Assembly: GCF_000342045.1 (NCBI RefSeq)
Contig: NZ_AONQ01000005.1
Location: 49,253 to 113,252 of the forward strand
Reading direction: 5' to 3'
Source: Paramagnetospirillum caucaseum
GTDB taxonomy: Bacteria > Pseudomonadota > Alphaproteobacteria > Rhodospirillales > Magnetospirillaceae
Length of the DNA stretch: 64,000 bases
Made by a program: the position numbers and the translations under genes. This document shows, one piece after another, positions 1-64,000 of this stretch. The stretch's first letter is position 1. Each line of letters opens with the position of its first letter. The notes beneath the pieces are model-generated. The model searched no databases and was not told the origin of the DNA. It saw only the letters and a list, made by a program, of their open reading frames with translations.

Positions 1-304
1 CCAGCAGGGCCAGATAGCGGACGCCGCCGATCTCGGCCAGGGCGACATCGCGCTCGAAATAGGATTGCAGCGTCACCGGACTGGGCTTCGCCCCCCGCTC
101 CGCCAGCGCCAGCATGGCGGCGAAGATCCGTCCATGGGCGGGATCGGCGAAGTGCTCGGCCGTGACGATCTCAGCCACCTCGTCCAGGGCGGGACCCCGG
201 AGCATCACGGCGCCCAGCAGCGCCTGCTCGGCCTCGTAATTGTGAGGGGGCGCGCGAAAGGCGGTATCGGCCGGAGACCAGTCGGGCGGGGGCTGGTGGG
301 TCAT
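1..304 (-). CDS. dnaB: Replicative DNA helicase DnaB, N-terminal part (cut by window edge)
   Basis: Read on the minus strand from the ATG at 304, the first 101 codons match the DnaB N-terminal domain. It has the typical opening PHNYEAEQALLGAVML, then an EIVTAEHFADPAHGRIF-like stretch and a GGVRYLA-like segment. The ATPase half lies left of the window. DnaB-family helicases unwind DNA at replication forks. Here the gene ends a leftward operon with two methyltransferases in a prophage region, so it is more likely the element's own helicase than the host copy. The start lies 2 bp beyond the stop of the upstream methyltransferase gene, which suggests translational coupling. Confidence 0.85.
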   Translation of the reverse strand, partial: MTHQPPPDWSPADTAFRAPPHNYEAEQALLGAVMLRGPALDEVAEIVTAEHFADPAHGRIFAAMLALAERGAKPSPVTLQSYFERDVALAEIGGVRYLALL

Positions 305-305
305 G

Positions 306-887
306 TCACAGCCACCCCAGCGCCGGCGGCCCCTGGTGGGAATGATCCCAGACAAACCAGGCGAAGGCGATCATGCCGCCGAATTCGCCATCCTCGACCA
401 GGCGGCCCCGCTGCATGGGCAGCCGCTTGGAAAAGACCCACACCGCCGACAGCGGCGTCGCCTCGAACATCGCCTTCCTGGCCTTGCCCTCCAGCCACGC
501 CAGACGGCACAGCATCGCCACCTTGCCGGTGGTCCGGGCCAGGGCATGGCGGGCGAAGGCCTCGGCATGCTTGAAGGGGGGATTGGTGATGACGTTGTCG
601 GCGCGAGTCTGGAAATCGAGAAGGAAGTCCACCCCCCCCCTTCCATAGCCCCGGTCGATCAGGTCGGTGCTGATCACATGATGGCCAGACTCCACCAGCA
701 CCTTGGAAATGGCGCCGTCTCCACAGGCTGGCTCCCAGATTGTGCCGGTGAAGGATTCCACCCCCAGCAGCGCACGGGTGCCGATGGGAGGGGTCGGATA
801 GAAATCATCCTTTTCCCGATCCTTGGACGGGATGATCCCCCGGACATAGGCCGCCGAGACCGCATCAGCCGGGAGCCGCGCGCTCAT
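306..887 (-). CDS. Phage-type DNA N6-adenine methyltransferase-like protein
   Basis: This 193-residue protein has a class I SAM-dependent methyltransferase layout. An early DFYPTPP motif is followed by a WEPACGDGAISKVL motif I (about residues 50-65), a VISTDLIDRG acidic strand end and an NPPF motif IV (about residue 100) typical of amino-methyltransferases acting on adenine. Nothing resembling a cognate nuclease is nearby, so it looks like an orphan phage methyltransferase. The ATG at 887 overlaps the stop of the preceding 67-residue gene by 4 bp (ATGA), and GGAGG lies just upstream. A longer reading frame reaches 1124, but the internal start fits the coupled operon better. Confidence 0.75.
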   Translation of the reverse strand: MSARLPADAVSAAYVRGIIPSKDREKDDFYPTPPIGTRALLGVESFTGTIWEPACGDGAISKVLVESGHHVISTDLIDRGYGRGGVDFLLDFQTRADNVITNPPFKHAEAFARHALARTTGKVAMLCRLAWLEGKARKAMFEATPLSAVWVFSKRLPMQRGRLVEDGEFGGMIAFAWFVWDHSHQGPPALGWL

Positions 888-1087
888 TCCTCCAGACTCC
901 TCGGCTGACGCGGATTGACTTCCACCGCCCGCCCCGGGGGCAGGCGCAGGAACCCGGCCGACACCCCATGGGCGGAAACCGCCACCAGGCGCGCCAGCAC
1001 CTCGATGACGACGGCATCCGACCCGTCTCCACCCTCGGCGGCGATCCGCCGCGCCATGGCGATGATGGCTTCCGAGCGGCCGTTCAT
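884..1087 (-). CDS. Hypothetical 67-residue protein between two methyltransferase genes
   Basis: This small protein of 67 residues is alanine-rich at its N-terminus and ends in RSLEE. No family is recognised and there is no signal peptide or membrane segment. Support comes from position: its ATG overlaps the cytosine methyltransferase stop by 4 bp, and its own stop overlaps the next methyltransferase start by 4 bp, as in tightly coupled phage operons. Confidence 0.55.
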   Translation of the reverse strand: MNGRSEAIIAMARRIAAEGGDGSDAVVIEVLARLVAVSAHGVSAGFLRLPPGRAVEVNPRQPRSLEE

Positions 1088-2844
1088 TCCGCCGCCTCGC
1101 GCCGCAGGGCCATCTCGGGAACATTGGCGCCGACCAGGGCGGCGGCCATGGGCGGGCAGACGCTGTTGCCGGCCATGCGGACCTGGGCGCGCTTGGACAG
1201 CGGCTTACCGTTGTGCTCGAGGTCGATGATGTAGCTGTCGGGGAAGCCCTGGGCGCGGAACAGCTCGCGGGGCGTCAGCATGCGCAGGCCGAGATCGGAC
1301 AGGACGAAGGGCTCGCCCTCCACCATGACGGTGACCAGACCGAAGCGCGGCAGGGCGGTGACGGTGTGCAGCGGCTCGCCGCACTCCTGCCCATGCTCGG
1401 CGGCACCGTAATACTTGGTCAGGAAGGCCGCCACCAATCCGGCATGCTGGCCGCTGGCGGTCACCGTCTTGATCGGGTCATCCAGATCGCCGTTCCCGCC
1501 ATCGGCGGCCGAGGAATAGAAGTGGGTCAGGTGGGCCGCGACCACGGAATGATGATCAGCGGTGGTCACCGTGCCGATGGGCTGCTCCACGCCGTGGCCG
1601 ACCACGCCGCCATAGTGCTTGGCCAGGAAGGCGGCGACAAGGGCATGCTTGCCGCCGCCGGCAACTACGGTTCCCAGCGGCCTTTCGATATCCAGAGCCC
1701 TGGGCGCCTGCCCCTCACGCTCACCATATCCGGTCTGCACCAGGGTGGCGGCGACAAGTCCGACCTTATCCACGCCCACCAAGGTCGGAGCCGGCGCATC
1801 GCATTCCGCGCCAACGCTCCTGCCCTGGAACCGGGTGAGATGCGCCGCGACAAGTACCCGGTCGGCCTTGGCCGTGACGGTGCCCATGGGCTTGTCGGCG
1901 GGGCGGGGCGGCGACTGGGCAGCGCGGCCGCCGCAGCCGGTCAGCACCGGCGAGACCAGCAGGTGCTCGGCCTTGGTGCAGATGGTGGACAACGGATCAC
2001 TCACGTCCCGCACCTTGCCGGAATCACCGTGCCCGGTATGGCCGATGCGCACGATGAACGGCTTGGCCGCATTGACCACGTAGCGCATGGCGCCGGTGGC
2101 CACCCGCCGGCAGGTGGCATCAGCCAGCGGACGGGCGCGCTCGAAGATGGACGGACAATGCAAGGACCAGTCGATGATGTCGGCGGCGCTGCGCCAGCGC
2201 TGCGGGCGGCCCGGCCCGTGGGTCGGTTCCGGCCAGACGATGGGCTCGCCGTCGCAGCGCGCGATCAGGAACAGCCGCTTGCGGATGGTCGGCGCGCCAT
2301 AGTCGCAGGCCCGCAGTTCGCGCCACTGGACGCGATAGCCCCGGCGCTTCAGGTCCCCCACCCACTTGGCGAAGGTCTCGCCGCGCCGATCAGGGCACGG
2401 CGTGCCATCCTCCAGCAACGGCCCCCAGGTCTGGAACTCCTCGACGTTCTCCAGGAAGATCACCCGGGGCCGGATGTGGCGAGGCAGCCGGGCATAGCCC
2501 ACCACCACCCAGGCCAGATCGCGGATATTCTTCTCACGCGGCTTGCCGCCCTTGGCCTTGGAAAAATGTTTGCAGTCGGGTGAAAACCACGCCGCGCCGA
2601 TGGGTCGTCCGGCGGCGACCTCGGACGGGTCGGCCTGCCAGATGTTCTGGCACCAGTGGCGGGTCTCCGGGTGGTTGGCCATGTGCATGGCCACCGCCTC
2701 GGGGTCGTGGTTGAGCGCTTCCTCGGGCGAGCGCCCCAGGGCCTCGCGGATTCCTTCGCACGAGCCACCGCCACCGGCGAAGCCGACCACGATGATCTCG
2801 CCGGATCGGGACGGGACGGCGGGGGCGGGAAACAGGATGGACAT
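1084..2844 (-). CDS. DNA (cytosine-5-)methyltransferase, phage orphan type
   Basis: This 586-residue protein carries the ordered C5-methyltransferase motifs: FAGGGGSCEG (motif I), SPDCKHFS with the catalytic Cys (motif IV), FLENVEEF (motif VI), TIRKRLFLIA (motif VIII), ELFRAQGFPDSY (motif IX) and GNSVCPP (motif X). Motif IV reads SPDC rather than the usual PPCQ. The long stretch between motifs VIII and IX holds several degenerate repeats built around AHLT/AFLT and PxGTVT, probably the target recognition region. It likely methylates cytosine in DNA to protect the element or regulate it. The ATG at 2844 was chosen because the upstream small gene ends at 2846. No restriction enzyme is adjacent. 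Confidence 0.88.
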   Translation of the reverse strand: MSILFPAPAVPSRSGEIIVVGFAGGGGSCEGIREALGRSPEEALNHDPEAVAMHMANHPETRHWCQNIWQADPSEVAAGRPIGAAWFSPDCKHFSKAKGGKPREKNIRDLAWVVVGYARLPRHIRPRVIFLENVEEFQTWGPLLEDGTPCPDRRGETFAKWVGDLKRRGYRVQWRELRACDYGAPTIRKRLFLIARCDGEPIVWPEPTHGPGRPQRWRSAADIIDWSLHCPSIFERARPLADATCRRVATGAMRYVVNAAKPFIVRIGHTGHGDSGKVRDVSDPLSTICTKAEHLLVSPVLTGCGGRAAQSPPRPADKPMGTVTAKADRVLVAAHLTRFQGRSVGAECDAPAPTLVGVDKVGLVAATLVQTGYGEREGQAPRALDIERPLGTVVAGGGKHALVAAFLAKHYGGVVGHGVEQPIGTVTTADHHSVVAAHLTHFYSSAADGGNGDLDDPIKTVTASGQHAGLVAAFLTKYYGAAEHGQECGEPLHTVTALPRFGLVTVMVEGEPFVLSDLGLRMLTPRELFRAQGFPDSYIIDLEHNGKPLSKRAQVRMAGNSVCPPMAAALVGANVPEMALRREAAE

Positions 2845-2845
2845 G

Positions 2846-3025
2846 TCAGTCGAGCCCCCCGAACGGGTTGGGCAGGCCGACGCCGATCTCGTCATTGACG
2901 CGATCGCCCCGCCGCAGCCACCAGACCAGGGCGCCAACCACGAACAGGGCGGCGGCCATGCCGAGAATCGCCAGCACCAGGGCGATCAGGCCAACCGCAT
3001 CCATCAGCCATGACAATGTGTCCAT
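2846..3025 (-). CDS. Small single-pass membrane protein, 59 residues
   Basis: A 59-codon frame reads from the ATG at 3025, with an AGGGGG ribosome site a few bases upstream. It encodes a hydrophobic span of about 25 residues (roughly 10-35), a WWLRR basic flank and a short soluble tail ending FGGLD, so the tail is probably cytoplasmic. Its stop is next to the methyltransferase start at 2844, so it belongs to the leftward operon. Small membrane proteins of prophage early operons include superinfection-exclusion and lysis proteins, but nothing here assigns a role. Confidence 0.6.
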   Translation of the reverse strand: MDTLSWLMDAVGLIALVLAILGMAAALFVVGALVWWLRRGDRVNDEIGVGLPNPFGGLD

Positions 3026-3046
3026 GATGTCCCCCTTTTGTAAGCG

Positions 3047-3613
3047 TCAGCGCCGGGCCGGGCCGCCACCATGCGCCGCCCCCTGGGGCGGCACCGCCAC
3101 CCCCGGATAGGCGATCAGCGGCAAAGACCGCTCGGCCAGCACCGAATTGGCGGCGCGCACCAGATCGGCGGCGCCGCAAGGGCGGCCGTCGAGGACATAG
3201 CCCCGCCGCCCCGGCTCGCCGCGCGGCAGCAGCACCATCAGGGCGCGGGAAATGGGGTTTCCCGCCACCACCGGCTCTCCCGCCTGGGGATGGCACCATC
3301 CCGGGGCGGCATGGTCGAGCACCGCGACCGGCACTTCGGCGGGCACGACCGGAGTGGCCGCCGACAGGACGTCCACGCCCGCCACCGTCTCGGCCAAAGT
3401 GCCGTCGGGGCGGATGACCCCCATGCGCCGCAGCGAGGCGAGCACCACGGAGACGCCATGACGCCGCCCGCCCAGATCGATCACCAGCCGGGACACCGCC
3501 TCGGTCTGGCTGGGGACCCGCCCCAGCTTCCGCTCCAGCAGGCGATAGCTCTCCACCGCCCGCCGCTGGGCCTCGGTCATCTTGACGCGGGCCAGGGGAA
3601 CCAGGGCGTTCAT
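3047..3613 (-). CDS. Hypothetical protein with LexA-like winged-helix N-terminus
   Basis: The ATG at 3613 gives 188 residues and overlaps the stop of the upstream gene by 4 bp. Residues about 12-60 resemble a LexA-type winged helix: MTEAQRRAVESYRLL, then GRVPSQTEAVSRL and SVVLASLRRMGVI. The C-terminal half has no recognised domain and ends in a Pro/Gly/Ala/Arg-rich tail. It is probably a DNA-binding prophage regulator; the winged-helix assignment is by eye. Confidence 0.6.
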   Translation of the reverse strand: MNALVPLARVKMTEAQRRAVESYRLLERKLGRVPSQTEAVSRLVIDLGGRRHGVSVVLASLRRMGVIRPDGTLAETVAGVDVLSAATPVVPAEVPVAVLDHAAPGWCHPQAGEPVVAGNPISRALMVLLPRGEPGRRGYVLDGRPCGAADLVRAANSVLAERSLPLIAYPGVAVPPQGAAHGGGPARR

Positions 3614-4053
3614 GGCTGGGACTCCAGCCGGGCGATCAGCGCCTCGGCGGCCCCGATGGCCTCGCGCAGTTCCCGGATCACCTTCGGCCGCTCGGTGTGA
3701 TCGATGCGGCCATCGGCCAGCGCCTCGGCCAGGGCCGCCACCCCCTCGGCCATCTCGGCCAGGGCGGCGGCCGGTGCCGTGTCCCCGTCCTGCCGCCGGA
3801 ATCCGGTCAGCCCGGCCAGGGCCAGCACCTGCTGGGCATAGGTCACCGGCAGCACCCGGCAATAGGCCAGGAAGGCCGACAGGGTCGGCGTGGTCTGGCC
3901 CAGGGCATGGGCCTTGACGGTGCGCGGCTCGAAGCCGGTGGCCGCCACCACCATCTCGCGGGACAGCGGCATATGGTCGCCCACATGCTGGGCGAAGGCG
4001 GCGGCGGCGCGCAGCCGCGCCACGTCGCTGTCCGGGCCGGGATCAACGGTCAT
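3610..4053 (-). CDS. Hypothetical prophage regulatory protein
   Basis: This 147-residue helical protein contains a possible helix-turn-helix at about residues 30-70 (REMVVAATGFEPRTVKAHAL), followed by two acidic/Ala-rich helices. The ATG at 4053 is preferred because GGGGGAA lies just upstream. An in-frame ATG at 4065 has no ribosome site. It lies downstream of the Cro-like gene in the leftward operon, where prophages often keep CII-like or replication-control genes. The role is not known. Confidence 0.6.
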   Translation of the reverse strand: MTVDPGPDSDVARLRAAAAFAQHVGDHMPLSREMVVAATGFEPRTVKAHALGQTTPTLSAFLAYCRVLPVTYAQQVLALAGLTGFRRQDGDTAPAAALAEMAEGVAALAEALADGRIDHTERPKVIRELREAIGAAEALIARLESQP

Positions 4054-4087
4054 GGTTTCCCCCATTGGTAAGCATCATCATCTGTTG

Positions 4088-4276
4088 ATGAAACGGATTG
4101 ACGACATTCAGGCCCTGTTGGCCGAACCGCCGCCCCTCGGCCATCCCGAGCGGGAGGGATGGAACCACGCGGTGGACCGGGATCTGTTCCCGGCCCTGCG
4201 GAGACTGGCCGCGCACCCGCACCCGCATGTGAGGGCGCAGGTGTGGCGGGCGGCGCAACGGTGGACGGAGGGATGA
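4088..4276 (+). CDS. Possible small protein, 62 residues
   Basis: A short plus-strand frame inside the gap between the Cro-like gene and the leftward operon. It encodes a charged, helical sequence (MKRIDDIQALLAE at the start, ending AQRWTEG) with protein-like composition. No clear ribosome site precedes the ATG, and its orientation opposes the genes on both sides, so it may not be expressed. No family is recognised. Confidence 0.35.
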   Translation: MKRIDDIQALLAEPPPLGHPEREGWNHAVDRDLFPALRRLAAHPHPHVRAQVWRAAQRWTEG

Positions 4277-4281
4277 GGCGC

Positions 4282-4581
4282 TCATGGAACACCTTCGGAA
4301 GAAGAGGCCCCGGCGGCGCCATGACGGCACCCATCCGGGGAGTTGACCGCCCCAGGCAGGGAGGAATCGGGGGCGGGGCGGGCGGCCAAGTGTGCAAAAA
4401 GGCTGAGGGTCACCCCCTCGAATCCTCGTCGCTCAGCAGCGGCAACCACGTCAAGCCAACGGCTGGCGGGGATGCTGTTGCGATTGCGCCAGGCACGGAC
4501 ATTGAGCCCGGTTTCCCCGATGTCGGCGGCGAGGGCGGTGGCGGTGCCCCACAGGGCGATGATGTCGGCAAAGGTTTTCAT
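4282..4581 (-). CDS. Cro-like helix-turn-helix repressor
   Basis: This 99-residue protein has a compact HTH in its first 60 residues: FADIIALWGTATALAADIG then LNVRAWRNRNSIPASRW, the form seen in phage Cro-type repressors. The tail is Pro/Ala-rich and probably disordered. The gene is divergent from the S24-type repressor at 4654. Its predicted promoter has a -10 at 4593-4588, so transcription would begin at about the A of the ATG (4581), implying a leaderless mRNA. It would start the leftward early operon and compete with the repressor for the 17-bp dyads. Confidence 0.75.
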   Translation of the reverse strand: MKTFADIIALWGTATALAADIGETGLNVRAWRNRNSIPASRWLDVVAAAERRGFEGVTLSLFAHLAARPAPDSSLPGAVNSPDGCRHGAAGASSSEGVP

Positions 4582-4587
4582 GGCGAT

Positions 4588-4630
4588 ACGATACGAAGCA
4601 TATCGCGCGAGGTCAATATGATTTGTATTG
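4588..4630 (-). promoter_or_regulatory. Leftward prophage promoter with two operator dyads (OL-like)
   Basis: On the minus strand TTGACC (4616-4611) and TATCGT (4593-4588) are 17 bp apart, a good sigma-70 promoter for the Cro-like gene. Two perfect dyads overlap it: CGATA-N7-TATCG at 4589-4605 and CAATA-N7-TATTG at 4614-4630, with starts 25 bp apart. The whole block is an inverted near-copy (about 36 of 42 bases) of 6111-6153. It also lies just upstream of the repressor, so it may control both directions. Confidence 0.8.
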
Positions 4631-4653
4631 CCGGAGCCGATACGATGTGTTGC

Positions 4654-5388
4654 ATGGATACGCCAGGAAACAGACTCCGCCATCTGAGGATCAAGGCCGG
4701 GTATGGAAGTGCTGCCGACTTTGCGCGTGCGCATGGAATCGAGGCAGTGACCTATCGAAAGCACGAATCGGGCGATAACGGGGTCCGGCCGGATGTTGCT
4801 GGCCGTTACGCGAAGATATTTGGGGTATCTGCATCATGGATACTGTATGGGGATGGCTCTGCGCCAGCCTCGATAATGCAGGCTAAAGGACAGGAAGAGC
4901 TCCCTTCAGTCTACGTGCCCCCTCCCCATGATGACGGCTTCGTGGCGCGCGCCATTCCAATCCCAACCCAGGCGCAAATGCCCCGCACTCTGCCGGTCTA
5001 CGGCTTAGCTCAGGGCGGTGATGATGGCGCGTTCGAGATGAATGGCTCCGTCCTCGATTACGTCGAAATGCCGCCGGCTCTGGCGGGGACAAAGAACCCG
5101 TATGGCGTCTATGTCTCAGGCGAATCCATGTCGCCTCGATATGAGCCCGGATGGCTGCTTCACGTCCACCCGCACAAGCCGGCCAGGCCGGGCGACAATG
5201 TTGTCGTCCAGATCAGGGCGAGAGACGAGCATTCCCCGCCGCTGGCCTATGTCAAGGTGTTGGTGTCAGACCATCATAAGAGCGGCGGAAAGCTGATCGT
5301 ACGCCAGTTTAACCCGGACAAAAAATTGGTATGGGAAGGACAGGAAGTGGTGAGCGTCCACAAGATCGTTGGAGTGGCTCACGAATGA
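4654..5388 (+). CDS. Prophage repressor, HTH plus S24/LexA-type peptidase
   Basis: This 244-residue protein has an N-terminal HTH (about residues 5-60, RLRHLRIKAGYGSAADFAR). The C-terminal LexA/S24 peptidase domain has the nucleophile Ser in YVSGESMSPRYEPGW and a probable catalytic Lys in AYVKVLVS. It should hold the element in lysogeny and self-cleave after DNA damage with RecA. A -10-like TACGAT at 4641-4646 with a poor -35 predicts a leaderless start at 4654, as for lambda cI from PRM, with the operator at 4614-4630 covering the -35 region. An in-frame ATG at 4645 is the alternative. Two operator pairs flank the gene. Confidence 0.85.
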   Translation: MDTPGNRLRHLRIKAGYGSAADFARAHGIEAVTYRKHESGDNGVRPDVAGRYAKIFGVSASWILYGDGSAPASIMQAKGQEELPSVYVPPPHDDGFVARAIPIPTQAQMPRTLPVYGLAQGGDDGAFEMNGSVLDYVEMPPALAGTKNPYGVYVSGESMSPRYEPGWLLHVHPHKPARPGDNVVVQIRARDEHSPPLAYVKVLVSDHHKSGGKLIVRQFNPDKKLVWEGQEVVSVHKIVGVAHE

Positions 5389-5449
5389 TATTCTCTACCA
5401 GATCATCTTTGGCGCTCGAGTGGTCGAAGATTTTTGGTTCTGGACATAA

Positions 5450-5680
5450 TTCTTAATCACGCTCTACCACGTCAAATGGCTCGGCACCGGCGCCGGAATC
5501 GCCGGGGCTCTGCTGGTCGCCCTGAACATCCCCTCCAGCGGCTGGGGATTCGTCCTCTTCCTGATTTCCTCATCGAGCGGGATGGCTGCCGCAGCAATTG
5601 TGGGCGACCGCCCACTAGGCGCCCTCAATGCTGCTTTTACCGCCATCAATCTTCTGGGGATCTGGCGGTGGCTGGGGTGA
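5450..5680 (+). pseudogene. Remnant of a small membrane protein gene lacking a start
   Basis: This 76-codon open frame encodes a convincing two- or three-helix membrane protein (GIAGALLVALNIP, WGFVLFLISS, AAFTAINLLGIWRWLG). A stop at 5447-5449 precedes it, and no ATG, GTG or TTG occurs before the first hydrophobic helix. The 5' end appears lost or frame-shifted. The GALLVALNIP/INLLGIWRW pattern recalls small PnuC-like membrane proteins, but this is only a resemblance. Apart from this remnant, the stretch 5389-5720 shows nothing. Confidence 0.45.
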
Positions 5681-5720
5681 TCAGTCTGACCTTATTCCCC
5701 ACCCTCGGGTTGCAACACGT

Positions 5721-6035
5721 TCAGTTACAGCGAATGATCCAGACCCATCCGCCCCATTTGGCGTCATGGGCTGGAGATTCCGACACCCGAGAGAAGCCTA
5801 GCGGACAGGACTGCATGGCTTCCTGCCGCAGTTCCGCCTCTTGGAGCGATGGTGTCGCCACGGCTCCGTTCTCGTAGCGAATGACCAGTTCATCTCGTCC
5901 CAAATTGGACGTCGAAACTGATCCACATCCGATCAAGGTCAAGGAGAAGATAACCGCCCAACCAAGCGGGACGCACCCCCGGCTGAACGCGACCATTGCC
6001 ACGATCACCGCCATCACAAGCCCCCCAATGGCCAT
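5721..6035 (-). CDS. Small putative lipoprotein
   Basis: The frame encodes up to 104 residues with a hydrophobic N-terminus and a lipobox LIGC (Cys about 37 from the first Met). If translation begins at the inner ATG at 5996, the signal peptide has the usual length of about 23 residues before Cys. The mature part has three Cys and ends in WVWIIRCN. It is encoded between the repressor and the rightward promoter, on the opposite strand, a common place for lysogeny-expressed moron genes. No family is recognised. Confidence 0.55.
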   Translation of the reverse strand: MAIGGLVMAVIVAMVAFSRGCVPLGWAVIFSLTLIGCGSVSTSNLGRDELVIRYENGAVATPSLQEAELRQEAMQSCPLGFSRVSESPAHDAKWGGWVWIIRCN

Positions 6036-6110
6036 TGCCCCGAAAAATCCATAGCACCACCAATCTAAGTTCTTCGCGATGGATGGTCACATTTCTCTCG
6101 ACGATATGCG

Positions 6111-6153
6111 CGATACAAATAATATTGACCTCGAACGATATGTTTCGTATTGT
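6111..6153 (+). promoter_or_regulatory. Rightward prophage promoter with two operator dyads (OR-like)
   Basis: TTGACC (6125-6130) and TATTGT (6148-6153) are 17 bp apart. The dyad CGATA-N7-TATTG occurs at 6111-6127 and again at 6136-6152, exactly 25 bp apart, overlapping the -35 and -10. The block is an inverted near-copy of 4588-4630. It should drive the operon from 6253 rightward, including the DGR, under control of the S24 repressor and the Cro-like protein. About 90 nt of leader lie between the predicted start and the first gene. Confidence 0.8.
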
Positions 6154-6252
6154 GCCTCCCACGCACCCCACGGTGCTGCGGTCCTCCCCACCGCGCCCGC
6201 CGCCGATCCGACCCCGGTGGCGGGCACCTGGGAGGCAGGAAGGGAGAGCAGC

Positions 6253-6426
6253 ATGAAGACCATCACCAAACGCTACCCCGTCGTCCACCTCGGCTACGTG
6301 GCCGGCCACGCCACCACCAAGGCCGGTGCGCTGCGCCTGATCCGAAAGATGAACAGTCGGGTCAGCAAGGTCAGCCTCAGCCGCGGCAAGAAGCCGCTTT
6401 GGCAAGCCATCGAGTGGAAGGCCTAA
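6253..6426 (+). CDS. Small basic protein, first gene of the rightward operon
   Basis: This 57-residue, Lys/Arg-rich protein begins MKTITKRYPVVHLGYVAG and ends AIEWKA. GGAAGGGAGA lies just upstream of the ATG. It is the first gene after the repressor-controlled promoter. The basic character and size suggest a nucleic-acid-binding or regulatory early protein, but no family is recognised. Confidence 0.6.
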   Translation: MKTITKRYPVVHLGYVAGHATTKAGALRLIRKMNSRVSKVSLSRGKKPLWQAIEWKA

Positions 6427-6429
6427 GCC

Positions 6430-6729
6430 ATGACCGCCACCCAGCCCGTCACCGTGGCCGACCGCATCGCCACCGCCCGCGCCTTGTGGCAGAGCGGCGC
6501 CACCCTGTCGGCCGCCATCTGCGCCCGCTGGGCCGGCATCGCGCTGCGCGAATCCGCCATGCCCGCCGAACTGGCGGTCAACCCCTTCGAGGCCGAGGAC
6601 GAGGCCGAGCTGGCCCATGCCTTCGCCACCGGCCTGGCCAAGGGCCGCCGCATTCCCAGCGCCGTCCAGACCTGGACACCCATTCCCGGCTGCACCCACG
6701 CGGCGCACGCCGCCGGCCCCAATTCCTGA
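6430..6729 (+). CDS. Hypothetical protein, 99 residues
   Basis: A small soluble protein starting 3 bp after the previous stop. It has an Ala-rich helical N-terminal half, an acidic stretch EAEDEAELAHAFATGLAKG in the middle and a Pro-rich C-terminus. No domain is recognised. It precedes the first DGR target gene by 14 bp and is probably cotranscribed. Confidence 0.5.
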   Translation: MTATQPVTVADRIATARALWQSGATLSAAICARWAGIALRESAMPAELAVNPFEAEDEAELAHAFATGLAKGRRIPSAVQTWTPIPGCTHAAHAAGPNS

Positions 6730-6743
6730 CCACCGAGGACACC

Positions 6744-7190
6744 ATGAGCAACATCGAGAGCCCCGAGCGCCGTCTTCCCGCCATCGGCGCGCCGTTTGGC
6801 GGCGGTTACTTCGTCGATACCGTCACCAACAACGGCCAGACCTACGCCCTGGTGGTGGCGCCGAAGTCGGAAGACGCGGGCGGCAAGACCTGGAAGCAGG
6901 CCCAGAAGCTGGCCGCGGCCTGCCGCGCCGGCGGCCACGAGGACTGGCAGCTTCCCAGCCGCCGCGATGCCCTGGCCATGGCGGAAAAGCTGCTGCCGAC
7001 CGGCAGCCAGACGCCGGAAGCCTTCCGCGAGGGTGGAGAGCAGGCCCTTGAGCGATCGTGGTACTGGACCGCCGCCGAGGTTGACGGCGAACCCGGCTAC
7101 GCCTGGCTGCAGTACTTCGGCTACGGCTGCCAGTCCAGCAGCAAGGGCCTCAGGGACCGGGTCCGAGCCGTCCGCAAACATCCCCTTTAA
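6744..7190 (+). CDS. DGR target protein 1, DUF1566/C-type-lectin-like variable protein
   Basis: This 148-residue protein has no signal peptide. The pattern W-x2-A-x2-LA...EDWQLPSRRD, then SWYWTAAEV and a final RVRAVR, matches the DUF1566 (Lcl C-terminal) type of C-type lectin-like domain used by DGRs for display. Residues 117-145 are encoded by the variable repeat (7093-7176). Residues 124, 126, 127, 129, 131-133, 135, 136 and 138 correspond to template AAC codons, and all ten differ from Asn. It probably binds a ligand through this varied surface. The ligand and the particle or cell that displays it are unknown. The homing hairpin lies 13 bp after the stop. Confidence 0.9.
   Translation: MSNIESPERRLPAIGAPFGGGYFVDTVTNNGQTYALVVAPKSEDAGGKTWKQAQKLAAACRAGGHEDWQLPSRRDALAMAEKLLPTGSQTPEAFREGGEQALERSWYWTAAEVDGEPGYAWLQYFGYGCQSSSKGLRDRVRAVRKHPL
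7093..7176 (+). repeat. DGR variable repeat VR1
   Basis: An 84-bp segment aligned without gaps to the template repeat at 10195-10278. It is identical over the first 20 and last 19 bases and differs at 16 positions of the 45-bp core, every one an adenine in the template. The identical GC-rich 3' end (7158-7176) is the expected initiation-of-mutagenic-homing segment. Confidence 0.93.
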
Positions 7191-7203
7191 CTCTCACCCC
7201 TTT

Positions 7204-7225
7204 CCCAGCCGCTTCGGCGGCTGGG
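7204..7225 (+). promoter_or_regulatory. DGR homing-site hairpin downstream of VR1
   Basis: A perfect 9-bp inverted repeat (7204-7212 with 7217-7225) closes a TTCG tetraloop, 28 bp after the end of VR1 and 13 bp after the target stop. Hairpins or cruciforms with a 4-nt loop just downstream of VR are known to promote retrohoming in characterised DGRs. No T-run follows, so a terminator role is less likely. A matching hairpin follows VR2. Confidence 0.8.
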
Positions 7226-7258
7226 GCTGATGTCAGAGGAAACGAGGACGAGACGGCA

Positions 7259-7573
7259 ATGACTACGGACAAGCCCGGAGCCGGGCACAACAGCGGCGAC
7301 GACGAGCAACAGACCACCCGGATCGGCGGCATCGCCGCCGAGGCGCTGCGGTCCTTCATCGAGCGCATCGAACGGCTGCATGAGGAAAAGAAGGCCTTGG
7401 AGGGCGACCTGAAGGACGTCTACGCCCAGTGCAAGTCCCAGGGATTCGACACCAAGATCATCAAGCGCCTGATCGCCTTGCGGCGCATCGACCCGCAAGC
7501 CCGCGAAGAGGGAGCCCAACTCCTCGCGCTCTATGCCGCCGCCATCGGCGAGCAATTGCCCCTCAACCTCTGA
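7259..7573 (+). CDS. GapR-family (DUF2312) nucleoid-associated protein
   Basis: This 104-residue protein matches DUF2312: an AGHNSGD motif near the N-terminus, then LRSFIERIERLHEEKKALEGD coiled coil, DVYAQCKSQGFDTKIIKRLIALR and an acidic C-terminal helix. The family includes GapR of Caulobacter, a tetrameric protein that binds overtwisted AT-rich DNA ahead of polymerases. Phage and prophage copies are common. Beside ssb, it probably acts in DNA handling during replication of the element. Confidence 0.85.
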   Translation: MTTDKPGAGHNSGDDEQQTTRIGGIAAEALRSFIERIERLHEEKKALEGDLKDVYAQCKSQGFDTKIIKRLIALRRIDPQAREEGAQLLALYAAAIGEQLPLNL

Positions 7574-7700
7574 CCGGATGCCGCGTCGGCCGGGCCAACG
7601 CACCTTGCCGTAGGAGTGACTACCCACGGTGCAAACCGCCCCCCCTCAAAGCCCATCACGGGCAACCCGGCCGACGCCGCTGCTTTTCGAAGGATCACCC

Positions 7701-8357
7701 ATGACCACCCAGATCACCCCTGCCAACACCGGAGCCCTGTTTCTGCAACAGGCGTCGGGCGGCATGTTCCGCCTGGACTCGCCGCTGATGGAATCGGTCC
7801 ACTGGCCAGACATCGCCGAATGTCTGGCCAAGGAACCGCGCTTCGCCGGGGCAACCCGCAATCTGGTGTTCAGCGTGGCACAGCATTGCGATCTTGTCGG
7901 CCGCATCGCCGAGGGCCTGGCCCGAAAGCGCCTGACCTGCGACGAGCAGATTCGCCGCGCCGCCCTGGCCGGGCACATCCACGACGCCCACGAATTCGCC
8001 ACCCGCGATATTCCGACGCCGACCAAGGACATGCTGGCCCGCCTGGCCGGCACCGACGTGGTCCGCCAGCTGCAAGCCCATATCGATGCCGCCCTTTATC
8101 CCGCCGCCGGCCTGCCCTGGCCCCTGCCGGCGACCCTGGCCGCCATCGTCGCCGAGGCCGACGCCATCGCCTGCGCCACCGAAAAACGCGACCTGATGGC
8201 CGAGCCCATCCTTCCCTGGGGTGGGCACCTTCCTGCAGCACTGCCCGAGCGCCTGACCCCCTGGCCGCCCCGCTTCGTCGAAATCATCGACCGCTGGTGG
8301 AGGCGCTTTCAGGTCCTGACCGGCGACCGCCCCACCACCACCATCGGAGCGCACTGA
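7701..8357 (+). CDS. HD-domain phosphohydrolase (YfbR-like), phage type
   Basis: This 218-residue protein has HD signatures: [12 protein letters not shown] provides the first His, [10 protein letters not shown] the HD pair, and a later EADAIA the distal Asp. Family members remove phosphate from nucleotides, and phages use them to adjust nucleotide pools. The ATG at 7701 has AAGGA upstream. The frame extends further 5' without support. Its stop is followed 1 bp later by ssb, so the two are probably coupled. Confidence 0.8.
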
Positions 8358-8358
8358 C

Positions 8359-8802
8359 ATGGCCGGTAGCGTCAACAAGGTCATTCTCGTCGGAAATCTG
8401 GGCCGCGATCCTGAGATTCGCACCGCCCAGAACGGCGACAAGGTCGTCAATCTGAACATCGCCACCTCCGAAACCTGGAAGGACCGGAGCACCGGCGAGC
8501 GCAAGGAAAAGACCGAGTGGCACCGGGTGGTGATCTTCAATCCCAATCTGGCCGATGTGGCCGAGCGATTCTTGCGCAAGGGCTCCAGCGTCTATGTTGA
8601 AGGCGCACTCCAGACTCGCAAGTGGACCGACCAGGCGGGCCAGGAAAAGTATACCACCGAGGTGGTGATCGGTCGCTTCAAGGGCGTCCTGACCCTGCTG
8701 GGCAAGGCCGAGGGCGGCCAACAGAGCGGGGGGAATGGCAGCAGCAACGGCGGACAATCCTGGGAGCCGCCCGCCGGCCTCGACGACGAAATCCCGTTCT
8801 AA
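8359..8802 (+). CDS. ssb: Single-stranded DNA-binding protein
   Basis: This 147-residue SSB has an OB fold at residues 1-110 ([40 protein letters not shown]), a Gly/Ser/Gln-rich linker, and the acidic tip DDEIPF that recruits partner proteins. It is about the normal length for a bacterial SSB. In the DGR-bearing operon it is the element's copy. It would coat single strands during replication and could also contact the cDNA made by the DGR, although that is only an idea. Confidence 0.95.
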
Positions 8803-8804
8803 AA

Positions 8805-9011
8805 ATGACCACCGGCCCCACCACCGTCACCATCCAGATCGAAAGCTGCCAGGGCTGCGATGCCCTGGTCACCGATCCGGTCTATCTCGCCACCTATGCC
8901 CGCTGCCGGGAAGCCGGAAGGCGGATCATCACCGCCTGGTGGGATCGCCGCACTCCGACACCTCCCTGGTGTCCCGCGAAATCGAACTCAGAGGAGAGCA
9001 ACCATGCCTGA
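8805..9011 (+). CDS. Hypothetical Cys-containing small protein
   Basis: This 68-residue protein starts 2 bp after the ssb stop and overlaps the second DGR target by 8 bp. It holds a CQGC pair and two more Cys, and ends in KSNSEESNHA. The spacing could bind a metal, but no family is recognised. Gene spacing supports translation. Confidence 0.5.
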   Translation: MTTGPTTVTIQIESCQGCDALVTDPVYLATYARCREAGRRIITAWWDRRTPTPPWCPAKSNSEESNHA

Positions 9012-9540
9012 TACCGCGCCCAACCCCGGGCTCACCATCCCCGTTCCCGCCATCGGCACCCCCATAGCCGGCGGTTTCTTCGGCGGCGTGTCCCGCGACG
9101 GCACGTGGATCATCGTGTCGCCCAAGGCCGAGGGCGAAACCGTCCTGGCCTGGAAGACCACCATGACCGCCAGCCCCGGCGCGCTGTCGTTCGTCGATGG
9201 CCTCGCCAACACCCGCGACATCGCCGACGCCGACCACCCGGCCGCCGCCTTCTGCGCCGCCCTGCGCATCGGCGGGTACGACGACTGGCACCTGGGCAGC
9301 CTCGACGACATGCAGACCCTGATGCGCAACCTGATGCCGCTGTCCGGCGGCAATCCCGCACAGACGGCGGTCGAGGCGTTCCAGGAGGGCGGCGCCGAGG
9401 CCTTCGAGGCGGCGTGGCACTGGACCAGCACCCAGGACAGCCCCGGCTACGCCTGGCTGCAGGACTTCGGCTACGGCCTCCAGTACTACACCAAGTACGA
9501 CAGACACCGGGTCCGAGCCGTCCGCAAATGTCTTCTTTAG
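9004..9540 (+). CDS. DGR target protein 2, DUF1566/C-type-lectin-like variable protein
   Basis: This 178-residue protein with no signal peptide has an extra N-terminal domain of about 60 residues, then the same lectin-like layout as target 1: GGYDDWHLGSLDDMQTL, AAWHWTSTQD and a terminal RVRAVR. Residues 147-175 come from VR2. Residues 154, 156, 157, 159, 161-163, 165, 166 and 168 sit at template AAC codons. It keeps Gly156 and Tyr157 in common with target 1. GAGGAGAG precedes the ATG. It is encoded directly upstream of the avd-TR-RT cassette, so it is probably the original target and target 1 a second one. Its ligand is unknown. Confidence 0.92.
   Translation: MPDTAPNPGLTIPVPAIGTPIAGGFFGGVSRDGTWIIVSPKAEGETVLAWKTTMTASPGALSFVDGLANTRDIADADHPAAAFCAALRIGGYDDWHLGSLDDMQTLMRNLMPLSGGNPAQTAVEAFQEGGAEAFEAAWHWTSTQDSPGYAWLQDFGYGLQYYTKYDRHRVRAVRKCLL
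9443..9526 (+). repeat. DGR variable repeat VR2
   Basis: An 84-bp segment aligned to the template at 10195-10278 without gaps. It has 12 differences, all at template adenines in the 45-bp core, and identical flanks of 20 bp (5') and 19 bp (3'). It differs from VR1 at most variable codons, so the two targets have been diversified independently. Confidence 0.94.
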
Positions 9541-9556
9541 CCCTTTAACCCTTTAT

Positions 9557-9576
9557 CCGGCCGCTTCGGCGGCCGG
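9557..9576 (+). promoter_or_regulatory. DGR homing-site hairpin downstream of VR2
   Basis: A perfect 8-bp stem (9557-9564 with 9569-9576) closes the same TTCG tetraloop as the VR1 hairpin, 30 bp after the end of VR2. The conserved loop, similar spacing (28 and 30 bp) and different stem sequences argue for a shared structural role in target recognition. Confidence 0.8.
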
Positions 9577-9599
9577 GTGATGCCTGGAGGAGGTTTTGC

Positions 9600-9953
9600 A
9601 TGGCGCTGGCCACCGAACTGCCCATCTACCGCGAGACATACGCCCTGGTCCAGCTTCTGGCGAAGCTGACGGGACAGTATCCCCGCAACTACCGGCAGGT
9701 TCTGGCCCGCGAGATCCTGACCGAGGGCCAGCAGATGGCGGTGGAGATCTTCCGCGCCAACTGCGTCACCGGCCCCGCCAAGGCGCCGCACATCGAGAGG
9801 ATGCGCGAACACCTGGAGGTGCTGCGCTTGCAGCTGCGCCTGTCCAAGGACCTTCACCTGATCTCCCCCAAGCAATTCGGGGACACGGTGGAACTGACGA
9901 CCGCCGTCGGCAAGCAGGCGACGGCATGGCTGAAATACGCGAGGAGCGCCTGA
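9600..9953 (+). CDS. avd: DGR accessory variability determinant (Avd)
   Basis: This 117-residue, basic, all-helical protein begins MALATELPIYRETYALVQLL and includes GQYPRNYRQVLAREI. It resembles the Avd/S23-like four-helix bundle that forms a pentameric barrel and binds the DGR reverse transcriptase and template RNA. Avd is required for adenine mutagenesis in the model phage system. GGAGGAGG precedes the ATG. Position between target 2 and the template matches the common target-avd-TR-RT order. Confidence 0.9.
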   Translation: MALATELPIYRETYALVQLLAKLTGQYPRNYRQVLAREILTEGQQMAVEIFRANCVTGPAKAPHIERMREHLEVLRLQLRLSKDLHLISPKQFGDTVELTTAVGKQATAWLKYARSA

Positions 9954-10279
9954 TGCCCGAAGGTCAAGGCCTTCGCGCCCGTGCGCATCATTTGGTCGGG
10001 GTAGCGGCCCCTCCCGATGCATACGGGGTCGCTCCAGGCGCCGATGGGATACGGCGGGTGCTCCCCCGCGCGTCCCGGCGCAGCTCGGCCGGCGTCGATG
10101 ACCCGGCGGCGAAGGCCGCCAGCCCGATGGATTGGACGCCTGCGCGTCCGGGTCAATCGCCGGCCCGGCCTGTACACCCCCGACAGGACTTGGTCCGGCT
10201 ACGCCTGGCTGCAGAACTTCAACAACGGCAACCAGAACAACAACAAGAACAACAGAAACCGGGTCCGAGCCGTCCGCAC
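9954..10279 (+). ncRNA. DGR template RNA region (avd-TR spacer and template)
   Basis: The 326-bp gap between avd and the reverse transcriptase gene. It is expected to give the structured template RNA with the TR at its 3' part. A hairpin GGACGC-CTGC-GCGTCC lies at 10134-10149. An 88-codon frame crosses the region, but it has no supporting features and reads through the template, so it is probably not a gene. The 5' and 3' ends of the RNA cannot be fixed from sequence. Confidence 0.7.
10195..10278 (+). repeat. DGR template repeat (TR)
   Basis: The 84-bp template copied into VR1 and VR2. Its 45-bp core (10215-10259) holds ten AAC codons plus CAG, AAG and AGA, giving 25 adenines. Adenine mutagenesis turns AAC into NNC, which can give 15 amino acids and no stop. 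It ends 2 bp before the reverse transcriptase ATG, so almost no spacer remains between TR and RT. Confidence 0.95.
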
Positions 10280-11407
10280 ATGATCACGCAACAGCCGTCA
10301 GACATCACCGTGTCCCAGCTTTTCGAGGCCTATTACGACTGCCGGCGCCACAAGCGCAACACGGCCTCCGCCCTGGAATTCGAGATGGCGCTGGAAAACA
10401 ACCTGATGGACCTGCTGGCCGAGCTGCAGGCCGGCACCTGGATGCCGGGACCGGCGACCGTCTTCGCCATCACCCGGCCCCGCCCGCGCGAGGTGTGGGC
10501 CGCCCAGTTCCGCGACCGCATCGTCCACCACCTGGTCTACCGCGCCGTCAACCCGCTGTTCGAGCCGGCGTTCATCGCCGATTCCTGCGCCTGCATCAAG
10601 GGGCGCGGCACGCTGTACGGCGCCGAGCGCCTGCACCGCCACCTACGCTCGGCCACCGAGAACTGGAGCAAGCCGGCCTTCTATCTGAAAGCCGACATCG
10701 CCAATTTCTTCGGATCGATCCGGCACGCCGATCTGTTCGCCATGCTGGCCCGGAGGATCACCGACCCCACCATGCTCGATCTGTGCCGCAAGCTGGTGTT
10801 CCAGGACGTGCGCCAGGGCGCCATCGTCAAGGACGGCGCCGGAACCCTGGCCCTGGTGCCGCCGCACAAAAGCCTGTTTCAGGTCCCGCCCGGCATCGGC
10901 CTGCCCATCGGCAACCTCAGCAGCCAATTCTTCGCCAACGTCTACCTGGACGGCTTGGATCAGACGATCAAGCGCCGCCTCGGCATGCGCCACTACGTCC
11001 GCTATGTCGACGACATGGTGATGATCCACCCCGAGCCCAAGGCGCTGCTGGCCGCCGCCGATGCCATCCGGGACCACCTGGCCGGAATCGGCCTGAAGCT
11101 GGCCGAGCACAAGACCTTCGTGGCGCCGGTCGCCAAGGGCGTCGATTTCGTCGGCCACGTCATCCGCCCGCACCGCCGCCAGGGCCGCCCCAGAACCCAC
11201 CGCGCAGCCCTGCGCCGGCTGATGGAGATCCCGGCCGAGGACTTCATGCCGTCCTGCAACAGCTATCTCGGCCTGTTCCGCCACGGCGGCAGCCGCAACC
11301 AGATCATCGCACTCGCCCGGATCGCTCTGCGGCGCCGCCACTGGGTAGCCGCCGACCTGACCAAGGTGGGCGGCCGGCGCATCCACACACCGAGGACATC
11401 ATCATGA
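10280..11407 (+). CDS. DGR reverse transcriptase
   Basis: This 375-residue reverse transcriptase copies the template RNA with adenine-directed errors. It has the catalytic Asp in YLKADIANFF (Asp139) and the active-site YVDD at 242-245. The IGNLSSQ motif at 210-216 matches the IGxxxSQ signature of DGR enzymes rather than the QGxxxSP of group II introns. It has no maturase or endonuclease domain. The start at 10280 was chosen because the TR ends at 10278. The frame is open further upstream through the TR, but that part is not protein-like. Its stop overlaps the next ATG. Confidence 0.95.
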   Translation: MITQQPSDITVSQLFEAYYDCRRHKRNTASALEFEMALENNLMDLLAELQAGTWMPGPATVFAITRPRPREVWAAQFRDRIVHHLVYRAVNPLFEPAFIADSCACIKGRGTLYGAERLHRHLRSATENWSKPAFYLKADIANFFGSIRHADLFAMLARRITDPTMLDLCRKLVFQDVRQGAIVKDGAGTLALVPPHKSLFQVPPGIGLPIGNLSSQFFANVYLDGLDQTIKRRLGMRHYVRYVDDMVMIHPEPKALLAAADAIRDHLAGIGLKLAEHKTFVAPVAKGVDFVGHVIRPHRRQGRPRTHRAALRRLMEIPAEDFMPSCNSYLGLFRHGGSRNQIIALARIALRRRHWVAADLTKVGGRRIHTPRTSS

Positions 11408-11559
11408 CCGCGCCCGAACAGCACGCCGGCACCGCCCTGCCGGCCGAGCCGTCGCCGCAGTGCCGCGACTGCATCAACTCCACCGCCCGGGACCACGTCT
11501 GCCTGGATGGGCATCTGCAGACCGAACGGTGCCCGTACCACGAACCACTGCCCTACTGA
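11404..11559 (+). CDS. Small Cys-rich protein overlapping the DGR reverse transcriptase
   Basis: This 51-residue protein has its ATG overlapping the RT stop (ATGA). It carries two Cys pairs, CRDC and C-x6-C, plus a His, in CRDCINSTARDHVC and ERCPYHEP, a zinc-ribbon-like arrangement. Translational coupling to the RT raises the possibility of a DGR role, but it may be just the next gene of the operon. Confidence 0.55.
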   Translation: MTAPEQHAGTALPAEPSPQCRDCINSTARDHVCLDGHLQTERCPYHEPLPY

Positions 11560-11567
11560 GGACGATC

Positions 11568-12071
11568 ATGAAGGCAATCACCCTCCACCAGCCCTACGCT
11601 TCGCTGATCGCCATCGGTGCGAAGCCATTCGAGACTCGCAGCTTCCCGCCACCGGCCAAGCTGATCGGCCAACGGATCGCCATCCATGCGGCGAAGGCCG
11701 ACCACTCCAATCGCCTCTTGCTCACCCTGGGGCATGAGGCGATCAGCGCCATCATCGACGCCCTTGAGGTTGGAGGCCAGGGCCATAGGGTCTCGTGGTC
11801 GCAGCTTCCGCACGGCGCAGTCGTCTGCACGGCGGTGATGGCGGGGGCCTACCACGTTTTCCCGTGTCTGGATGGCGGGATCAAGCTCCTCGCCCCGGTG
11901 GGCATGGGAAAGCCCCTACCTGCCGAGATGGCCCACCACACCGACCACTTCGGCGATTACAGCCCCGGTCGCTGGTGCTGGCAGCTGACCGACGTGCAGG
12001 TGCTGCCCGAGCCGGTTCCCGCCAAGGGGAAGCAGGGCTGGTGGGAATGGGAGGGCCTCGCCAATGGCTGA
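11568..12071 (+). CDS. ASCH-domain protein
   Basis: This 167-residue protein opens with MKAITLHQPYASLIAIGAKP, then FETRSFPPP and GQRIAIHAAK, the conserved core of ASCH domains. These beta-barrel folds, related to PUA, bind RNA or modified nucleotides. Phages often carry them beside DNA or tRNA modification genes. It overlaps the following DUF5131 gene by 8 bp. The ATG at 11568 gives the full domain. Confidence 0.8.
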   Translation: MKAITLHQPYASLIAIGAKPFETRSFPPPAKLIGQRIAIHAAKADHSNRLLLTLGHEAISAIIDALEVGGQGHRVSWSQLPHGAVVCTAVMAGAYHVFPCLDGGIKLLAPVGMGKPLPAEMAHHTDHFGDYSPGRWCWQLTDVQVLPEPVPAKGKQGWWEWEGLANG

Positions 12072-13221
12072 CCGCACCAAAATCGAATGGACCGATGCCA
12101 CCTGGAACGCCCTACGCGGCTGCTCCAAGGTCTCGGCCGGCTGTACCAACTGCTATGCCGAGGGTATGGCCGGGCGCTTCTCCGACCCTGGGCAATGGGG
12201 CTACGGCATCGCCACCCGCGAGCCGGAAAGCCTGGAACGCTATATCCTGCGGGGGCGCTGGACCGGAAAAGTGGTGCTGGACGAAAAGGCCCTGTTCAAG
12301 CCGCTGCACTGGAAGAAGCCACGCCGCATCTTCGTCACCAGTATCGGCGATCCATTCCACCCGGCGGTGACGGACGACATGTTGGACCGCCTGTTCGCGG
12401 TCATGGCGCTGGCACCCCAGCATACCTTCCAGCTGCTGACCAAACGGCCTGAGCGGATGCGGGCATATCTTGACGGCGCAGCAACTCCGATCCGAATTGC
12501 GTCGGCCTCGGTCAGCATGGCCGTTGGCGATCTGCGCTGGTCGAACCCTTGCGGAACGGATGGCTGGTGGCCGCTTCCCAACGTCTGGCTGGGCGTCTCG
12601 GTCGAAAACCAGCCGGCGGCAAACGAGCGCATTCCGCATCTGCTGGCGACCCCGGCCACCATGCGGTTCCTGTCGTGCGAGCCGTTACTGGGGCCTCTGG
12701 ACTTGGAGCGGTGGCTGCGCATCGACTGGCAGTGTCAGGGGTGCAAGGGGTTCTTTCGGGGAAGACACCGCAAAATCTGCCCAGACTGTGGGCGCGAAGA
12801 ATTCTGGTCAGGAAGCCACGCTTTCAACGGGCGCAGCATGAAACCCAATCCCGTGGTTCCGCCCCAAGGTGGACGCGGCATAGACTGGGTGATCGTCGGC
12901 GGAGAGAGCGGCCCCAAGGCCCGGCCCATGCACCCGGACTGGGCGATAGCCCTGCGCGACCAGTGCTCCGCCGCTGGCGTGCCATTCTTTTTCAAGCAAT
13001 GGGGCGAATGGGGACCTTATGACGAGGACCACTGCCCTGCCACGGCCGATATCGATCCATATGACGCCGACGAGCGCGGTATCTGGATGACCCCGGATGG
13101 GGGGCGCGCCAATTTCGGAACACGCTTCAATCGCAACGCCCAGATGATCCGCATCGGCAAGAAGGCCGCCGGGCGACGGATCGACGGCCGGGAACACCTC
13201 GACGTCCCCATGGACCGCTGA
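12064..13221 (+). CDS. DUF5131 (phage Gp37/Gp68) family protein
   Basis: This 385-residue protein begins TKIEWTDATWNALRGCSKVS with the GC-x6-C-x2-CYA cluster (CSKVSAGCTNCYAE) typical of DUF5131. The cluster recalls iron-sulfur or radical-SAM-like Cys groups, but chemistry is not established. An inserted zinc-ribbon-like segment occurs at about residues 225-250 (CQGC and CPDC pairs). Conserved WVIVGGESG and FKQWGEWGP motifs follow. It is encoded with ASCH and PP-loop genes, which suggests a nucleic-acid or nucleotide modification set. Confidence 0.82.
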   Translation: MADRTKIEWTDATWNALRGCSKVSAGCTNCYAEGMAGRFSDPGQWGYGIATREPESLERYILRGRWTGKVVLDEKALFKPLHWKKPRRIFVTSIGDPFHPAVTDDMLDRLFAVMALAPQHTFQLLTKRPERMRAYLDGAATPIRIASASVSMAVGDLRWSNPCGTDGWWPLPNVWLGVSVENQPAANERIPHLLATPATMRFLSCEPLLGPLDLERWLRIDWQCQGCKGFFRGRHRKICPDCGREEFWSGSHAFNGRSMKPNPVVPPQGGRGIDWVIVGGESGPKARPMHPDWAIALRDQCSAAGVPFFFKQWGEWGPYDEDHCPATADIDPYDADERGIWMTPDGGRANFGTRFNRNAQMIRIGKKAAGRRIDGREHLDVPMDR

Positions 13222-13224
13222 CCC

Positions 13225-14484
13225 ATGGCTTCCGCCCCCGACCTCTTCGCCGGTAGCCAGCGCCTGCAGATGACCGAGAGCATCGAACTGACGGTGCAGT
13301 CGATGCAGGCCTATGCCCACGATCATGACCACTGGGGCATGGCGTGGTCGGGCGGCAAGGATTCCAGCGCCACCGTGACGCTGATCTGCTGGCTGATCGA
13401 CACCGGCCGCATTCCGGCGCCGAGGTCGTTCACCGTGTTCTACGCCGACACCCGGATGGAACTGACACCGTTGGCCATCGCCGCCCTGCAGATCATGGAC
13501 GAGATGCGGGACAGGGGCATCGAGGTCCACGTGGTCCGCGCCCCGCTCGACAAACGGTACTTCGTTTACATCCTCGGCCGCGGCGTGCCGCCGCCCAACA
13601 ACAACACGCTGCGCTGGTGTACCCGCCAGATCAAGATCGACCCCATGGGAGAAGCGGTGGCGCGGAAGCTCGACGAGATCGAGCGGAACCACAACGGCGG
13701 CCCCGGCTTGGACGGCGCCGATGGCCCGAAGCCGTTCCTGATGATCACCGGCGTCCGCCAGGGCGAATCCGCCATGCGCGACCGCCGCATCGAGATGAGC
13801 TGCAGCAAGGACGGCGCCGAGTGCGGCCAAGGCTGGTACCAGAAGACGCTGCCCGAGGCCAAGGGCGTGCGGGGACGCATCGCCACCCTGGCGCCGCTGC
13901 TCCACTGGCGGGTCTGCCATGTGTGGGAGTGGCTGAAGCATTGGGCGCCCCAGCCACAGTTCGGCGACTGGTCCACCGCCATGATCGCCGACGCCTATGG
14001 CGGTGACGAGGCGGAGGAGATCAACGCCCGCACCGGCTGCATCGGTTGCCCCCTGGCCGCCAAGGACATGGCGCTGGATACCATCCTGCGCAATCCGGCA
14101 TGGGCCTATCTGTCGCCGCTGAAGGGCCTGAAGCCGCTCTACCGCGAACTGCGTCTGGCCAGGAACCGTCTGCGCCAGCCGGGCGGTGAACGGCGCCAGG
14201 ACGGCACCCTGGCCAAGAACCAGCAGCGCATGGGGCCGCTGACGTTCGAGGCCCGGCTGATGGGCCTCGAACGCGTGCTGTCCATCCAGGCCGAGGTAAA
14301 CACCGCCGCCGTCCGGCTCGGCCGCCCGCGCCTCGACCTGCTCGACGCCGAAGAGGAGGCCCGCATCCGCGATCTGATCGCCGGCAAGACCTGGCCGGAT
14401 GGCTGGGCCGGAGATGAACCTACCGCCGATACCCCGCTGCCGGCCTATTTCTCCGACGGCACCATCCAGCAGCTTCTGGTGTAG
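13225..14484 (+). CDS. PP-loop ATPase, phosphoadenosine-phosphosulfate-reductase-like
   Basis: This 419-residue protein has the PP-loop WSGGKDSSATV near residue 40, a VFYADTRMEL motif, WCTRQIK at about residue 130, and a Cys pair in TGCIGCPLAAKDM. Such proteins activate substrates by adenylation for sulfur chemistry (CysH, DndC) and occur in many phages. The extra Cys residues suggest an iron-sulfur cluster. It is not complete DNA phosphorothioation because no DndB, D or E is near. Together with the DUF5131 and ASCH genes it may alter nucleic acid. Confidence 0.82.
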   Translation: MASAPDLFAGSQRLQMTESIELTVQSMQAYAHDHDHWGMAWSGGKDSSATVTLICWLIDTGRIPAPRSFTVFYADTRMELTPLAIAALQIMDEMRDRGIEVHVVRAPLDKRYFVYILGRGVPPPNNNTLRWCTRQIKIDPMGEAVARKLDEIERNHNGGPGLDGADGPKPFLMITGVRQGESAMRDRRIEMSCSKDGAECGQGWYQKTLPEAKGVRGRIATLAPLLHWRVCHVWEWLKHWAPQPQFGDWSTAMIADAYGGDEAEEINARTGCIGCPLAAKDMALDTILRNPAWAYLSPLKGLKPLYRELRLARNRLRQPGGERRQDGTLAKNQQRMGPLTFEARLMGLERVLSIQAEVNTAAVRLGRPRLDLLDAEEEARIRDLIAGKTWPDGWAGDEPTADTPLPAYFSDGTIQQLLV

Positions 14485-14486
14485 CG

Positions 14487-14735
14487 ATGGGTCGCCACAA
14501 CCTCCCGCCCGGCATGCGCCGCCTCACCATGAGCCCCTGGGATGGCCCACTGCCGCTCCCCGGCGAGTACCTGGCGACCTCCAACGGCCGCACCGCCTAC
14601 CTCGTTCACGCGGCCCACCAGCGGCCCAAGGCCAGCGGCTTCCACGTCAACGTCGAGCCCATGGCGCGCACCAGCGTTCCGGCTGACGCGACGGTGCATT
14701 GGTTTCGCTGGCATCCGAGAGGGGAACGGCGATGA
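14487..14735 (+). CDS. Hypothetical protein, 82 residues
   Basis: It starts 2 bp after the PP-loop gene. This basic, Pro-rich protein has an SPWDGPLPLPGEYLATSNGR segment and ends HWFRWHPRGERR. No family is recognised. Its 3' end overlaps the following gene by 4 bp, which supports a real gene in a coupled operon. Confidence 0.5.
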   Translation: MGRHNLPPGMRRLTMSPWDGPLPLPGEYLATSNGRTAYLVHAAHQRPKASGFHVNVEPMARTSVPADATVHWFRWHPRGERR

Positions 14736-14953
14736 CCAACATCACCCTCTGCTTCACCGCCGGCTGCCCGCTGGAACTCGAATGCCGCCGCAGCCGCCAC
14801 GTCACCCAGCCGGGGTATCGGCAGTCCTGGGAAGCGCTCGGCCCGGCCTCGGGTGGCTGGTGCCCCGACATGCTGCCGGTGCTCCGGGCGCACCCTAGCG
14901 ACCAGGCGAAGGCCGCAGAGGCGGCGGCGAAGGCTTACGGGGGAGAGAGATGA
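14732..14953 (+). CDS. Hypothetical protein, 73 residues
   Basis: This small protein has its ATG overlapping the stop of the previous gene and its stop overlapping the excisionase-like gene. Three Cys in the first half (FTAGCPLELECRR and GGWCPD) may bind metal. The C-terminus is an Ala/Lys helix. No family is recognised. Confidence 0.5.
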   Translation: MTNITLCFTAGCPLELECRRSRHVTQPGYRQSWEALGPASGGWCPDMLPVLRAHPSDQAKAAEAAAKAYGGER

Positions 14954-15183
14954 CGGCCACTCTGACCATCACCGAGGCGGCCGAATATCTCGGCCTGACG
15001 GCGACGCAATTCCGCCGCGCCGTTGCTCGGCGTGAAATGCCGGAGCCGTTGATCAAGTCAAGGCCGCAGCGGTGGTCAAAGGTCCAGATCGATTGGGCAC
15101 TTGAAGGCCGTCTCGAGAAAAGCGCACCATGCCGGGAAATCGACCCGATCATGGAGCACCTCGAACAATGCGGTTCGAGATGA
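14950..15183 (+). CDS. Excisionase/AlpA-like helix-turn-helix protein
   Basis: This 77-residue protein with a MerR-type winged HTH: LTITEAAEYLGLTATQFRRA, then EPLIKSRPQRWSKVQIDWAL. This is the layout of AlpA and phage excisionases. It lies immediately upstream of the integrase and overlaps its ATG by 4 bp, so it is probably the recombination directionality factor. It could also be a transcriptional activator of the integrase. Confidence 0.75.
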   Translation: MTATLTITEAAEYLGLTATQFRRAVARREMPEPLIKSRPQRWSKVQIDWALEGRLEKSAPCREIDPIMEHLEQCGSR

Positions 15184-16187
15184 AATACATCACAGAAACC
15201 AAGCCTGGGCACTTTTATTACCGCCGTAGCGGGCGGTATTGGGGCCGCTTGCCCGGTGTTCCTGGATCGGTCGAGTTTGCAACCGAATACGCCCGTCTCA
15301 ATGCCAGTTTCGACGCGCCCAGCAAGGCGCCTGTGGTCCCCGGCACTTTCGATGCTGTCGTCACGGCCTACCTGAGGAGCGGGGAGTACCGGAAGAACCT
15401 GAAAGAGAAGACCAGGGAGGCCTATCGCTACGACCTCGATATTCTCCGCAAGAGGTTCGGAAAATTCCGAATCGATGATATCGAGATAAAGCACGTCCTC
15501 AAGATGAGGGATTACTTCGCCGACAAGCCGGGCAAGGCCAATACCCTGGTCCGCACCATGCGCGTGGTGTTTGGCTGGGCCATCGGCCGAGGCATGGCCA
15601 AGCGCAACCCGGCCGACCTGAAAAGCGTCAACGTCAAACAATTGAAGACCGGCGCCCACAAGCCTTGGCCACCGGCTGCGCTGGTCAAGTTCCGCGCCGA
15701 GGCGCCGGCGCATCTGGTGCTCGCCATGGAACTCGGCCTTGCCACCGGACAGCGCCAGGGCGACTTGATCCGCCTCCGCTGGGATGACATCGATTCCGGC
15801 GTGATTCACGTCATCCAGGAGAAGACGGGCAAGGAGCTGTGGCTCCCCGTGTCAAAGGCGCTGGCCGCCGCCCTGGAGAAGTCGCCCAAGAGCGCGGTGA
15901 CCATCCTCGTCAACAGCCGGGGGACGCCCTGGCACCGGGCGAATCCGCTGGCTCAGGCGTTCGGCGATGAGATGAAACGACTCGGGCTGGACGGCCTGGT
16001 ATTCCACGGTCTACGAAAGACTGCCGCTGTCGCCTTGGCGGATGTGGGATGCTCGACCAAGCAGATTGCCGCCGTCACCGGACAGTCAGATCAGATGGTC
16101 GAGCATTACACCAAAGGGGCGGACCAGAAGCGGCTGGCGAAGGCCGCCGTGGTCAAGCTGGAACGAAGCCAGAAGGGAAAGTGCTAA
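15180..16187 (+). CDS. int: Tyrosine-type phage integrase
   Basis: This 335-residue integrase has an N-terminal arm-binding region, a core-binding SAM-like domain (about 60-150) and a catalytic domain. Catalytic residues visible are Arg in ATGQRQGDLIRL, Lys in VIQEKTGKE, His-x-x-Arg in FHGLRKTAA and Tyr in VEHYTKGA. The usual His of the LGH motif is Gln (TGQSD), a tolerated change in this family. It is the last gene of the element and ends 50 bp before the accC stop, which places the attachment site in this gap or in the accC 3' end. Confidence 0.92.
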   Translation: MKYITETKPGHFYYRRSGRYWGRLPGVPGSVEFATEYARLNASFDAPSKAPVVPGTFDAVVTAYLRSGEYRKNLKEKTREAYRYDLDILRKRFGKFRIDDIEIKHVLKMRDYFADKPGKANTLVRTMRVVFGWAIGRGMAKRNPADLKSVNVKQLKTGAHKPWPPAALVKFRAEAPAHLVLAMELGLATGQRQGDLIRLRWDDIDSGVIHVIQEKTGKELWLPVSKALAAALEKSPKSAVTILVNSRGTPWHRANPLAQAFGDEMKRLGLDGLVFHGLRKTAAVALADVGCSTKQIAAVTGQSDQMVEHYTKGADQKRLAKAAVVKLERSQKGKC

Positions 16188-16211
16188 CCGACCTCTGCTA
16201 AAAGTGCTAAC
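16178..16211 (+). repeat. 11-bp direct repeats at the element edge, candidate integrase arm sites
   Basis: AAAGTGCTAAC occurs at 16178-16188 and again at 16201-16211, starting 23 bp apart, across the integrase stop. Paired short direct repeats beside int are typical arm-type binding sites next to attR or attL. The left end of the element is outside the window, so the core site cannot be checked. Confidence 0.4.
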
Positions 16212-16236
16212 GCCCCGCTGAACCCCGCAGAAAACC

Positions 16237-17583
16237 TTACGAATTCCGCGCCACGAATTTTTCGAGCCAGTGGATGTCGTAATCGCCGTTGACGAAGTCG
16301 GCATCCTGGACCAGCCGGTTGTGCAGCGGCAGGGTGGTCTTGACGCCCTCGATCACATACTCGCCCAGCGCCCGCTTGAGCCGCATCAGCGCCTCGTTGC
16401 GGGTGTTGCCGTAAACGATCAGCTTGGCGATCATCGAGTCGTAGTGGGGCGGGATGCGGTAGCCGGCATAGAGGCCCGAATCCACCCGCACGCCCAGGCC
16501 GCCGGGGGCGTGGTAGCCCTCGATCCGCCCGGGGCAGGGGACGAAGGTCACCGGGTCCTCGGCGTTGACCCGGCATTCCAGGGCATGGCCGGCGAAGCGG
16601 ACATCGGCCTGGGTGTAGCCGAGCGGCGCGCCGGCGGCGATGCGGATCTGCTCCCTGACCAGATCGATGCCGGTGATGGCCTCGGTGATGGGATGCTCCA
16701 CCTGCAGGCGGGTGTTCATCTCGATGAAATAGAACTCGCCGTTCTCATAGAGGAACTCGATGGTGCCGGCGTTGCGGTAGCCCAGCTTGGCGATGGCGTC
16801 GCAGGCGATCTTGCCGATGCGGGCCCGCTGGTCGGCGTTCAAGGCCGGGGACGGGGCCTCTTCCAGCACCTTCTGGTGCTTGCGCTGGAGCGAGCAGTCG
16901 CGCTCGCCCAGATGGACCACGGCGCCGTAATTGTCGGCCAGGATCTGCATCTCGATGTGCCGGGGGTGGCCGAGATACTTTTCCATGTAGACGTCGGCAT
17001 TGCCGAAGGCGGCCTTGGCCTCGTTGCGGGCCAGCTTCCACGATTCGACCAGTTCGTCCGGGTTGCGGGCGACCTTCATGCCCTTGCCGCCGCCGCCGGC
17101 GGTGGCCTTGATCAGCACGGGATAGCCGATGCCGGCCGCCACTTCCAGGGCCTGCTCCTCGTTATCGACAGAGCCGTCCGAGCCGGGCACCACCGGGATG
17201 CCGGCGTCCTTGACGGCCTGCTTGGCGGTGATCTTGTCGCCCATCATGCGGATGTGGTCCGGCGTCGGGCCGATGAAGACGAAGCCGTGCTCCTCGACCA
17301 TCTGGGCGAAGTCGGCGTTCTCGGACAGGAAGCCGTAGCCGGGATGGATGGCGTCCGCCCCGGTGATGGAGGCCGCCGACAGGATCGCCGCCTTGTTCAG
17401 GTAGGAATCGCGGGCGGCGGGCGGTCCGATGCAGACCGCCTCGTCGGCGAGGCGCACATGCATGGCGTCGTTGTCGGCGGTGGAGTGCACCGCCACGGTA
17501 CGGATACCCATCTCGCGGCAGGCGCGGTGGATGCGAAGTGCGATCTCGCCCCGGTTGGCGATGAGGACCTTCTCGAACATCAT
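16237..17583 (-). CDS. accC: Acetyl-CoA carboxylase, biotin carboxylase subunit
   Basis: This 448-residue biotin carboxylase opens [21 protein letters not shown] and shows the ATP-grasp Gly-rich loop [12 protein letters not shown], the [12 protein letters not shown] and [13 protein letters not shown] motifs, and [14 protein letters not shown] with active-site Glu and Arg. It carboxylates biotin on AccB in the first step of fatty-acid synthesis. It lies 1 bp after accB in an aroQ-accB-accC operon. Two adjacent ATGs (17583 and 17580) are equally possible. Its 3' end faces the prophage integrase. Confidence 0.97.
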
Positions 17584-17584
17584 G

Positions 17585-18037
17585 CTATTCGATGATCAGC
17601 AGGGGCTCGCCGAATTCCACCGGCTGGCCGTCGGTCACCAGAATGCGGGTCAGCTTGCCGCCGCGCGGCGCCCGGATCGGGTTGAAGGTCTTCATGGCCT
17701 CGATCAGCATGACGGTCTGGCCTTCGGCGACCATGTCGCCGGGATTGACGAACTTGGGCGTGCCGGGTTCGGGCGCCAGATAGGCGACGCCCACCATGGG
17801 CGAGGTCACCACGCCGGGATGGTCGGCGTCGGAGGCCGCCTGGGCCGGCATGGCCACCGCGTGGCCGGCATGGCCCGGGGTCGCCGGGGCGTGGTGCATG
17901 GCCACCGGGGCCGCCTGGCGGGCGACGCGGATCCGCATCTCGCCGATGCCGTATTCGATCTCGGTGAGGTTGGTTTCATCCAGCAGTGCCGCCAGGGTGC
18001 GCACCAGTTCGCTGTCGATGGGAGTCTTGTTGCCCAT
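17585..18037 (-). CDS. accB: Biotin carboxyl carrier protein of acetyl-CoA carboxylase
   Basis: This 150-residue carrier has an N-terminal helical region, a Pro/Ala/His/Met-rich linker (about 45-75) and a C-terminal biotinyl domain. The biotin-accepting Lys is in LIEAMKTFN. The domain opens [14 protein letters not shown], with the usual thumb insertion. It carries biotin between AccC and the carboxyltransferase. The ATG overlaps the aroQ stop by 1 bp. Confidence 0.96.
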
Positions 18038-18504
18038 TATGCCTCTGCATTTCCCTTGATCAGGCGGGCCAGCGCGTCGAGCGCCAGAATGTATCCGTGG
18101 CTTCCCAGCCCGCAGATCATCCCCTTGGCCGCCTTGGCCACGTAAGAGTGATGGCGGAACGAATCCCGCTGGTGAATGTTGGACAGGTGAACCTCGATGG
18201 CCGGAACCTCGGCCGCCAGCAAGGCGTCCAGGATGGCGACCGACGTGTGGGTATAGGCCCCGGCATTGATGACGATGCCGGCGGCGCGGCCGCGGCATTG
18301 CTGAATGCTGGTGACCAGTTCGCCTTCCAGGTTGGTCTGGGAGAATTCCACCGCCAGGCCCAGTGTCGCGGCATGGGTCCGGCAGGCGGCCTCGATATCG
18401 GCCAGGGTCTCCTTCCCGTACAGCTCCGGCTGCCGGCTGCCCAACATGTTGAGGTTGGGACCGTTCAGAATGCTGATTATGGGATCGAGCCTGTTTTTCA
18501 CCAT
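18037..18504 (-). CDS. aroQ: 3-dehydroquinate dehydratase, type II
   Basis: This 155-residue type II dehydroquinase has [19 protein letters not shown] (catalytic loop with Arg and Tyr), [30 protein letters not shown] and a terminal ALDAL helix. It removes water from 3-dehydroquinate in the shikimate pathway. The aroQ-accB-accC order is common in alphaproteobacteria. The start [11 protein letters not shown] is slightly long; the core begins at ISILNGPN. Confidence 0.96.
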
Positions 18505-18655
18505 GGCTGGGTTTATAGCACGGGTCCGCCGCCGTGCAAGGCACAGAAGCGTCCTACCCCCATCGTTCGTCCAGGGGCGACGCTGCCCCCTTGCCTAAGT
18601 CCAGCACTGTTTGGCAAAAGGGATAGGGGCGGCGCATACATACGGAAAAACCATT

Positions 18656-19471
18656 ATGGCCGGGAAACGGGTGTGGGGTGTCTTGGCGCTGGCAACAATG
18701 TGCCTGCTGGCCCAGCCGGCGGTGGCGGATACGGTGCGGGCCGCCGGGACCGGCATCGGCATCGGCGTGGTCCGCCTGCTGGCCGAGCAATACCAGCGCG
18801 AGCAGCCGGGGGCGCGGGTCTGGGTGCCGGAAAGCGTCGGCACCACCGGGGCGGTCAAGGGGCTGGCCTCGGGCAAGGTGGATGTGGGCATCCTGGCCCG
18901 GCCGCTGAAGCCGGGCGAGGTGGAGGGCGGTGTCTCGGTTCCCATCTGCCGCACGCCGCTGGTGTTCTTCGCCAATGCCGGACGCAAGGACGTGGCGCTG
19001 GGCCGCCGCGACCTGCCGGCCCTGTTCGCCAACGCCCTGCCGTCCTTTCCCAACGGCGAGGTGCGGACGCTGCTGCGGCCGGCGACGGATGCCGGCTTCA
19101 TCCGTCTGCTGGAAATCTATCCCGAACTCGCCCCGGTGGTGGCGGCGGCGCGCGACACCCGAGGCGCCATCCTGACCCTGACCGACCAGGATTCCATGGA
19201 TGCGGTGGAGGCCAGCCGTTCGCTGGTGGCCTTCGGCGCCCTGGCCCCCCTGTTGGCCGAGAAGCGCAAACTGGCCGCCGTGCCCCTCGACGGCATCATG
19301 CCGGACGTGGAGGCGCTGGAGAGCGGGCGCTATTCCCATGACGTGCCGCTGGTCCTCGCCCTGCCGGCCAAGCCATCGGCCGAGGCCCTGGCCTTCGCCG
19401 ATTACGCCCGCTCCCCCGCTGCCGCCTCGTTGCTGCGCGCCAACGGCTGCCTGCCGGCGGCCGGCCGGTGA
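18656..19471 (+). CDS. PstS-like periplasmic substrate-binding protein
   Basis: This 271-residue protein has a signal peptide (MAGKRVWGVLALATMCLLAQ, cut after AVA). The mature part resembles phosphate/PstS-like binding proteins, with AAGTGIGIGVVRLLAEQYQ and SVGTTGAVKGLASGKVDVGI motifs. No ABC transporter lies beside it. The following gene is a membrane histidine kinase that overlaps its stop, so it probably serves as a signal-sensing subunit rather than in transport. The start at 18656 gives a proper signal peptide. Confidence 0.78.
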   Translation: MAGKRVWGVLALATMCLLAQPAVADTVRAAGTGIGIGVVRLLAEQYQREQPGARVWVPESVGTTGAVKGLASGKVDVGILARPLKPGEVEGGVSVPICRTPLVFFANAGRKDVALGRRDLPALFANALPSFPNGEVRTLLRPATDAGFIRLLEIYPELAPVVAAARDTRGAILTLTDQDSMDAVEASRSLVAFGALAPLLAEKRKLAAVPLDGIMPDVEALESGRYSHDVPLVLALPAKPSAEALAFADYARSPAAASLLRANGCLPAAGR

Positions 19472-20772
19472 TGCGCAGCGTCGAGGCCGCCACGGCGGTC
19501 ATTCATTCGGTCGCCCGGGTCCGGCGGATGTTCACCCTGGGGCTGGTGGCGGTGGGATTCCTCTGGCTGTTCGTCATTCCCACCTTCGAGGTGTGGCAGC
19601 GCTACAGCCAGGCCCGGCTGGAGGCCGAGATCCGCCTCGGCCTGGTGGCCGACCGCATCTCCTCGTTCATCGCCGCCAATCTCGATATCTGGGAGTTCGA
19701 GGAGGTACGCCTGCCGGCGGTGGTGGCCGGCGTGCTGCGCGGCGGCACCAATCCGCCCTCGCGGCTGGCCTTCGTCGATCAGGGGGGACGCGTCAACGAG
19801 TTTCCGGTGCGCGGCCAGAGGGGGCGCTTCAACCTGCGGCTCGAGGATACCGTCACCGATGGAAGGCTGCCGGTCGGCCGGGTGGTGATGGAGGTGCCGC
19901 TGGATGAGGCGCTGCAGCCGGCCCTGCTGTCGGGCGCCATCGGGCTGGGCTCGGTGGCGTTGCTGCTGCTGCTCGCCCGCATGGTGGGGCGCCGGGCCCT
20001 GGACCGTTCGCTGGCGGTGATCGAGGACACCACCGGCAGTCTGGCGCGGCGCATCCAGGAACTGGAGGAGGCCCGGCGGGAACTGGCCGCCCATTCGGCC
20101 CATCTCAACATGGCCACCCAGGACATCACCCATGTGGCGCTGCTGACCACCCACCACCTGCGCGAGCCGTTGCGCACCATCCTGTCCTATTCCCAGCTTC
20201 TGGTGCGCTGGCACGAGACCGGCGCCGAGGGGGACGAGGCCGCCGGCTACGTGGGGTTCCTCAAGACCGGCGTCATCCGCATGCAGACCCAGTTGAAGGC
20301 GCTGTCCTCCTATCTCGCCCTGCGCGAGCGGCCGCTGGCCCCGGCCCCCCTGGCCCTGGAGGATGCGTTCAAGGTGGCCGGCCAGCGCCTCGACAACGGG
20401 GTGGCGGTGGAGTGGGGCGACCTGCCCGTCGTCACCGCCGATGCCGAGATGGCCGCCGACCTGCTGGCCGACCTGCTGGCCCATGCGGCCCGCTATCGCC
20501 GTTCCGAGGCGGCTCCGGTGGTCCGCGTCCAGGCCCGGACCGTGAAGGACGCCTGGGAAATCCGCCTGGCCGATAACGGTCTGCCGCTGGCCGAGCGCGA
20601 TCCCGAGCGTATGTTCCACCTGCTGGTCCACGCCGAGGGCGGGGCCATGAGCGCCGGCCTGGGTTCGGCCCGCCTGATGGCCTTCCTGCTGGGCGGCGCC
20701 CTGTGGGCCGAGGACGGGGAGGCGGGCCAGGGGGCCGTCCTGTGCTTCACCCTGCCCAGGCCGGCCGGCTGA
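19471..20772 (+). CDS. Membrane sensor histidine kinase with degenerate ATPase domain
   Basis: This 433-residue protein has a transmembrane helix (about 21-42), a periplasmic region, a second helix near 150-175, a linker coiled coil and a HisKA-type helix with LLTTHHLREPLRTILSYSQL, similar to the phytochrome-kinase form. The ATPase part is poorly kept: the N-box Asn is absent (DLLADLLAHAARYR) and the G1 box reads DNGLPL. It may be a weak kinase, a phosphatase or a docking protein. No response regulator is adjacent. A GTG at 19468 is an alternative start. It is coupled to the binding protein upstream. Confidence 0.75.
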   Translation: MRSVEAATAVIHSVARVRRMFTLGLVAVGFLWLFVIPTFEVWQRYSQARLEAEIRLGLVADRISSFIAANLDIWEFEEVRLPAVVAGVLRGGTNPPSRLAFVDQGGRVNEFPVRGQRGRFNLRLEDTVTDGRLPVGRVVMEVPLDEALQPALLSGAIGLGSVALLLLLARMVGRRALDRSLAVIEDTTGSLARRIQELEEARRELAAHSAHLNMATQDITHVALLTTHHLREPLRTILSYSQLLVRWHETGAEGDEAAGYVGFLKTGVIRMQTQLKALSSYLALRERPLAPAPLALEDAFKVAGQRLDNGVAVEWGDLPVVTADAEMAADLLADLLAHAARYRRSEAAPVVRVQARTVKDAWEIRLADNGLPLAERDPERMFHLLVHAEGGAMSAGLGSARLMAFLLGGALWAEDGEAGQGAVLCFTLPRPAG

Positions 20773-20890
20773 AACATGCGCCGTCGCCGGGGGATTGCCT
20801 CGCGGGCGGCTCGGTGCCATGTTTCAGGCTCGAACTTCGAGGGGGCCGTCGGGCTCCTAGGCTGCAACCGGACATCCGGGGACATCATTC

Positions 20891-21865
20891 ATGAAGCTGG
20901 TGATCAATGGCGAGGAGCGGAACTTTTCCGCCTCCATGACCGTCGAGGCCCTGTTGGGCGAATTGGGCGTCGATTCCCGCAAGGTGGCGGTGGAGCGCAA
21001 TCTGGAGATCGTTCCCAAATCCGCCTATGCCCAGGTGGCGGTGAACGACGGCGACAAGCTGGAAATCGTCGCTTTCATAGGGGGGGGCTCCGATAAGGCC
21101 GACACCTTCACCGTGGCGGGCAAGACCTTCACCTCGCGGCTGCTGGTCGGCACCGGCAAGTACAAGGATTTCGAGGAGACCGCCGTCGCCATCGAGGCGT
21201 CGGGGGCCGAGATCGTCACCGTGGCGGTGCGCCGCGTCAACCTGTCCGATCCCTCCAAGCCCATGCTGGTGGATTACGTCAGCCCCAGGAAGTACACCTT
21301 CCTGCCCAACACGGCCGGCTGCTACACCGCCGACGAATCGGTGCGCACCCTGCGGCTGGCGCGCGAGGCGGGCGGCTGGAACCTGGTGAAGCTGGAGGTG
21401 CTGGGCGACCAGACCACGCTGTACCCCAACATGCCCGAGACCCTGAAGGCGGCGGAAGCGCTGGTCAAGGACGGCTTCGAGGTGATGGTCTACTGTTCCG
21501 ACGATCCCATCCAGGCCAAGATGCTCGAAGACATGGGCTGCGTCGCCATCATGCCGCTGGGCTCGCTGATCGGCTCGGGCTTAGGCATCCTCAACCCCAC
21601 CACCATCCGCATCATCAAGGAGAGCGTGAAGGTCCCCGTGCTGGTGGACGCCGGCGTCGGCACCGCCTCGGACGCGGCTTTGGCCATGGAACTGGGCTGC
21701 GATGGCGTGCTGATGAACACCGCCATCGCCCATGCCAGGGATCCGGTGCGCATGGCCCGCGCCATGAAGCTGGCCATCGAGGCGGGGCGCCTGTCCTATC
21801 TCGCCGGGCGCATGCCGAAGAAGAGCTATGCCGACCCGTCGTCGCCCACCTCCGGCCTGATCTGA
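20891..21865 (+). CDS. thiSG: Fused sulfur carrier ThiS and thiazole synthase ThiG
   Basis: This 324-residue fusion has ThiS at residues 1-66 ending FIGGG, then ThiG ([75 protein letters not shown]). ThiG makes the thiazole ring of thiamin using sulfur held as thiocarboxylate on the C-terminal Gly of ThiS. In this fusion the Gly is internal. The codons at the join form an unbroken run of eight G at 21080-21087. Such bifunctional thiSG proteins are known in related genomes. No TPP riboswitch is seen upstream. Confidence 0.93.
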
Positions 21866-21878
21866 GGAGCCAGACACC

Positions 21879-21977
21879 ATGAACATGGAAGCTTTCCTCG
21901 ACAACGTGATGGTCTACGGCTTTTGGATCGGCCTGGGCTTCGGCGTGTCCTGGCTGATCCGCAAGCTGGCCGGATGA
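21879..21977 (+). CDS. Very small membrane protein, 32 residues
   Basis: A 32-codon frame starting MNMEAFLDNVMVYGFW, with one hydrophobic helix (VYGFWIGLGFGVSWLI) and a RKLAG tail. GAGGAG lies 10 bp before the ATG, and its TGA overlaps the ATG of the next gene (ATGA). This spacing strongly suggests translation. No family is known to me. Confidence 0.6.
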   Translation: MNMEAFLDNVMVYGFWIGLGFGVSWLIRKLAG

Positions 21978-22669
21978 GCCCCGTTCTCGTCCTGCTGCCC
22001 GGCCTGCTCAACGATTGCCGCCTGTGGTCGCGGCAGGTGGAGGCCCTGGGCGGGCGGGGGACGGTGATGGTCGGCGACCTGACCCGGGACGATACCCTGG
22101 GCGGCATGGCCGCCCGGGTGCTGGATGCCGCGCCCGGGCGCTTCGCCCTGGCCGGCCTGTCCATGGGCGGCTATGTGGCCATGGAGATCATGCGCCGGGC
22201 GCCGGAGCGGGTGGAGCGTCTCGCCCTGCTCGACACCACGGCGCGGCCCGACCTGGCCGAGCAGACCCAGCGGCGCAAGGACGCCGTCGAACTGGCCCGT
22301 TCGGGCGGCTTCGACAGGATCATGCCGGCCATGCTGCCCTTGCTGCTGCATCCCGACCACCTGGCGGACGCGGCCGTCGCCGGGCTGGCCAAGGATATGG
22401 CCCGGGCGGTGGGGGCAGAGGCCTTCGCCCGCCAGCAGGCCGCCATCATGGCGCGCCCCGATTCGCGGGATTCCCTGCGGGCGGTGTCGTGTCCGACCCT
22501 GGTGCTGTGCGGCGCCGAGGATACCCTGACGCCGCCCGACCGCCACGACGAGATGGCGGCGCTGATTCCGGGCGCGCGGCGGGTGACCGTCCCCCATTGC
22601 GGTCACCTGTCGCCCATGGAGCAGCCCGAGGCGGTGAGCGCCGAATTACGGCGCTGGCTGTCAGTGTAG
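21974..22669 (+). CDS. Alpha/beta-hydrolase fold protein
   Basis: This 231-residue alpha/beta hydrolase has LLPGLLNDCRLW oxyanion region, nucleophile elbow GLSMGGYVAM (Ser about 70), a distal Asp in VLCGAEDTLTPPDRH and His in VPHCGHLSPMEQP. The MSPVLVLLPG start and size fit MenH/BioH-like esterases, but the substrate is not evident. It overlaps the small membrane gene by 4 bp and runs into the convergent RNase gene by 9 bp. Confidence 0.85.
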   Translation: MSPVLVLLPGLLNDCRLWSRQVEALGGRGTVMVGDLTRDDTLGGMAARVLDAAPGRFALAGLSMGGYVAMEIMRRAPERVERLALLDTTARPDLAEQTQRRKDAVELARSGGFDRIMPAMLPLLLHPDHLADAAVAGLAKDMARAVGAEAFARQQAAIMARPDSRDSLRAVSCPTLVLCGAEDTLTPPDRHDEMAALIPGARRVTVPHCGHLSPMEQPEAVSAELRRWLSV

Positions 22670-23290
22670 ATCGACCGTTCCCGGACAATTGTCCGACTTC
22701 ACCTGGGCCTCGGGGCAGGGCATGGGGGCCAGTTCCCGGTCCAGGCAGATACGCACCTCGTCGAGGCGCCTGCCCTTGCAATGGACGGTGATGGATCTGG
22801 GCGGCACCGGCCAGTTCCGCTTCAGGTCGGAGACCCTGATCCGCTCGACGCCGCCGGCGGGCAGGGCGGGGGCGAGGCCGAGGGCCGCCGCCGCCCGGTT
22901 GATCTTGCCGAAATACTCATCCTGGCGGTCGGTGACGCACGAGCCGTGCTTGTCCCATTCATGCTGCCGCAGTCGGGGGCTGACCATCACCCTGGACACC
23001 TCGTCCACGGTGGGCGAGGGCTTGACCGCAGGCACCGCCTGGCAGCATTGCGGCCAGCGGCCCTCGGCGTATTGCGGCCACAGCCCATGCACCACGAAGC
23101 CGTAGCTGGCGCCGGGACCGCATTGCCGCGGGTCGCGGCTTCCCGCCGGCGTGTCGCAGTAGCTGGGCGCCCAGGACAGGCTGAACAGGTAGTAGTCGTA
23201 GCGCCCCGCCGTACCCCGCGCCGGGCCGCACTGCTCGGCCATGGCGGCGGCCGGGAGGAGCAGCCCGGCGATGATCAGGAGGAATTTCAT
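22661..23290 (-). CDS. Secreted RNase T2 family ribonuclease
   Basis: This 209-residue protein has a signal peptide (MKFLLIIAGLLLPAAAMAEQ). Both catalytic segments are present: CAS1 FVVHGLWPQY and CAS2 HEWDKHGSC. Multiple Cys suggest disulfides in the periplasm. It cleaves RNA by cyclic phosphate transfer, probably for scavenging. The ATG at 23290 gives the signal peptide; an upstream start at 23350 would not. Its 3' end overlaps the convergent hydrolase gene. Confidence 0.92.
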   Translation of the reverse strand: MKFLLIIAGLLLPAAAMAEQCGPARGTAGRYDYYLFSLSWAPSYCDTPAGSRDPRQCGPGASYGFVVHGLWPQYAEGRWPQCCQAVPAVKPSPTVDEVSRVMVSPRLRQHEWDKHGSCVTDRQDEYFGKINRAAAALGLAPALPAGGVERIRVSDLKRNWPVPPRSITVHCKGRRLDEVRICLDRELAPMPCPEAQVKSDNCPGTVDLH

Positions 23291-23420
23291 CCGCAGCCTT
23301 CCATTTGGCATCCTTTCCGCTTCTTTACGGTTGGATGGCCTGGAAAGCAATCGGCGCGCGAATTACATTCTTAAGAATTGGATGATAACATCCATCATCG
23401 ATTCCATACCGAGGTGAGCG

Positions 23421-24197
23421 ATGACGGGCCGGGGGCCGGAGCATCTGCGCAAGACGACCAATGTGGTCCTGGACGCCCTGGTCCGCGCCGCCGAGCAGGC
23501 GTTGCACGGCCACGCCATCGACATGCGCACCCTCGAATCCCTGGTGGCGGAGCTGAAGGAGTCCACCGCCTTCGATGATTTCTACCACCGTTCCTACCGC
23601 GAGATGATGGAGGTGGTGGAGGGTGAAAGCATCGAGCAGCGGCGCACCAACGCCTTCGGACGGCTGATGATGCATCCGCTGTCCGGGCTGTTTTCCGAGG
23701 ACCGGCTGGACCGGGGGCTGGTGCCCAACATCTTCTCGTTCCTGCGCATGGTGCTGGGCGACGAGGACGAGGCGCAGCATGCCGAACGCTGCAACGCCAT
23801 CGTCAAGGTGCTGCGGGATGACCTGGGGGACAGCTTCTCCTGGGACGCCTTCTACGACGATCCCGAGGCCAAGGCCATCCAGTGGCACGTGCTGGTGAAG
23901 ATCGCCGGTTCGTTCAAGCGCTACGACCTGCGCAAGGACTGGTTCATCAAGCTGATGCAGTACCGCCCCACCACGGTCAGCCTGGCCTCCAACGCCTTCG
24001 TCACCAAGGAGCACTCTCCCTACGACGACCCCATCCAGTTCGGCGAGCGCGAATTCTGCATGTTCTTCCACGCCATGTTCGATCCGCTGCAGAACCTCGA
24101 CCGCAAGGACGAGGCCGCCTTCCAGAAGGAATTCGGCACCGATCCCCATCACCTGATCGGTGGCTTCCTGGTCAATCTGGCCGCCTGCATGGTGTAA
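23421..24197 (+). CDS. Conserved-looking hypothetical protein, 258 residues
   Basis: A soluble, acidic, helix-rich protein. Visible segments are LRKTTNVVLDALVRAAEQAL at the start, AFGRLMMHPLSGLFSEDRLD in the middle and NAFVTKEHSPYDDPIQFGER near the end. There is no signal peptide and no catalytic motif I can name. The codon use and length indicate a real gene. Its neighbours hemN and RNase T2 give no functional clue. Confidence 0.7.
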   Translation: MTGRGPEHLRKTTNVVLDALVRAAEQALHGHAIDMRTLESLVAELKESTAFDDFYHRSYREMMEVVEGESIEQRRTNAFGRLMMHPLSGLFSEDRLDRGLVPNIFSFLRMVLGDEDEAQHAERCNAIVKVLRDDLGDSFSWDAFYDDPEAKAIQWHVLVKIAGSFKRYDLRKDWFIKLMQYRPTTVSLASNAFVTKEHSPYDDPIQFGEREFCMFFHAMFDPLQNLDRKDEAAFQKEFGTDPHHLIGGFLVNLAACMV

Positions 24198-24198
24198 T

Positions 24199-24215
24199 GC
24201 GGGCAGGACGCCCGC
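24199..24215. repeat. Short extragenic palindrome, related to repeats at 41685 and 45532
   Basis: GCGGGC-AGGAC-GCCCGC lies directly after a stop codon. It shares the GCGGGCAGGA/GCCCGC element with the first hairpin of the longer repeats, but the following arms are missing. Confidence 0.5.
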
Positions 24216-24303
24216 TTCTACCGAATACCCCCACGCCGCCCGGTGTTGCCAATTGGCGGCCGCTGGGAGTAGGTTTGGGCCGAATTTTCCGGGATACCCT
24301 CCG

Positions 24304-25659
24304 ATGCGCCCCGATCTTGCGGCCAAGTACGACCTTCGCGTTCCCCGCTACACCTCCTACCCCACCGCGCCGCATTTCCATCCCGGCGTCACGGCAGAGA
24401 CCTACGGCGGCTGGTTGGGCGGCATCGATCCCAAGCTGGAACTGTCGCTTTACCTCCACATCGCCTTCTGCGCCGAGATGTGCTGGTTCTGCGGCTGCCA
24501 CACCAAGATCACCAAGCGCTACGCCCCCGTCGCCGCCTACATGGACGCCCTGTGGCGCGAGGTGGATCTGGTGGCCGGGCGGCTTCCCGCCCGTATGACG
24601 GCGCGCCACGTCCATTTCGGTGGCGGTTCGCCCACCATCCTGTCGTCCGACGACTTCGTCCGCACCATCGACCTCTTGAAGAGCCGCTTCATCCTTAAAG
24701 CCGACGCCGAGGTGGCGGTGGAACTGGACCCGCGCACCGCCGACGAGGCCTATGTCAAGGCCATGGCCGGGGCGGGGGTGACGCGGGCCTCCATCGGCGT
24801 CCAGGACCTGGACGACAAGGTGCAGCGGGCCATCAACCGCATCCAGCCCTACGAGGTCACCGAGCGGGTGGTGGAATGGCTGGGCAAGCATGGCGTGCCC
24901 GAGGTCAATATCGACCTGATCTACGGTCTGCCGCACCAGAGTCTGGACGGGCTGCTGGCCACCATCGAGCACGCGGTCAAGGGCTTCAGACCGAAGCGGG
25001 TGGCGCTGTTCGGCTATGCCCACGTGCCGTGGATGAAGAAGCACCAGCGGCTGATCCCGGAAGAGAGCCTGCCCGACACCGAGACCCGCTGGCAGCAGTA
25101 TGAACAGGGCTGCCGGCTGCTGACCGAGACCCTGGGCTATGTCCAGATCGGGCTGGACCATTTCGCCGCCCCCGACGACGCCATGGCCATCGCCTTGAAG
25201 GAGAAGCGGCTGCACCGCAACTTCCAGGGCTACACCACCGATTCCGCCACCACCCTGATCGGCTTCGGGGCGTCGGGCATCGGCTCGCTGCCCCAGGGCT
25301 ACGTGGTCAACGACGGCGAGGTGCACGCCTATCAGCGCGCCATGGCCGAGGGCCGGCTGGCCACCTCGCGCGGGGTGGCGATTTCGCCCGACGACATGTT
25401 GCGGCGCGAGATCATCGAGCGGCTGATGTGCGACCTGGGCGTCGACCTGGACGTGGTCGCCGGCCGTCACGGTTCCGACGGTTCGCAGTTCGCGGCCGAG
25501 TTGGCCTCGCTGGCCCCCTTGCAGGCCGACGGGCTGGTGGAGGTCGAGGGCCACCGCATCCATGTCACCGAGGAGGGCCGCACCCTGGTGCGCGCCGTTT
25601 GCGCCGCCTTCGACCGCTACCTCAAGGCGGGCGAGCAGCGGCATTCCAAGGCGGTTTGA
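24304..25659 (+). CDS. hemN: Oxygen-independent coproporphyrinogen III oxidase
   Basis: This 451-residue radical-SAM enzyme decarboxylates coproporphyrinogen III in haem and bacteriochlorophyll synthesis without oxygen. CAEMCWFCGC carries the CX3CX2C cluster ligands plus the extra Cys. VHFGGGSPTIL, GVQDLDDKVQRAINRIQ and DLIYGLPHQS are classical HemN motifs. The length and C-terminal domain fit true HemN. The upstream gap shows no FNR box; it contains the palindrome GCCAATTGGC at 24249-24258. Confidence 0.96.
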   Translation: MRPDLAAKYDLRVPRYTSYPTAPHFHPGVTAETYGGWLGGIDPKLELSLYLHIAFCAEMCWFCGCHTKITKRYAPVAAYMDALWREVDLVAGRLPARMTARHVHFGGGSPTILSSDDFVRTIDLLKSRFILKADAEVAVELDPRTADEAYVKAMAGAGVTRASIGVQDLDDKVQRAINRIQPYEVTERVVEWLGKHGVPEVNIDLIYGLPHQSLDGLLATIEHAVKGFRPKRVALFGYAHVPWMKKHQRLIPEESLPDTETRWQQYEQGCRLLTETLGYVQIGLDHFAAPDDAMAIALKEKRLHRNFQGYTTDSATTLIGFGASGIGSLPQGYVVNDGEVHAYQRAMAEGRLATSRGVAISPDDMLRREIIERLMCDLGVDLDVVAGRHGSDGSQFAAELASLAPLQADGLVEVEGHRIHVTEEGRTLVRAVCAAFDRYLKAGEQRHSKAV

Positions 25660-25664
25660 GCATC

Positions 25665-26087
25665 ATGACCATGGCCTGGTACGACTATTTCATGGGCTTC
25701 GCCAAGCACGCCGCCAGCAAGTCCAAGGACCCCAGCACCCAGGTGGGCGCCGTGGCGGTCGGCCCCGACGGCGAGATCAGGGCCACCGGCTATAACGGCC
25801 TGCCGCGCGGCGTCGAGGACCGGCCCGAGCGCATGGAGCGCCCGGCCAAATACCTGTGGACCTCCCACGCCGAGGAAAACCTGGTGGCCCACGCCGCCCG
25901 GGTGGGGGTCAGCCTCAAGGGCTGCACCGTCTACGTCACCCATTACCCCTGTTCGCGCTGCGCCCGCTCGCTGATCCAGGCCGGGGTGGCGCAAATCCAC
26001 GTGGGCGACGGCACCACCTCCATGCCGGCCGAGGAATTCGACACCGCCCGGGTGATGTTCGAGGAATCCGGCGTCCAGGTGGGCTGA
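25665..26087 (+). CDS. dCMP/cytidine deaminase family protein
   Basis: This 140-residue zinc deaminase has the metal motifs [14 protein letters not shown] (His, catalytic Glu) and [10 protein letters not shown] (Cys pair). It opens [20 protein letters not shown] with the TQVGAV segment seen in dCMP deaminases, which convert dCMP to dUMP for dTTP synthesis. It lies 5 bp after hemN, so it may be cotranscribed. Confidence 0.88.
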
Positions 26088-26242
26088 GGCCACTCCGCCC
26101 ACTCTCGGCGGGTGGGGGCGTCCCACCCAAGTCATTTTCCCGCACTCCCCCTCCGGGTGTTCCGCCGCCGGGGCGCCATGGTCATAGTAGCGTCCGCGAA
26201 TACAAGGGCGAAGGCCCGGGACCTTCTGGGAGACGTCGGACC

Positions 26243-27622
26243 ATGGACCAGTCGAAGCGCTACGTGAACCTGGGACTGCGCGAGGCCGACCTGATCGCGG
26301 GCGGCCGCCATGTGCTGTGCGCCTACCGCATGAAGCCGCGCCCGGGATTCGGCTATGTGGAAACAGCGGCCCATTTCGCCGCCGAATCCTCCACCGGCAC
26401 CAATGTGGAGGTGTGCACCACCGACGACTTCACCCGCGGCGTCGACGCCCTGGTCTATCAGGTGGACGAGGCGGCCGAGCTGATGAAGATCGCCTATCCG
26501 GTGGAGCTGTTCGACCGCAACATCATCGACGGCAAGGCGATGATCGCCTCGTTCCTGACGCTGACCGTGGGCAACAACCAGGGCATGAGCGACGTGGAAT
26601 ACGCCAAGATGGAGGATTTCCTCGTTCCGCCGGATTTCCTGAAACTGTTCGACGGCCCGGCCTGCAACATCGCCCAGATGTGGCGGGCGCTGGGCCGGCC
26701 CGAGGTGGACGGCGGCATGGTGGTCGGCACCATCATCAAGCCCAAGCTGGGCCTGCGCCCCAAGCCCTTCGCCGACGCCTGCCACCAGTTCTGGCTGGGC
26801 GGCGACTTCATCAAGAACGACGAGCCCCAGGGCAACCAGGTCTTCGCGCCGTTCAAGGACACCATGATTCTGGTGGCCGACGCCATGCGCCGCGCCCAGG
26901 ACGAGACCGGCCAGGCCAAGCTGTTCTCGGCCAACATCACCGCCGACGATCCGGCCGAGATGGTGGCGCGCGGCCGGTTCATCCTCGACACCTTCGGCGA
27001 GAACGCCTCCCACGTCGCCTTCCTGGTGGACGGCTTCGTGGCCGGGCCGACGGCGGTGACCACCTGCCGGCGGAATTTTCCCGGCCAGTTCCTCCACTAC
27101 CACCGGGCCGGGCACGGCGCCGTCACCTCCCGCCAGTCCAGGCGCGGCTACACCGTGCTGGTCCACATGAAGATGGCCCGGCTGATCGGCGCCAGCGGCA
27201 TCCATACCGGCACCATGGGCTACGGCAAGATGGAAGGCGTGCCGGAAGAGAAGATGGTGGCCTACATGCTGGAGCGCCCCGAGGCCGACGGGCCGCACTA
27301 TCGCCAGGATTGGGGCGGCATGATGGCCTGCACCCCGATCATCTCGGGCGGCATGAACGCGCTCCGCCTGCCGGGATTCTTCGATAATCTCGGCCATTCC
27401 AACGTCATCCAGACCTCGGGCGGCGGCGCCTTCGGCCACAAGGACGGGCCGGTCGCCGGTGCCCTGTCGCTGCGCCAGGCCCACGAGGCGTGGATGCGGG
27501 GAATCGACCTGGTGGACTACGCCCTGGCCCACCCTGAACTTAAGGGTGCGTTCGAATCCTTTGCGTCCGACGCCGATCGGCTGTATCCCGGCTGGCGCGA
27601 TCGCCTGCGCATCGCGGCTTGA
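26243..27622 (+). CDS. cbbM: Form II ribulose-1,5-bisphosphate carboxylase (RuBisCO)
   Basis: This 459-residue form II large subunit fixes CO2 onto RuBP. It has [11 protein letters not shown] (active-site Lys), [14 protein letters not shown] with the Lys to be carbamylated plus the metal-binding Asp and Glu, [24 protein letters not shown] and [13 protein letters not shown] phosphate loop. No small subunit follows, as expected for form II. GGGAG precedes the ATG. The phosphoribulokinase gene follows 14 bp later. No cbbR regulator is in the window. Confidence 0.98.
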
Positions 27623-27636
27623 GGGGGGACGCTATC

Positions 27637-28527
27637 GTGTCGAGGAAACATCCGGTCATCGCCGTCACCGGTTCGTCGGGGGCGGGGACCAGCACGGTCA
27701 AGGAAGCCTTCGAGCACATGTTCCGCCGCGAGGGCATCAAGCCGGCGGTGGTCGAGGGCGACAGCTTCCACCGCTACAACCGCGCCGACATGAAGAAGGC
27801 CATGGGCGAGGCGGAGAAGGGCAGCCGCCGCTTCAGCCATTTCGGCCCCGACGCCAACCTCTTCCCCCAGCTCGAGGAGCTGTTCTCCTCCTACGGCGAC
27901 ACCGGGCGGGGGCGGCGGCGCTTCTATGTCCACAACGACGACGAGGCGGCGCGCTTCGCCCATCTGGGAATCGGGTCCGGCGAGTTCACCCCCTGGGAGG
28001 ACCTGCCCGAGGATACCGACTGCCTGTTCTACGAGGGCCTGCACGGCTGCGTGGTGACGCGGGACAACAACGTCGCCCAGCATGTGGACCTGAAGATCGG
28101 TGTGGTGCCGGTGATCAATCTGGAGTGGATTCAGAAGATCCACCGCGACACCAGCGAACGCGGCTATTCGGAAGAGGCGGTGATGGACACCATCCTGCGC
28201 CGCATGCACGATTACGTCCACTATGTGGTGCCGCAGTTCAAGCTGACCGACATCAACTTCCAGCGGGTGCCCATCGTCGACACCTCGGACCCCATCATCG
28301 CCCGCGACATTCCCACCGCCGACGAGAGCCTGGTGGTGATCCGCTTCCGCAAGCCCGACCGCTTCCGCGTCGATTTCCCGTTCCTGCTGCAGATGCTGAA
28401 GGATTCGTGGATGAGCCGCCGCAACACCATCGTGGTGCCCGGCGGCAAGATGGGACTGGCCATGGAGCTGATCCTCACCCCCATCCTGCGCCGCATCATG
28501 GAAGAGCGCCGCACCCTGCTGGGGTGA
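27637..28527 (+). CDS. cbbP: Phosphoribulokinase
   Basis: This 296-residue kinase supplies RuBP to RuBisCO. The P-loop is GSSGAGTST, followed by EGDSFHRYNR (catalytic Asp), FYEGLHG and INLEWIQKIHRDT. The GTG at 27637 was chosen because AGGGGGG lies 9 bp before it. A TTG at 27619 would overlap cbbM. The pair cbbM-cbbP is a minimal Calvin cycle unit. It converges on nudC 3 bp away with no visible terminator. Confidence 0.96.
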   Translation: MSRKHPVIAVTGSSGAGTSTVKEAFEHMFRREGIKPAVVEGDSFHRYNRADMKKAMGEAEKGSRRFSHFGPDANLFPQLEELFSSYGDTGRGRRRFYVHNDDEAARFAHLGIGSGEFTPWEDLPEDTDCLFYEGLHGCVVTRDNNVAQHVDLKIGVVPVINLEWIQKIHRDTSERGYSEEAVMDTILRRMHDYVHYVVPQFKLTDINFQRVPIVDTSDPIIARDIPTADESLVVIRFRKPDRFRVDFPFLLQMLKDSWMSRRNTIVVPGGKMGLAMELILTPILRRIMEERRTLLG

Positions 28528-28530
28528 CGG

Positions 28531-29454
28531 TCAGGCGTTCAGCAGCCAGCCCTCGACCAGCGCCCGGGCGATGGAATCCCGGCGCGGCAGGAAGCGGCCC
28601 GCCTCGCCGGGGCGGTCGGCCTCGCCGAAGGCGCGGACCTCGTCCCGGGTGAACCAGCGCACCTCCTCGATCTCGTGCGGGTCGGGCACCGGCTCGCCAT
28701 CCTCGGCGACGGCGTTGAAGCCGATCATGATCGACGACGGGAAGGGCCAGGGCTGACTCGCTACGTACGTGGTTGAGCGCACCCTGATGCCGGCTTCCTC
28801 CCACACCTCGCGGGCCACGGCGTCCTCCAGGGACTCGCCGGGCTCGACGAAACCGGCCAGACAGGAATACATGCCGGGGGTCCATACCGGCTGGCGGCCC
28901 AGCAGGGCGCGGCCCGCCGAATCGGTGACCAGCATGATGATCGCCGGGTCGGTGCGCGGGAAATGCAGCGCGCCGCAGGCTTCATCGGCGCATTTGGCCG
29001 AATGGCCGGAATCCTGGACCATCAGGCCGCCGCCGCAGCTGGCGCAGAAGCGGGTCTTCTCGCGCCAGACCAGCACGCCGCGGGCATAGGCCAGCAGGGC
29101 GGCGTCCTGGGCCGGCAGCAATCCGCCCACCGAGCGCAGCCAGACCCAGTTGCCGCCCATCTCGGGGCCGTGCTCGCCGCCCTCCAGGGCCGAGACGTCC
29201 AGCGCCAGCAAGGGGCCGGCGGTATCTTCGCCCAGCAGCAGGCAATTGCCGCCGGTGGCCTCGGCGAGACGCAGACCATAGGCGCGGTCGAGCCAGCGTA
29301 TGGCGGGCGGCGTGCCGCCCACCAACTGGCGTCCGCGCCAGTAAAGGGTGAAGCGGGTGCCCGGACGGCGCATCAACTCGGCGGCGTCACCGCCTCGGCG
29401 GACGGGGTGGGCCCGGTCCAGGCCGAGGCCCGAATAAAGGATGGGTGCGATCAT
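28531..29454 (-). CDS. nudC: NAD(+) diphosphatase / NADH pyrophosphatase
   Basis: This 307-residue Nudix hydrolase has an N-terminal domain, a zinc finger (CASCGGG with CADEACG) and the Nudix box GFVEPGESLEDAVAREVWEE, followed by the NudC signature SQPWPFPSSIM. It cuts NAD(H) and can remove NAD caps from RNA. The start MIAPILYSG at 29454 fits the family length. A longer frame extends to 29715 but is unsupported. Confidence 0.95.
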   Translation of the reverse strand: MIAPILYSGLGLDRAHPVRRGGDAAELMRRPGTRFTLYWRGRQLVGGTPPAIRWLDRAYGLRLAEATGGNCLLLGEDTAGPLLALDVSALEGGEHGPEMGGNWVWLRSVGGLLPAQDAALLAYARGVLVWREKTRFCASCGGGLMVQDSGHSAKCADEACGALHFPRTDPAIIMLVTDSAGRALLGRQPVWTPGMYSCLAGFVEPGESLEDAVAREVWEEAGIRVRSTTYVASQPWPFPSSIMIGFNAVAEDGEPVPDPHEIEEVRWFTRDEVRAFGEADRPGEAGRFLPRRDSIARALVEGWLLNA

Positions 29455-29672
29455 GGCGGCAGCTTGGCATGGCTTGAAATGCCGGCCAACCTCTGATTCG
29501 ACTCGTTGGCCGGTATTTAGCCGCCGTCGAGGCGGCGGCCAAGGCCGCGGAGACGGCCGCCCGGCGAGGGGCATGGGGCCGGCCATTATCGATGGTCGGC
29601 CGGTATGAAAGCTCGCGAGAAGAAGATTGCGAATCCGGTGGCAATTTGGAAGATTGTCCCGCACGGTGACGC

Positions 29673-31319
29673 ATGAATGACATCCAAGCCCTTCTGAACG
29701 GTCTTCTCGATTCAATCCGCGACGCGGTGATCATCGCCGACGGAGAGGGCAATCCTCTGCGTTCGAACCCGGCGTTCGAGACGCTGATGGGCTTCGCCTC
29801 GGCCGGCGGCGCCGAGGTTTCCCGGCTGGCGGCCGGCATGATCCACCGGGCCATGATGCCGGGGGCGGGCGGACGCTGGCAGGGCATGGTCGCCTGCCCC
29901 GACGGCAGGGAACGCCCCTTCGAGGTCACCGCCGCCGCCATCAACTCGGCCGCCGACTTTCCCGACCGTTATCTTTGCGTGGTGCGTCCGGCCGCCGCCG
30001 AGGATTGCAGCGGCGATAACGGCACCTTCGGCTACGACACCCTGACCGGGCTGCCCAACCGCGACCTCTACGCCGACCGTATCGGCCAGGCGGTGCTGCA
30101 GGCCAACCGCACCGGCGGTTCGGTGGCGTTGATGATGATGGGGCTGGACCGTTTCACCCTGGTCAACGACGCGCTGGGCCACGGGGCCGGCGACCGCCTG
30201 CTGATCGAAGTGGCGCGGCGTCTCAAGATCTGCGTGCGCGAGACCGATACGGCGGTGCGCCTCGACGGCGACAAGTTCGCCCTGGTGATGGCCATCGCCG
30301 ATACCGACGACAGCGTCATCGTCGCCGAGAAGGCGCTCAACGCCGTCAAGGAACCCTTCGCCCTGGACGGGCAGGAAGTGGTGATAACCTTCTCCATCGG
30401 CATCAGCGTCTATCCGCTGGACGCCGATTCCGGCGCCCAGCTGGTCAAGCATGCCGAGAACGCCCTGCATTACGCCAAGGTCTCGGGCCGCAACCAGTAC
30501 CAGTTCTTCTCCAAGGACATGAACCGCAAGGCCAAGTCCCGCCTGGAACTGGAGGGCCGCATGCGCCGGGCGCTGGCCAACGAGGAATTCGTCGTCTTCT
30601 ACCAGCCCAAGGTCTCGGCTGACCGCGACACCATCGTCGGCGCCGAGGCGCTGATCCGCTGGATGGACCCCGAGCGCGGCATGGTCTCGCCCGGCGAGTT
30701 CATTCCCGTCGCCGAGGAAAGCGGCCAGATCGAGGCCATCGGCACCTGGGTTCTCCGCGAATCCTGCCGGCAGAACCGCAAATGGCAGAATGCCGGCTTC
30801 GACCCGCTCAAGGTGTCGGTCAATGTCTCGGCCCGCCAGTTCCGCTCGCGCGGCCTGATCGAGACGGTGACCGAGGCGCTGGACGATACCGGCCTCGATC
30901 CCAAGTGGCTGGAACTGGAGATCACCGAGAGCATGCTGATGAACGACGTGGACGCGGCGGTGCGCAAGATGAAGGCGCTGCGCGACCTCGGCATCGGCCT
31001 GTCCATCGACGATTTCGGCACCGGCTATTCCTCGCTCAGCTATCTCGGGCGCTTTCCCATCACCACGTTGAAGATCGACCGCGCCTTCATCGCCGACGTG
31101 GATACCAACCCCAAGACCGCCGAGATCGCCCGGGCCATCATCGGCCTGTCGCGCGGCCTCAACCTGGAGGTGGTGGCCGAGGGGGCTGAAATCGCCGCGC
31201 ACATCATGTTCCTGCGCAACAATGGATGCGATACCGTACAAGGGTTCTATTACTCTCGGCCAGTGCCCGCCGAGGAGTTCGAGCGCATGATGCGCCAGCC
31301 GGTCCTGCTTCACGCATAA
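29673..31319 (+). CDS. PAS-GGDEF-EAL c-di-GMP protein with degenerate GGDEF
   Basis: This 548-residue cytoplasmic protein has a PAS-like sensor (residues 1-110), a GGDEF domain (about 122-285) and an EAL domain (about 295-545). The cyclase signature reads RLDGDKF instead of GGDEF, so synthesis is probably lost. The EAL motifs are intact (GAEALIRW, ELEITES, DDFGTGYSSLSYL, EVVAEGAE), so it should be a c-di-GMP phosphodiesterase. There is no membrane segment. It precedes the nap operon but the genes are separated by regulatory sequence. Confidence 0.92.
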   Translation: MNDIQALLNGLLDSIRDAVIIADGEGNPLRSNPAFETLMGFASAGGAEVSRLAAGMIHRAMMPGAGGRWQGMVACPDGRERPFEVTAAAINSAADFPDRYLCVVRPAAAEDCSGDNGTFGYDTLTGLPNRDLYADRIGQAVLQANRTGGSVALMMMGLDRFTLVNDALGHGAGDRLLIEVARRLKICVRETDTAVRLDGDKFALVMAIADTDDSVIVAEKALNAVKEPFALDGQEVVITFSIGISVYPLDADSGAQLVKHAENALHYAKVSGRNQYQFFSKDMNRKAKSRLELEGRMRRALANEEFVVFYQPKVSADRDTIVGAEALIRWMDPERGMVSPGEFIPVAEESGQIEAIGTWVLRESCRQNRKWQNAGFDPLKVSVNVSARQFRSRGLIETVTEALDDTGLDPKWLELEITESMLMNDVDAAVRKMKALRDLGIGLSIDDFGTGYSSLSYLGRFPITTLKIDRAFIADVDTNPKTAEIARAIIGLSRGLNLEVVAEGAEIAAHIMFLRNNGCDTVQGFYYSRPVPAEEFERMMRQPVLLHA

Positions 31320-31364
31320 ATTCACCTTTTGGTCGCGGTTCATCCCGTAGTTTTTCGGGGTCTT

Positions 31365-31378
31365 TTGACCAACGTCAA
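31365..31378 (+). promoter_or_regulatory. FNR/Anr-type box upstream of nap
   Basis: TTGAC-N4-GTCAA is a perfect palindrome of the FNR/CRP family shape (consensus TTGAT-N4-ATCAA), 85 bp before the napF start. It suggests that an oxygen-sensing FNR-family activator turns on the operon when oxygen falls. Confidence 0.7.
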
Positions 31379-31395
31379 AGCGGTGGAACGGGCGG

Positions 31396-31414
31396 GATGA
31401 CATTTTTCGTCATC
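31396..31414. promoter_or_regulatory. Inverted repeat in the nap leader
   Basis: GATGAC-N7-GTCATC forms a perfect 6-bp dyad 17 bp downstream of the FNR-type box and 49 bp before napF. It may be an operator for a second regulator such as a nitrate or redox regulator. As RNA it could also form a short hairpin. The protein that would bind it is unknown. Confidence 0.45.
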
Positions 31415-31463
31415 TGGCGCTGCCCCGGGGGAGAGGGGGCAGCCTGCCGAGGGAGGGATTCCG

Positions 31464-31979
31464 ATGTCTGGGCTAGTGTCCCGGCGGACGTTGTTGACGA
31501 GGCGGCCCACCAGCCGGGCGCCGTCGGGCCCGCGTCCGCCCTGGAGCATCGAGACCTTTGCCGCTGCCTGTGATGGTTGCGGCGCCTGCCTCCCCGCCTG
31601 CCCCGAACAGATTCTCGCCAAGGGCGACGACGGCCTGCCGGTGATCGATTTCAGCCGCGGCGGCTGCACCTTCTGCGGCGATTGCGCTACCGCCTGCGTT
31701 CCGCGCAACGGCCGGCCGGCGGCCCTGGACCGCACCGTTTTCGACGCCGCCGACCGCTTGCCGGTGCTGGCGCGGCTGGGGGCGGCGTGTATTTCCATTC
31801 AAGGCGTGACCTGCCGCCTGTGCGGCGATCCCTGCGATCCCCACGCCATCAAGTTCAGGCCTTTGCCGGGCGGCCGCGTGCTGCCCGAGATCGCCGACGA
31901 GTCCTGTAATGGTTGTGGAATTTGTGTCTCGGCCTGTCCGGTCGGGGCGCTGTCCATGGCACCTTTGGTTCGAGCCTGA
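31464..31979 (+). CDS. napF: Ferredoxin-type protein NapF
   Basis: This 171-residue cytoplasmic iron-sulfur protein has four Cys clusters: CDGCGACLPACP, CTFCGDCATAC, CRLCGDPCDP and CNGCGICVSACP. NapF helps load or activate NapA in the cytoplasm before export. First gene of napFDAGHBC, with GGGAGGGA upstream of the ATG. Confidence 0.94.
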   Translation: MSGLVSRRTLLTRRPTSRAPSGPRPPWSIETFAAACDGCGACLPACPEQILAKGDDGLPVIDFSRGGCTFCGDCATACVPRNGRPAALDRTVFDAADRLPVLARLGAACISIQGVTCRLCGDPCDPHAIKFRPLPGGRVLPEIADESCNGCGICVSACPVGALSMAPLVRA

Positions 31980-31990
31980 GAGGTTAGGGA

Positions 31991-32305
31991 ATGAGACTCG
32001 CGACCTTCGTTGCCACCGAGCAAACCAAGCCCAGGGAGCAGGTGGAGAACATCTGCGGCGTGTTGATACACGTCAAGCCGGAGCGCCGGCACGAGGTTCA
32101 TGATGCCCTCACGCGGATTCCCGGCGTCGAGGTCCACACCATGACCGACGATGGCAGGATGGTGGTGACCGTCGAGGATGCCGAAGGCAACTGGGCGGGC
32201 GCCACGATAACCAGTCTGACCGACATCCAGGGCATTTTGAATGTGTCCCTGGTTTACCATCACTTTGATTCCGATCTTGATCTGGAAGGGGAGACCGTTT
32301 CATGA
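31991..32305 (+). CDS. napD: NapA maturation chaperone NapD
   Basis: This 104-residue protein has [20 protein letters not shown] and [20 protein letters not shown] in a ferredoxin-like fold. NapD binds the Tat signal of NapA and delays export until the molybdenum cofactor is inserted. Its stop overlaps the napA ATG by 4 bp. Confidence 0.94.
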
Positions 32306-34785
32306 GCCTCACCAGGCGCGACTTCATCAAGGCGAACGCCGTCGCGGCCACTGCTGCCGCCGCGGGAATCGCCACGCCGGCCGTCGCCCAGCCGGCAAAA
32401 GCCAATATCCGCTGGGACAAGGGTGTCTGCCGGTTCTGCGGCACCGGCTGTGCCGTGCTGGTGGGCGTGCAGGACGGCCGCGTGGTCGCCACCCAGGGCG
32501 ACCCCGACTCGCCCGTCAACCGCGGCCTCAATTGCATCAAGGGCTACTTCCTGTCCAAGATCATGTACGGCGAGGACCGGCTGACCAAGCCCCTGCTGCG
32601 CATGAAGAACGGCAAGTTCGCCAAGGACGGCGAATTCACGCCGATCTCGTGGGATCAGGCCTTCGACATCATGGCCGAGAAGTGGAAGGAACAGCTGAAG
32701 AAGCCCGACGGCGTGACCCGCGTCGGCATGTTCGGTTCCGGCCAGTGGACCATCTGGGAGGGCTATGCCGCCGTCAAGCTGTACAAGGCCGGCTTCCGCT
32801 CCAACAACCTCGACCCCAACGCGCGCCATTGCATGGCGTCGGCGGTGGCCGGCTTCATGCGCACCTTCGGCATCGACGAGCCCATGGGCTGCTACGACGA
32901 CATCGAGCAGACCGACGCCTTCGTGCTGTGGGGCTCGAACATGGCGGAGATGCACCCCATCCTGTGGTCGCGCGTCACCGACCGCCGCCTGACCCACGAG
33001 GGCTGCAAGGTCGCCGTGCTGTCGACCTTCGAGCACCGCTCGTTCGAGTTGGCCGACCTGCCGATGGTGTTCACGCCCCAGACCGATCTGGCGATCCTGA
33101 ACTACATCTGTCACTACATCATCTCGAAGAACGCCTATAACAAGGAGTTCATCGAGAAGCACTGCACCTTCAAGAAGGGCGTCACCGACATCGGCTACGG
33201 CCTGCGTCCGACCAACCCGCTCGAGAAGGACCAGGCCAACGCGGCCACGCCGGACAAGTCCGACCCGATGACCTTCGACGAGTTCAAGGCCTTCGTGTCC
33301 GAATACACGGTGGAGAAGGTGTCCAAGCTGTCCGGCGTGCCCGCCGACAAGCTGGAGGCCCTGGCCAAGCTGTATGCCGATCCCAAGGTCAAGGTGGTGT
33401 CCTTCTGGACCATGGGCTTCAACCAGCACACGCGCGGCACGTGGGTCAACAACATGATCTACAACGTGCACCTGCTGATGGGCAAGATCTCCGAGCCGGG
33501 CAACAGCCCGTTCTCGCTGACCGGCCAGCCCTCGGCCTGCGGCACCGCCCGCGAGGTCGGCACCTTCGCCCACCGTCTGCCCGCCGACATGGTGGTCATG
33601 AACGACAAGCACCGGGCGCTGACCGAGAAGGTGTGGCAACTGCCGGAAGGCACGCTCAATCCCAAGATCGGCTATCACGCCGTTCTCCAGCACCGCATGC
33701 TGAAGGATGGCAAGCTGAACGCCTATTGGGTGATGTGCACCAACAACATGCAGACCGCCCCCAACATGAACGAGGAGGGGTATCCGGGCTACCGCAACCC
33801 CGCCAACTTCGTGGTGGTGTCCGATCCCTATCCCACCGTCACCGCGCTGTCGGCCGACCTGATCCTGCCCACCGCCATGTGGATGGAGAAGGAAGGCGCC
33901 TACGGCAACGCCGAGCGCCGCACCCAGTTCTGGCGTCAGCAGGTCAAGGCCCCGGGCGAGGCCAAGTCCGACCTGTGGCAGCTGATGGAATTCTCCAAGC
34001 GCTTCAAGATCGAGGAAGTGTGGCCGGAGGAACTGATCGCCAAGAAGCCGGAAGTCCGTGGCAAGACCCTCTACGAGGTGCTCTTCAAGAACGGCCAGGT
34101 GGACAAGTTCCCGCTGACCGAGCTGCAGGCCGGCTTCGAGAACGACGAGTCCAAGGCGTTCGGCTACTACGCCCAGAAGGGCCTGTTCGAGGAATACGCC
34201 GCCTTCGGCCGCGGCCATGCCCACGACCTGGCGCCGTTCGAGACCTACCACAAGGCCCGTGGCCTGCGCTGGCCGGTGGTGGACGGCAAGGAGACCCTGT
34301 GGCGCTTCCGCGAGGGCTACGACCCCTACGTCAAGACGGGCGAGGGGGTGAAGTTCTACGGCAAGCCCGACGGCAAGGCCTGGATCTTCGCGCTGCCCTA
34401 CGCCCCGGCCGCCGAGGCGCCGGACAAGGAATACGATTTGTGGCTGTCCACCGGCCGCGTGCTGGAGCACTGGCACTCGGGGTCCATGACCCGTCGCGTG
34501 CCGGAGCTGCACAAGTCGATTCCCAACGCCGTGCTCTACATGCATCCCAACGACGCCGCCAAGCGCTCCTTGCGCAACGGCGACGTGGTCAAGATCGCGA
34601 GCCGGCGCGGCGAGGTGACCACCCGCATCGACACCCGTGGCCGTAACAAGCCGCCGGAAGGGCTGGTCTACATGCCGTTCTTCGACGAAAGCCAGCTGGT
34701 CAACAAGCTCACTCTTGACGCCACTTGCCCGATCTCCAAGGAGAGCGACTACAAGAAGTGCGCCGTCAAGGTGACCAAGGCCTAG
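32302..34785 (+). CDS. napA: Periplasmic nitrate reductase catalytic subunit
   Basis: This 827-residue molybdopterin enzyme reduces nitrate to nitrite in the periplasm. The Tat signal is [20 protein letters not shown]. The [4Fe-4S] motif is CRFCGTGC...NCIKGYF (about residues 44-80). [15 protein letters not shown] carries the Mo-ligand Cys, and the C-terminal dinucleotide-binding region includes [15 protein letters not shown]. Length and motifs are complete. Electrons come from NapB and NapC, encoded downstream. Confidence 0.98.
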
Positions 34786-34797
34786 GGAAGAAGGGAC

Positions 34798-34832
34798 GGG
34801 CCGCCCGCTTCGCCCAACGGGGCGGGCGGCCC
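34798..34832 (+). other. Stable hairpin between napA and napG
   Basis: An 11-bp GC stem (34798-34808 with 34822-34832) with a 13-base loop lies in the 68-bp napA-napG gap. No T-run follows, so it is probably not a simple terminator. It may protect the 3' end of napA mRNA or reduce expression of the distal genes. Confidence 0.6.
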
Positions 34833-34853
34833 CGACCATCGGAGAAGCCAATC

Positions 34854-35681
34854 ATGGCCAGGCACCACAAGACAGGTGGGGATGCTGTGGACCACAACCG
34901 GCGAGCCGTGCTGGCCGGAACGGTCAAGGGCGCCTGCACGGTCGGTCTGATTGGTGCGCTTCTGGCCATTCCCGCCCGGCGCCGCGCCGAGGCGGTGGCG
35001 CTCAGGCCGCCCGGGGCGGTGGCCGAGAAGGATTTCCTCGCCGCCTGCGTCCGTTGCGGGCTGTGCGTCAAGGATTGCCCCTACGATACATTGAAGCTGT
35101 CCGACCTGGGCGACGGCCCGACGCTCGGCACCCCGTTCTTCAACGCCCGCAAGGTCCCTTGCGAGATGTGCGAGCATATCCCCTGTGTCGCCGCCTGCCC
35201 GACGGGCGCGCTGGACAAGGGGCTCAAGGACATCAAGAACGCCAAGATGGGCGTGGCGGTCCTGGTCGGCCAGGAGACCTGTCTGAACTTCCTCGGCCTG
35301 CGCTGCGACGTGTGCTACCGGGTCTGCCCGCGCATCGGCGAGGCCATCACGCTCGAACTCAGCCACAACGCGCGCACCGCCAAGCACGCCTTCTTCATCC
35401 CCACCGTCCATTCGGCCAAGTGTACCGGCTGCGGCAAGTGCGAGCGGGCCTGCGTCCTGGACGAGGCGGCCATCAAGGTGCTGCCCCACGCTTTGGCCAC
35501 CGGCCAGCTGGGCAAGCATTACCGCCTGGGCTGGGAAGAGAAGAAGAGCGCCGGCGGCTCGCTGGTCGAACCCAGCCCCGAGGTGCAGGTGCGCGGCATG
35601 GAGGGCGTCGAGATGACGCCGGGCGGCACCTACAAGCTTGAGAAGCGCCCCGACGGCGGCTTCAAGGAGTTCAAGCCATGA
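34854..35681 (+). CDS. napG: Quinol dehydrogenase ferredoxin subunit NapG
   Basis: This 275-residue protein has an N-terminal twin-Arg signal ([19 protein letters not shown]) and four [4Fe-4S] clusters ([46 protein letters not shown]). With NapH it oxidises quinol and feeds the Nap system. Its stop overlaps napH by 4 bp. Confidence 0.95.
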
Positions 35682-36610
35682 GTGCCGCCAGGGCCGCTCA
35701 TCCCGGCATCGACAATCCCGGCGCCTCGGCGGTGGCCGCCAAGGGCTGGCTGGCCGCCAACAAGTGGCTGCTGGCGCGGCGCCTGTCCCAGGCCCTGGTG
35801 GTCGCCGTCTTCCTGACCGGCCCGCTGTGGGGCGTGTGGATCGCCAAGGGCAATCTGGCGTCGAGCCTGACGCTGGGCGTGCTGCCGCTCACCGATCCGC
35901 TGATGGTGCTGCAGGCCCTGGCCGCCGGGCATGTGATGACCGCCGCCGCCCTGATCGGCGCCGCCATCGTCCTGGCCGCCTATCTGGTGGTCGGCGGGCG
36001 CATGTACTGCTCGTGGGTCTGTCCGGTCAACGCCGTCACCGACCTGGCCCACTGGCTGCGCACCCGCCTGGGAATCGAGAAGGGGCTGTCGCTCAACCGC
36101 CGCACCCGCCTGTGGGTGCTGGGCGGCGTGCTGGCGGCCTCGGCCGTCACCGGCGCCATCGCCTGGGAGCTGGTCAATCCGGTGACCATGCTGCATCGCG
36201 GGCTGGTCACCGGGTCGATCCTGACCTTCGGCTCGGCCAGCCTGATCACCCTGGCGGTGTTCCTGTTCGATCTGGGCGTCGCCCAGCGCGGCTGGTGCAC
36301 CCATCTCTGCCCGGTGGGGGCCTTCTACGGCCTGCTGGGCCGGGCGGCGGTGCTGCGGGTAGCCGCGGTCAACCGCGCCGCCTGCGACGATTGCATGGAT
36401 TGCTTCGCCGTCTGCCCCGAACGCCACGTCATCGCGCCCGCCCTGCGCGGCGCGGACAAGGGCGTGGGGCCCGTCATCATGTCGCACGACTGCACCAATT
36501 GCGGCCGTTGCATCGACGTGTGTTCAAAGACCGTGTTCCGGTTTGATACCCGCTTTCACAACGTTCCCTCCGACGCTCCGCCGTCGAAGGCCGGTGTGAA
36601 GGCCGCCTGA
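35678..36610 (+). CDS. napH: Quinol dehydrogenase membrane subunit NapH
   Basis: This 310-residue protein has four to five membrane helices, two cytoplasmic CXXXCP motifs (CSWVCPVNA and CTHLCPVGA) and two C-terminal ferredoxin clusters ([12 protein letters not shown] and [11 protein letters not shown]). It anchors NapG and passes electrons from menaquinol or ubiquinol. Confidence 0.95.
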
Positions 36611-36647
36611 CGATTTTTTCGAGAGTTCTGGAAGGGGAGTGACCGCA

Positions 36648-37103
36648 GTGAAGACTAAGATCAAGGCAATCGCCCTCGCGCTGGCCCTGGCGCTGGGCAT
36701 GGGGGTGACCGCTCTGGGAGTGGTGGCCGGTGAAGTGAAGTCGCTTCGTCCCGCCGCCGCTGACGCGCCTGATGCGCCGCCGGCCATCTACAAGGTGATG
36801 GAGGGCTCGAAGCACGAGCGCGCCTATCGCCAGCAGCCGCCGCTGGTGCCGCACACCACCGACAAGTACGAAATCGATCTCAAGGTCAATCAGTGCCTGC
36901 GCTGCCACGAATGGCCGTACAGCGACCAGGAGAAGGCTCCGAAGATTTCGGACCTGCACTACATCGACCGGAATGGCGTGCGCCAGGACGTGGTCAACGG
37001 CAACCGGTATTTCTGCAAGCAGTGCCATGTGCCGCAGGTGGACGCCAAGCCGCTGGTTGACAACAAGTTCCAGGCCGCCACGACCAACACCAACATCCGC
37101 TAG
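36648..37103 (+). CDS. napB: Diheme cytochrome c subunit NapB
   Basis: This 151-residue cytochrome has a signal peptide (ALALALALGMGVTALGVVAG). Two haem sites, CLRCH and CKQCH, fit NapB. It passes electrons from NapC to NapA. The start is GTG at 36648, placed 9-10 bases after GGAAGGGGAG; a GTG at 36639 overlaps this site and is less likely. Confidence 0.94.
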   Translation: MKTKIKAIALALALALGMGVTALGVVAGEVKSLRPAAADAPDAPPAIYKVMEGSKHERAYRQQPPLVPHTTDKYEIDLKVNQCLRCHEWPYSDQEKAPKISDLHYIDRNGVRQDVVNGNRYFCKQCHVPQVDAKPLVDNKFQAATTNTNIR

Positions 37104-37123
37104 GCCAAGGGAAGGATCGGGCC

Positions 37124-37765
37124 ATGAGCACTGAGAATCCGGCCAAGCAAGGCGTGTTGAGCGGGTGGTGGGCGACGTTGCGCCGTCCCTGCACCAGCTG
37201 GTCGTTGGGGGGATTGCTGCTGGTCGGCGTCATCCTCGGCGTCGTCGGTTGGGGTGGTTTCAACTGGGCGATGGAAATGACCAACACCGAGACCTTCTGC
37301 CTCAGCTGTCACGAGATGGAGCAGAACGTCTACCGCGAGTATCGCGGCACCATCCACGACTCGAACCGTTCCGGCGTGCGGGCCACCTGCCCGGACTGCC
37401 ACGTGCCGCGTCCGTGGATCTACAAGATGATCCGCAAGGTCCAGGCGTCCAACGAGGTCTGGCACAAGCTCCTGGGCTCCATCGACACGCGCGAGAAGTT
37501 CGAGGCCAAGCGCATCGAACTGGCCAAGCACGTGTGGACGGCCATGAAGGAAACCGACTCGCGCGAATGCCGCAACTGCCACAATTTCGGGGCGTTCGAC
37601 CTGACCCGGCAGCAGGCCCGCGCGCGCAACCGTCATACCGAGGCGGAACAGCAGGGCAAGACCTGCATCGACTGCCACAAGGGTATCGCTCACCAGCTTC
37701 CCGCCGGCGCCTTCAAGGCGGAGCGGGAGATCAACGAGAGCGTGGGCGGGGCGGTCAAGCCGTAG
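37124..37765 (+). CDS. napC: Tetraheme quinol dehydrogenase NapC
   Basis: This 213-residue NapC/NirT protein has one N-terminal membrane helix (LGGLLLVGVILGVVGWGG) and four haem motifs: CLSCH, CPDCH, CRNCH and CIDCH. It oxidises quinol and reduces NapB. It is the last gene of the nap operon and is followed by a strong terminator. Confidence 0.96.
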   Translation: MSTENPAKQGVLSGWWATLRRPCTSWSLGGLLLVGVILGVVGWGGFNWAMEMTNTETFCLSCHEMEQNVYREYRGTIHDSNRSGVRATCPDCHVPRPWIYKMIRKVQASNEVWHKLLGSIDTREKFEAKRIELAKHVWTAMKETDSRECRNCHNFGAFDLTRQQARARNRHTEAEQQGKTCIDCHKGIAHQLPAGAFKAEREINESVGGAVKP

Positions 37766-37791
37766 GGACCACCGCTTGACCCGACCATCAT

Positions 37792-37826
37792 GGGCCTCCC
37801 GAGACTCCCCGGGAGGCCCTTTTTTT
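37792..37826 (+). terminator. Rho-independent terminator of the nap operon
   Basis: A 10-bp stem (37792-37801 with 37810-37819) of GGGCCTCCCG and its complement is followed by seven T. It lies 26 bp after the napC stop. Confidence 0.92.
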
Positions 37827-37927
37827 GGCGTTGAAGAAGCGCCTTGTGCGGCACCGGGGCGGATTCTACGATCGGCCCGCCGCCGGTCAGCCGTTGCCGC
37901 GCGGGTCGCATTCATGGTGTGCAGTCA

Positions 37928-38323
37928 ATGATCATCGGCCTGGGCAGCGACCTGGTGGACATCCGCCGCATCGAGGACAGCCTGGAGCGGTTCGGCGAGC
38001 GCTTCATCGCCAAGGTGTTCACCGAGGGGGAGCGGGCCACCGCCGAACGGCGGGTCGGCCAGGCGCGCTCCGGGGCCTATGCCAAGCGCTTCGCCGCCAA
38101 GGAGGCGCTGGTCAAGGCGCTGGGCAAGGACGGCGTGGGCTGGCGCGACATCGAGATCGCCAACGACGGCGAGGGGCGTCCTTGCCTCAGCTTGAGCGGC
38201 GGGGCGGCGGCCCTGCTGGCGCGGCGGATTCCCGCCGGGATGCGCGCCCATCTGCACCTCTCGCTCACCGACGAATACCCCCTGGCCCAGGCCGTGGTGA
38301 TCATCGAAGTCCTGCCGGCTTGA
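37928..38323 (+). CDS. acpS: Holo-[acyl-carrier-protein] synthase
   Basis: This 131-residue phosphopantetheinyl transferase has [21 protein letters not shown] with the metal-binding Asp, then [14 protein letters not shown] with the catalytic Glu and Lys. It moves the 4'-phosphopantetheine arm of CoA onto acyl carrier protein. It heads the acpS-lepB-rnc-era-recO cluster common in alphaproteobacteria. Confidence 0.95.
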
Positions 38324-38416
38324 CAGCGGGCGCGCGGGCTGGCTTGATCTCGGCGGCGCCGTGTGCCTCCCACGGGGGCGGCGTCATTGATTTCAATGGG
38401 ATAAGCGGCGCTATTC

Positions 38417-39160
38417 ATGTCTAAAGGCAAGTCGGGCGGAATGGGCGAGACGATCCGTACCATCGTCTACGCCATGCTGATCGCCGGAGGTGTCCGCACC
38501 CTGGCCTTCGAGCCCTTCAACATTCCGTCGGGATCGATGATCCCCAGCCTGCTGATCGGCGACTATCTGTTCGTCTCGAAATACGCCTACGGCTATTCCC
38601 GCTACTCCATGCCGTTCGGCGTCGGGCCGGGCGGCGGGCGGATCATGGAAAGCCTGCCCGAGCGCGGCGACGTGATCGTCTTCAAGAAGCCGCCGGAGAA
38701 CAAGATCGACTACATCAAGCGGGTGGTCGGCCTGCCCGGCGAGCGCATCCAGGTGAAGGCCGGCGTGCTGTACATCAACGGCGCCGCCGTGGACCGCAAG
38801 CGCATCGAGGATTTCGTCGAGCGCGACCGCGACGGCAATATCCTGCGCGCTCCCCAATACGTCGAGACCCTGCCCAACGGGCGCAAGCACAAGATCATCG
38901 AATTCCTGGGCGACAACGGCCCCGCCGACAACACCATGGAATACGTGGTGCCGCCCGGCCATTACTTCATGATGGGCGACAACCGCGACAATTCGGCGGA
39001 TTCGCGCTTCCTGTCCGAGGTGGGATTCGTGCCGGCCGAGAATTTCGTCGGCCGGGCCGAGATCCTGTTCTTCTCGGGCGACGGCAGCGCGGCGCTGTGG
39101 GAGGTGTGGCGCTGGCCCTGGGCCATCCGCTATTCCCGCCTGCTCCAGGGAATCGAGTAG
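38417..39160 (+). CDS. lepB: Signal peptidase I
   Basis: This 247-residue protease has one N-terminal membrane helix. The catalytic Ser is in IPSGSMIPSLLIGDYLFVSK and the Lys in DYIKRVVGLPGERI. MGDNRDNSADSR is box E. It cuts signal peptides of exported proteins in the inner membrane. It is 3 bp from rnc. Confidence 0.97.
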   Translation: MSKGKSGGMGETIRTIVYAMLIAGGVRTLAFEPFNIPSGSMIPSLLIGDYLFVSKYAYGYSRYSMPFGVGPGGGRIMESLPERGDVIVFKKPPENKIDYIKRVVGLPGERIQVKAGVLYINGAAVDRKRIEDFVERDRDGNILRAPQYVETLPNGRKHKIIEFLGDNGPADNTMEYVVPPGHYFMMGDNRDNSADSRFLSEVGFVPAENFVGRAEILFFSGDGSAALWEVWRWPWAIRYSRLLQGIE

Positions 39161-39163
39161 GGC

Positions 39164-39853
39164 ATGAAAGGCGTCGGCGCCGACCTTCTTGCGGTACTGG
39201 GCCATGCCTTCGGGCGGCCCGAACTCCTGGCCCAGGCCCTGACCCATCCCAGCAGCATCCAGCAGGGCCGCCGTCCGCGGGGCTCCGACCCTTACGAGCG
39301 GCTGGAATTCCTCGGCGACCGGGTCCTGGGCCTGGTGGTGGCCGAGATGCTGTTCACCCGCTTTCCCGACGAGGCCGAGGGCGCCCTGGCGCGCCGTCAC
39401 GCCGCCCTGGTGCGCCGCGAGGCGGTGGCCCGGGTGGCGGGCGAGATCGGCCTCGGCCGTCATCTGGTGCTGGCCAAGGGCGAGGACGAGGCCGGCGGGC
39501 GCAACAATCCCGGCATCCTGGCCGATGCCTGCGAGGCGGTGATCGGCGCCCTTTACGCCGATGCCGGCTTCGCCGTGGCGGCGGATTTCGTGCGGGCGCG
39601 CTGGGAGCCGCTGATGGAAGAGGCGCTGGCCCCGCCCAAGGATGCCAAGACCGCGCTGCAGGAATGGGCTCAGGGACGCGGGCTGCAACTGCCCCTCTAT
39701 CGCGTGCTGGGCCAGGAAGGCCCGCCGCACGAGCCGATTTTCCTGATGGAGGTCAGCGTCGAAGGTGTAGGCTCGGCCGTGGGCCGCGGTGCCTCGAAAC
39801 GGGTGGCGGAGCAGGCGGCAGCCGGCACGCTGCTGGAACAGGTGAAGTCATGA
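39164..39853 (+). CDS. rnc: Ribonuclease III
   Basis: This 229-residue enzyme has the RNase III signature ERLEFLGDRVLGLVVAE, catalytic NNPGILADACEAVIGALY, and a C-terminal double-stranded RNA-binding domain (DAKTALQEWAQGRGLQLPLY). It matures rRNA and cuts double-stranded RNA. Its stop overlaps the era ATG by 4 bp. Confidence 0.97.
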   Translation: MKGVGADLLAVLGHAFGRPELLAQALTHPSSIQQGRRPRGSDPYERLEFLGDRVLGLVVAEMLFTRFPDEAEGALARRHAALVRREAVARVAGEIGLGRHLVLAKGEDEAGGRNNPGILADACEAVIGALYADAGFAVAADFVRARWEPLMEEALAPPKDAKTALQEWAQGRGLQLPLYRVLGQEGPPHEPIFLMEVSVEGVGSAVGRGASKRVAEQAAAGTLLEQVKS

Positions 39854-40761
39854 ATGAAGTTTCCCAAGCCGACCAGCGCTGCGGTTTCGTGGCGGTGGTG
39901 GGTGCCCCCAATGCCGGCAAGTCCACCCTGGTCAATGCCCTGGTGGGCACCAAGGTCTCCATCGTCTCGCCCAAGGTGCAGACCACCCGCTTCCGGGTGA
40001 TGGGCATCGCCATGGTGGGCGAGGCCCAGGTCATCCTGGTGGACACCCCCGGTATCTTCCAGCCCAAGAAGCGCCTCGAGCGCGCCATGGTGGCCGCCGC
40101 CTGGGGCGGCACCAACGACGCCGACCACATCTGCCTGCTGATCGACGCCGCGCGGGGCTATGACGACGAATCCCGCGCCATCGTCGACAAGCTGAAGGAA
40201 ACCAAGCGCCAGGCCATCCTGGTGCTCAACAAGGTGGATCTGGTCAAGCGCGACAAGCTGCTGGGCCTCACCGCCCAGCTGGATGCCGAGGGCATCTTCA
40301 CCGACGTCTTCATGATCAGCGCCTTGAAGGGCGACGGCATCGCCGATCTGCTGGCCCATCTGGGCAAGCTGGTGGCGCCGGGGCCGTGGATGTTCCCCGA
40401 GGATCAGGTTTCCGACCTGCCGCAGCGCCTGCTGGCCGCCGAGATCACCCGCGAGAAGGCCTTCATCGCCCTTTACCAGGAACTGCCGTACTCCCTGCAC
40501 GTGGAGACGGAGAAGTGGGAGGAGAAGGAGGACGGTTCGGCGCGCATCGACCAGGTGATCTATGTCGAGCGGGAAAGCCAGAAGCCCATCGTGCTGGGCA
40601 AGGCCGGCCGCCAGATCAAGGCCATCGGCGCCAGCGCCCGCCAGGAGCTGGAGGAATTGCTGGAGCGCCGCGTCCACCTGTTCATCCACATCAAGGTGCG
40701 CGAGGACTGGTCGGAAAAGCGCGGCCATTACTCCGAGATCGGCCTGGATTTCGATTCGTGA
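39850..40761 (+). CDS. era: GTPase Era
   Basis: This 303-residue GTPase has G1 GAPNAGKST, G3 DTPG, G4 NKVD and a C-terminal KH domain (KPIVLGKAGRQIKAIGASAR). It binds 16S rRNA 3' end during 30S assembly. Coupling to rnc is the common arrangement. Confidence 0.97.
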   Translation: MNEVSQADQRCGFVAVVGAPNAGKSTLVNALVGTKVSIVSPKVQTTRFRVMGIAMVGEAQVILVDTPGIFQPKKRLERAMVAAAWGGTNDADHICLLIDAARGYDDESRAIVDKLKETKRQAILVLNKVDLVKRDKLLGLTAQLDAEGIFTDVFMISALKGDGIADLLAHLGKLVAPGPWMFPEDQVSDLPQRLLAAEITREKAFIALYQELPYSLHVETEKWEEKEDGSARIDQVIYVERESQKPIVLGKAGRQIKAIGASARQELEELLERRVHLFIHIKVREDWSEKRGHYSEIGLDFDS

Positions 40762-40771
40762 GGATGGCGGC

Positions 40772-40987
40772 ATGACCCTCCGCGCCATCGCCATCGCCCT
40801 GCTGTGGGTGGGGGTGTTGGCGCTGCTGGGGCTGATGCTGCACCGCTTCGTCCGGGGGGCCTGGAGCCTGGAGGACGACGACATTCCCGCCGTCTCGCCT
40901 GGCCAGAAGCTGCTGGCCGGTCTTGCCCTGGCCGCCGCCGCCGCCGGGCTGGGGCTGTTCGTGTGGAGCTGGCATGGAATGGGATGA
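40772..40987 (+). CDS. Small two-helix membrane protein
   Basis: This 71-residue protein has two hydrophobic helices (IAIALLWVGVLALLGLML and LLAGLALAAAAAGLGLFV), separated by an acidic loop (WSLEDDDIPAVSPGQK). It lies between era and recO and overlaps recO by 14 bp, which supports translation. No function is known. Confidence 0.65.
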   Translation: MTLRAIAIALLWVGVLALLGLMLHRFVRGAWSLEDDDIPAVSPGQKLLAGLALAAAAAGLGLFVWSWHGMG

Positions 40988-41684
40988 CGACGCGATCGTG
41001 CTGGCGGTGCGCCGCCATGGCGAGACCGGCGCCGTCGCCAGCCTGCTGACCCGGTCCCATGGGCGCCATGCCGGTCTGGTGCATGGCGGACAGGCCAAGG
41101 CCAACCGCGCCGTCTTGCAGCCCGGCAATGCCGTCCGCGCCAAATGGACGGCCCGCCTGCCCGAGCAATTGGGCAATTACCGCCTGGAAATGCTGCAGGC
41201 CCATGGCGCCGCCTTCCTCGACGACCCGGCCCGGCTGGCGGCCCTGGGCTCGGCTTGCGCCCTGGCGGAGGCGGCCTTGCCCGAGCGTCAGCCCCATCCC
41301 GTCTGCCATGCCGCCCTGGCCGCCCTGCTGTATGCCCTGGAGGCCGAGTCGTGGCCCAGCGTCTACGTTCATTTCGAACTGGCGCTGCTGCGTGACCTGG
41401 GCTTCGGCCTCGACCTCACGGCCTGCGCCGCCACCGGCCGGACCGACGACCTCGCCTGGGTCAGCCCCAAGACCGGCCGCGCCGTCAGCCGCGAGGCGGG
41501 CGAGCCCTACCGCGACAGGCTGTTCCGCCTGCCGGCCTTCCTGGTGGAGGGCGGGGAAGGGACGGGGGCGGACATCCGCGCCGGGCTGGAGCTTTCCGGC
41601 TTCTTCCTGCAACGCCATGTGCTCGATCCCCGCCACACCGTCCTGCCGGCGGCGCGGGGACGGCTGGTCGGGCGGTTGGGATAG
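40974..41684 (+). CDS. recO: DNA repair protein RecO
   Basis: This 236-residue protein has the N-terminal OB fold opening MEWDDDAIVLAVRRHGETGA with GLVHGGQ, and a helical C-terminal part. RecO loads RecA on SSB-coated DNA. The zinc-finger Cys of some RecO proteins are mostly absent here. Length and position after era fit recO. Confidence 0.93.
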   Translation: MEWDDDAIVLAVRRHGETGAVASLLTRSHGRHAGLVHGGQAKANRAVLQPGNAVRAKWTARLPEQLGNYRLEMLQAHGAAFLDDPARLAALGSACALAEAALPERQPHPVCHAALAALLYALEAESWPSVYVHFELALLRDLGFGLDLTACAATGRTDDLAWVSPKTGRAVSREAGEPYRDRLFRLPAFLVEGGEGTGADIRAGLELSGFFLQRHVLDPRHTVLPAARGRLVGRLG

Positions 41685-41747
41685 GCGCGGGCACGATGCC
41701 CGCGCTCCAGGGGGATGGCTTTTCTGGAGCGCGGCCGTCCCGGCCGC
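41685..41747. repeat. Extragenic palindromic repeat, copy A
   Basis: Directly after the recO stop. It has three nested palindromes: GCGCGGGCA/TGCCCGCGC, GCGCTCCAG/CTGGAGCGC and GCGGCCG/CGGCCGC. The same order and near-identical arms recur at 45532-45595. The central spacer is different between copies. It resembles a REP-type element and may also terminate or stabilise transcripts. Confidence 0.75.
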
Positions 41748-41771
41748 ATCGTCATGCATCCTGTATTCCCC

Positions 41772-41820
41772 TTGACCTCGGGCGCTGAATGAATAATCAT
41801 TCAGATGAATGAACGTTCAG
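41772..41820 (+). promoter_or_regulatory. Promoter with two TetR-type operator palindromes
   Basis: A TTGACC -35 (41772-41777) and TAATCA -10 (41794-41799) are 16 bp apart. CTGAATG-N6-CATTCAG at 41785-41804 is a perfect 7-bp dyad that covers the -10. TGAATGAACGTTCA at 41806-41819 is a second related palindrome. TGAATGAA/TTCATTCA sites are typical of TetR-family regulators of fatty-acid and aromatic-CoA genes. No such regulator is adjacent. Confidence 0.7.
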
Positions 41821-41835
41821 TCGGTGGAGGAACGA

Positions 41836-43479
41836 ATGCGCTTGCCCGGTGGCGTGCCCAGTGCCCATGTGGACCGCTTTGCCCGCGAGTTGCTGCCGCC
41901 ACCCGATCTGTGGCCGGTGTTCGACTACTCGGTGCCCCATCTCAGCCATTATCCCGACCGCATCAACGCGGCGGCCGCGCTGATCGATACCGCCGTGGCC
42001 GCCGGTTTCGGGTCCAAGCCGGTGTTCCATTACGGCGAGGGGACGTGGAGCTACGCCCACCTGCTCGACCGCGCCGAGCGCATCGCCCGCGTGCTGACCG
42101 AGGATTTCGGCCTGGTGCCGGGCGGGCGGGTGCTGCTGCGTTCGGCCAACACCCCCATGCTGGTGGCCTGCTGGCTGGCGGTTCTGAAGGCCGGCGGCAT
42201 CTGCGTCACCACCATGCCCTTGCTGCGCGCCAAGGAACTGAGCTTCATCGTTGAGAAGGCCCGCATCAACATCGCGCTGTGCGAACTGGATCTGTCCGAG
42301 GAGATGGAGCTGACCCGCCAGAAGGTGGCCGAACTGCGCCACGTCGGCTATTTCACCCCGCTGGGAACCGGGGCGGATTCCGACGCCGACCTCGACCGCC
42401 GGGCCGAGGCCAAGCCGGCCGGTTTCGTCAACGTGGACACCGCGGCCGACGACGTGGCGCTGATCACCTTCACCTCGGGGACCACCGGCAACCCCAAGGG
42501 CGCCATGCACTTCCACCGCGACATCCTGGCGTGCTGCGATTGCTGGCCCCGCAGCCACACGCTGGAGCCCGACGAGGTGGTGATCGGTTCGCCGTCCATC
42601 GCCTTCACCTACGGCAAGGCGGCGTTCATGATGTACCCGCTGCGCTACCGCGCCACCGCCGTGCTGGTGGCCAAGCCGACGCCCGAGATGATCCTCGAGG
42701 GCATCCAGCGCCACCGCGCCACCAGCCTCTACGCCGTGCCCACCGCCTTCCACGCCATGCTGGGAATGATCGACAAGTACGACATCTCGTCCTTGCGCAA
42801 GGGCTCGTCGGCCGGTGAGCACCTGCGGCCCCGCCTGTACGACGACTGGCTGGAGCGCACCGGCGTCAAGCTGGTCAACGGCATCGGCATGACCGAGATG
42901 CTGACCCATTTCATCTGCCAGACCCCCGACGTGGCGCGGCCCGGCGCCACCGGGCGGCCGGTGGACGGCTATACCGCCTGCATCCTGGACGACGACTTCA
43001 ACCCGCTGCCGCCCGGCTCCAAGGGCCGCCTCGCGGTGCGCGGCCCCACCGGCTGCCGCTACCTGGACGATCAGGCGCGCCAGGCGGTCTTCGTCAAGAA
43101 GGGCTGGAACGTCACCGGCGACATCATGGAGCAGGACGAGGACGGCTGGTTCTGGTACGTGGACCGCTCCGACGACATGATCGTCTCGTCGGGCTACAAC
43201 ATCTCGGCCCAGGAGGTGGAGCGCGCCATCCTCGAACATCCCAAGGTGTCGGAATGCGCCGTGGTCGGGGTGCCCGACGAGGCGCGCGGTACCATCGTGC
43301 GGGCCTGCATCGTGCTCGACAATCCCTCCCAGGCCAGCACGATGCTGGCCGAGGAGATCCAGAACTTCGTCAAGGCCAACATCGCCCCCTACAAGTATCC
43401 GCGCGACGTCAGGTTCGTGGATTTTCTGCCCAAGACCCAGACGGGCAAGATCCAACGCTTCCGCCTCCGGGATTTGTAG
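41836..43479 (+). CDS. Acyl/aryl-CoA ligase, 2-aminobenzoate-CoA ligase-like
   Basis: This 547-residue AMP-forming ligase has ITFTSGTTGNPKGAMH (P-loop), NGIGMTEMLTHF, WNVTGDIMEQDEDGWFWYVDRSDD and the catalytic Lys in PKTQTGKIQRFRLRDL. It forms a CoA thioester by way of an acyl-AMP. The closest resemblance is to benzoate/aminobenzoate-type ligases; the true substrate is not known. The ATG at 41836 has GGTGGAGGA just upstream, so the ATGs at 41805 and 41809, which lie inside the operator, are rejected. It stands alone, without a degradation pathway beside it. Confidence 0.85.
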   Translation: MRLPGGVPSAHVDRFARELLPPPDLWPVFDYSVPHLSHYPDRINAAAALIDTAVAAGFGSKPVFHYGEGTWSYAHLLDRAERIARVLTEDFGLVPGGRVLLRSANTPMLVACWLAVLKAGGICVTTMPLLRAKELSFIVEKARINIALCELDLSEEMELTRQKVAELRHVGYFTPLGTGADSDADLDRRAEAKPAGFVNVDTAADDVALITFTSGTTGNPKGAMHFHRDILACCDCWPRSHTLEPDEVVIGSPSIAFTYGKAAFMMYPLRYRATAVLVAKPTPEMILEGIQRHRATSLYAVPTAFHAMLGMIDKYDISSLRKGSSAGEHLRPRLYDDWLERTGVKLVNGIGMTEMLTHFICQTPDVARPGATGRPVDGYTACILDDDFNPLPPGSKGRLAVRGPTGCRYLDDQARQAVFVKKGWNVTGDIMEQDEDGWFWYVDRSDDMIVSSGYNISAQEVERAILEHPKVSECAVVGVPDEARGTIVRACIVLDNPSQASTMLAEEIQNFVKANIAPYKYPRDVRFVDFLPKTQTGKIQRFRLRDL

Positions 43480-43494
43480 GGCAGACTTCCTGCC

Positions 43495-44121
43495 ATGATC
43501 GATTCGGTCCAGGCTCTGGGCTTCCTGGCGGCGGCCATGCTGATCACCCTGTCGCCGGGGCCCGACAATCTGATGATCCTCGGCCTCGGCCTGTCGCGCG
43601 GCCGGCGCTCCGGCATGGCCTTCGGCCTGGGCTGTGCGCTGGGCTGTCTCAGCCATACCGTCCTGGCGGCGCTGGGCATCAGCGCCGCCATCGCCGCCTC
43701 GCCGGTGCTGTTCACCGGGCTGAAGCTGGCCGGCGGGGCCTATCTGGTCTGGCTGGGCATCGGCGCCCTGCGCTCCTCGGGGGCCATGCGCATCGACGCC
43801 GGCGTGGGCGGCGACGAGCCGCTGACCGTGCTGTTTAGGCGCGGCCTGCTGGCCAACGCCATCAATCCCAAGGTCATCCTGTTCTTCCTGGCCTTCCTGC
43901 CCCAGTTCGTGGATACGGCCAAGGGCGGGGCCGGCTGGCAGACCGCCCAGCTGGGCCTGCTGTTCACCCTGCAGGCCTGCGTGCTGTTCGGAATCATCGG
44001 CTGGTTCGCCGGTTCGCTGGGCGGCTGGCTGGGCCGCCACGGCAAGGCCGGGCTGTGGCTCGACCGGTTGGCCGGCGGCGTGTTCGTCGCCCTGGGGCTC
44101 AAGCTGATCATCGAGCGCTGA
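43495..44121 (+). CDS. LysE/RhtB family amino-acid exporter
   Basis: This 208-residue protein has about six membrane helices. The LysE signature LITLSPGPDNLMILGLGLSRG lies in the first helix pair, and GLLANAINPKVILFFLAFLPQF in the middle. Such proteins export amino acids such as homoserine, threonine or lysine. The substrate is not visible. Confidence 0.9.
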   Translation: MIDSVQALGFLAAAMLITLSPGPDNLMILGLGLSRGRRSGMAFGLGCALGCLSHTVLAALGISAAIAASPVLFTGLKLAGGAYLVWLGIGALRSSGAMRIDAGVGGDEPLTVLFRRGLLANAINPKVILFFLAFLPQFVDTAKGGAGWQTAQLGLLFTLQACVLFGIIGWFAGSLGGWLGRHGKAGLWLDRLAGGVFVALGLKLIIER

Positions 44122-44122
44122 G

Positions 44123-44371
44123 ATGAAGGACTGGTTCGTCTACGTCCTGCTCAACGGGGCGAACGTCGCCTATACCGGCATCGCGCTGGACGTGGCGGAC
44201 CGGCTGGCCCGCCACAATGCCGGCGAGGGGGCCAAGTTCACCCGGGGGCGCGGTCCCTGGCGCCTCGCCCATTTGGAAGGCCCGCTGCCCCACGGCGATG
44301 CGCTGCGGCGCGAGGCGGCCATCAAGCGCGACCACGCCTTCAAGCGGTCGCTGAAATCCGCCGGGGCCTGA
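44123..44371 (+). CDS. GIY-YIG domain protein
   Basis: This 82-residue GIY-YIG nuclease-like domain (UPF0213 type) has WFVYVLLNGANVAYTGIALDV: the GIY-YIG pair reads VYVLL and AYTGI, then LARHNAGEGAKFTRGRGPW and a conserved EAAIKRD with the catalytic-type Glu. Function in bacteria is unclear, perhaps DNA repair. It starts 1 bp after the LysE stop and its 3' end overlaps the opposite MFS gene by 32 bp. Confidence 0.85.
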   Translation: MKDWFVYVLLNGANVAYTGIALDVADRLARHNAGEGAKFTRGRGPWRLAHLEGPLPHGDALRREAAIKRDHAFKRSLKSAGA

Positions 44372-45506
44372 CCGCCAGTTCCAGCATCAGGGCCAGTACC
44401 AGGGCGGCGGCGCCCAGGGCGAACAGCAGATCGTAGGCCCCGGTCGCGGCGAAGACCCAGGCCAGGCCGTAGGCCCCCGCCGCCTGCCCCAGGGCGAAGG
44501 CGGCGGTGGTGCGGCTCCAGGCGGCGCGCTGCGCCCCGGAATCGCCGGGCCGCAATTCCCGCACCCGGCCCAGCACCACCGGCACCACTCCCGGGGTGAA
44601 GCCGCCCATGACCAGGGCCGACAGGCCGAGCCAGCCAACTTCATCGGTGGTCGAGGCCAGGGCGACCACCACGGCCTGGGTGGCCAGGGCCGCCCGCAGG
44701 GTCAGCCCGAAGCCGAAGCGGTCGCCGAGACGGCCCAGCACTACCGGCCCAACCGTGGCGCCCAGGCCGAACAGCAGCCAGATGGCGGCGCCGCGCTCCA
44801 GCCCCAGGCCCAGGCCGCGCGCCACCATGTCCACCAGGAACACCATGTGCGGCACCAGCCCGAAGGCGTTGAGCGCGTAGACCCCCATCAGGGCGCGCAG
44901 GCGGGGATCGCCGGACGGGGGTGCCTGATTTCCCGCCGGCGGCACGGTATCCTCGGGCCAGCCGCGCCACGCCGCCAGGGTGAAACCCAGGCACAGCAGG
45001 CCCAGCGCCACCCAGGTGAGGCCCATCCCCCGGGCGAGCAGCGGGGGCAGCAGGAGGGCCGAGGCGACGGCCCCCAACCCGACCCCCATGAAGATCAGCC
45101 CGCCGGCCAGCCCGCGCCGCGAATCCGGCACATGGGGCAGCGCCAGGGTGGCGGCCAGCACCATGATGATGCCGCCCGCCGCCCCCGAGGCGAAGCGCCA
45201 GACGAAGAACCAGGCGAAGGGCAGGGGCTGGGCGCAGAGCAGGAACGACAGGGCGATCACCATCATCATGGCCCGCAGCGCCCGTGCCGGTCCCAGGCTA
45301 CGGCCGAGGGCGCGGGCCGCCAGGGCGCCGGCCAGATAGCCGGCCAAGTTGGCGGCGCCCAGATAGGCGGCGGACGAGGCGGGGAACCAGCCCTCCCGCA
45401 CCAGGGCCGGAATCAGCGGGGAATAGGCGAAGCGGGCCAGGCCGATACCCACCAGATTGGCGCACAAGGCCGAGAAGGTCGCCCGCCAGGGGCCGGGATG
45501 GTGCAT
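44340..45506 (-). CDS. MFS transporter, YbfB/YjiJ type
   Basis: This 388-residue protein has 12 predicted helices and opens with FSALCANLVGIGLARFAYSPLIPAL, the YbfB/YjiJ-type signature, with a GRLGDRFGFG loop between halves. The ATG at 45506 has GGAG 6 bases before it. The upstream ATG at 45527 has poorer spacing. It is divergent from a LysR regulator (45690), which probably controls it. Substrate unknown. Confidence 0.88.
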   Translation of the reverse strand: MHHPGPWRATFSALCANLVGIGLARFAYSPLIPALVREGWFPASSAAYLGAANLAGYLAGALAARALGRSLGPARALRAMMMVIALSFLLCAQPLPFAWFFVWRFASGAAGGIIMVLAATLALPHVPDSRRGLAGGLIFMGVGLGAVASALLLPPLLARGMGLTWVALGLLCLGFTLAAWRGWPEDTVPPAGNQAPPSGDPRLRALMGVYALNAFGLVPHMVFLVDMVARGLGLGLERGAAIWLLFGLGATVGPVVLGRLGDRFGFGLTLRAALATQAVVVALASTTDEVGWLGLSALVMGGFTPGVVPVVLGRVRELRPGDSGAQRAAWSRTTAAFALGQAAGAYGLAWVFAATGAYDLLFALGAAALVLALMLELAVRPRRISATA

Positions 45507-45531
45507 CGCGCTCTCCGAAAGCCGCATGTCC

Positions 45532-45595
45532 TGCGGGCAGGATGCCCGCGCTCCATAAAGGGAGCCCTTGCATGGAGCGCGGCCGTCCCGGCCGC
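45532..45595. repeat. Extragenic palindromic repeat, copy B
   Basis: A second copy of the 41685-41747 element. It has GCGGGCA/TGCCCGC, GCGCTCCAT/ATGGAGCGC and GCGGCCG/CGGCCGC in the same order. The arm bases that differ between copies (CAG versus CAT) are changed together on both sides, so pairing is preserved. It lies in the divergent gap between the MFS and LysR genes. Confidence 0.75.
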
Positions 45596-45643
45596 CATCA
45601 CCGTTCCACCCTATGCGCCCTTCATATTCAGTTAAAACGATTT

Positions 45644-45657
45644 GATATGATAATATC
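45644..45657. promoter_or_regulatory. Inverted repeat between LysR and MFS genes
   Basis: GATAT-N4-ATATC is an AT-rich dyad 33 bp before the LysR start, in the divergent gap. It is a candidate LysR binding site that could control both genes. Assignment rests on position and symmetry only. Confidence 0.4.
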
Positions 45658-45689
45658 GATCACCAGATGAGATGGGTTGGAGGCGTATC

Positions 45690-46577
45690 ATGGATGCCGG
45701 CGATCTTCGGGTGTTCGAGGCGGTGGCCCGTCTGGGCGGCATGAGCCGGGCGGCGGCCGAGCTGAACACCGTGCAGTCCAACGTTACCGCCCGCATCCGC
45801 CTGCTGGAGGAGCAGGTGGGGGCCGGGCTGTTCGAGCGCCATTCGCGCGGCGTCGCCCTGACGCCCGCCGGGCGGCGGCTGATGCCCTATGCGTTGCAGG
45901 TGATCAGCCTGCTGAAGGACGCCCGCCGGGCGGTGACCGACAACGGCGAGCCCGCCGGCGATCTGGTGGTCGGTTCGCTGGAAACCACGCTGTCCATGCA
46001 TCTGGCGCCGCTGCTGACCGGCTTCGTCGAGCGCTGGCCCGCCGTCGACCTGTCCATCCGGGGCGGCACCACGCGGGAAGGCATCGAACAGGTGCTGGAG
46101 CGCCGGCTGGAGGGCGCCTTCGTCAGCGGCCCGGTCAACCACCCCGATCTGGTGGAGGAGACGGTGTTCCGCGAGGAACTGGTGGTGCTGACCGCGCCCG
46201 GTATCCTGCGCCTCGACTGGTCGGCGGGGTTGGCGGGCTTGCGCATCGTGGTGCTGCGCTCGGGCTGTTCCTACCGCCAGCGGCTGGAGGACATCCTCGC
46301 CCGGCGAGGGGTGGTGGGTTTGCGGTTGCTGGAATTCGGCACGCTGGAGGCCATCTTCGGCTGCGTCGCCGCCGGCATGGGAATCACCTTGCTGCCGCGC
46401 CGCATGATGGAACGGGTGTGGCGCGACCGCCGTGTCGCCGTCCATACCCTGCCGCCCGACGAGGCCATGGTCGATACGGTGTTCATCCGCCGCCGCGATT
46501 CCTTCGTTTCCAGCGCCCAGGCCGCTTTTCTCGGCCATGTGCGCGACGGCCTGGCCCGCGTCCAGGCGGCGGAATAG
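45690..46577 (+). CDS. LysR family transcriptional regulator
   Basis: This 295-residue LysR has the N-terminal HTH (LRVFEAVARLGGMSRAAAEL, NTVQSNVTARIRLLEEQVGA, LFERHSRGVALTPAGRRL) and a substrate-binding domain. GGAGG precedes the ATG at 45690. It is divergent from the MFS transporter and probably regulates it. Confidence 0.93.
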   Translation: MDAGDLRVFEAVARLGGMSRAAAELNTVQSNVTARIRLLEEQVGAGLFERHSRGVALTPAGRRLMPYALQVISLLKDARRAVTDNGEPAGDLVVGSLETTLSMHLAPLLTGFVERWPAVDLSIRGGTTREGIEQVLERRLEGAFVSGPVNHPDLVEETVFREELVVLTAPGILRLDWSAGLAGLRIVVLRSGCSYRQRLEDILARRGVVGLRLLEFGTLEAIFGCVAAGMGITLLPRRMMERVWRDRRVAVHTLPPDEAMVDTVFIRRRDSFVSSAQAAFLGHVRDGLARVQAAE

Positions 46578-46646
46578 GGCAACAGCTATTGCATCGCAGT
46601 AGAGGGACGGGTATATAGCGGGCCAGTGACGCACACGTACGTGCCT

Positions 46647-46787
46647 ATGGCCCTTGTCGGTTATGCAACGTCGGACGCGTCCTTTTTGGAAGAGCCGCCG
46701 GGTTCTTTGGCGGCGCCCGAAAGGGAGGTGGACATGTTCGTGACCCACAAGATGGGCTTTATCCCGGAAATCTGTACCAGTATGTGA
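46647..46787 (+). CDS. Possible leader peptide upstream of homospermidine synthase
   Basis: A 46-codon frame ends MFVTHKMGFIPEICTSM and stops at 46787, 145 bp before hss. An inner ATG at 46734 has GGGAGGTGG right before it and would give a 17-residue peptide. A GC-rich inverted segment follows the stop. Leader peptides that sense polyamines are known before other polyamine genes, but no homology is claimed here. The rest of the 46578-46932 gap shows no other gene. Confidence 0.4.
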   Translation: MALVGYATSDASFLEEPPGSLAAPEREVDMFVTHKMGFIPEICTSM

Positions 46788-46932
46788 CGGCGGTCGCGGC
46801 CGGGTTTCCGGTCGCCTGCCGCCGTTGTCGTCGAACGCGGGCGCCTCGCGGAGCCCGTGGACAGGAGCGTTGTTGATGGCATCAGGTTCCGGCCTCGCCG
46901 CCGGACCAAACCGAGGTAAGGGGAGTACCGCT

Positions 46933-48336
46933 ATGCGCACCATTGTCTTCAAGGGCCGTTTGGTCATCATCGGCTGCGGCAGCATCGGCCAGGGCATCCT
47001 GCCCCTCATCCTGCGCCATATCGAGATCAAACCGGCCCAGATCACCATCATCACGGCCTGCGAGCGCGGCCGTGGGGTTGCCGCCGAATACGGCATCGAA
47101 TTCATCAACAAGCCGCTGACCAAGGACGATTTCCGCGACCGCCTGACTCCCATGCTGCGCAAGGGCGACTTCCTGCTGAATCTTTCGGTGGATGTGTCGT
47201 CGACCGCGCTGGTCGAGCTGTGCCGCGATCTCGGCGTGCTGTATCAGGACACCTGCATCGAGCCCTGGGCCGGCGGCTACACCGATTCCAGCCTGTCGCC
47301 CTCCTTGCGGACCAATTACGCCCTGCGCGAGGAGATGCTGCGCCTGCGGGTCGACGGCCCGGCGCCCACGGCGCTGACCACCCACGGCGCCAATCCCGGC
47401 CTGGTCTCTCATTTCGTCAAGCAGGCGCTGCTGAACATCGCAGCCGACACCGGCCTGGGAAGCGAAATTCCCAAGGACCGGCGCGGCTGGGGCGAGTTGG
47501 CGTCCCGGCTGGGGGTCAAGGTCATCCACGTCGCCGAGCGCGACACCCAGCAGGGCTCCACCCCCAAGGGCCCCGACGAGTTCGTCAACACCTGGTCCAT
47601 CGACGGCTTCGTGGGCGAGGGCTGCCAGCCGGCCGAACTGGGCTGGGGCACCCACGAGAAGGAGATGCCGGCCGACGGCCGCCGCCACGAGTTCGGCGGC
47701 GACGCCGCCATCTACCTGATGAAGCCGGGGGCCAGCCAGAAGGTGCGGACCTGGACGCCGGTGGAAGGCGCCTTCCACGGCTACCTCATCACCCATAACG
47801 AATCCATCTCCATCGCCGATTACTTCACGGTGAAGGAGGAAGGTCGGGTCGCCTACCGCCCGACCGTGCACTACGCCTATCACCCCTGCGACGCCGCCGT
47901 GCTGTCGCTGCACGAACTGGCCGGCAAGAACTGGGTGATGCCGTCGAAGCAGCGCCTGATGGTCAAGGAACTGGTCAGCGGCATCGACGAACTGGGCGTG
48001 CTGATCGCCGGCCACGCCAAGGGCGCCTATTGGTACGGCTCGCAACTGTCCATCGCCGAGGCGCGCGAACTGGCGCCCCACAACAGCGCCACCAGCCTGC
48101 AGGTCACCGCCACGGTGCTGGCCGGCATGATCTGGGCGCTGGAAAATCCCATGATGGGGGTGGTCGAGCCCGACGAGATCGACTTCCGGCGGATTCTTGA
48201 AATCGCCCGGCCCTATCTCGGCCCGGTGGTCGGAGTCTACACCGACTGGACGCCGCTGGACGGGCGTGGAACCCTGTTCGCCGAGGATCTGGATACCTCG
48301 GACCCCTGGCAGTTCAAGAATGTCCGGGTGATTTGA
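46933..48336 (+). CDS. hss: Homospermidine synthase
   Basis: This 467-residue protein matches bacterial homospermidine synthase, which joins two putrescines using NAD. The Rossmann start is GRLVIIGCGSIGQGILPLIL. TCIEPWAGGY, LTTHGANPGLVSHFVKQAL and the HNESISIADYF region follow. Length is normal. The ATG at 46933 has GGGGAG 10 bases upstream. A long gap with a possible leader peptide precedes it. Homospermidine is a common polyamine in alphaproteobacteria. Confidence 0.95.
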   Translation: MRTIVFKGRLVIIGCGSIGQGILPLILRHIEIKPAQITIITACERGRGVAAEYGIEFINKPLTKDDFRDRLTPMLRKGDFLLNLSVDVSSTALVELCRDLGVLYQDTCIEPWAGGYTDSSLSPSLRTNYALREEMLRLRVDGPAPTALTTHGANPGLVSHFVKQALLNIAADTGLGSEIPKDRRGWGELASRLGVKVIHVAERDTQQGSTPKGPDEFVNTWSIDGFVGEGCQPAELGWGTHEKEMPADGRRHEFGGDAAIYLMKPGASQKVRTWTPVEGAFHGYLITHNESISIADYFTVKEEGRVAYRPTVHYAYHPCDAAVLSLHELAGKNWVMPSKQRLMVKELVSGIDELGVLIAGHAKGAYWYGSQLSIAEARELAPHNSATSLQVTATVLAGMIWALENPMMGVVEPDEIDFRRILEIARPYLGPVVGVYTDWTPLDGRGTLFAEDLDTSDPWQFKNVRVI

Positions 48337-48340
48337 TCCG

Positions 48341-48652
48341 CTACTTGCAGACGAAGTAGTTGTCTGTCCGCGCCATGGGCGGGCAGGCCTGTTCCGGCTC
48401 GCGGTTGAGGCGGCGCTCCTGGTTGTCGCTGATGCAGCGCTGGGCGGCGGAGTCGTCGCCGATGGAGGCGAGGTTCATACGGGTGAAGCCGTTGGAACAG
48501 GTCCGTCCGGCGGCATGGCGGCAGGATTCCAGCTTCATGGAATCACCGCAATTGACGTGATGGTAGGTGGAGCCGTCGGGGCGGCGGAAGGTGGTGACCT
48601 CGGCGCAGGCGCCGAGGGAGAGAAGCAACAACGCGGCCGCGACGAATCTCAT
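48341..48652 (-). CDS. Small Cys-rich lipoprotein
   Basis: This 103-residue lipoprotein has signal MRFVAAALLLLSLGAC with lipobox LGAC. The mature part has seven more Cys (CGDSMKLESC, TCSNGF, RCISD, ACPPM, FVCK), so disulfides are likely. No known family is recognised. Its ribosome site AGAGGA lies inside the right arm of the 15-bp hairpin 48661-48696. An alternative ATG at 48661 lies at the base of that hairpin. Confidence 0.65.
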   Translation of the reverse strand: MRFVAAALLLLSLGACAEVTTFRRPDGSTYHHVNCGDSMKLESCRHAAGRTCSNGFTRMNLASIGDDSAAQRCISDNQERRLNREPEQACPPMARTDNYFVCK

Positions 48653-48660
48653 GCTTTCCA

Positions 48661-48696
48661 TCCTCTGGCTCCCGGTCCGGGCCGGGAGCCAGAGGA
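48661..48696 (-). promoter_or_regulatory. 15-bp perfect hairpin covering the lipoprotein ribosome site
   Basis: Positions 48661-48675 pair exactly with 48682-48696 around a 6-base loop. On the minus strand the 3' arm ends AGAGGA, 8 bases before the ATG at 48652. The structure would block ribosome entry unless it opens. It could also end transcription of the upstream cluster, but no T-run follows. Confidence 0.6.
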
Positions 48697-48727
48697 TAGC
48701 TTTCCGTTTCCGCCGATGCAAACGGGT

Positions 48728-48916
48728 CTACATCTTCAGGCGACTGGCGTGGCGGGCTTCCTCGCTGGCTTCGATGCCTACCGAGGCGATGGATTCGGCC
48801 AGGCCGCCGAATCCCATCCGCCGGGCTTCATGGGCGAGGTCGTCGAGCAGCCGGGCGATCTGGGCCGCGGCGGCGGCGGCGGGCAGGCCCGACGGGCCCT
48901 TGCCGATGGTGATCAT
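48728..48916 (-). CDS. Hypothetical protein, 62 residues
   Basis: A small helical protein starting MITIGKGPSGLPAAAAAAQI, with a repeat-like C-terminal helix (LAHEARRMGFGGLAESIASV) and RLKM end. AAGGAAAGGA lies about 7 bases before the ATG. No membrane segment is seen. It lies after the ribbon-helix-helix gene in the same direction. Confidence 0.55.
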   Translation of the reverse strand: MITIGKGPSGLPAAAAAAQIARLLDDLAHEARRMGFGGLAESIASVGIEASEEARHASRLKM

Positions 48917-48941
48917 GGCGTGATCCTTTCCTTAAGGCGTC

Positions 48942-49370
48942 TCAGGCCGGAACCGGCTGGCTGGGCTGGGCGGCCATGTTGCCGTTGAGGACGAATACCC
49001 GGATGGCCGAGGTCAGGCTGCTGGCCTCGTAGCGGCGCCGGGCGGCGTCGCACAGATCGTCGATGGTGCAATGGGCCTCACCGGCCATCCGTTCCAGGGC
49101 GCTCCAGAACTCGTTCTCGAGCTTGACGCTGGTCCGCTTGCCCTTGATGCGGACGTTGCGGCAGAGCAGCGTCACCGGCCGTTTGCGCGGCGCCTCCTCC
49201 CTGGCATAGGCCTCGGGATCGGCGAGGCGCTCGTCGAGGGTGTTGATGGCGACCTCGAGGATCGCCATCAACGGGCCGTCGTCACGTTCGAACGCCTTGT
49301 CGGCCAGACGCTTCAACTCGATGCGCAGGTTGAGGTCGGCGATCATGCCCTGGCGGTCTTGCCAATTCAT
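48942..49370 (-). CDS. Ribbon-helix-helix domain protein
   Basis: This 142-residue protein has a helical N-terminal half and a C-terminal RHH-type segment: KRTSVKLENEFWSALERMAG, TIDDLCDAARRRY and SLTSAIRVFVL, as in the RHH_4 family. It may bind DNA. It is 7 bp from the acetyltransferase gene, in the same direction. Confidence 0.7.
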   Translation of the reverse strand: MNWQDRQGMIADLNLRIELKRLADKAFERDDGPLMAILEVAINTLDERLADPEAYAREEAPRKRPVTLLCRNVRIKGKRTSVKLENEFWSALERMAGEAHCTIDDLCDAARRRYEASSLTSAIRVFVLNGNMAAQPSQPVPA

Positions 49371-49377
49371 CTCCGGG

Positions 49378-49986
49378 CTACTCCGCCGCCGAGAGATGCA
49401 GGGGAGCCCGGTTCAGCTTGCTGAAATCCCAACTGCCCTCCGGCTGGACGATCAGGGATTCGAAATCCGGATCGCCGAACGGGCCGGCCTGGATGGCGCC
49501 CAGGTCGGGACGGCGCGGGATGTCGTGGACGATGGGCACCAGGGTGCCGCGGTACATGCTGACGGCCTCGCCCGACTGGCGGCCGCCGAAGCGCTTCCAG
49601 AAATTGACCGTCTCCAGCCGGGCGCGCCCGGCGGCGATGCGGAATCCCTTCTGCCGGGCCAGCTCCAGGGCGGCGCGGGCCAGGGAGGCCAGAACCTGGT
49701 AGGAACGGTAGCGCTTGCGGATGCCGACCCGCTCCAGCAGGGCGAAGTCGGCGAACCAGCGCACCCGGATGACCCCGGCCGGATCGCCGTCGACGAAGGC
49801 GATCAGGTGGGTGGCGACATAATCGTTGCCGTTGAATTCGTCGAAATAGGTGATGTTGTCCTCTTCGGCAAGGAATACCGCCGCGCGAATGGCCATGGCC
49901 ATGGCGAACTCGTCCGGGGTCCGGACGATCTTCACGGTAACCGACGCGCTGGGGACCTTGCTACCGTTGCGGATCTCTGTCGTCAT
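49378..49986 (-). CDS. GNAT-family N-acetyltransferase
   Basis: This 202-residue protein has an N-terminal GNAT fold: VTVKIVRTPDEFAMAMAIRA, FDEFNGNDYVATHLIAFVDG and the acetyl-CoA loop RVGIRKRYRSYQVLASLARA. The ATG at 49986 is the first in a good context. The substrate is not known. It is divergent from the LysR gene at 50092. Confidence 0.8.
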   Translation of the reverse strand: MTTEIRNGSKVPSASVTVKIVRTPDEFAMAMAIRAAVFLAEEDNITYFDEFNGNDYVATHLIAFVDGDPAGVIRVRWFADFALLERVGIRKRYRSYQVLASLARAALELARQKGFRIAAGRARLETVNFWKRFGGRQSGEAVSMYRGTLVPIVHDIPRRPDLGAIQAGPFGDPDFESLIVQPEGSWDFSKLNRAPLHLSAAE

Positions 49987-50091
49987 CGGTGCGCCTCCAT
50001 GCAAGAAACTCGATGGGGGCTATCTTGCAGGGATGCACGGTGTTACGGTATGCCGTGAAATGTGAATACCGAGGGGTGGCGCGAAGGGGCC

Positions 50092-51024
50092 ATGGGTCAG
50101 TTTCGCCTGCATGACTGGAACGACGTCCGGCTGATCATCGCCTGCGCCGAGCACAAGAGCTTCGCCGCCGCGGCTGTCGCCATGGGGGTCGACCAGACCA
50201 CGGTCAGCCGCAGGATCGGCAACATGGAGGCCGCCATCGGGCGGCCGCTGTTCACCCGGCGCAAGTCGGGGGCGACCCCGACCCCGGCGGGCGAGGCCCT
50301 GCTGGAGCGGGCGCGGGCCATGGCGACCCTGGCTGACGACTTCGAAGGCGCCATGCAGGGCCTGACCAGCTTTCAGACCCCCAAGGTGACGGTGGCGGCC
50401 AGCGAGGGATTGCTGACCTACACCCTGATCCCCGCCCTGATGGGCCAGGACAAGCACGAATTGCCCCTGGACCGCAGCCTGGTGAGGGCGCCGCTGCCCA
50501 AGCTGGCCTTCACCACGGCGCCGGGAAAGGCCGATATTTCCATCATGGCCACCTCGCCGGGCGACCTGCCCCGGGTCAGCGGCCCGGTCCATGTGCGCCG
50601 GGTCGGCACCATGAATTTCGTTCCGGTGGCCAGCCGGGATTTCCTGCACGAGCTGCGGGGAGTCTCCAGCTTCGACGATCTGGCGGAGCTGCCGCTGCTC
50701 GACATCGGCATCTATCGCGCCATCCGCGGGCTCGATTCCTGGAACGGCCTAGTGGCCGGCAAGCAGGGCGAAGGGGTGAGCGTGGCCGCCAACACCCCCA
50801 AGCTCCAGCGTCCCTTGCTGGGCGGCGAGGGGGTGTCGGTCCTGCCCGACTATTCCACCCTCTACGAGCCCCGCCTGGAGGTCATCGACGTGGCGGCTCC
50901 GTCCATGGCGGTTTCCCTGTGGCTGGTGTCCCACGAAGACACCCTGCGCGAGCCCTCGGTGCGCGGATTGTATGATCTGCTGGCCGGGATGTTCACCGCA
51001 TCCTCGTGGTACCGCGAGAAGTGA
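50092..51024 (+). CDS. LysR family transcriptional regulator
   Basis: This 310-residue LysR has HTH at DWNDVRLIIACAEHKSFAAA, VDQTTVSRRIGNMEAAIGRP and LFTRRKSGATPTPAGEALL. The ligand domain is intact to TASSWYREK. GAAGGGG precedes the ATG. A GTG at 50062 is an alternative. It is divergent from the acetyltransferase. Confidence 0.92.
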   Translation: MGQFRLHDWNDVRLIIACAEHKSFAAAAVAMGVDQTTVSRRIGNMEAAIGRPLFTRRKSGATPTPAGEALLERARAMATLADDFEGAMQGLTSFQTPKVTVAASEGLLTYTLIPALMGQDKHELPLDRSLVRAPLPKLAFTTAPGKADISIMATSPGDLPRVSGPVHVRRVGTMNFVPVASRDFLHELRGVSSFDDLAELPLLDIGIYRAIRGLDSWNGLVAGKQGEGVSVAANTPKLQRPLLGGEGVSVLPDYSTLYEPRLEVIDVAAPSMAVSLWLVSHEDTLREPSVRGLYDLLAGMFTASSWYREK

Positions 51025-51142
51025 GACCGGCCGCGGCCGGGCGGGTATTTGCATACTCTGGTATTCAGCTGCATACTAAAAACGGTTGCGTTTAGATGAG
51101 CGTTAGCTAGAATACGACAAGGTTTCTCACTCAATTAGGGGT

Positions 51143-51616
51143 ATGGTTTTGGTGAAGCGCAATGTATCGACCCGTGGTCGGCTGGAGAGCGGGGCCCCCA
51201 ATCCGGTGGATGTCCATGTGGGTGGCCGCATGCGGCTGCGCCGGACGCTGCTGGGCATGAGCCAGGAAAAGTTGGGCGAGGCCATTGGGCTGACCTTCCA
51301 GCAGGTGCAGAAGTACGAGCGCGGCGCCAACCGCATCGGCGCCTCGCGCCTGTTCGACCTGTCGCGCGTCCTCGACGTGCCGGTGTCCTATTTCTTCGAC
51401 GACATGGCCGATCAGGTCCAGGCCCAGAGCCCGGTGAACATCATCAAGGGCTCGGCCGGGCTGTCCGAGGAGCCGGCCACCTTCGAGGCCGATCCCATGA
51501 CCAAGCGCGAGACGCTGGAACTGGTGCGCGCCTATTACAACATCACCGATCCCCAGGTCAGGAAGCGGGTATACGAACTGGCCAAGGCCCTGGCCGCCGT
51601 CGCCGGCGCCGAATAG
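51143..51616 (+). CDS. XRE-family transcriptional regulator
   Basis: This 157-residue protein has a Xre HTH at about residues 25-85 (MRLRRTLLGMSQEKLGEAIG, LTFQQVQKYERGANRI, LSRVLDVPVSYFFDD) and a C-terminal helical tail. It resembles PraR/SinR-like alphaproteobacterial regulators linked to surface and biofilm traits. A terminator follows. Confidence 0.9.
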   Translation: MVLVKRNVSTRGRLESGAPNPVDVHVGGRMRLRRTLLGMSQEKLGEAIGLTFQQVQKYERGANRIGASRLFDLSRVLDVPVSYFFDDMADQVQAQSPVNIIKGSAGLSEEPATFEADPMTKRETLELVRAYYNITDPQVRKRVYELAKALAAVAGAE

Positions 51617-51638
51617 CCTGAATCGTCACGAGTGAGAG

Positions 51639-51672
51639 AAGCGGCCGGGGCCATGCTCCGGCCGCTTTCGTT
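51639..51672 (+). terminator. Probable rho-independent terminator
   Basis: A 10-bp stem (51639-51648 with 51658-51667) of AAGCGGCCGG and its complement, followed by a short T-rich TTCGTT. It lies 22 bp after the XRE gene. Confidence 0.7.
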
Positions 51673-51767
51673 CCGGGGGCATGCCTGGGTCCTTGTCATT
51701 CGTCACGCCCCGCGCCATTCTCGCAGGGATATTTTCCCTGCCCCTCCGGATCCAAGCCGCCGCCATC

Positions 51768-52670
51768 ATGGATGATTCCCACGACTTTCCCGAGATGATG
51801 GACACCCACCAGGTGGCCCGTTACCTGCGCGTCAAGGAGCGCAAGGTCTACGAATTGCTGAAGGAACGGCGCATTCCCTGTACCCGGGTCACCGGCAAGT
51901 GGCTGTTTCCCAAGGGCGAGATCGACGCCTGGCTGAAGCGCAACAGCGCCTCGCCCGCCGACACGCCCCGGCAGGGCCAGGTGCCCATGGTGGTGGCGGG
52001 CAGTCACGACCCCCTGCTGGAATGGTGCCTGCGCGAAGTGGGCGGCGGGCTGGCGGTGCTGCCGGGATCGTCCATGGACGGATTGCGGCAGTTGGCCCTG
52101 GGCGAGGCGGCGGTGGCCGGCATCCATCTGCTCGACTCCGAGAGCGGCGCCTACAACCTGCCGCAGGTCCAGGAGATGCTGGCCGAGCGCAACGTGGTGC
52201 TGATCGAGTGGGCCTGGCGCCAGCAGGGGCTGGTGGTGGCCTCCGGCAATCCGCTGGGAATTGGGTCGCTGGCCGATCTGGTGGCGGCCAAGGCCCGGGT
52301 GGTGCTGCGTCAGGAAGGGGCGGGCAGCCGCCTGCTGCTCGACCGGCTGCTGGCCGAGGCCGGCATTGCCGCCGATGCCCTGACCACGGCGCAGGTGCCG
52401 GTGCGCAGCGAAACCGACGTGGGGCTGGCCATCCTGGAAGGCGCCGCCGATGCCGGGCTGGCGGTGGCCTCGGTGGCCAAGAGCCTGAAGCTGGATTTCG
52501 TGCCCCTGCACCGCGAGCGTTTCGATCTGGCCATCGACCGCCGCGCCTATTTCGAGCCGCCCATCCAGGCGCTGCTGGCCTTCGCCCGCACCATCGAGTT
52601 CGCCCGGCGGGTGGAGACCCTGGGCGGCTACGACGTTTCCGGAACCGGCTCCATCCGCTGGAACGGCTGA
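51768..52670 (+). CDS. HTH plus periplasmic-binding-like regulator
   Basis: This 300-residue protein has an excisionase-type HTH (MDTHQVARYLRVKERKVYEL then RIPCTRVTGKWLFPKGEIDA) fused to a PBP-like domain (about 90-290: VVAGSHDPLLEWCLREVGGG, VLRQEGAGSRLLLDRLL). This pairing is found in regulators of molybdate/tungstate or related uptake. The neighbouring DUF2478 gene supports a link with molybdenum. The ATG at 51768 gives the complete HTH. Confidence 0.82.
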   Translation: MDDSHDFPEMMDTHQVARYLRVKERKVYELLKERRIPCTRVTGKWLFPKGEIDAWLKRNSASPADTPRQGQVPMVVAGSHDPLLEWCLREVGGGLAVLPGSSMDGLRQLALGEAAVAGIHLLDSESGAYNLPQVQEMLAERNVVLIEWAWRQQGLVVASGNPLGIGSLADLVAAKARVVLRQEGAGSRLLLDRLLAEAGIAADALTTAQVPVRSETDVGLAILEGAADAGLAVASVAKSLKLDFVPLHRERFDLAIDRRAYFEPPIQALLAFARTIEFARRVETLGGYDVSGTGSIRWNG

Positions 52671-53254
52671 TCCCCGGCGGATTCCTGGAGTCCGCGCAAC
52701 AGCCGTGACGAGCGCGGCACCCCGCGCGGCCGGACATTCTCCCACCAGCGCATCAGGACGCCGCAGCCTGGGGTCAATTCCTCGGCCAGGCCGCCGGTGA
52801 ATTCCCGCCAGCGCTCCAGCAGCGGCGCCTCCACCGAGGTGAGCAGGGGGATGCCCAGGCTGACCGCGGCCAGAATCTCGTCGACCATGCCGCGGCCCTG
52901 GGATTCCAGCTTGCCGAATTTGTTGACCACCAGCAGGTCGGTTCCATCCTCCACCGCCCGGCGCAGGACGGAACTGGCCTCGGCCACCGCCTGGGTGTCG
53001 ACCCGGCAGCAGGTGGAGCCGCTCCCCAGGTCCTGGCTGATACGGAATTGCTGGCCGTTTTCGATATCCACCAGGGTCATGGTGCAGGCGCAGTCGCCGG
53101 ACGGCGCCGAATTGCGCTGGACCAGCCCGCGCACCAGATAGCCCTGGCCCTGCAGGATGCGGGCGAAGCCTTCCATGGAATCGGGCACGCTGGCGTCCGG
53201 CGGTCTCACGATGACGCCGATCTTCAGCGGGGGCGCGGTATCATCTTCGGCCAT
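52628..53254 (-). CDS. DUF2478 protein, molybdenum-metabolism associated
   Basis: This 208-residue protein has LVRGLVQRNSAPSGDCACTM, FRISQDLGSGSTCCRVD and DLLVVNKFGKLESQGRGMVD, the core of DUF2478, often encoded with molybdenum ABC transporters. It is P-loop-like in fold but lacks an obvious Walker A. It converges with the HTH-PBP gene, overlapping by 43 bp. Confidence 0.82.
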   Translation of the reverse strand: MAEDDTAPPLKIGVIVRPPDASVPDSMEGFARILQGQGYLVRGLVQRNSAPSGDCACTMTLVDIENGQQFRISQDLGSGSTCCRVDTQAVAEASSVLRRAVEDGTDLLVVNKFGKLESQGRGMVDEILAAVSLGIPLLTSVEAPLLERWREFTGGLAEELTPGCGVLMRWWENVRPRGVPRSSRLLRGLQESAGDQPFQRMEPVPETS

Positions 53255-53485
53255 GGGTTCCCGACTCTCCCGATGCATTCCCCTATCAGGTGTATCACAG
53301 TCGGACGGATTAAGACATCAGGCTTGCGGGATAGGCCCAAAACGAGAAAACTTGCCGATTATCAGGCTTTCCCCCTTGTGGTCGCCGGGGCGCCATTGAA
53401 CAATGGCCGGGGGATAGGGAAGGAGACGCGCGTGTCCAGGTGGTCGAAACCGACCAGGGCGGGTGACAGGGCGGGGCACGGCTGA

Positions 53486-55978
53486 ATGCAGTCCGCTCCG
53501 GCCGCCAAGACGCCCGATGACGGCATCGTGACCCTTCCGGTCACCGAGCGGCGGCGAATTATTGATCTGGTGATCCGCTATGGGGCCGCGGCGGTGGTGC
53601 TGTGGACGGTGCTGCTCGGCATATCGCTGTGGTGGAACGTCGGCCATCAGCAGGCCACCACCTTCGAACTGGCCCTGAACACCGCCCGTTCGGCTTTCAA
53701 CAAGGATCTGGCTTATCGCCGCTGGGCCTCGGGCCATGGCGGCGTCTATGTGGAGCCGACCGAGAAGACGCCGCCCAGCCCCTGGATGTCCCATCTGCCC
53801 GACCGCGATCTCACCGCCAGCGACGGGCGGCTGCTGACCCTGATGAATCCGGCCTACATGCTGCGCGAGATGATGGCCGATTACGGTGACGATTATGGCA
53901 TCAAGGGCCGCATCGTCGGGATCGTCTACCTCAATCCCAACAACGAGGCCGATCCCTGGGAGGCCGAGGCCATCCGCCAGTTCTCGGCCGGCCGGATTCC
54001 CGAGAAGCTGGAGATCGCCGCCCTGGACGGCCATCCGCATCTGCGGCTGATCAAGCCGTTCCTGATGGAGGAGAGCTGCCAGAAGTGTCACGGCCATCTG
54101 GGTTTTCCCAACGGCTCGGTGCGCGGCGCCGTCGGCGTGTCGGTCCCCATGGCCCCCTATCTCGAGGTGGAACATCAGGCCATCCGCGCCCTGACCGTCT
54201 CCCATGGCGGCTTCTGGCTGGTGGGGGTGGCGGGCATTGGCCTGATCGGCCGGCGCAGCGCCCGCCGGCTGACGGAAAAGGCGCTGTCCGACGAGGAAAC
54301 CCGTCTGGCCGCCCATGTCTTCCGCAACGCGCTGGAAGCCACCCTGATCACCGATCCCAAGGGGCGGATCCTGCGGATCAATCCCATGTTCACCGAGTTG
54401 ACGGGCTATGAGGAGGCCGAGGTGATCGGCGGCAATCCCCGCATCATCCGCTCGAACCACCACGACGCCGATTTCTATGCCGAGATGTGGCAGGCCATCT
54501 ACCGCGACGGCCGCTGGCAGGGGGAAATCTGGAACCGCCGCAAGGACGGGCAGGTGTTCGTCGCCTGGGAAAGCATCGTCGCGGTCTATGACGAGGCCGG
54601 CGCCGTCCGTTACTTCATCGGCAGCTTCAGCGACATCACCGAGCAGGTGGAGGCCCAGCGCCACATCCTGCGCCTCGCCCATTATGACGTCCTGACCGAT
54701 CTGCCCAACCGCGTGCTGTTCCAGGACCGGCTGGAGCGCGCCGTGGTCCATGCGCTCCGCCATGACCGGCAGGCGGCGTTGCTGTTCCTCGACCTGGACG
54801 GCTTCAAGAAGGTCAACGACACCATGGGCCATCGGGCCGGCGACGAACTGCTGAAGGAGGTGGCGGTGCGCCTGCGCGGCTGCGTGCGCATGACCGACAC
54901 CATCGCCCGGCTGGGCGGCGACGAGTTCACGGTGATCCTGGACGAGATTTCCGCCGCCGGCGACGCCGCCCTGGTCGCCGAGAAGATTCTGGCGGCGCTA
55001 CAGACGCCCATCGCCATCGACGGCCGCGAGGTGTTCATCGGCACCAGCATCGGCATCAGCCTGTTCCCCGTCGACGGGCGGAGCGGCGACGAATTGCTCA
55101 AGCATGCCGATACCGCCATGTATCAGGCCAAGGCGGCGGGCAAGGGGCGCTTCAACTTCTATTCCGCCGAGATGACCAAGCGCGAGGAGCATCGCCTCGA
55201 ACTGGAGATGGCCCTGCGTCAGGCGCTGGAGGAAGGGCAGTTCCTGGTCCATTATCAGCCCAAGAAGAATATTGCCGCCAACCGGGTCTCGGGGTTCGAG
55301 GCCCTGGTCCGCTGGCAGCATCCCCGGCTCGGCATGATCTCGCCGCTGGACTTCATCCCGCTGGCCGAGGAAATGCATCAGGTCGACCGCATCGATCTGT
55401 TCGTCATGCGCCAGGCCTGCCTCCAGGGCCGGATCTGGCTGGACCAGGGGCATGACGTCACCATGGCCGTTAACCTCTCGGGGGTTAATTTCTCCGGCGA
55501 CGACCTGCCCGATCAGGTCCGCCGGGTGCTCGACGAGACCGGTTTCCCCGCCGACCACCTGGAACTGGAGATCACCGAGAGTTTCGTCATCGATCTGGCC
55601 GTCGATCAGCGCGAGGTGCTGCAGCGCCTGCGCGCCCTGGGGGTGACGCTCGCCATCGACGATTTCGGCACCGGCTATTCCTCGCTCAGCTATCTGAAAC
55701 GCCTGCCGGTCAACACGCTGAAGATCGACCGCTCGTTCGTCCGCGACATCGCGCGGGATTCGCGCGACATGATGCTGGTGTCCTCCATCATCGGCATCGC
55801 CCATTCCCTGGGGCTCAAGGTGGTGGCCGAAGGCATCGAGGACCTGGACCAGATGAGTATCCTCGCCGCCCAGGAATGCGACGAGATCCAGGGCTACCTG
55901 ATCGCCAAGCCCATGCCCGCCGATCTGGCCGGCCTGTTCCTCAACGGAATGCATGCCTCCGATGCCGTCGTCTCCTGA
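53486..55978 (+). CDS. Membrane c-haem sensor with PAS, GGDEF and EAL domains
   Basis: This 830-residue protein has a transmembrane helix (about 30-52), a periplasmic DUF3365-type domain with one c-haem motif CQKCH (about residue 203), a second helix near 235-250, a PAS domain (about 275-395), a GGDEF domain with intact RLGGDEF, and an EAL domain with intact FEALVRW, ELEITES and DDFGTGYSSLSYL. It may make and break c-di-GMP in response to redox or gas ligands at the haem. It overlaps chrA by 26 bp. Confidence 0.93.
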   Translation: MQSAPAAKTPDDGIVTLPVTERRRIIDLVIRYGAAAVVLWTVLLGISLWWNVGHQQATTFELALNTARSAFNKDLAYRRWASGHGGVYVEPTEKTPPSPWMSHLPDRDLTASDGRLLTLMNPAYMLREMMADYGDDYGIKGRIVGIVYLNPNNEADPWEAEAIRQFSAGRIPEKLEIAALDGHPHLRLIKPFLMEESCQKCHGHLGFPNGSVRGAVGVSVPMAPYLEVEHQAIRALTVSHGGFWLVGVAGIGLIGRRSARRLTEKALSDEETRLAAHVFRNALEATLITDPKGRILRINPMFTELTGYEEAEVIGGNPRIIRSNHHDADFYAEMWQAIYRDGRWQGEIWNRRKDGQVFVAWESIVAVYDEAGAVRYFIGSFSDITEQVEAQRHILRLAHYDVLTDLPNRVLFQDRLERAVVHALRHDRQAALLFLDLDGFKKVNDTMGHRAGDELLKEVAVRLRGCVRMTDTIARLGGDEFTVILDEISAAGDAALVAEKILAALQTPIAIDGREVFIGTSIGISLFPVDGRSGDELLKHADTAMYQAKAAGKGRFNFYSAEMTKREEHRLELEMALRQALEEGQFLVHYQPKKNIAANRVSGFEALVRWQHPRLGMISPLDFIPLAEEMHQVDRIDLFVMRQACLQGRIWLDQGHDVTMAVNLSGVNFSGDDLPDQVRRVLDETGFPADHLELEITESFVIDLAVDQREVLQRLRALGVTLAIDDFGTGYSSLSYLKRLPVNTLKIDRSFVRDIARDSRDMMLVSSIIGIAHSLGLKVVAEGIEDLDQMSILAAQECDEIQGYLIAKPMPADLAGLFLNGMHASDAVVS

Positions 55979-57320
55979 CGCCCATCCCCGGTTCGGCGAG
56001 GCGGTGCGGGTCTGGCTGCGCATCGGCCTGCTCAGTTTCGGCGGGCCGGCCGGGCAGATCGCCACCATGCACCGCATCCTGGTGGAGGAGAAGAAGTGGG
56101 TGGGCGAGGCCCGCTTTCTCCACGCCCTGAACTTCTGCATGCTGCTGCCCGGCCCCGAGGCCCAGCAGCTGGCCACCTATATCGGCTGGCTGCTGCACCG
56201 GACCTGGGGCGGCATCGTCGCCGGGACCCTGTTCGTGGCGCCGGGCTTCCTGGTGATGATGGGGCTGGCGGCGCTTTACGCCGGGTTCCATCAGGTGCCC
56301 CTGGTGGAGGGGCTGTTCTACGGCATCAAGCCGGCGGTGCTGGCGGTAGTGATCGAGGCGGTGCTGCGCATCGGCCGCCGGGCCTTGCGCTCGGCGGAGA
56401 AGGTGGCCATCGCCGTTCTCGCCTTTCTCGGCATCTTCCTGCTCGACCTGCCGTTTCCACTGATCGTGCTGGCCGCCGGGGCATGGGGCTTCATGGCCGC
56501 CCGGGCGGGGCGCGCCGCCTTCCTGCCGGATGGAGCCGCCGGACGGACCGAAGCCAAGGGCGCCGCCGACCATGCCATCGACCGGGGCGCCGGCCACATG
56601 CGCCCCGACCGGCGGCGCACCCTGCTGACCGTGGCGGTGTGCCTGGTGCTGTGGCTGGTTCCGGTGGCGGTTTCCATGGCCTGGGGCCACGGCGCGTTCG
56701 GGGCGGTGGGGCTGTTCTTTTCCAAGATGGCGGTGGTGACTTTCGGCGGCGCCTATGCCGTGCTGGCCTATGTGGCGCAGCAGGCGGTGGAGGTCCATGG
56801 CTGGCTGGAGCCGGCCGAGATGCTGGACGGCCTGGGTCTGGCCGAGACCACGCCGGGGCCGCTGATCCTGGTCAACCAGTTCGTCGGTTTCCTGGCCGGC
56901 TTCCGCGATCACGGCGGCCTCGGCCCCTGGGCCGGCGGGGTGCTGGGGGCGACGCTGACCGTCTGGGTCACCTTCGTGCCCTGCTTCCTGTGGATTTTGG
57001 CCGGGGCGCCCTATGTGGAGGTGCTGCGCGGCTACAAGGCGCTGTCCGGCGCCCTGGCGGCCATTACCGCCGCCGTGGTGGGGGTGATCTTCAATCTCGG
57101 CCTGTGGTTCGCCCTGCACGTGTTGTTCGGCCGGGTGGACGAGGTGCGGGCCGGGCCGCTGCGCCTGTTCGTTCCCGACGTGGCCAGCCTGGACCCGGCG
57201 GGCCTGGCCCTGGCGGTGGCCGCCGCACTGGCCATGCTGCGCTTCGGCATCGGCATGCTGCCGACCCTGGCGGCGGCCGGGCTGTCCGGTATCGTCTGGA
57301 AGCTATTTCTTTTTCCGTAG
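55953..57320 (+). CDS. chrA: Chromate transporter ChrA
   Basis: This 455-residue two-domain ChrA has the repeated motif: LRIGLLSFGGPAGQIATMHR in the N-half and FSKMAVVTFGGAYAVLAYVA in the C-half, with LLPGPEAQQLATYIGW and ETTPGPLILVNQFVG. It has about ten to twelve helices. It exports chromate or moves anions. Its 5' end overlaps the GGDEF-EAL gene by 26 bp, which is unusual for chrA. Confidence 0.95.
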   Translation: MPPMPSSPDAHPRFGEAVRVWLRIGLLSFGGPAGQIATMHRILVEEKKWVGEARFLHALNFCMLLPGPEAQQLATYIGWLLHRTWGGIVAGTLFVAPGFLVMMGLAALYAGFHQVPLVEGLFYGIKPAVLAVVIEAVLRIGRRALRSAEKVAIAVLAFLGIFLLDLPFPLIVLAAGAWGFMAARAGRAAFLPDGAAGRTEAKGAADHAIDRGAGHMRPDRRRTLLTVAVCLVLWLVPVAVSMAWGHGAFGAVGLFFSKMAVVTFGGAYAVLAYVAQQAVEVHGWLEPAEMLDGLGLAETTPGPLILVNQFVGFLAGFRDHGGLGPWAGGVLGATLTVWVTFVPCFLWILAGAPYVEVLRGYKALSGALAAITAAVVGVIFNLGLWFALHVLFGRVDEVRAGPLRLFVPDVASLDPAGLALAVAAALAMLRFGIGMLPTLAAAGLSGIVWKLFLFP

Positions 57321-57623
57321 GGCGGCGGCGGGGGCCAATTCCTCGGCGGTCAGGCCGCGTCCCAGCTGGTGTTCCAGGTGGGGCAGGAGCTGGGGAAAGA
57401 ACTTGAGCGGCGCCAGCAGCCTGATGGCGTTGGCGGTGCCGGCGCCGTCGACGCTGTCGTCGCCGGCGTCGCGGCGGCAGCGCTGCAGTACGGAGGCCAC
57501 CAGCCAGTCGTCCCAATCGTCCTGGTCATAGCCCACCGGCGGCGGCAGGCCGGCGAAACGCTTCAACAGGTCCATCAATTCGGAGCGCGACATCTGCGCG
57601 ACCGTCTTCTCTTTTCCGCTCAT
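57303..57623 (-). CDS. Hypothetical protein, 106 residues
   Basis: A soluble protein (MSGKEKTVAQMSRSELMDLL, then VGYDQDDWDDWLVASVLQRC) with a Lys-rich end. No family is recognised. It converges with chrA, overlapping by 18 bp. Confidence 0.6.
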   Translation of the reverse strand: MSGKEKTVAQMSRSELMDLLKRFAGLPPPVGYDQDDWDDWLVASVLQRCRRDAGDDSVDGAGTANAIRLLAPLKFFPQLLPHLEHQLGRGLTAEELAPAAALRKKK

Positions 57624-57692
57624 CCCCGATGACTCGCCACTGTATTTCCCCGTAGCGATCCTACTCTACCGTATCCATGGGAGGAAAGCGTT

Positions 57693-58853
57693 TCACTCGA
57701 TGATGCGGCTTCCCGTGGTCCAGCGCCGCATCAGCGCCCAGGCCAGCAGGGCCGACAGGGCCGACAGCGCCGCCATGGCCAGGAACGAGCCGCCCCCCAG
57801 GCTTTCGTAGAGCCGGCCGCTGAACGGCGTGATCAGGCCCGGTGCGAGGCCGATGGCGATGGCGGCGAAGACGCCCTGGGTGCGGGCCGACAGGCCTTGC
57901 GGCACGGCCCGGGCGATGAAGTGGATGGCGCCCAGATGGGCGCAGCCGAAGGTCGCGGCGTGCAGCAACTGGGACAGCGCCACCAGAGTCAGGTCGGCGG
58001 TGGCGCCCAGCACCAGCCAGCGCACCGCTCCCCCCAAGGCGGCGGCCAGCAGCAGGGCGGCGGGGCCGAAGCGGGCCACCACCCGGTTGCTGACCGCGAA
58101 CAGGACGATTTCCGCCACCACGCCTTCCGACCACAACAGGCCGATGACCATGTCGGACAGCCCGGCCGCCTTCCAGTGGATGGTGGCGAAGGCGTAATAG
58201 ACGGTGTGGGCCATCTGGTTGAGCGCCGCCGCCCCCACGAACAGCAGGAACAGCGGGTGGAGCAGCACCGGCCTGAGCGAGGGCGGCTTGCCCTCGTGAC
58301 GCGGCACCTTGAGGTCGGGCAGGCCGAAGCAGGTGACGGCGGTCAGCAGCAGTGCCGCCGCCATCAGCCAGGGCAGCGCCGCCACCGGCCAGGATTCCAG
58401 CGCCTTGCCCAGCAGGGTGGCGGCGATGATGAAGGCCAGCGATCCCCACAGCCGGGCGCGGCCGTAATCCAGGCCGTGGCGGCCGACCACCATCATGGCC
58501 AGGGTGTCGCCCAGGGGAATCATTCCGGCGAAGGGAAAGGTGGCGACGACGCTCAGCACCAGGATAGGCCAGAAACCGCCGGCCAGGGGGAAGGCCAGCC
58601 AGATCAGCGCGGTGGCCAGGGCCAGGCGGATCATCAGCGTCCGGCGCTCGCCGCCGTGATCGGCCAGATGGCCGATCACCGGGCTGGCCAGGATGCGGAC
58701 CAGATAGCCGGCGGCGGCCACCCAGCCGATCTCCGAGGCCGACAGCCCCCGGTCCTGCAGCCACAGGGGCCAGAAGGGGATGTGGATGCCCACCGCCACG
58801 AACAGCGCGGCGTAATAGGTGCCCAGCCGCAGGGCGGCGGATCGGGGGCTCAT
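57693..58853 (-). CDS. MFS transporter, HcaT/PPP-type
   Basis: This 386-residue protein has 12 helices. LGTYYAALFVAVGIHIPFWP at the start and the GLSASEIGWVAAAGYLVRI segment are typical of the 3-phenylpropionate (HcaT-like) MFS group. Substrate not visible. Its ATG overlaps the stop of the YdjC gene by 4 bp. Confidence 0.88.
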   Translation of the reverse strand: MSPRSAALRLGTYYAALFVAVGIHIPFWPLWLQDRGLSASEIGWVAAAGYLVRILASPVIGHLADHGGERRTLMIRLALATALIWLAFPLAGGFWPILVLSVVATFPFAGMIPLGDTLAMMVVGRHGLDYGRARLWGSLAFIIAATLLGKALESWPVAALPWLMAAALLLTAVTCFGLPDLKVPRHEGKPPSLRPVLLHPLFLLFVGAAALNQMAHTVYYAFATIHWKAAGLSDMVIGLLWSEGVVAEIVLFAVSNRVVARFGPAALLLAAALGGAVRWLVLGATADLTLVALSQLLHAATFGCAHLGAIHFIARAVPQGLSARTQGVFAAIAIGLAPGLITPFSGRLYESLGGGSFLAMAALSALSALLAWALMRRWTTGSRIIE

Positions 58854-59704
58854 GCCGGAACGGGACGGGGGGCGAGGGTGATGCCGCGGTCGGCCAGGGA
58901 CAGGGCGCAGGCCTCCGAGGCCAGGAAGCGCCACTCCACCTCGCGCTGGCCGGTCAGCCATTCGCAGGCGCGCAGGGCCTCGTCCACCTCGCCGGGATGG
59001 CACATCACCAGGGTTCCCGGACCGGGGGCGTCGGTGAAGACGCGGAACAGTTCGCCATAGGGCACCTTGCCGGAAAAGTCGTAGACCCCCCGGAAGCTGC
59101 GGTTGTGGGGGATGCCTTCGGCCCGTAGGCGCCGGCGCAGGCCGATGCCCAGCAGGGCGATGATGGCGGCGCGGATGGGATCGACGCCCCGCCGGGCGAT
59201 GGCCAGCGGGTTCTCCCAGCACGAGCGCACCCAGCCGCCGCGCGGCTTCAGGCGGCGGCGCCACAGATCGACCACCACGTCGCGGACGACGGGCAATTGA
59301 TGCACATGGTGATGGCCGTCGAGGAAGTCGGGCGGGCGGCCCATATGGGCCTCGAACGCATCCACCTGCCGCTCCAGCTCGGCGGCGATTTCGGCCTTGT
59401 CCAGGTGGCGCAGGACGGCGCGCCTGACCATGGCGCCGATGGCGGGCAGCCGCCCCCCGGGGGCCAGCGACGGCATGGCGCCCAGCGGCGTGTGGTCGGT
59501 GAGCGTCAGGTGCACGCCGAACCCAGCCCGGCCCTCGAGCGGTTTCAGCAAGGCGGCCTCGCCCGGCCAGAAGGCCGAGCCGGTCATGCAGCCGGTGGCC
59601 TGCAGGCGGCCCTGTTCGATCAGGGCGCGGATGGCGATTCCCAGGCCGGGCGCCAGTCCGTAATCGTCGGCGCAGAGGGTGATGGCGGCTTTCTCGCGGG
59701 TCAT
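58850..59704 (-). CDS. YdjC/ChbG family carbohydrate deacetylase-like (HpnK-like)
   Basis: This 284-residue protein has the metal site ITLCADDYGLAPG, GVHLTLTDHTPLG and DGHHHVHQLPVV, and CHPGEVDE near the end. The family removes N-acetyl groups from sugars; one branch (HpnK) works in hopanoid synthesis. It is upstream of an MFS gene and downstream of an SGNH protein, so it may act on a surface glycan or lipid. The ATG at 59704 is chosen because the longer frame adds no fold. Confidence 0.88.
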   Translation of the reverse strand: MTREKAAITLCADDYGLAPGLGIAIRALIEQGRLQATGCMTGSAFWPGEAALLKPLEGRAGFGVHLTLTDHTPLGAMPSLAPGGRLPAIGAMVRRAVLRHLDKAEIAAELERQVDAFEAHMGRPPDFLDGHHHVHQLPVVRDVVVDLWRRRLKPRGGWVRSCWENPLAIARRGVDPIRAAIIALLGIGLRRRLRAEGIPHNRSFRGVYDFSGKVPYGELFRVFTDAPGPGTLVMCHPGEVDEALRACEWLTGQREVEWRFLASEACALSLADRGITLAPRPVPA

Positions 59705-59740
59705 GGGCGGCAGGATAGAGAGGCCGGCGCCGGCACGCAA

Positions 59741-60868
59741 TCAGTACAGCCTGCCTGCCAGCCATGTCCCGATCAGCGCCGCTCCCTTGGGGTTGAAATG
59801 GCCGTCGACCGGGAAGACCAGCCCCTCCCGCTGATGGTCGTGCAACAGGGGGAAGGCGTTGAGGCAGGTGATTGCCGCCATCTCGCACAGCGGCAGGGCG
59901 ATGGCCGCCTGGTAGTCCGGGGTGGGGAAGTCCCGGCCGTTCACCGAATAGACGGCGAAGGCCTGGTCCTCGAAGAACATGCGCTCGGGCAGCAGGGTCA
60001 CCACCAGACGGGCGCCCGAAGACGCGAGCAGATCGGCGATCTGGCGCATCATCAGGAAATTGGCCTCGGGAACGCCGGCCGCGACCAGATTGGCGACGGG
60101 CGAATGGTTGCGCAGGCGGTAATAGACGGCCTTGGCCCGGGGATACAGGGTGGCGACCAGGGCCGAGTTCTGGCTCATGGCGTCGAGGACGCTCTTGAGG
60201 TCCTGGAAGCGCGGCACCATCACGCCGGTGAAGTCGTAGACCCGCACCCGGGCCTTGATGTTGGCGTCGTTGTCGGCGGCCTCGGCCTTGACCAGATAGC
60301 CTTCGACGATACGGTTGGAAGCCCGGTCCGAGGGCGGGGTGATGAGGTCGTTCCAGCTCATGCCGATCAGCACCGTGTCGGCGGGACCGAGCGATGGCGC
60401 CAGCAGGCGGATGCGGGCCAGGTACTGGTCGATATTGATGGCCGGCACGGCCAGGTTCACGACCTTTACCGGCTGTTCCCGGCGGTTGAGGTCCTCCTGG
60501 AGCCGGTTGGGCCAGGAATCCTGGTCCGAGAGGCCGTGGCCGAAGGTCTGGCTGTCGCCGATCACCAGCAGACGGCGGGGCGCCTCGGCGGGGGCGGCGG
60601 GAACCACGCGGGCGCCGGAGGCATCGGCCGTGGCCGGAACATTGGTGAAATCGACCCGGTTGTCCATGACGCCCCGGAAATCGGGCGTCATGGTCCAGAC
60701 ACTGCCCGGCGCGACCCGGAACATGCCGGCGGGCAGGCCCGGCCGGGGCGGCGGGTTGAATTGCCAGGCGATGAATTCGGCCAGGATCAGAAAGGTCAGG
60801 CAGGCGGTCACGGTCAGCAGGAGGTTGGCCGCCAGATCACGCAGCCGGGAACGGCGGTATCGGACCAA
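59741..60868 (-). CDS. Membrane-anchored SGNH/GDSL hydrolase-like protein
   Basis: This 375-residue protein has an N-terminal membrane helix (LLLTVTACLTFLILAEFIAW), a GDSQTFGHGL block I, a possible block III-like GMSWNDL, and a DGHFNPKG block V with catalytic Asp and His. This resembles AlgX/acetyl-transfer SGNH proteins that modify surface polysaccharides. The start is TTG at 60868, with AGGAG 6 bases before it, 1 bp after the kinase stop. Confidence 0.82.
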   Translation of the reverse strand: MVRYRRSRLRDLAANLLLTVTACLTFLILAEFIAWQFNPPPRPGLPAGMFRVAPGSVWTMTPDFRGVMDNRVDFTNVPATADASGARVVPAAPAEAPRRLLVIGDSQTFGHGLSDQDSWPNRLQEDLNRREQPVKVVNLAVPAINIDQYLARIRLLAPSLGPADTVLIGMSWNDLITPPSDRASNRIVEGYLVKAEAADNDANIKARVRVYDFTGVMVPRFQDLKSVLDAMSQNSALVATLYPRAKAVYYRLRNHSPVANLVAAGVPEANFLMMRQIADLLASSGARLVVTLLPERMFFEDQAFAVYSVNGRDFPTPDYQAAIALPLCEMAAITCLNAFPLLHDHQREGLVFPVDGHFNPKGAALIGTWLAGRLY

Positions 60869-60869
60869 A

Positions 60870-62228
60870 TCAGGCTCCTGTCTCGGGGGCCGCCTGCAGG
60901 CGGATGGTGAAGCGGGCGCCGCCTTTCGATTGGTCGTTGGCCGATTGATTGTGGGCCTCCAGGGTACCGCCGTGGTCGCGGATGATGCCGTAGGAAATCC
61001 ATAAACCCAAGCCCGTTCCCTTGCCGACCGGCTTGGTGGTGAAGAAGGGGTCGAACACCTTGGTGACGATGTCGGGGGGGATGCCGGGGCCGTTGTCCTC
61101 GATGGCCAGCACCGCCTTGCCGTCCTCCACCTTGCCGCTGACCGCGACGCGGCCGTCCGGGCGGCCGGCGACCGCGTCGAGGGCGTTCTCGATCAGGTTG
61201 ACGATCACCTGGTGCAACTGGCCGGGATTGCCGCGCACCGCCAGCCGTTCCGGCAGGTCGAGGTCGATGGCGGCGAGACCCTTCTTGCCCGAGGCCGACC
61301 ATTGCACCGCCTTGACGATGATTTCCCCCAGGTCGAACACTTCCGGCTTGGCCCTGGCGGAAAAGGACAGGCGCTTCAGGCTGCGGACGATGTCGGCCAC
61401 CCGCTGGGCGCCCTCGGCGGTGCCGTCCATCAAGGCGGGCAGGTCGGCCAGGGTGGCGTCGATGCGCAACTCGGTCCGCAGCCTTTCCCGCTCGGCCCCG
61501 TCACAGCCGGCATGGATGGCGTCCAGGTAGGCGGCGATGCGCGACGAGTACTTGGACAGCGCGTGGACGTTGCCGTAGACGAAGCTGATGGGGTTGTTCA
61601 ACTCGTGGGCCACCCCGGCGATCAGGCGGCCGAGCGAGGCCATTTTCTCCTGTTGGATCAGCTGGGCCTGGGCGGTTTTCAGCGCCTCGTAGGCGCGGCG
61701 CAGTTCGCCCACCGGACGCCCGGTGAGCACGATGCCGGCCGGCAGGCCGCGATGGTCGAGGCGGGTGGCGCAGGATAGCGCCACCGGATCGGTCAGCCCG
61801 TCGTCATGGGAGCGAAAGCGCACCTCGCGGTCGCGGCTTTCCACCGAATCGATCCAGCTGAACAGGCGCAGATTGCCGGTGCCCTCGGCCAGCAATTCGT
61901 CCAGGGGGCGCTCGAACAGGTCCATCTCGGCGAAGCCGGTCAGCTGCAGGAAGGCCAGGTTGACCTGCTGGATGCGGCCCGACTGGTCGCAGACGATCAG
62001 GATGTCCGACACCGCCGACAGCACGGAATTGATGAAGCGCTGCGCCTCCTCCAGGGCGGTGTTCTTCTCCTCCAGCTCCACTTCGTAGGAGATGAGGTCG
62101 GAATAGACCTCCTCCATCTTCTTGATGACCTCGATCCAGGCGGTTTCCTGGGCGGCGGCCATCTCGGGGTCGTAGCCGCCGGCAAAGTCGTAGGCCGAGG
62201 AGGGGCGGGGGTCGGTGTAGGTGGCCAT
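60870..62228 (-). CDS. PAS histidine kinase, HupT-like
   Basis: This 452-residue soluble kinase has a coiled coil, a PAS domain (about 65-180), HisKA with GVAHELNNPISFVYGNVHAL and a full ATPase (NLIENALDA, EDNGPGIPP, GKGTGLGLWI). No membrane segment is present. It overlaps the response regulator by 1 bp. It resembles HupT, the soluble kinase of the hydrogenase regulator pair. No hydrogenase genes are in the window. Confidence 0.9.
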   Translation of the reverse strand: MATYTDPRPSSAYDFAGGYDPEMAAAQETAWIEVIKKMEEVYSDLISYEVELEEKNTALEEAQRFINSVLSAVSDILIVCDQSGRIQQVNLAFLQLTGFAEMDLFERPLDELLAEGTGNLRLFSWIDSVESRDREVRFRSHDDGLTDPVALSCATRLDHRGLPAGIVLTGRPVGELRRAYEALKTAQAQLIQQEKMASLGRLIAGVAHELNNPISFVYGNVHALSKYSSRIAAYLDAIHAGCDGAERERLRTELRIDATLADLPALMDGTAEGAQRVADIVRSLKRLSFSARAKPEVFDLGEIIVKAVQWSASGKKGLAAIDLDLPERLAVRGNPGQLHQVIVNLIENALDAVAGRPDGRVAVSGKVEDGKAVLAIEDNGPGIPPDIVTKVFDPFFTTKPVGKGTGLGLWISYGIIRDHGGTLEAHNQSANDQSKGGARFTIRLQAAPETGA

Positions 62229-63667
62229 CAGCCCTCCCGTTCCAGGCCGTAGCGGCGCAGCTTGGCGCGCAGGCCGACGCGGGACAGGCCGGTTTCCTCG
62301 GCCACCCGGGTGATGTTCCAGCGGTGACGGCTTAAGGATTCGGCCAGCAGCCGGGCTTCCAGCGCCTCCACTTGCTCTCGGAGCGAGCCGGGCGCCTCGC
62401 CGTCGGCCAGGGCGCGTCCGGCGGGGCAGACCCGCGCCTTGAGGCGGGGGCTGAGCAGGTCGGGTCCCAGCATGCCGTGGTCGGCCAGGGCGACCATGCG
62501 CTGGATCTCGTTCTGCAACTCGCGCACGTTGCCCGGCCAGTCATAGGCGCGCAGTTGGTCCAGGGCTTCGGCGGTGAAGCACAGGCTGGGCCGTCCGAAG
62601 CCCTTGGCCGTGTCGCCCAGCAGCCGCTCGGCCAGCAGCGGCACGTCCATGGGCCGTTCGCGCAGCGGCGGGATGTGGATGGGGAAGGCGGCCAGGCGGT
62701 AGAACAGGTCGCGGCGGAAGTGGCCACCCCGCACCTCCTCCTCCAGGTTGCGGTTGGTGGCGGCGATGACCCGCACGTCCACCTTGCGGGTCAGCCGCGC
62801 GCCCAGCGGGCGGATCTCGCCTTCCTGCAGCACGCGCAGCAGCTTGACCTGGAAGGCGGGCGAGGTCTCGCCGATCTCGTCCAGGAAGATGGTGCCGCCC
62901 GAGGCCTGCTCGAACAGGCCGATGCGGTCCTCGTAGGCGCCGGTAAAGGCACCCTTCTTGCAGCCGAACAGCTCGGATTCCAGCAACTGGTCGGGCAGGG
63001 CGCCGCAATTCTCCACCACGAAGGGCTTGTTGCCGCGAGGGGAATTGTAGTGGATGGCGCGGGCCAGCAATTCCTTGCCGGTGCCCGATTCGCCGGTGAT
63101 CAGCACCGAGATGTCGAAGGACGACACCTTGCGGGCCATCTCGATCACGCCGGCCAGCGGCGAGGCGGCGGCGTGGATGATGCCGTCGAAATGGTGCTGG
63201 CGCTTCAGAGTGCCGGTCTTCCTGGCGATGGATTTCTGCAGCGCCGCCTGGGGGACCTTGAGGTCCAGGCTGGCCTGGGCGCTTTCGCGTTGCAGGTCGT
63301 AGAGCCTGAGCGCCCCGTGCAGCGTCTGGACCAACTCGTCCGGCTCCCACGGTTTGGTGATGTACTGGTAGATGCCGGCCTCGTTGACGCCGGCGATGAT
63401 GTCCTCGGCCTCGGAATAGCCCGAGATGATCATGCGCACCGGGTCGGGCCAGCGGTCGCGCACCGTCTTCAGGAAATCCACCCCCTGGACGCCGGGCATG
63501 CGCTGGTCGCACAGGATGGCGTGGACCATCTCCTGCTCCAGCAGGCCCTCGGCCTCCTCGGCGGTGGAGGCGGTCAGCACCCGGAACTCGTCGGCCAGCA
63601 CCCGGCGCAGCGCTTCCTGCGACTGCCTCTCGTCGTCCACCACCAGAATGATCGGCAGGGTGGTCAT
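62228..63667 (-). CDS. NtrC-family response regulator, HupR-like
   Basis: This 479-residue regulator has a receiver domain (VVDDERQ, phosphorylation Asp in [10 protein letters not shown], Lys in YITKPW), a sigma-54 AAA+ domain (GESGTGKE Walker [11 protein letters not shown] sigma-54 contact loop, FLDEIGE Walker B) and a C-terminal Fis-like HTH ([20 protein letters not shown]). It should activate sigma-54 promoters. The pair looks like HupT/HupR, but the target genes are not in view. Confidence 0.94.
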
Positions 63668-63758
63668 GTCCGGGCGGGCTCCTGTGGTCTTTGGCGGGCG
63701 GGAGCGGTATTCTTGAGCCCCCGGCCACCAGTGGTCAACCAATTACCAGCGTGGATGG

Positions 63759-64000
63759 ATGATGACCGGCTTGATGACCGAAATCGCGGCGACCCAGGTG
63801 GACAGGGGCACCCTGGCCTTGTGGTTCCTCGGCCAGAACGGCTGGATGGTCAAGTCGCCTTCCGGCATGGTGCTGGCTGTCGACCCCTATCTCTCCAATT
63901 CCTGCCACCCGTCGCGGCGCGGCCTCGATCTCGACCGCCGGGTGCCGGTGCCGGTGGCGCCCGAGGACCTGCGGGCCGACCTGTTGCTCTGTACCCATTC
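63759..64000 (+). CDS. Metallo-beta-lactamase-fold hydrolase, N-terminal part (cut by window end)
   Basis: The first 80 codons are in view. They read FLGQNGWMVKSPSGMVLAVDPYLSNS and LLLCTH at the edge, the pattern of UlaG-type MBL hydrolases whose next residues would be the metal-binding His motif. It is divergent from the HupR-like gene. Two adjacent ATGs (63759 and 63762) are possible. Confidence 0.7.
   Translation, partial: MMTGLMTEIAATQVDRGTLALWFLGQNGWMVKSPSGMVLAVDPYLSNSCHPSRRGLDLDRRVPVPVAPEDLRADLLLCTH

What the first reader, a model, noticed from the sequence alone, without database searches (positions are those of the whole stretch)
6744..11407. Complete diversity-generating retroelement with two separate target genes
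One template repeat (10195-10278) matches two variable repeats (7093-7176 and 9443-9526). All 28 differences (16 in VR1, 12 in VR2) fall on template adenines within a 45-bp core, and none at the other 59 or so bases. An Avd gene and a DGR-class reverse transcriptase (IGNLSSQ, YVDD) complete the system. The adenine bias shows that it has been active. Two unlike target proteins share one template, and one target lies about 2 kb away with ssb, gapR and an HD gene in between.
Basis: partly seen in the sequence, partly recalled or inferred. Interest (0 to 1): 0.95.

Follow-up and report, generated by a model that had tools for sequence, protein, structure and literature searches.

The report
Prophage hypermutation cassette with twin targets
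A prophage in a relative of Magnetospirillum carries a retroelement whose template differs from the ends of two sister genes only at adenines, so it has likely rewritten both genes with random changes; its relatives usually share this paired layout, and where mapped they mostly lie among early phage genes, which suggests that these proteins would act inside the cell rather than on the phage tail.

Summary
In detail: one template repeat, two variable repeats, avd and a DGR-type reverse transcriptase, with 28 of 28 differences on template adenines. The cassette is a known kind: a 2012 survey lists two DGRs with two VRs each in M. magneticum AMB-1. The two targets are not unlike; they are paralogs (37% identity, both Lcl_C).

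(1) Several short targets mark one branch of the RT tree: 64 of 67 called loci inside it have two or more, 0 of 19 outside. (2) In five of the loci mapped, this DGR lies between repressor and integrase on one strand, away from the tail genes; one locus differs and two are incomplete. (3) The orphan Rfam family RT-15 sits at the 5' edge of the template in 29 of 29 measurable loci, so it is probably the leader of the template RNA; BPP-1 has its structured spacer on the other side. (4) The window's proximal target is a hybrid joined inside the VR, and a one-codon deletion in the template is shared by both VRs.

Activity, RNA function and an intracellular role of the targets are inferred, not shown.

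The parts
4654..5388 (+). CI-like repressor (HTH + S24 peptidase); start inferred inside ORF 4159-5388
   Evidence: phrog_4 transcriptional repressor 2e-29; PF00717 Peptidase_S24 1.9e-7
6744..7190 (+). target gene 1 (distal), 148 aa, Lcl_C (C-type-lectin-like) protein
   Evidence: PF07603 8e-11; AlphaFold2 pLDDT 90.8; groups with distal targets of L032, L005, L006 (96*)
7093..7176 (+). variable repeat 1
   Evidence: 16 of 16 differences on TR adenines
7204..7225 (+). post-VR hairpin, 9-bp stem, TTCG loop
7259..7573 (+). gapR-like gene between the targets
   Evidence: PF10073 1.3e-28
7701..8357 (+). HD-type nucleotidase-like gene
   Evidence: phrog_318 7e-34; Pfam YfbR-like below cut-off
8359..8802 (+). 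ssb
   Evidence: PF00436 1.1e-36
9004..9540 (+). target gene 2 (proximal), 178 aa, Lcl_C protein; hybrid of two ancestral targets joined within the VR
   Evidence: PF07603 3e-10; segment identities; AlphaFold2 pLDDT 92.4
9443..9526 (+). variable repeat 2
   Evidence: 12 of 12 differences on TR adenines
9557..9576 (+). post-VR hairpin, 8-bp stem, TTCG loop
9600..9953 (+). avd
   Evidence: phrog_3206 2.7e-26; PF22296 above cut-off; NCBIfam Avd 53.2 bits, below cut-off 80
9944..10113 (+). RT-15 RNA (RF03018), likely 5' leader of the template RNA; by alignment to L035 the leader probably runs on to about 10194, with about 45 extra bases near 10110-10160
   Evidence: 77.7 bits against gathering score 82, E 3.6e-17; alignment
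10195..10278 (+). template repeat
10280..11407 (+). DGR reverse transcriptase, 375 aa
   Evidence: phrog_1423 9e-105; best PDB sequence hit 8ub7 'Reverse transcriptase' 1e-40; RT trees
15129..16187 (+). tyrosine integrase
   Evidence: PF00589 1.7e-17

Best explanation
This is a diversity-generating retroelement in a prophage: one template repeat, an avd gene and a reverse transcriptase gene, with two paralogous lectin-fold genes whose 3' ends match the template except at adenines; the transcriptase is predicted to copy the template RNA with errors at adenines, and the cDNA likely replaces the variable ends of both genes. SHOWN by sequence: adenine-only differences in both targets; VR differences between strains almost only at adenine sites; a template codon deletion shared by both VRs; a target hybrid joined inside the VR; a structured RNA family (RT-15) between avd and the template; repressor and integrase on either side on the same strand, with the tail genes elsewhere on the other strand. 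INFERRED: RT-15 is part of the template RNA and takes the place of BPP-1's 3' spacer; the targets are expressed with early or lysogenic genes and act inside the cell as diversified binding proteins, for example against host defences or rival phages.
For: Adenine-only differences 28 of 28. In six VR comparisons, five of them between strains, adenine sites differ at 7-11 of 22 and other sites at 0 of 50 in four and 1 of 50 in the two that use L035's proximal VR. The window's TR has 3 AAC codons in a run where 9 distinct related loci have 4 and one has 3; both window VRs have 3. VR crossover: target 2 is 112/112 and 110/112 identical to the DISTAL target of L029 and L035 just before the VR, but 59/60 to the PROXIMAL one after it. 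RT-15 over its gathering score in 30 of 32 branch loci given, 3' end within -4 to +8 nt of the TR start in 29 of 29 measurable; 0 of 21 other loci. Over 60 genomes RT-15 occurs in 6 (8 places), the same 8 places as the branch's RT. RT-15 consensus: 26 of 40 pairs have two-sided changes. Context: repressor-DGR-integrase on one strand in the window, Magia, Cruim01, Haboob and L014; window tail and head genes lie 2.8 to 21 kb left of the window's first base on the other strand.
Against: No activity was measured. In L027 the integrase found is on the opposite strand, and in L020 none of the 4 flanking proteins tested was an integrase or a repressor. Gene position does not prove place of action; early-region proteins can enter virions. 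BFVD fold matches of target 2 include a named tail fibre protein and a virion structural protein. RT-15 in the window is below Rfam's gathering score, as it is in L005 (no match; 70.1 bits for the same locus in G021), and the L035 leader folds no better than shuffles (z -0.57). L035's proximal VR has one non-adenine change from its own TR (17 differences, 16 at adenines).
Confidence: 0.8

Rival explanations
1. The targets are virion parts: two small receptor-binding tips, and the DGR serves host-range switching as in BPP-1.
For: Phage DGR targets of Roux clades 1, 4 and 6 are mostly annotated as tail proteins (PMC8144416); some BFVD fold matches are tail or virion proteins; two-target phage DGRs with C-lectin targets have been read as receptor binders (PMC10743442 passages).
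Against: In five mapped loci the targets lie between repressor and integrase, and in the window the tail genes are on the opposite strand; median ORF length 175 aa (n=109) against 353 to 998 aa in 17 of 23 single-target loci; top-25 Pfam lists of neighbours show integrase and repressor for twin loci, tail sheath, baseplate and tail proteins for single-target loci.
Confidence: 0.25
2. The element is decayed: past activity left the adenine pattern but the RT no longer works.
For: Some relatives have VRs whose AAC-run length no longer matches the TR (L029, L118, L005, L032), so long pauses occur.
Against: RT open over 375 aa with YVDD, 93-95% identical to three relatives; in the window both VRs match the TR's derived run length and carry no non-adenine change.
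Confidence: 0.12
3. VR differences arise by ordinary recombination among target genes, with adenine bias left from old events.
For: One crossover inside the VR is clear.
Against: VRs in strains with near-identical flanks differ at 7-11 of 22 adenine sites and at 0-1 of 50 others, and the genome holds only three copies to recombine.
Confidence: 0.05

Closest known systems
DGRs of Magnetospirillum magneticum AMB-1 (DiGReF Table 2, GI 83310593 and 83309559, two VRs each; PMC3521204)
   Same: Two VRs per RT. The locus taken as AMB-1 (L035; G009, a 4,967,148-bp contig) has an RT 95% identical to the window's, and the same genome has a second DGR (L118) at 78%.
   Different: In L035 the two targets are adjacent; in the window the proximal target is a hybrid and the other lies beyond gapR, HD and ssb.
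BPP-1 type phage DGR (mtd-avd-TR-brt)
   Same: avd-TR-RT order, adenine errors, VR in a C-lectin-type target; hairpin after the VR (recalled for BPP-1).
   Different: Its target is a tail protein; a structured spacer lies between TR and RT (PMC12875486 passage), where the window has 1 nt; here RT-15 lies between avd and TR.
Two-target gut phage DGRs nd4 and nd12 with tentaclins (PMC10743442 passages)
   Same: One TR serves two C-lectin targets in a phage.
   Different: Those targets have no sequence similarity to each other and one VR is near the 5' end; here the targets are paralogs with C-terminal VRs.
Burkholderia phage Magia DGR (MT701587, PMC7883833)
   Same: Same RT branch (about 52% identity; tree), repressor-targets-avd-RT-integrase order, RT-15, three VRs; its record marks two genes as possible DGR targets.
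   Different: One target lies about 7 kb from the TR, near the repressor.

Membership tests
diversity-generating retroelement | TR and VR differing almost only at TR adenines | tested here: met
   28 of 28
diversity-generating retroelement | DGR-lineage reverse transcriptase | tested here: met
diversity-generating retroelement | Avd accessory protein | tested here: met
   phrog_3206 and Pfam bAvd above cut-off; NCBIfam below its cut-off
diversity-generating retroelement | C-type-lectin-fold target with C-terminal VR | tested here: met
   PF07603; target 2 model matches 8q4e, Legionella Lcl C-terminal domain, E 1.6e-4; target 1 was modelled but not fold-searched
diversity-generating retroelement | RT-dependent mutagenic retrohoming | not testable with these tools
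   needs culture
BPP-1 type DGR RNA | structured spacer between TR and RT gene | tested here: not met
   1 nt between TR and RT start. Reduced third-base change is confined to about the first 20 RT codons, and avd also varies along its length, so a short element inside the RT gene is not excluded
RT-15 RNA (RF03018) | score at or above the gathering score | tested here: inconclusive
   window 77.7 against 82; close relatives L035, L006, L029, L004 90.7 to 105.6
tail-fibre-diversifying phage DGR | target in or beside the tail module | tested here: not met

The most novel reading that the evidence does not exclude
A whole branch of temperate-phage DGRs does not serve receptor switching: it diversifies pairs of small lectin-fold proteins made inside the cell with the early or lysogenic genes, a phage-borne hypermutating recognition system, and it uses the orphan RNA RT-15 as a 5' guide for its template in place of the 3' spacer of BPP-1.
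Probability: 0.4. Interest if true: 0.88.

Novelty: new variant of a known kind. Interest (0 to 1): 0.62.

Why it matters
If right, phage DGRs split into two trades: long single tail targets, and short paired targets in the early region that would meet intracellular partners. It would give the orphan RT-15 RNA a job and a testable alternative to the BPP-1 priming spacer. The AAC-run length works as a natural tracer of template-to-target copying, and the crossover shows that VRs also serve as joints that shuffle target bodies.

Tried and rejected
Unlike targets: rejected, they are paralogs. More VRs in the genome: none found. Hidden 3' spacer inside the RT gene: third-base change is low only in RT codons 1-20 (6/57 and 10/57, against 0.19 to 0.62 in later bins), and avd shows uneven change too; a first version with nearest-ATG starts exaggerated the effect and is set aside. 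Single-sequence folding of the L035 leader gave no signal. PDB sequence search of target 2 gave only weak matches to TAL-effector repeats (E 0.0045 or worse), of avd none. Secreted targets: 6 of 134 short-target ORFs have a hydrophobic 17-residue stretch, several in overlong ORFs; no signal-peptide program was run. The first target tree had rows in the wrong frame and was replaced. One search's repeat caller was replaced. The VR comparison left out one codon that holds L035's non-adenine change; one search includes it. L027, counted as single-target, has a second target-like ORF (phrog_4245) without a called VR.

Literature: full-text searches for RT-15 and for DGRs with early, lysogeny, superinfection or DUF1566 terms showed no paper making these links in the listings of the held library. 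The 2018 NAR survey (PMC5758913) is not held, and the paper that I recall as describing the RT-n RNAs (2017) was not looked up, so priority is unknown.
Full report
OBSERVATION. The repeats, their coordinates and the adenine rule hold: VR1 16 and VR2 12 differences, 28 of 28 on the 29 adenines of the 84-base TR (chance 1e-9 and 5e-7). The TR finds three places in the own genome, itself and the two VRs. Ten amino acids differ from the template-encoded ones in each target (in target 1 an eleventh changed codon is silent), and the template could in theory encode about 2e15 variants. The RT has 375 aa; the avd call is good by PHROGs and Pfam, below NCBIfam's cut-off. Both targets are Lcl_C proteins and paralogs. 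AlphaFold2 models have pLDDT 92.4 (target 2) and 90.8 (target 1); target 2's best PDB fold match is the Legionella Lcl C-terminal domain.

KNOWN KIND. DiGReF (PMC3521204; passages and section 14 read) lists two DGRs with two VRs each in M. magneticum AMB-1. RT relatives: 95% in G009 and G016, 93% in G012; a second copy at 78% in G009 and in G012. In the genus 4 of 17 genomes, the window's own included, have the RT; of all 60 searched, 7.

A TWIN-TARGET BRANCH. I called TR/VR pairs in 98 loci (window plus 97); 82 have VRs. Of 76 loci with at least 2.5 kb before the RT, 73 have VRs: 46 two, 18 one, 8 three, 1 four. A first RT tree held 82 rows, 16 loci being dropped by my length and stop filter: a branch of 62 rows (95/87) held 51 several-target rows, 3 single, 8 uncalled; outside were 14 single and 6 uncalled. 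A second, quick tree held 101 rows (95 of the 98 loci, plus L118, L120 and four named phages; L093, L095, L098 dropped): a branch of 75 rows (SH-aLRT 95) holds all 64 several-target rows, 3 single, 8 uncalled; the 26 rows outside have 19 single and 7 uncalled. Near-copies are included, and some outside rows sit on long branches. Several-target ORFs have a median of 175 aa (n=109). Magia, Cruim01, QDWS and Haboob, all in the branch, have 3, 3, 2 and 2 VRs, all adenine-only. In two-target loci (10 near-copies left out by name) the distal and proximal bodies, without the VR, are old paralogs that mostly keep their order: 11 label changes on the tree against 28.4 when shuffled, 0 of 500 as low (quick tree, 84 rows).

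HISTORY OF THE WINDOW'S TARGETS. Target 2's body matches the DISTAL target of L035 and L029 (306/327 and 310/327; the next 112 bases 110 and 112 identical) while its downstream side matches their PROXIMAL target (59/60 both; 35-36/60 to the distal). So a tandem pair collapsed by a crossover in the VR. Target 1 groups with the distal targets of L032, L005 and L006 and has no close relative in the set: 43% in the best tblastn match, up to 49% by alignment columns.

A TRACER OF COPYING. A run of AAC codons in the TR has 3 codons in the window and in L118, and 4 in nine other distinct loci; window VRs have 3 and 3. L035, L004, L030, L120 and the readable VR of L006 match their TR; L029 (4 against 5,5), L118 (3 against 4,4), L005 (4 against 4,5) and L032 (4 against 3,4) do not fully. 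The simplest reading is that the window's TR lost a codon and both VRs, one of them 3 kb away, were rewritten afterwards; other strains show VRs not rewritten since. Outside the run, over 24 codons, six VR comparisons (five between strains) differ at 7-11 of 22 adenine sites and at 0, 0, 0, 1, 1 and 0 of 50 others; the single exceptions both come from L035's proximal VR.

RNA. RT-15 (RF03018) lies between avd and TR: window 77.7 bits, under the gathering score of 82, perhaps because of about 45 extra bases. Over the gathering score: 8 of 8 branch loci, 17 of 18 (the miss, L040, has 143 bases before the RT) and 5 of 6 (the miss, L005, scores 70.1 as G021); 0 of 3 and 0 of 18 other loci (three of these 21 have under 400 bases before the RT). 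I gave these calls only part of the loci. The RNA's 3' end is within -4 to +8 nt of the TR start in 29 of 29 with a called TR. Among 60 genomes RT-15 is found in 6 (4 of them over the cut-off), in 8 places, all beside the branch's RT, and in 0 of 14 control genomes; the seventh RT genome (G036, 39% identity) has none. The 25-sequence alignment gives 40 pairs, 26 with two-sided changes. In BPP-1 the structured spacer is on the 3' side of the TR (PMC12875486, one passage). RT-18 occupies that 3' position in L100.

CONTEXT AND ROLE. The window's repressor, both targets, avd, RT and integrase are all on +; tail fibre, tape measure, major tail, head, terminase and minor tail genes lie on - at C5 27.9-46.5 kb, left of the window. 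The same repressor-DGR-integrase order on one strand is in Magia, Cruim01, Haboob and L014; QDWS shows the integrase side only; L027 has its integrase on the other strand and L020 was inconclusive. Neighbour tallies: twin loci, 149 ORFs from 11 of 18 loci chosen: integrase 8, Avd 7, S24 repressor 3, no tail family among the 25 of 82 families shown (PHROGs, 25 of 112 shown, alike); single-target loci, 113 ORFs from 12 loci: sheath, baseplate J, GpU, Tail_P2_I 4 each, no integrase among 25 of 35 shown. Hidden rows could hold exceptions. Roux et al. (PMC8144416; abstract, passages and section 3 part 2 read) assign viral targets of clades 1, 4 and 6 mostly to tails. I infer that this branch's targets work inside the cell; this is the least certain step.

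Noticed in passing
L118 (G009 C1:489000-502000): A second DGR in the same genome, RT 78% identical; its TR run has 3 AAC codons while both VRs have 4.
   Followed up: partly
L100:6219-6301: Another orphan Rfam family, RT-18, lies between TR (6074-6184) and RT (6441) in a DGR outside the branch, the position of BPP-1's spacer.
   Followed up: no
window 7259-7573: A gapR-like gene sits between the targets; one BFVD fold match of target 2 is a 571-aa phage protein named 'Nucleoid-associated protein', a hint of a link between the two domain types.
   Followed up: no
L008, L012: About 1 kb of extra DNA separates TR from RT in these loci; not identified.
   Followed up: no
L060: Four VRs spread over about 6 kb for one TR, all adenine-only.
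   Followed up: no
after VRs in related loci: A perfect hairpin (stem 7 or more) lies within 70 bases after 50 of 151 VRs against 4 of 151 random stretches.
   Followed up: partly
OK094664 and OP650936: Phage records from Shewanella and from a Tenericutes host have the same length (47,902) and the same RT match; possibly one phage deposited under two hosts.
   Followed up: no
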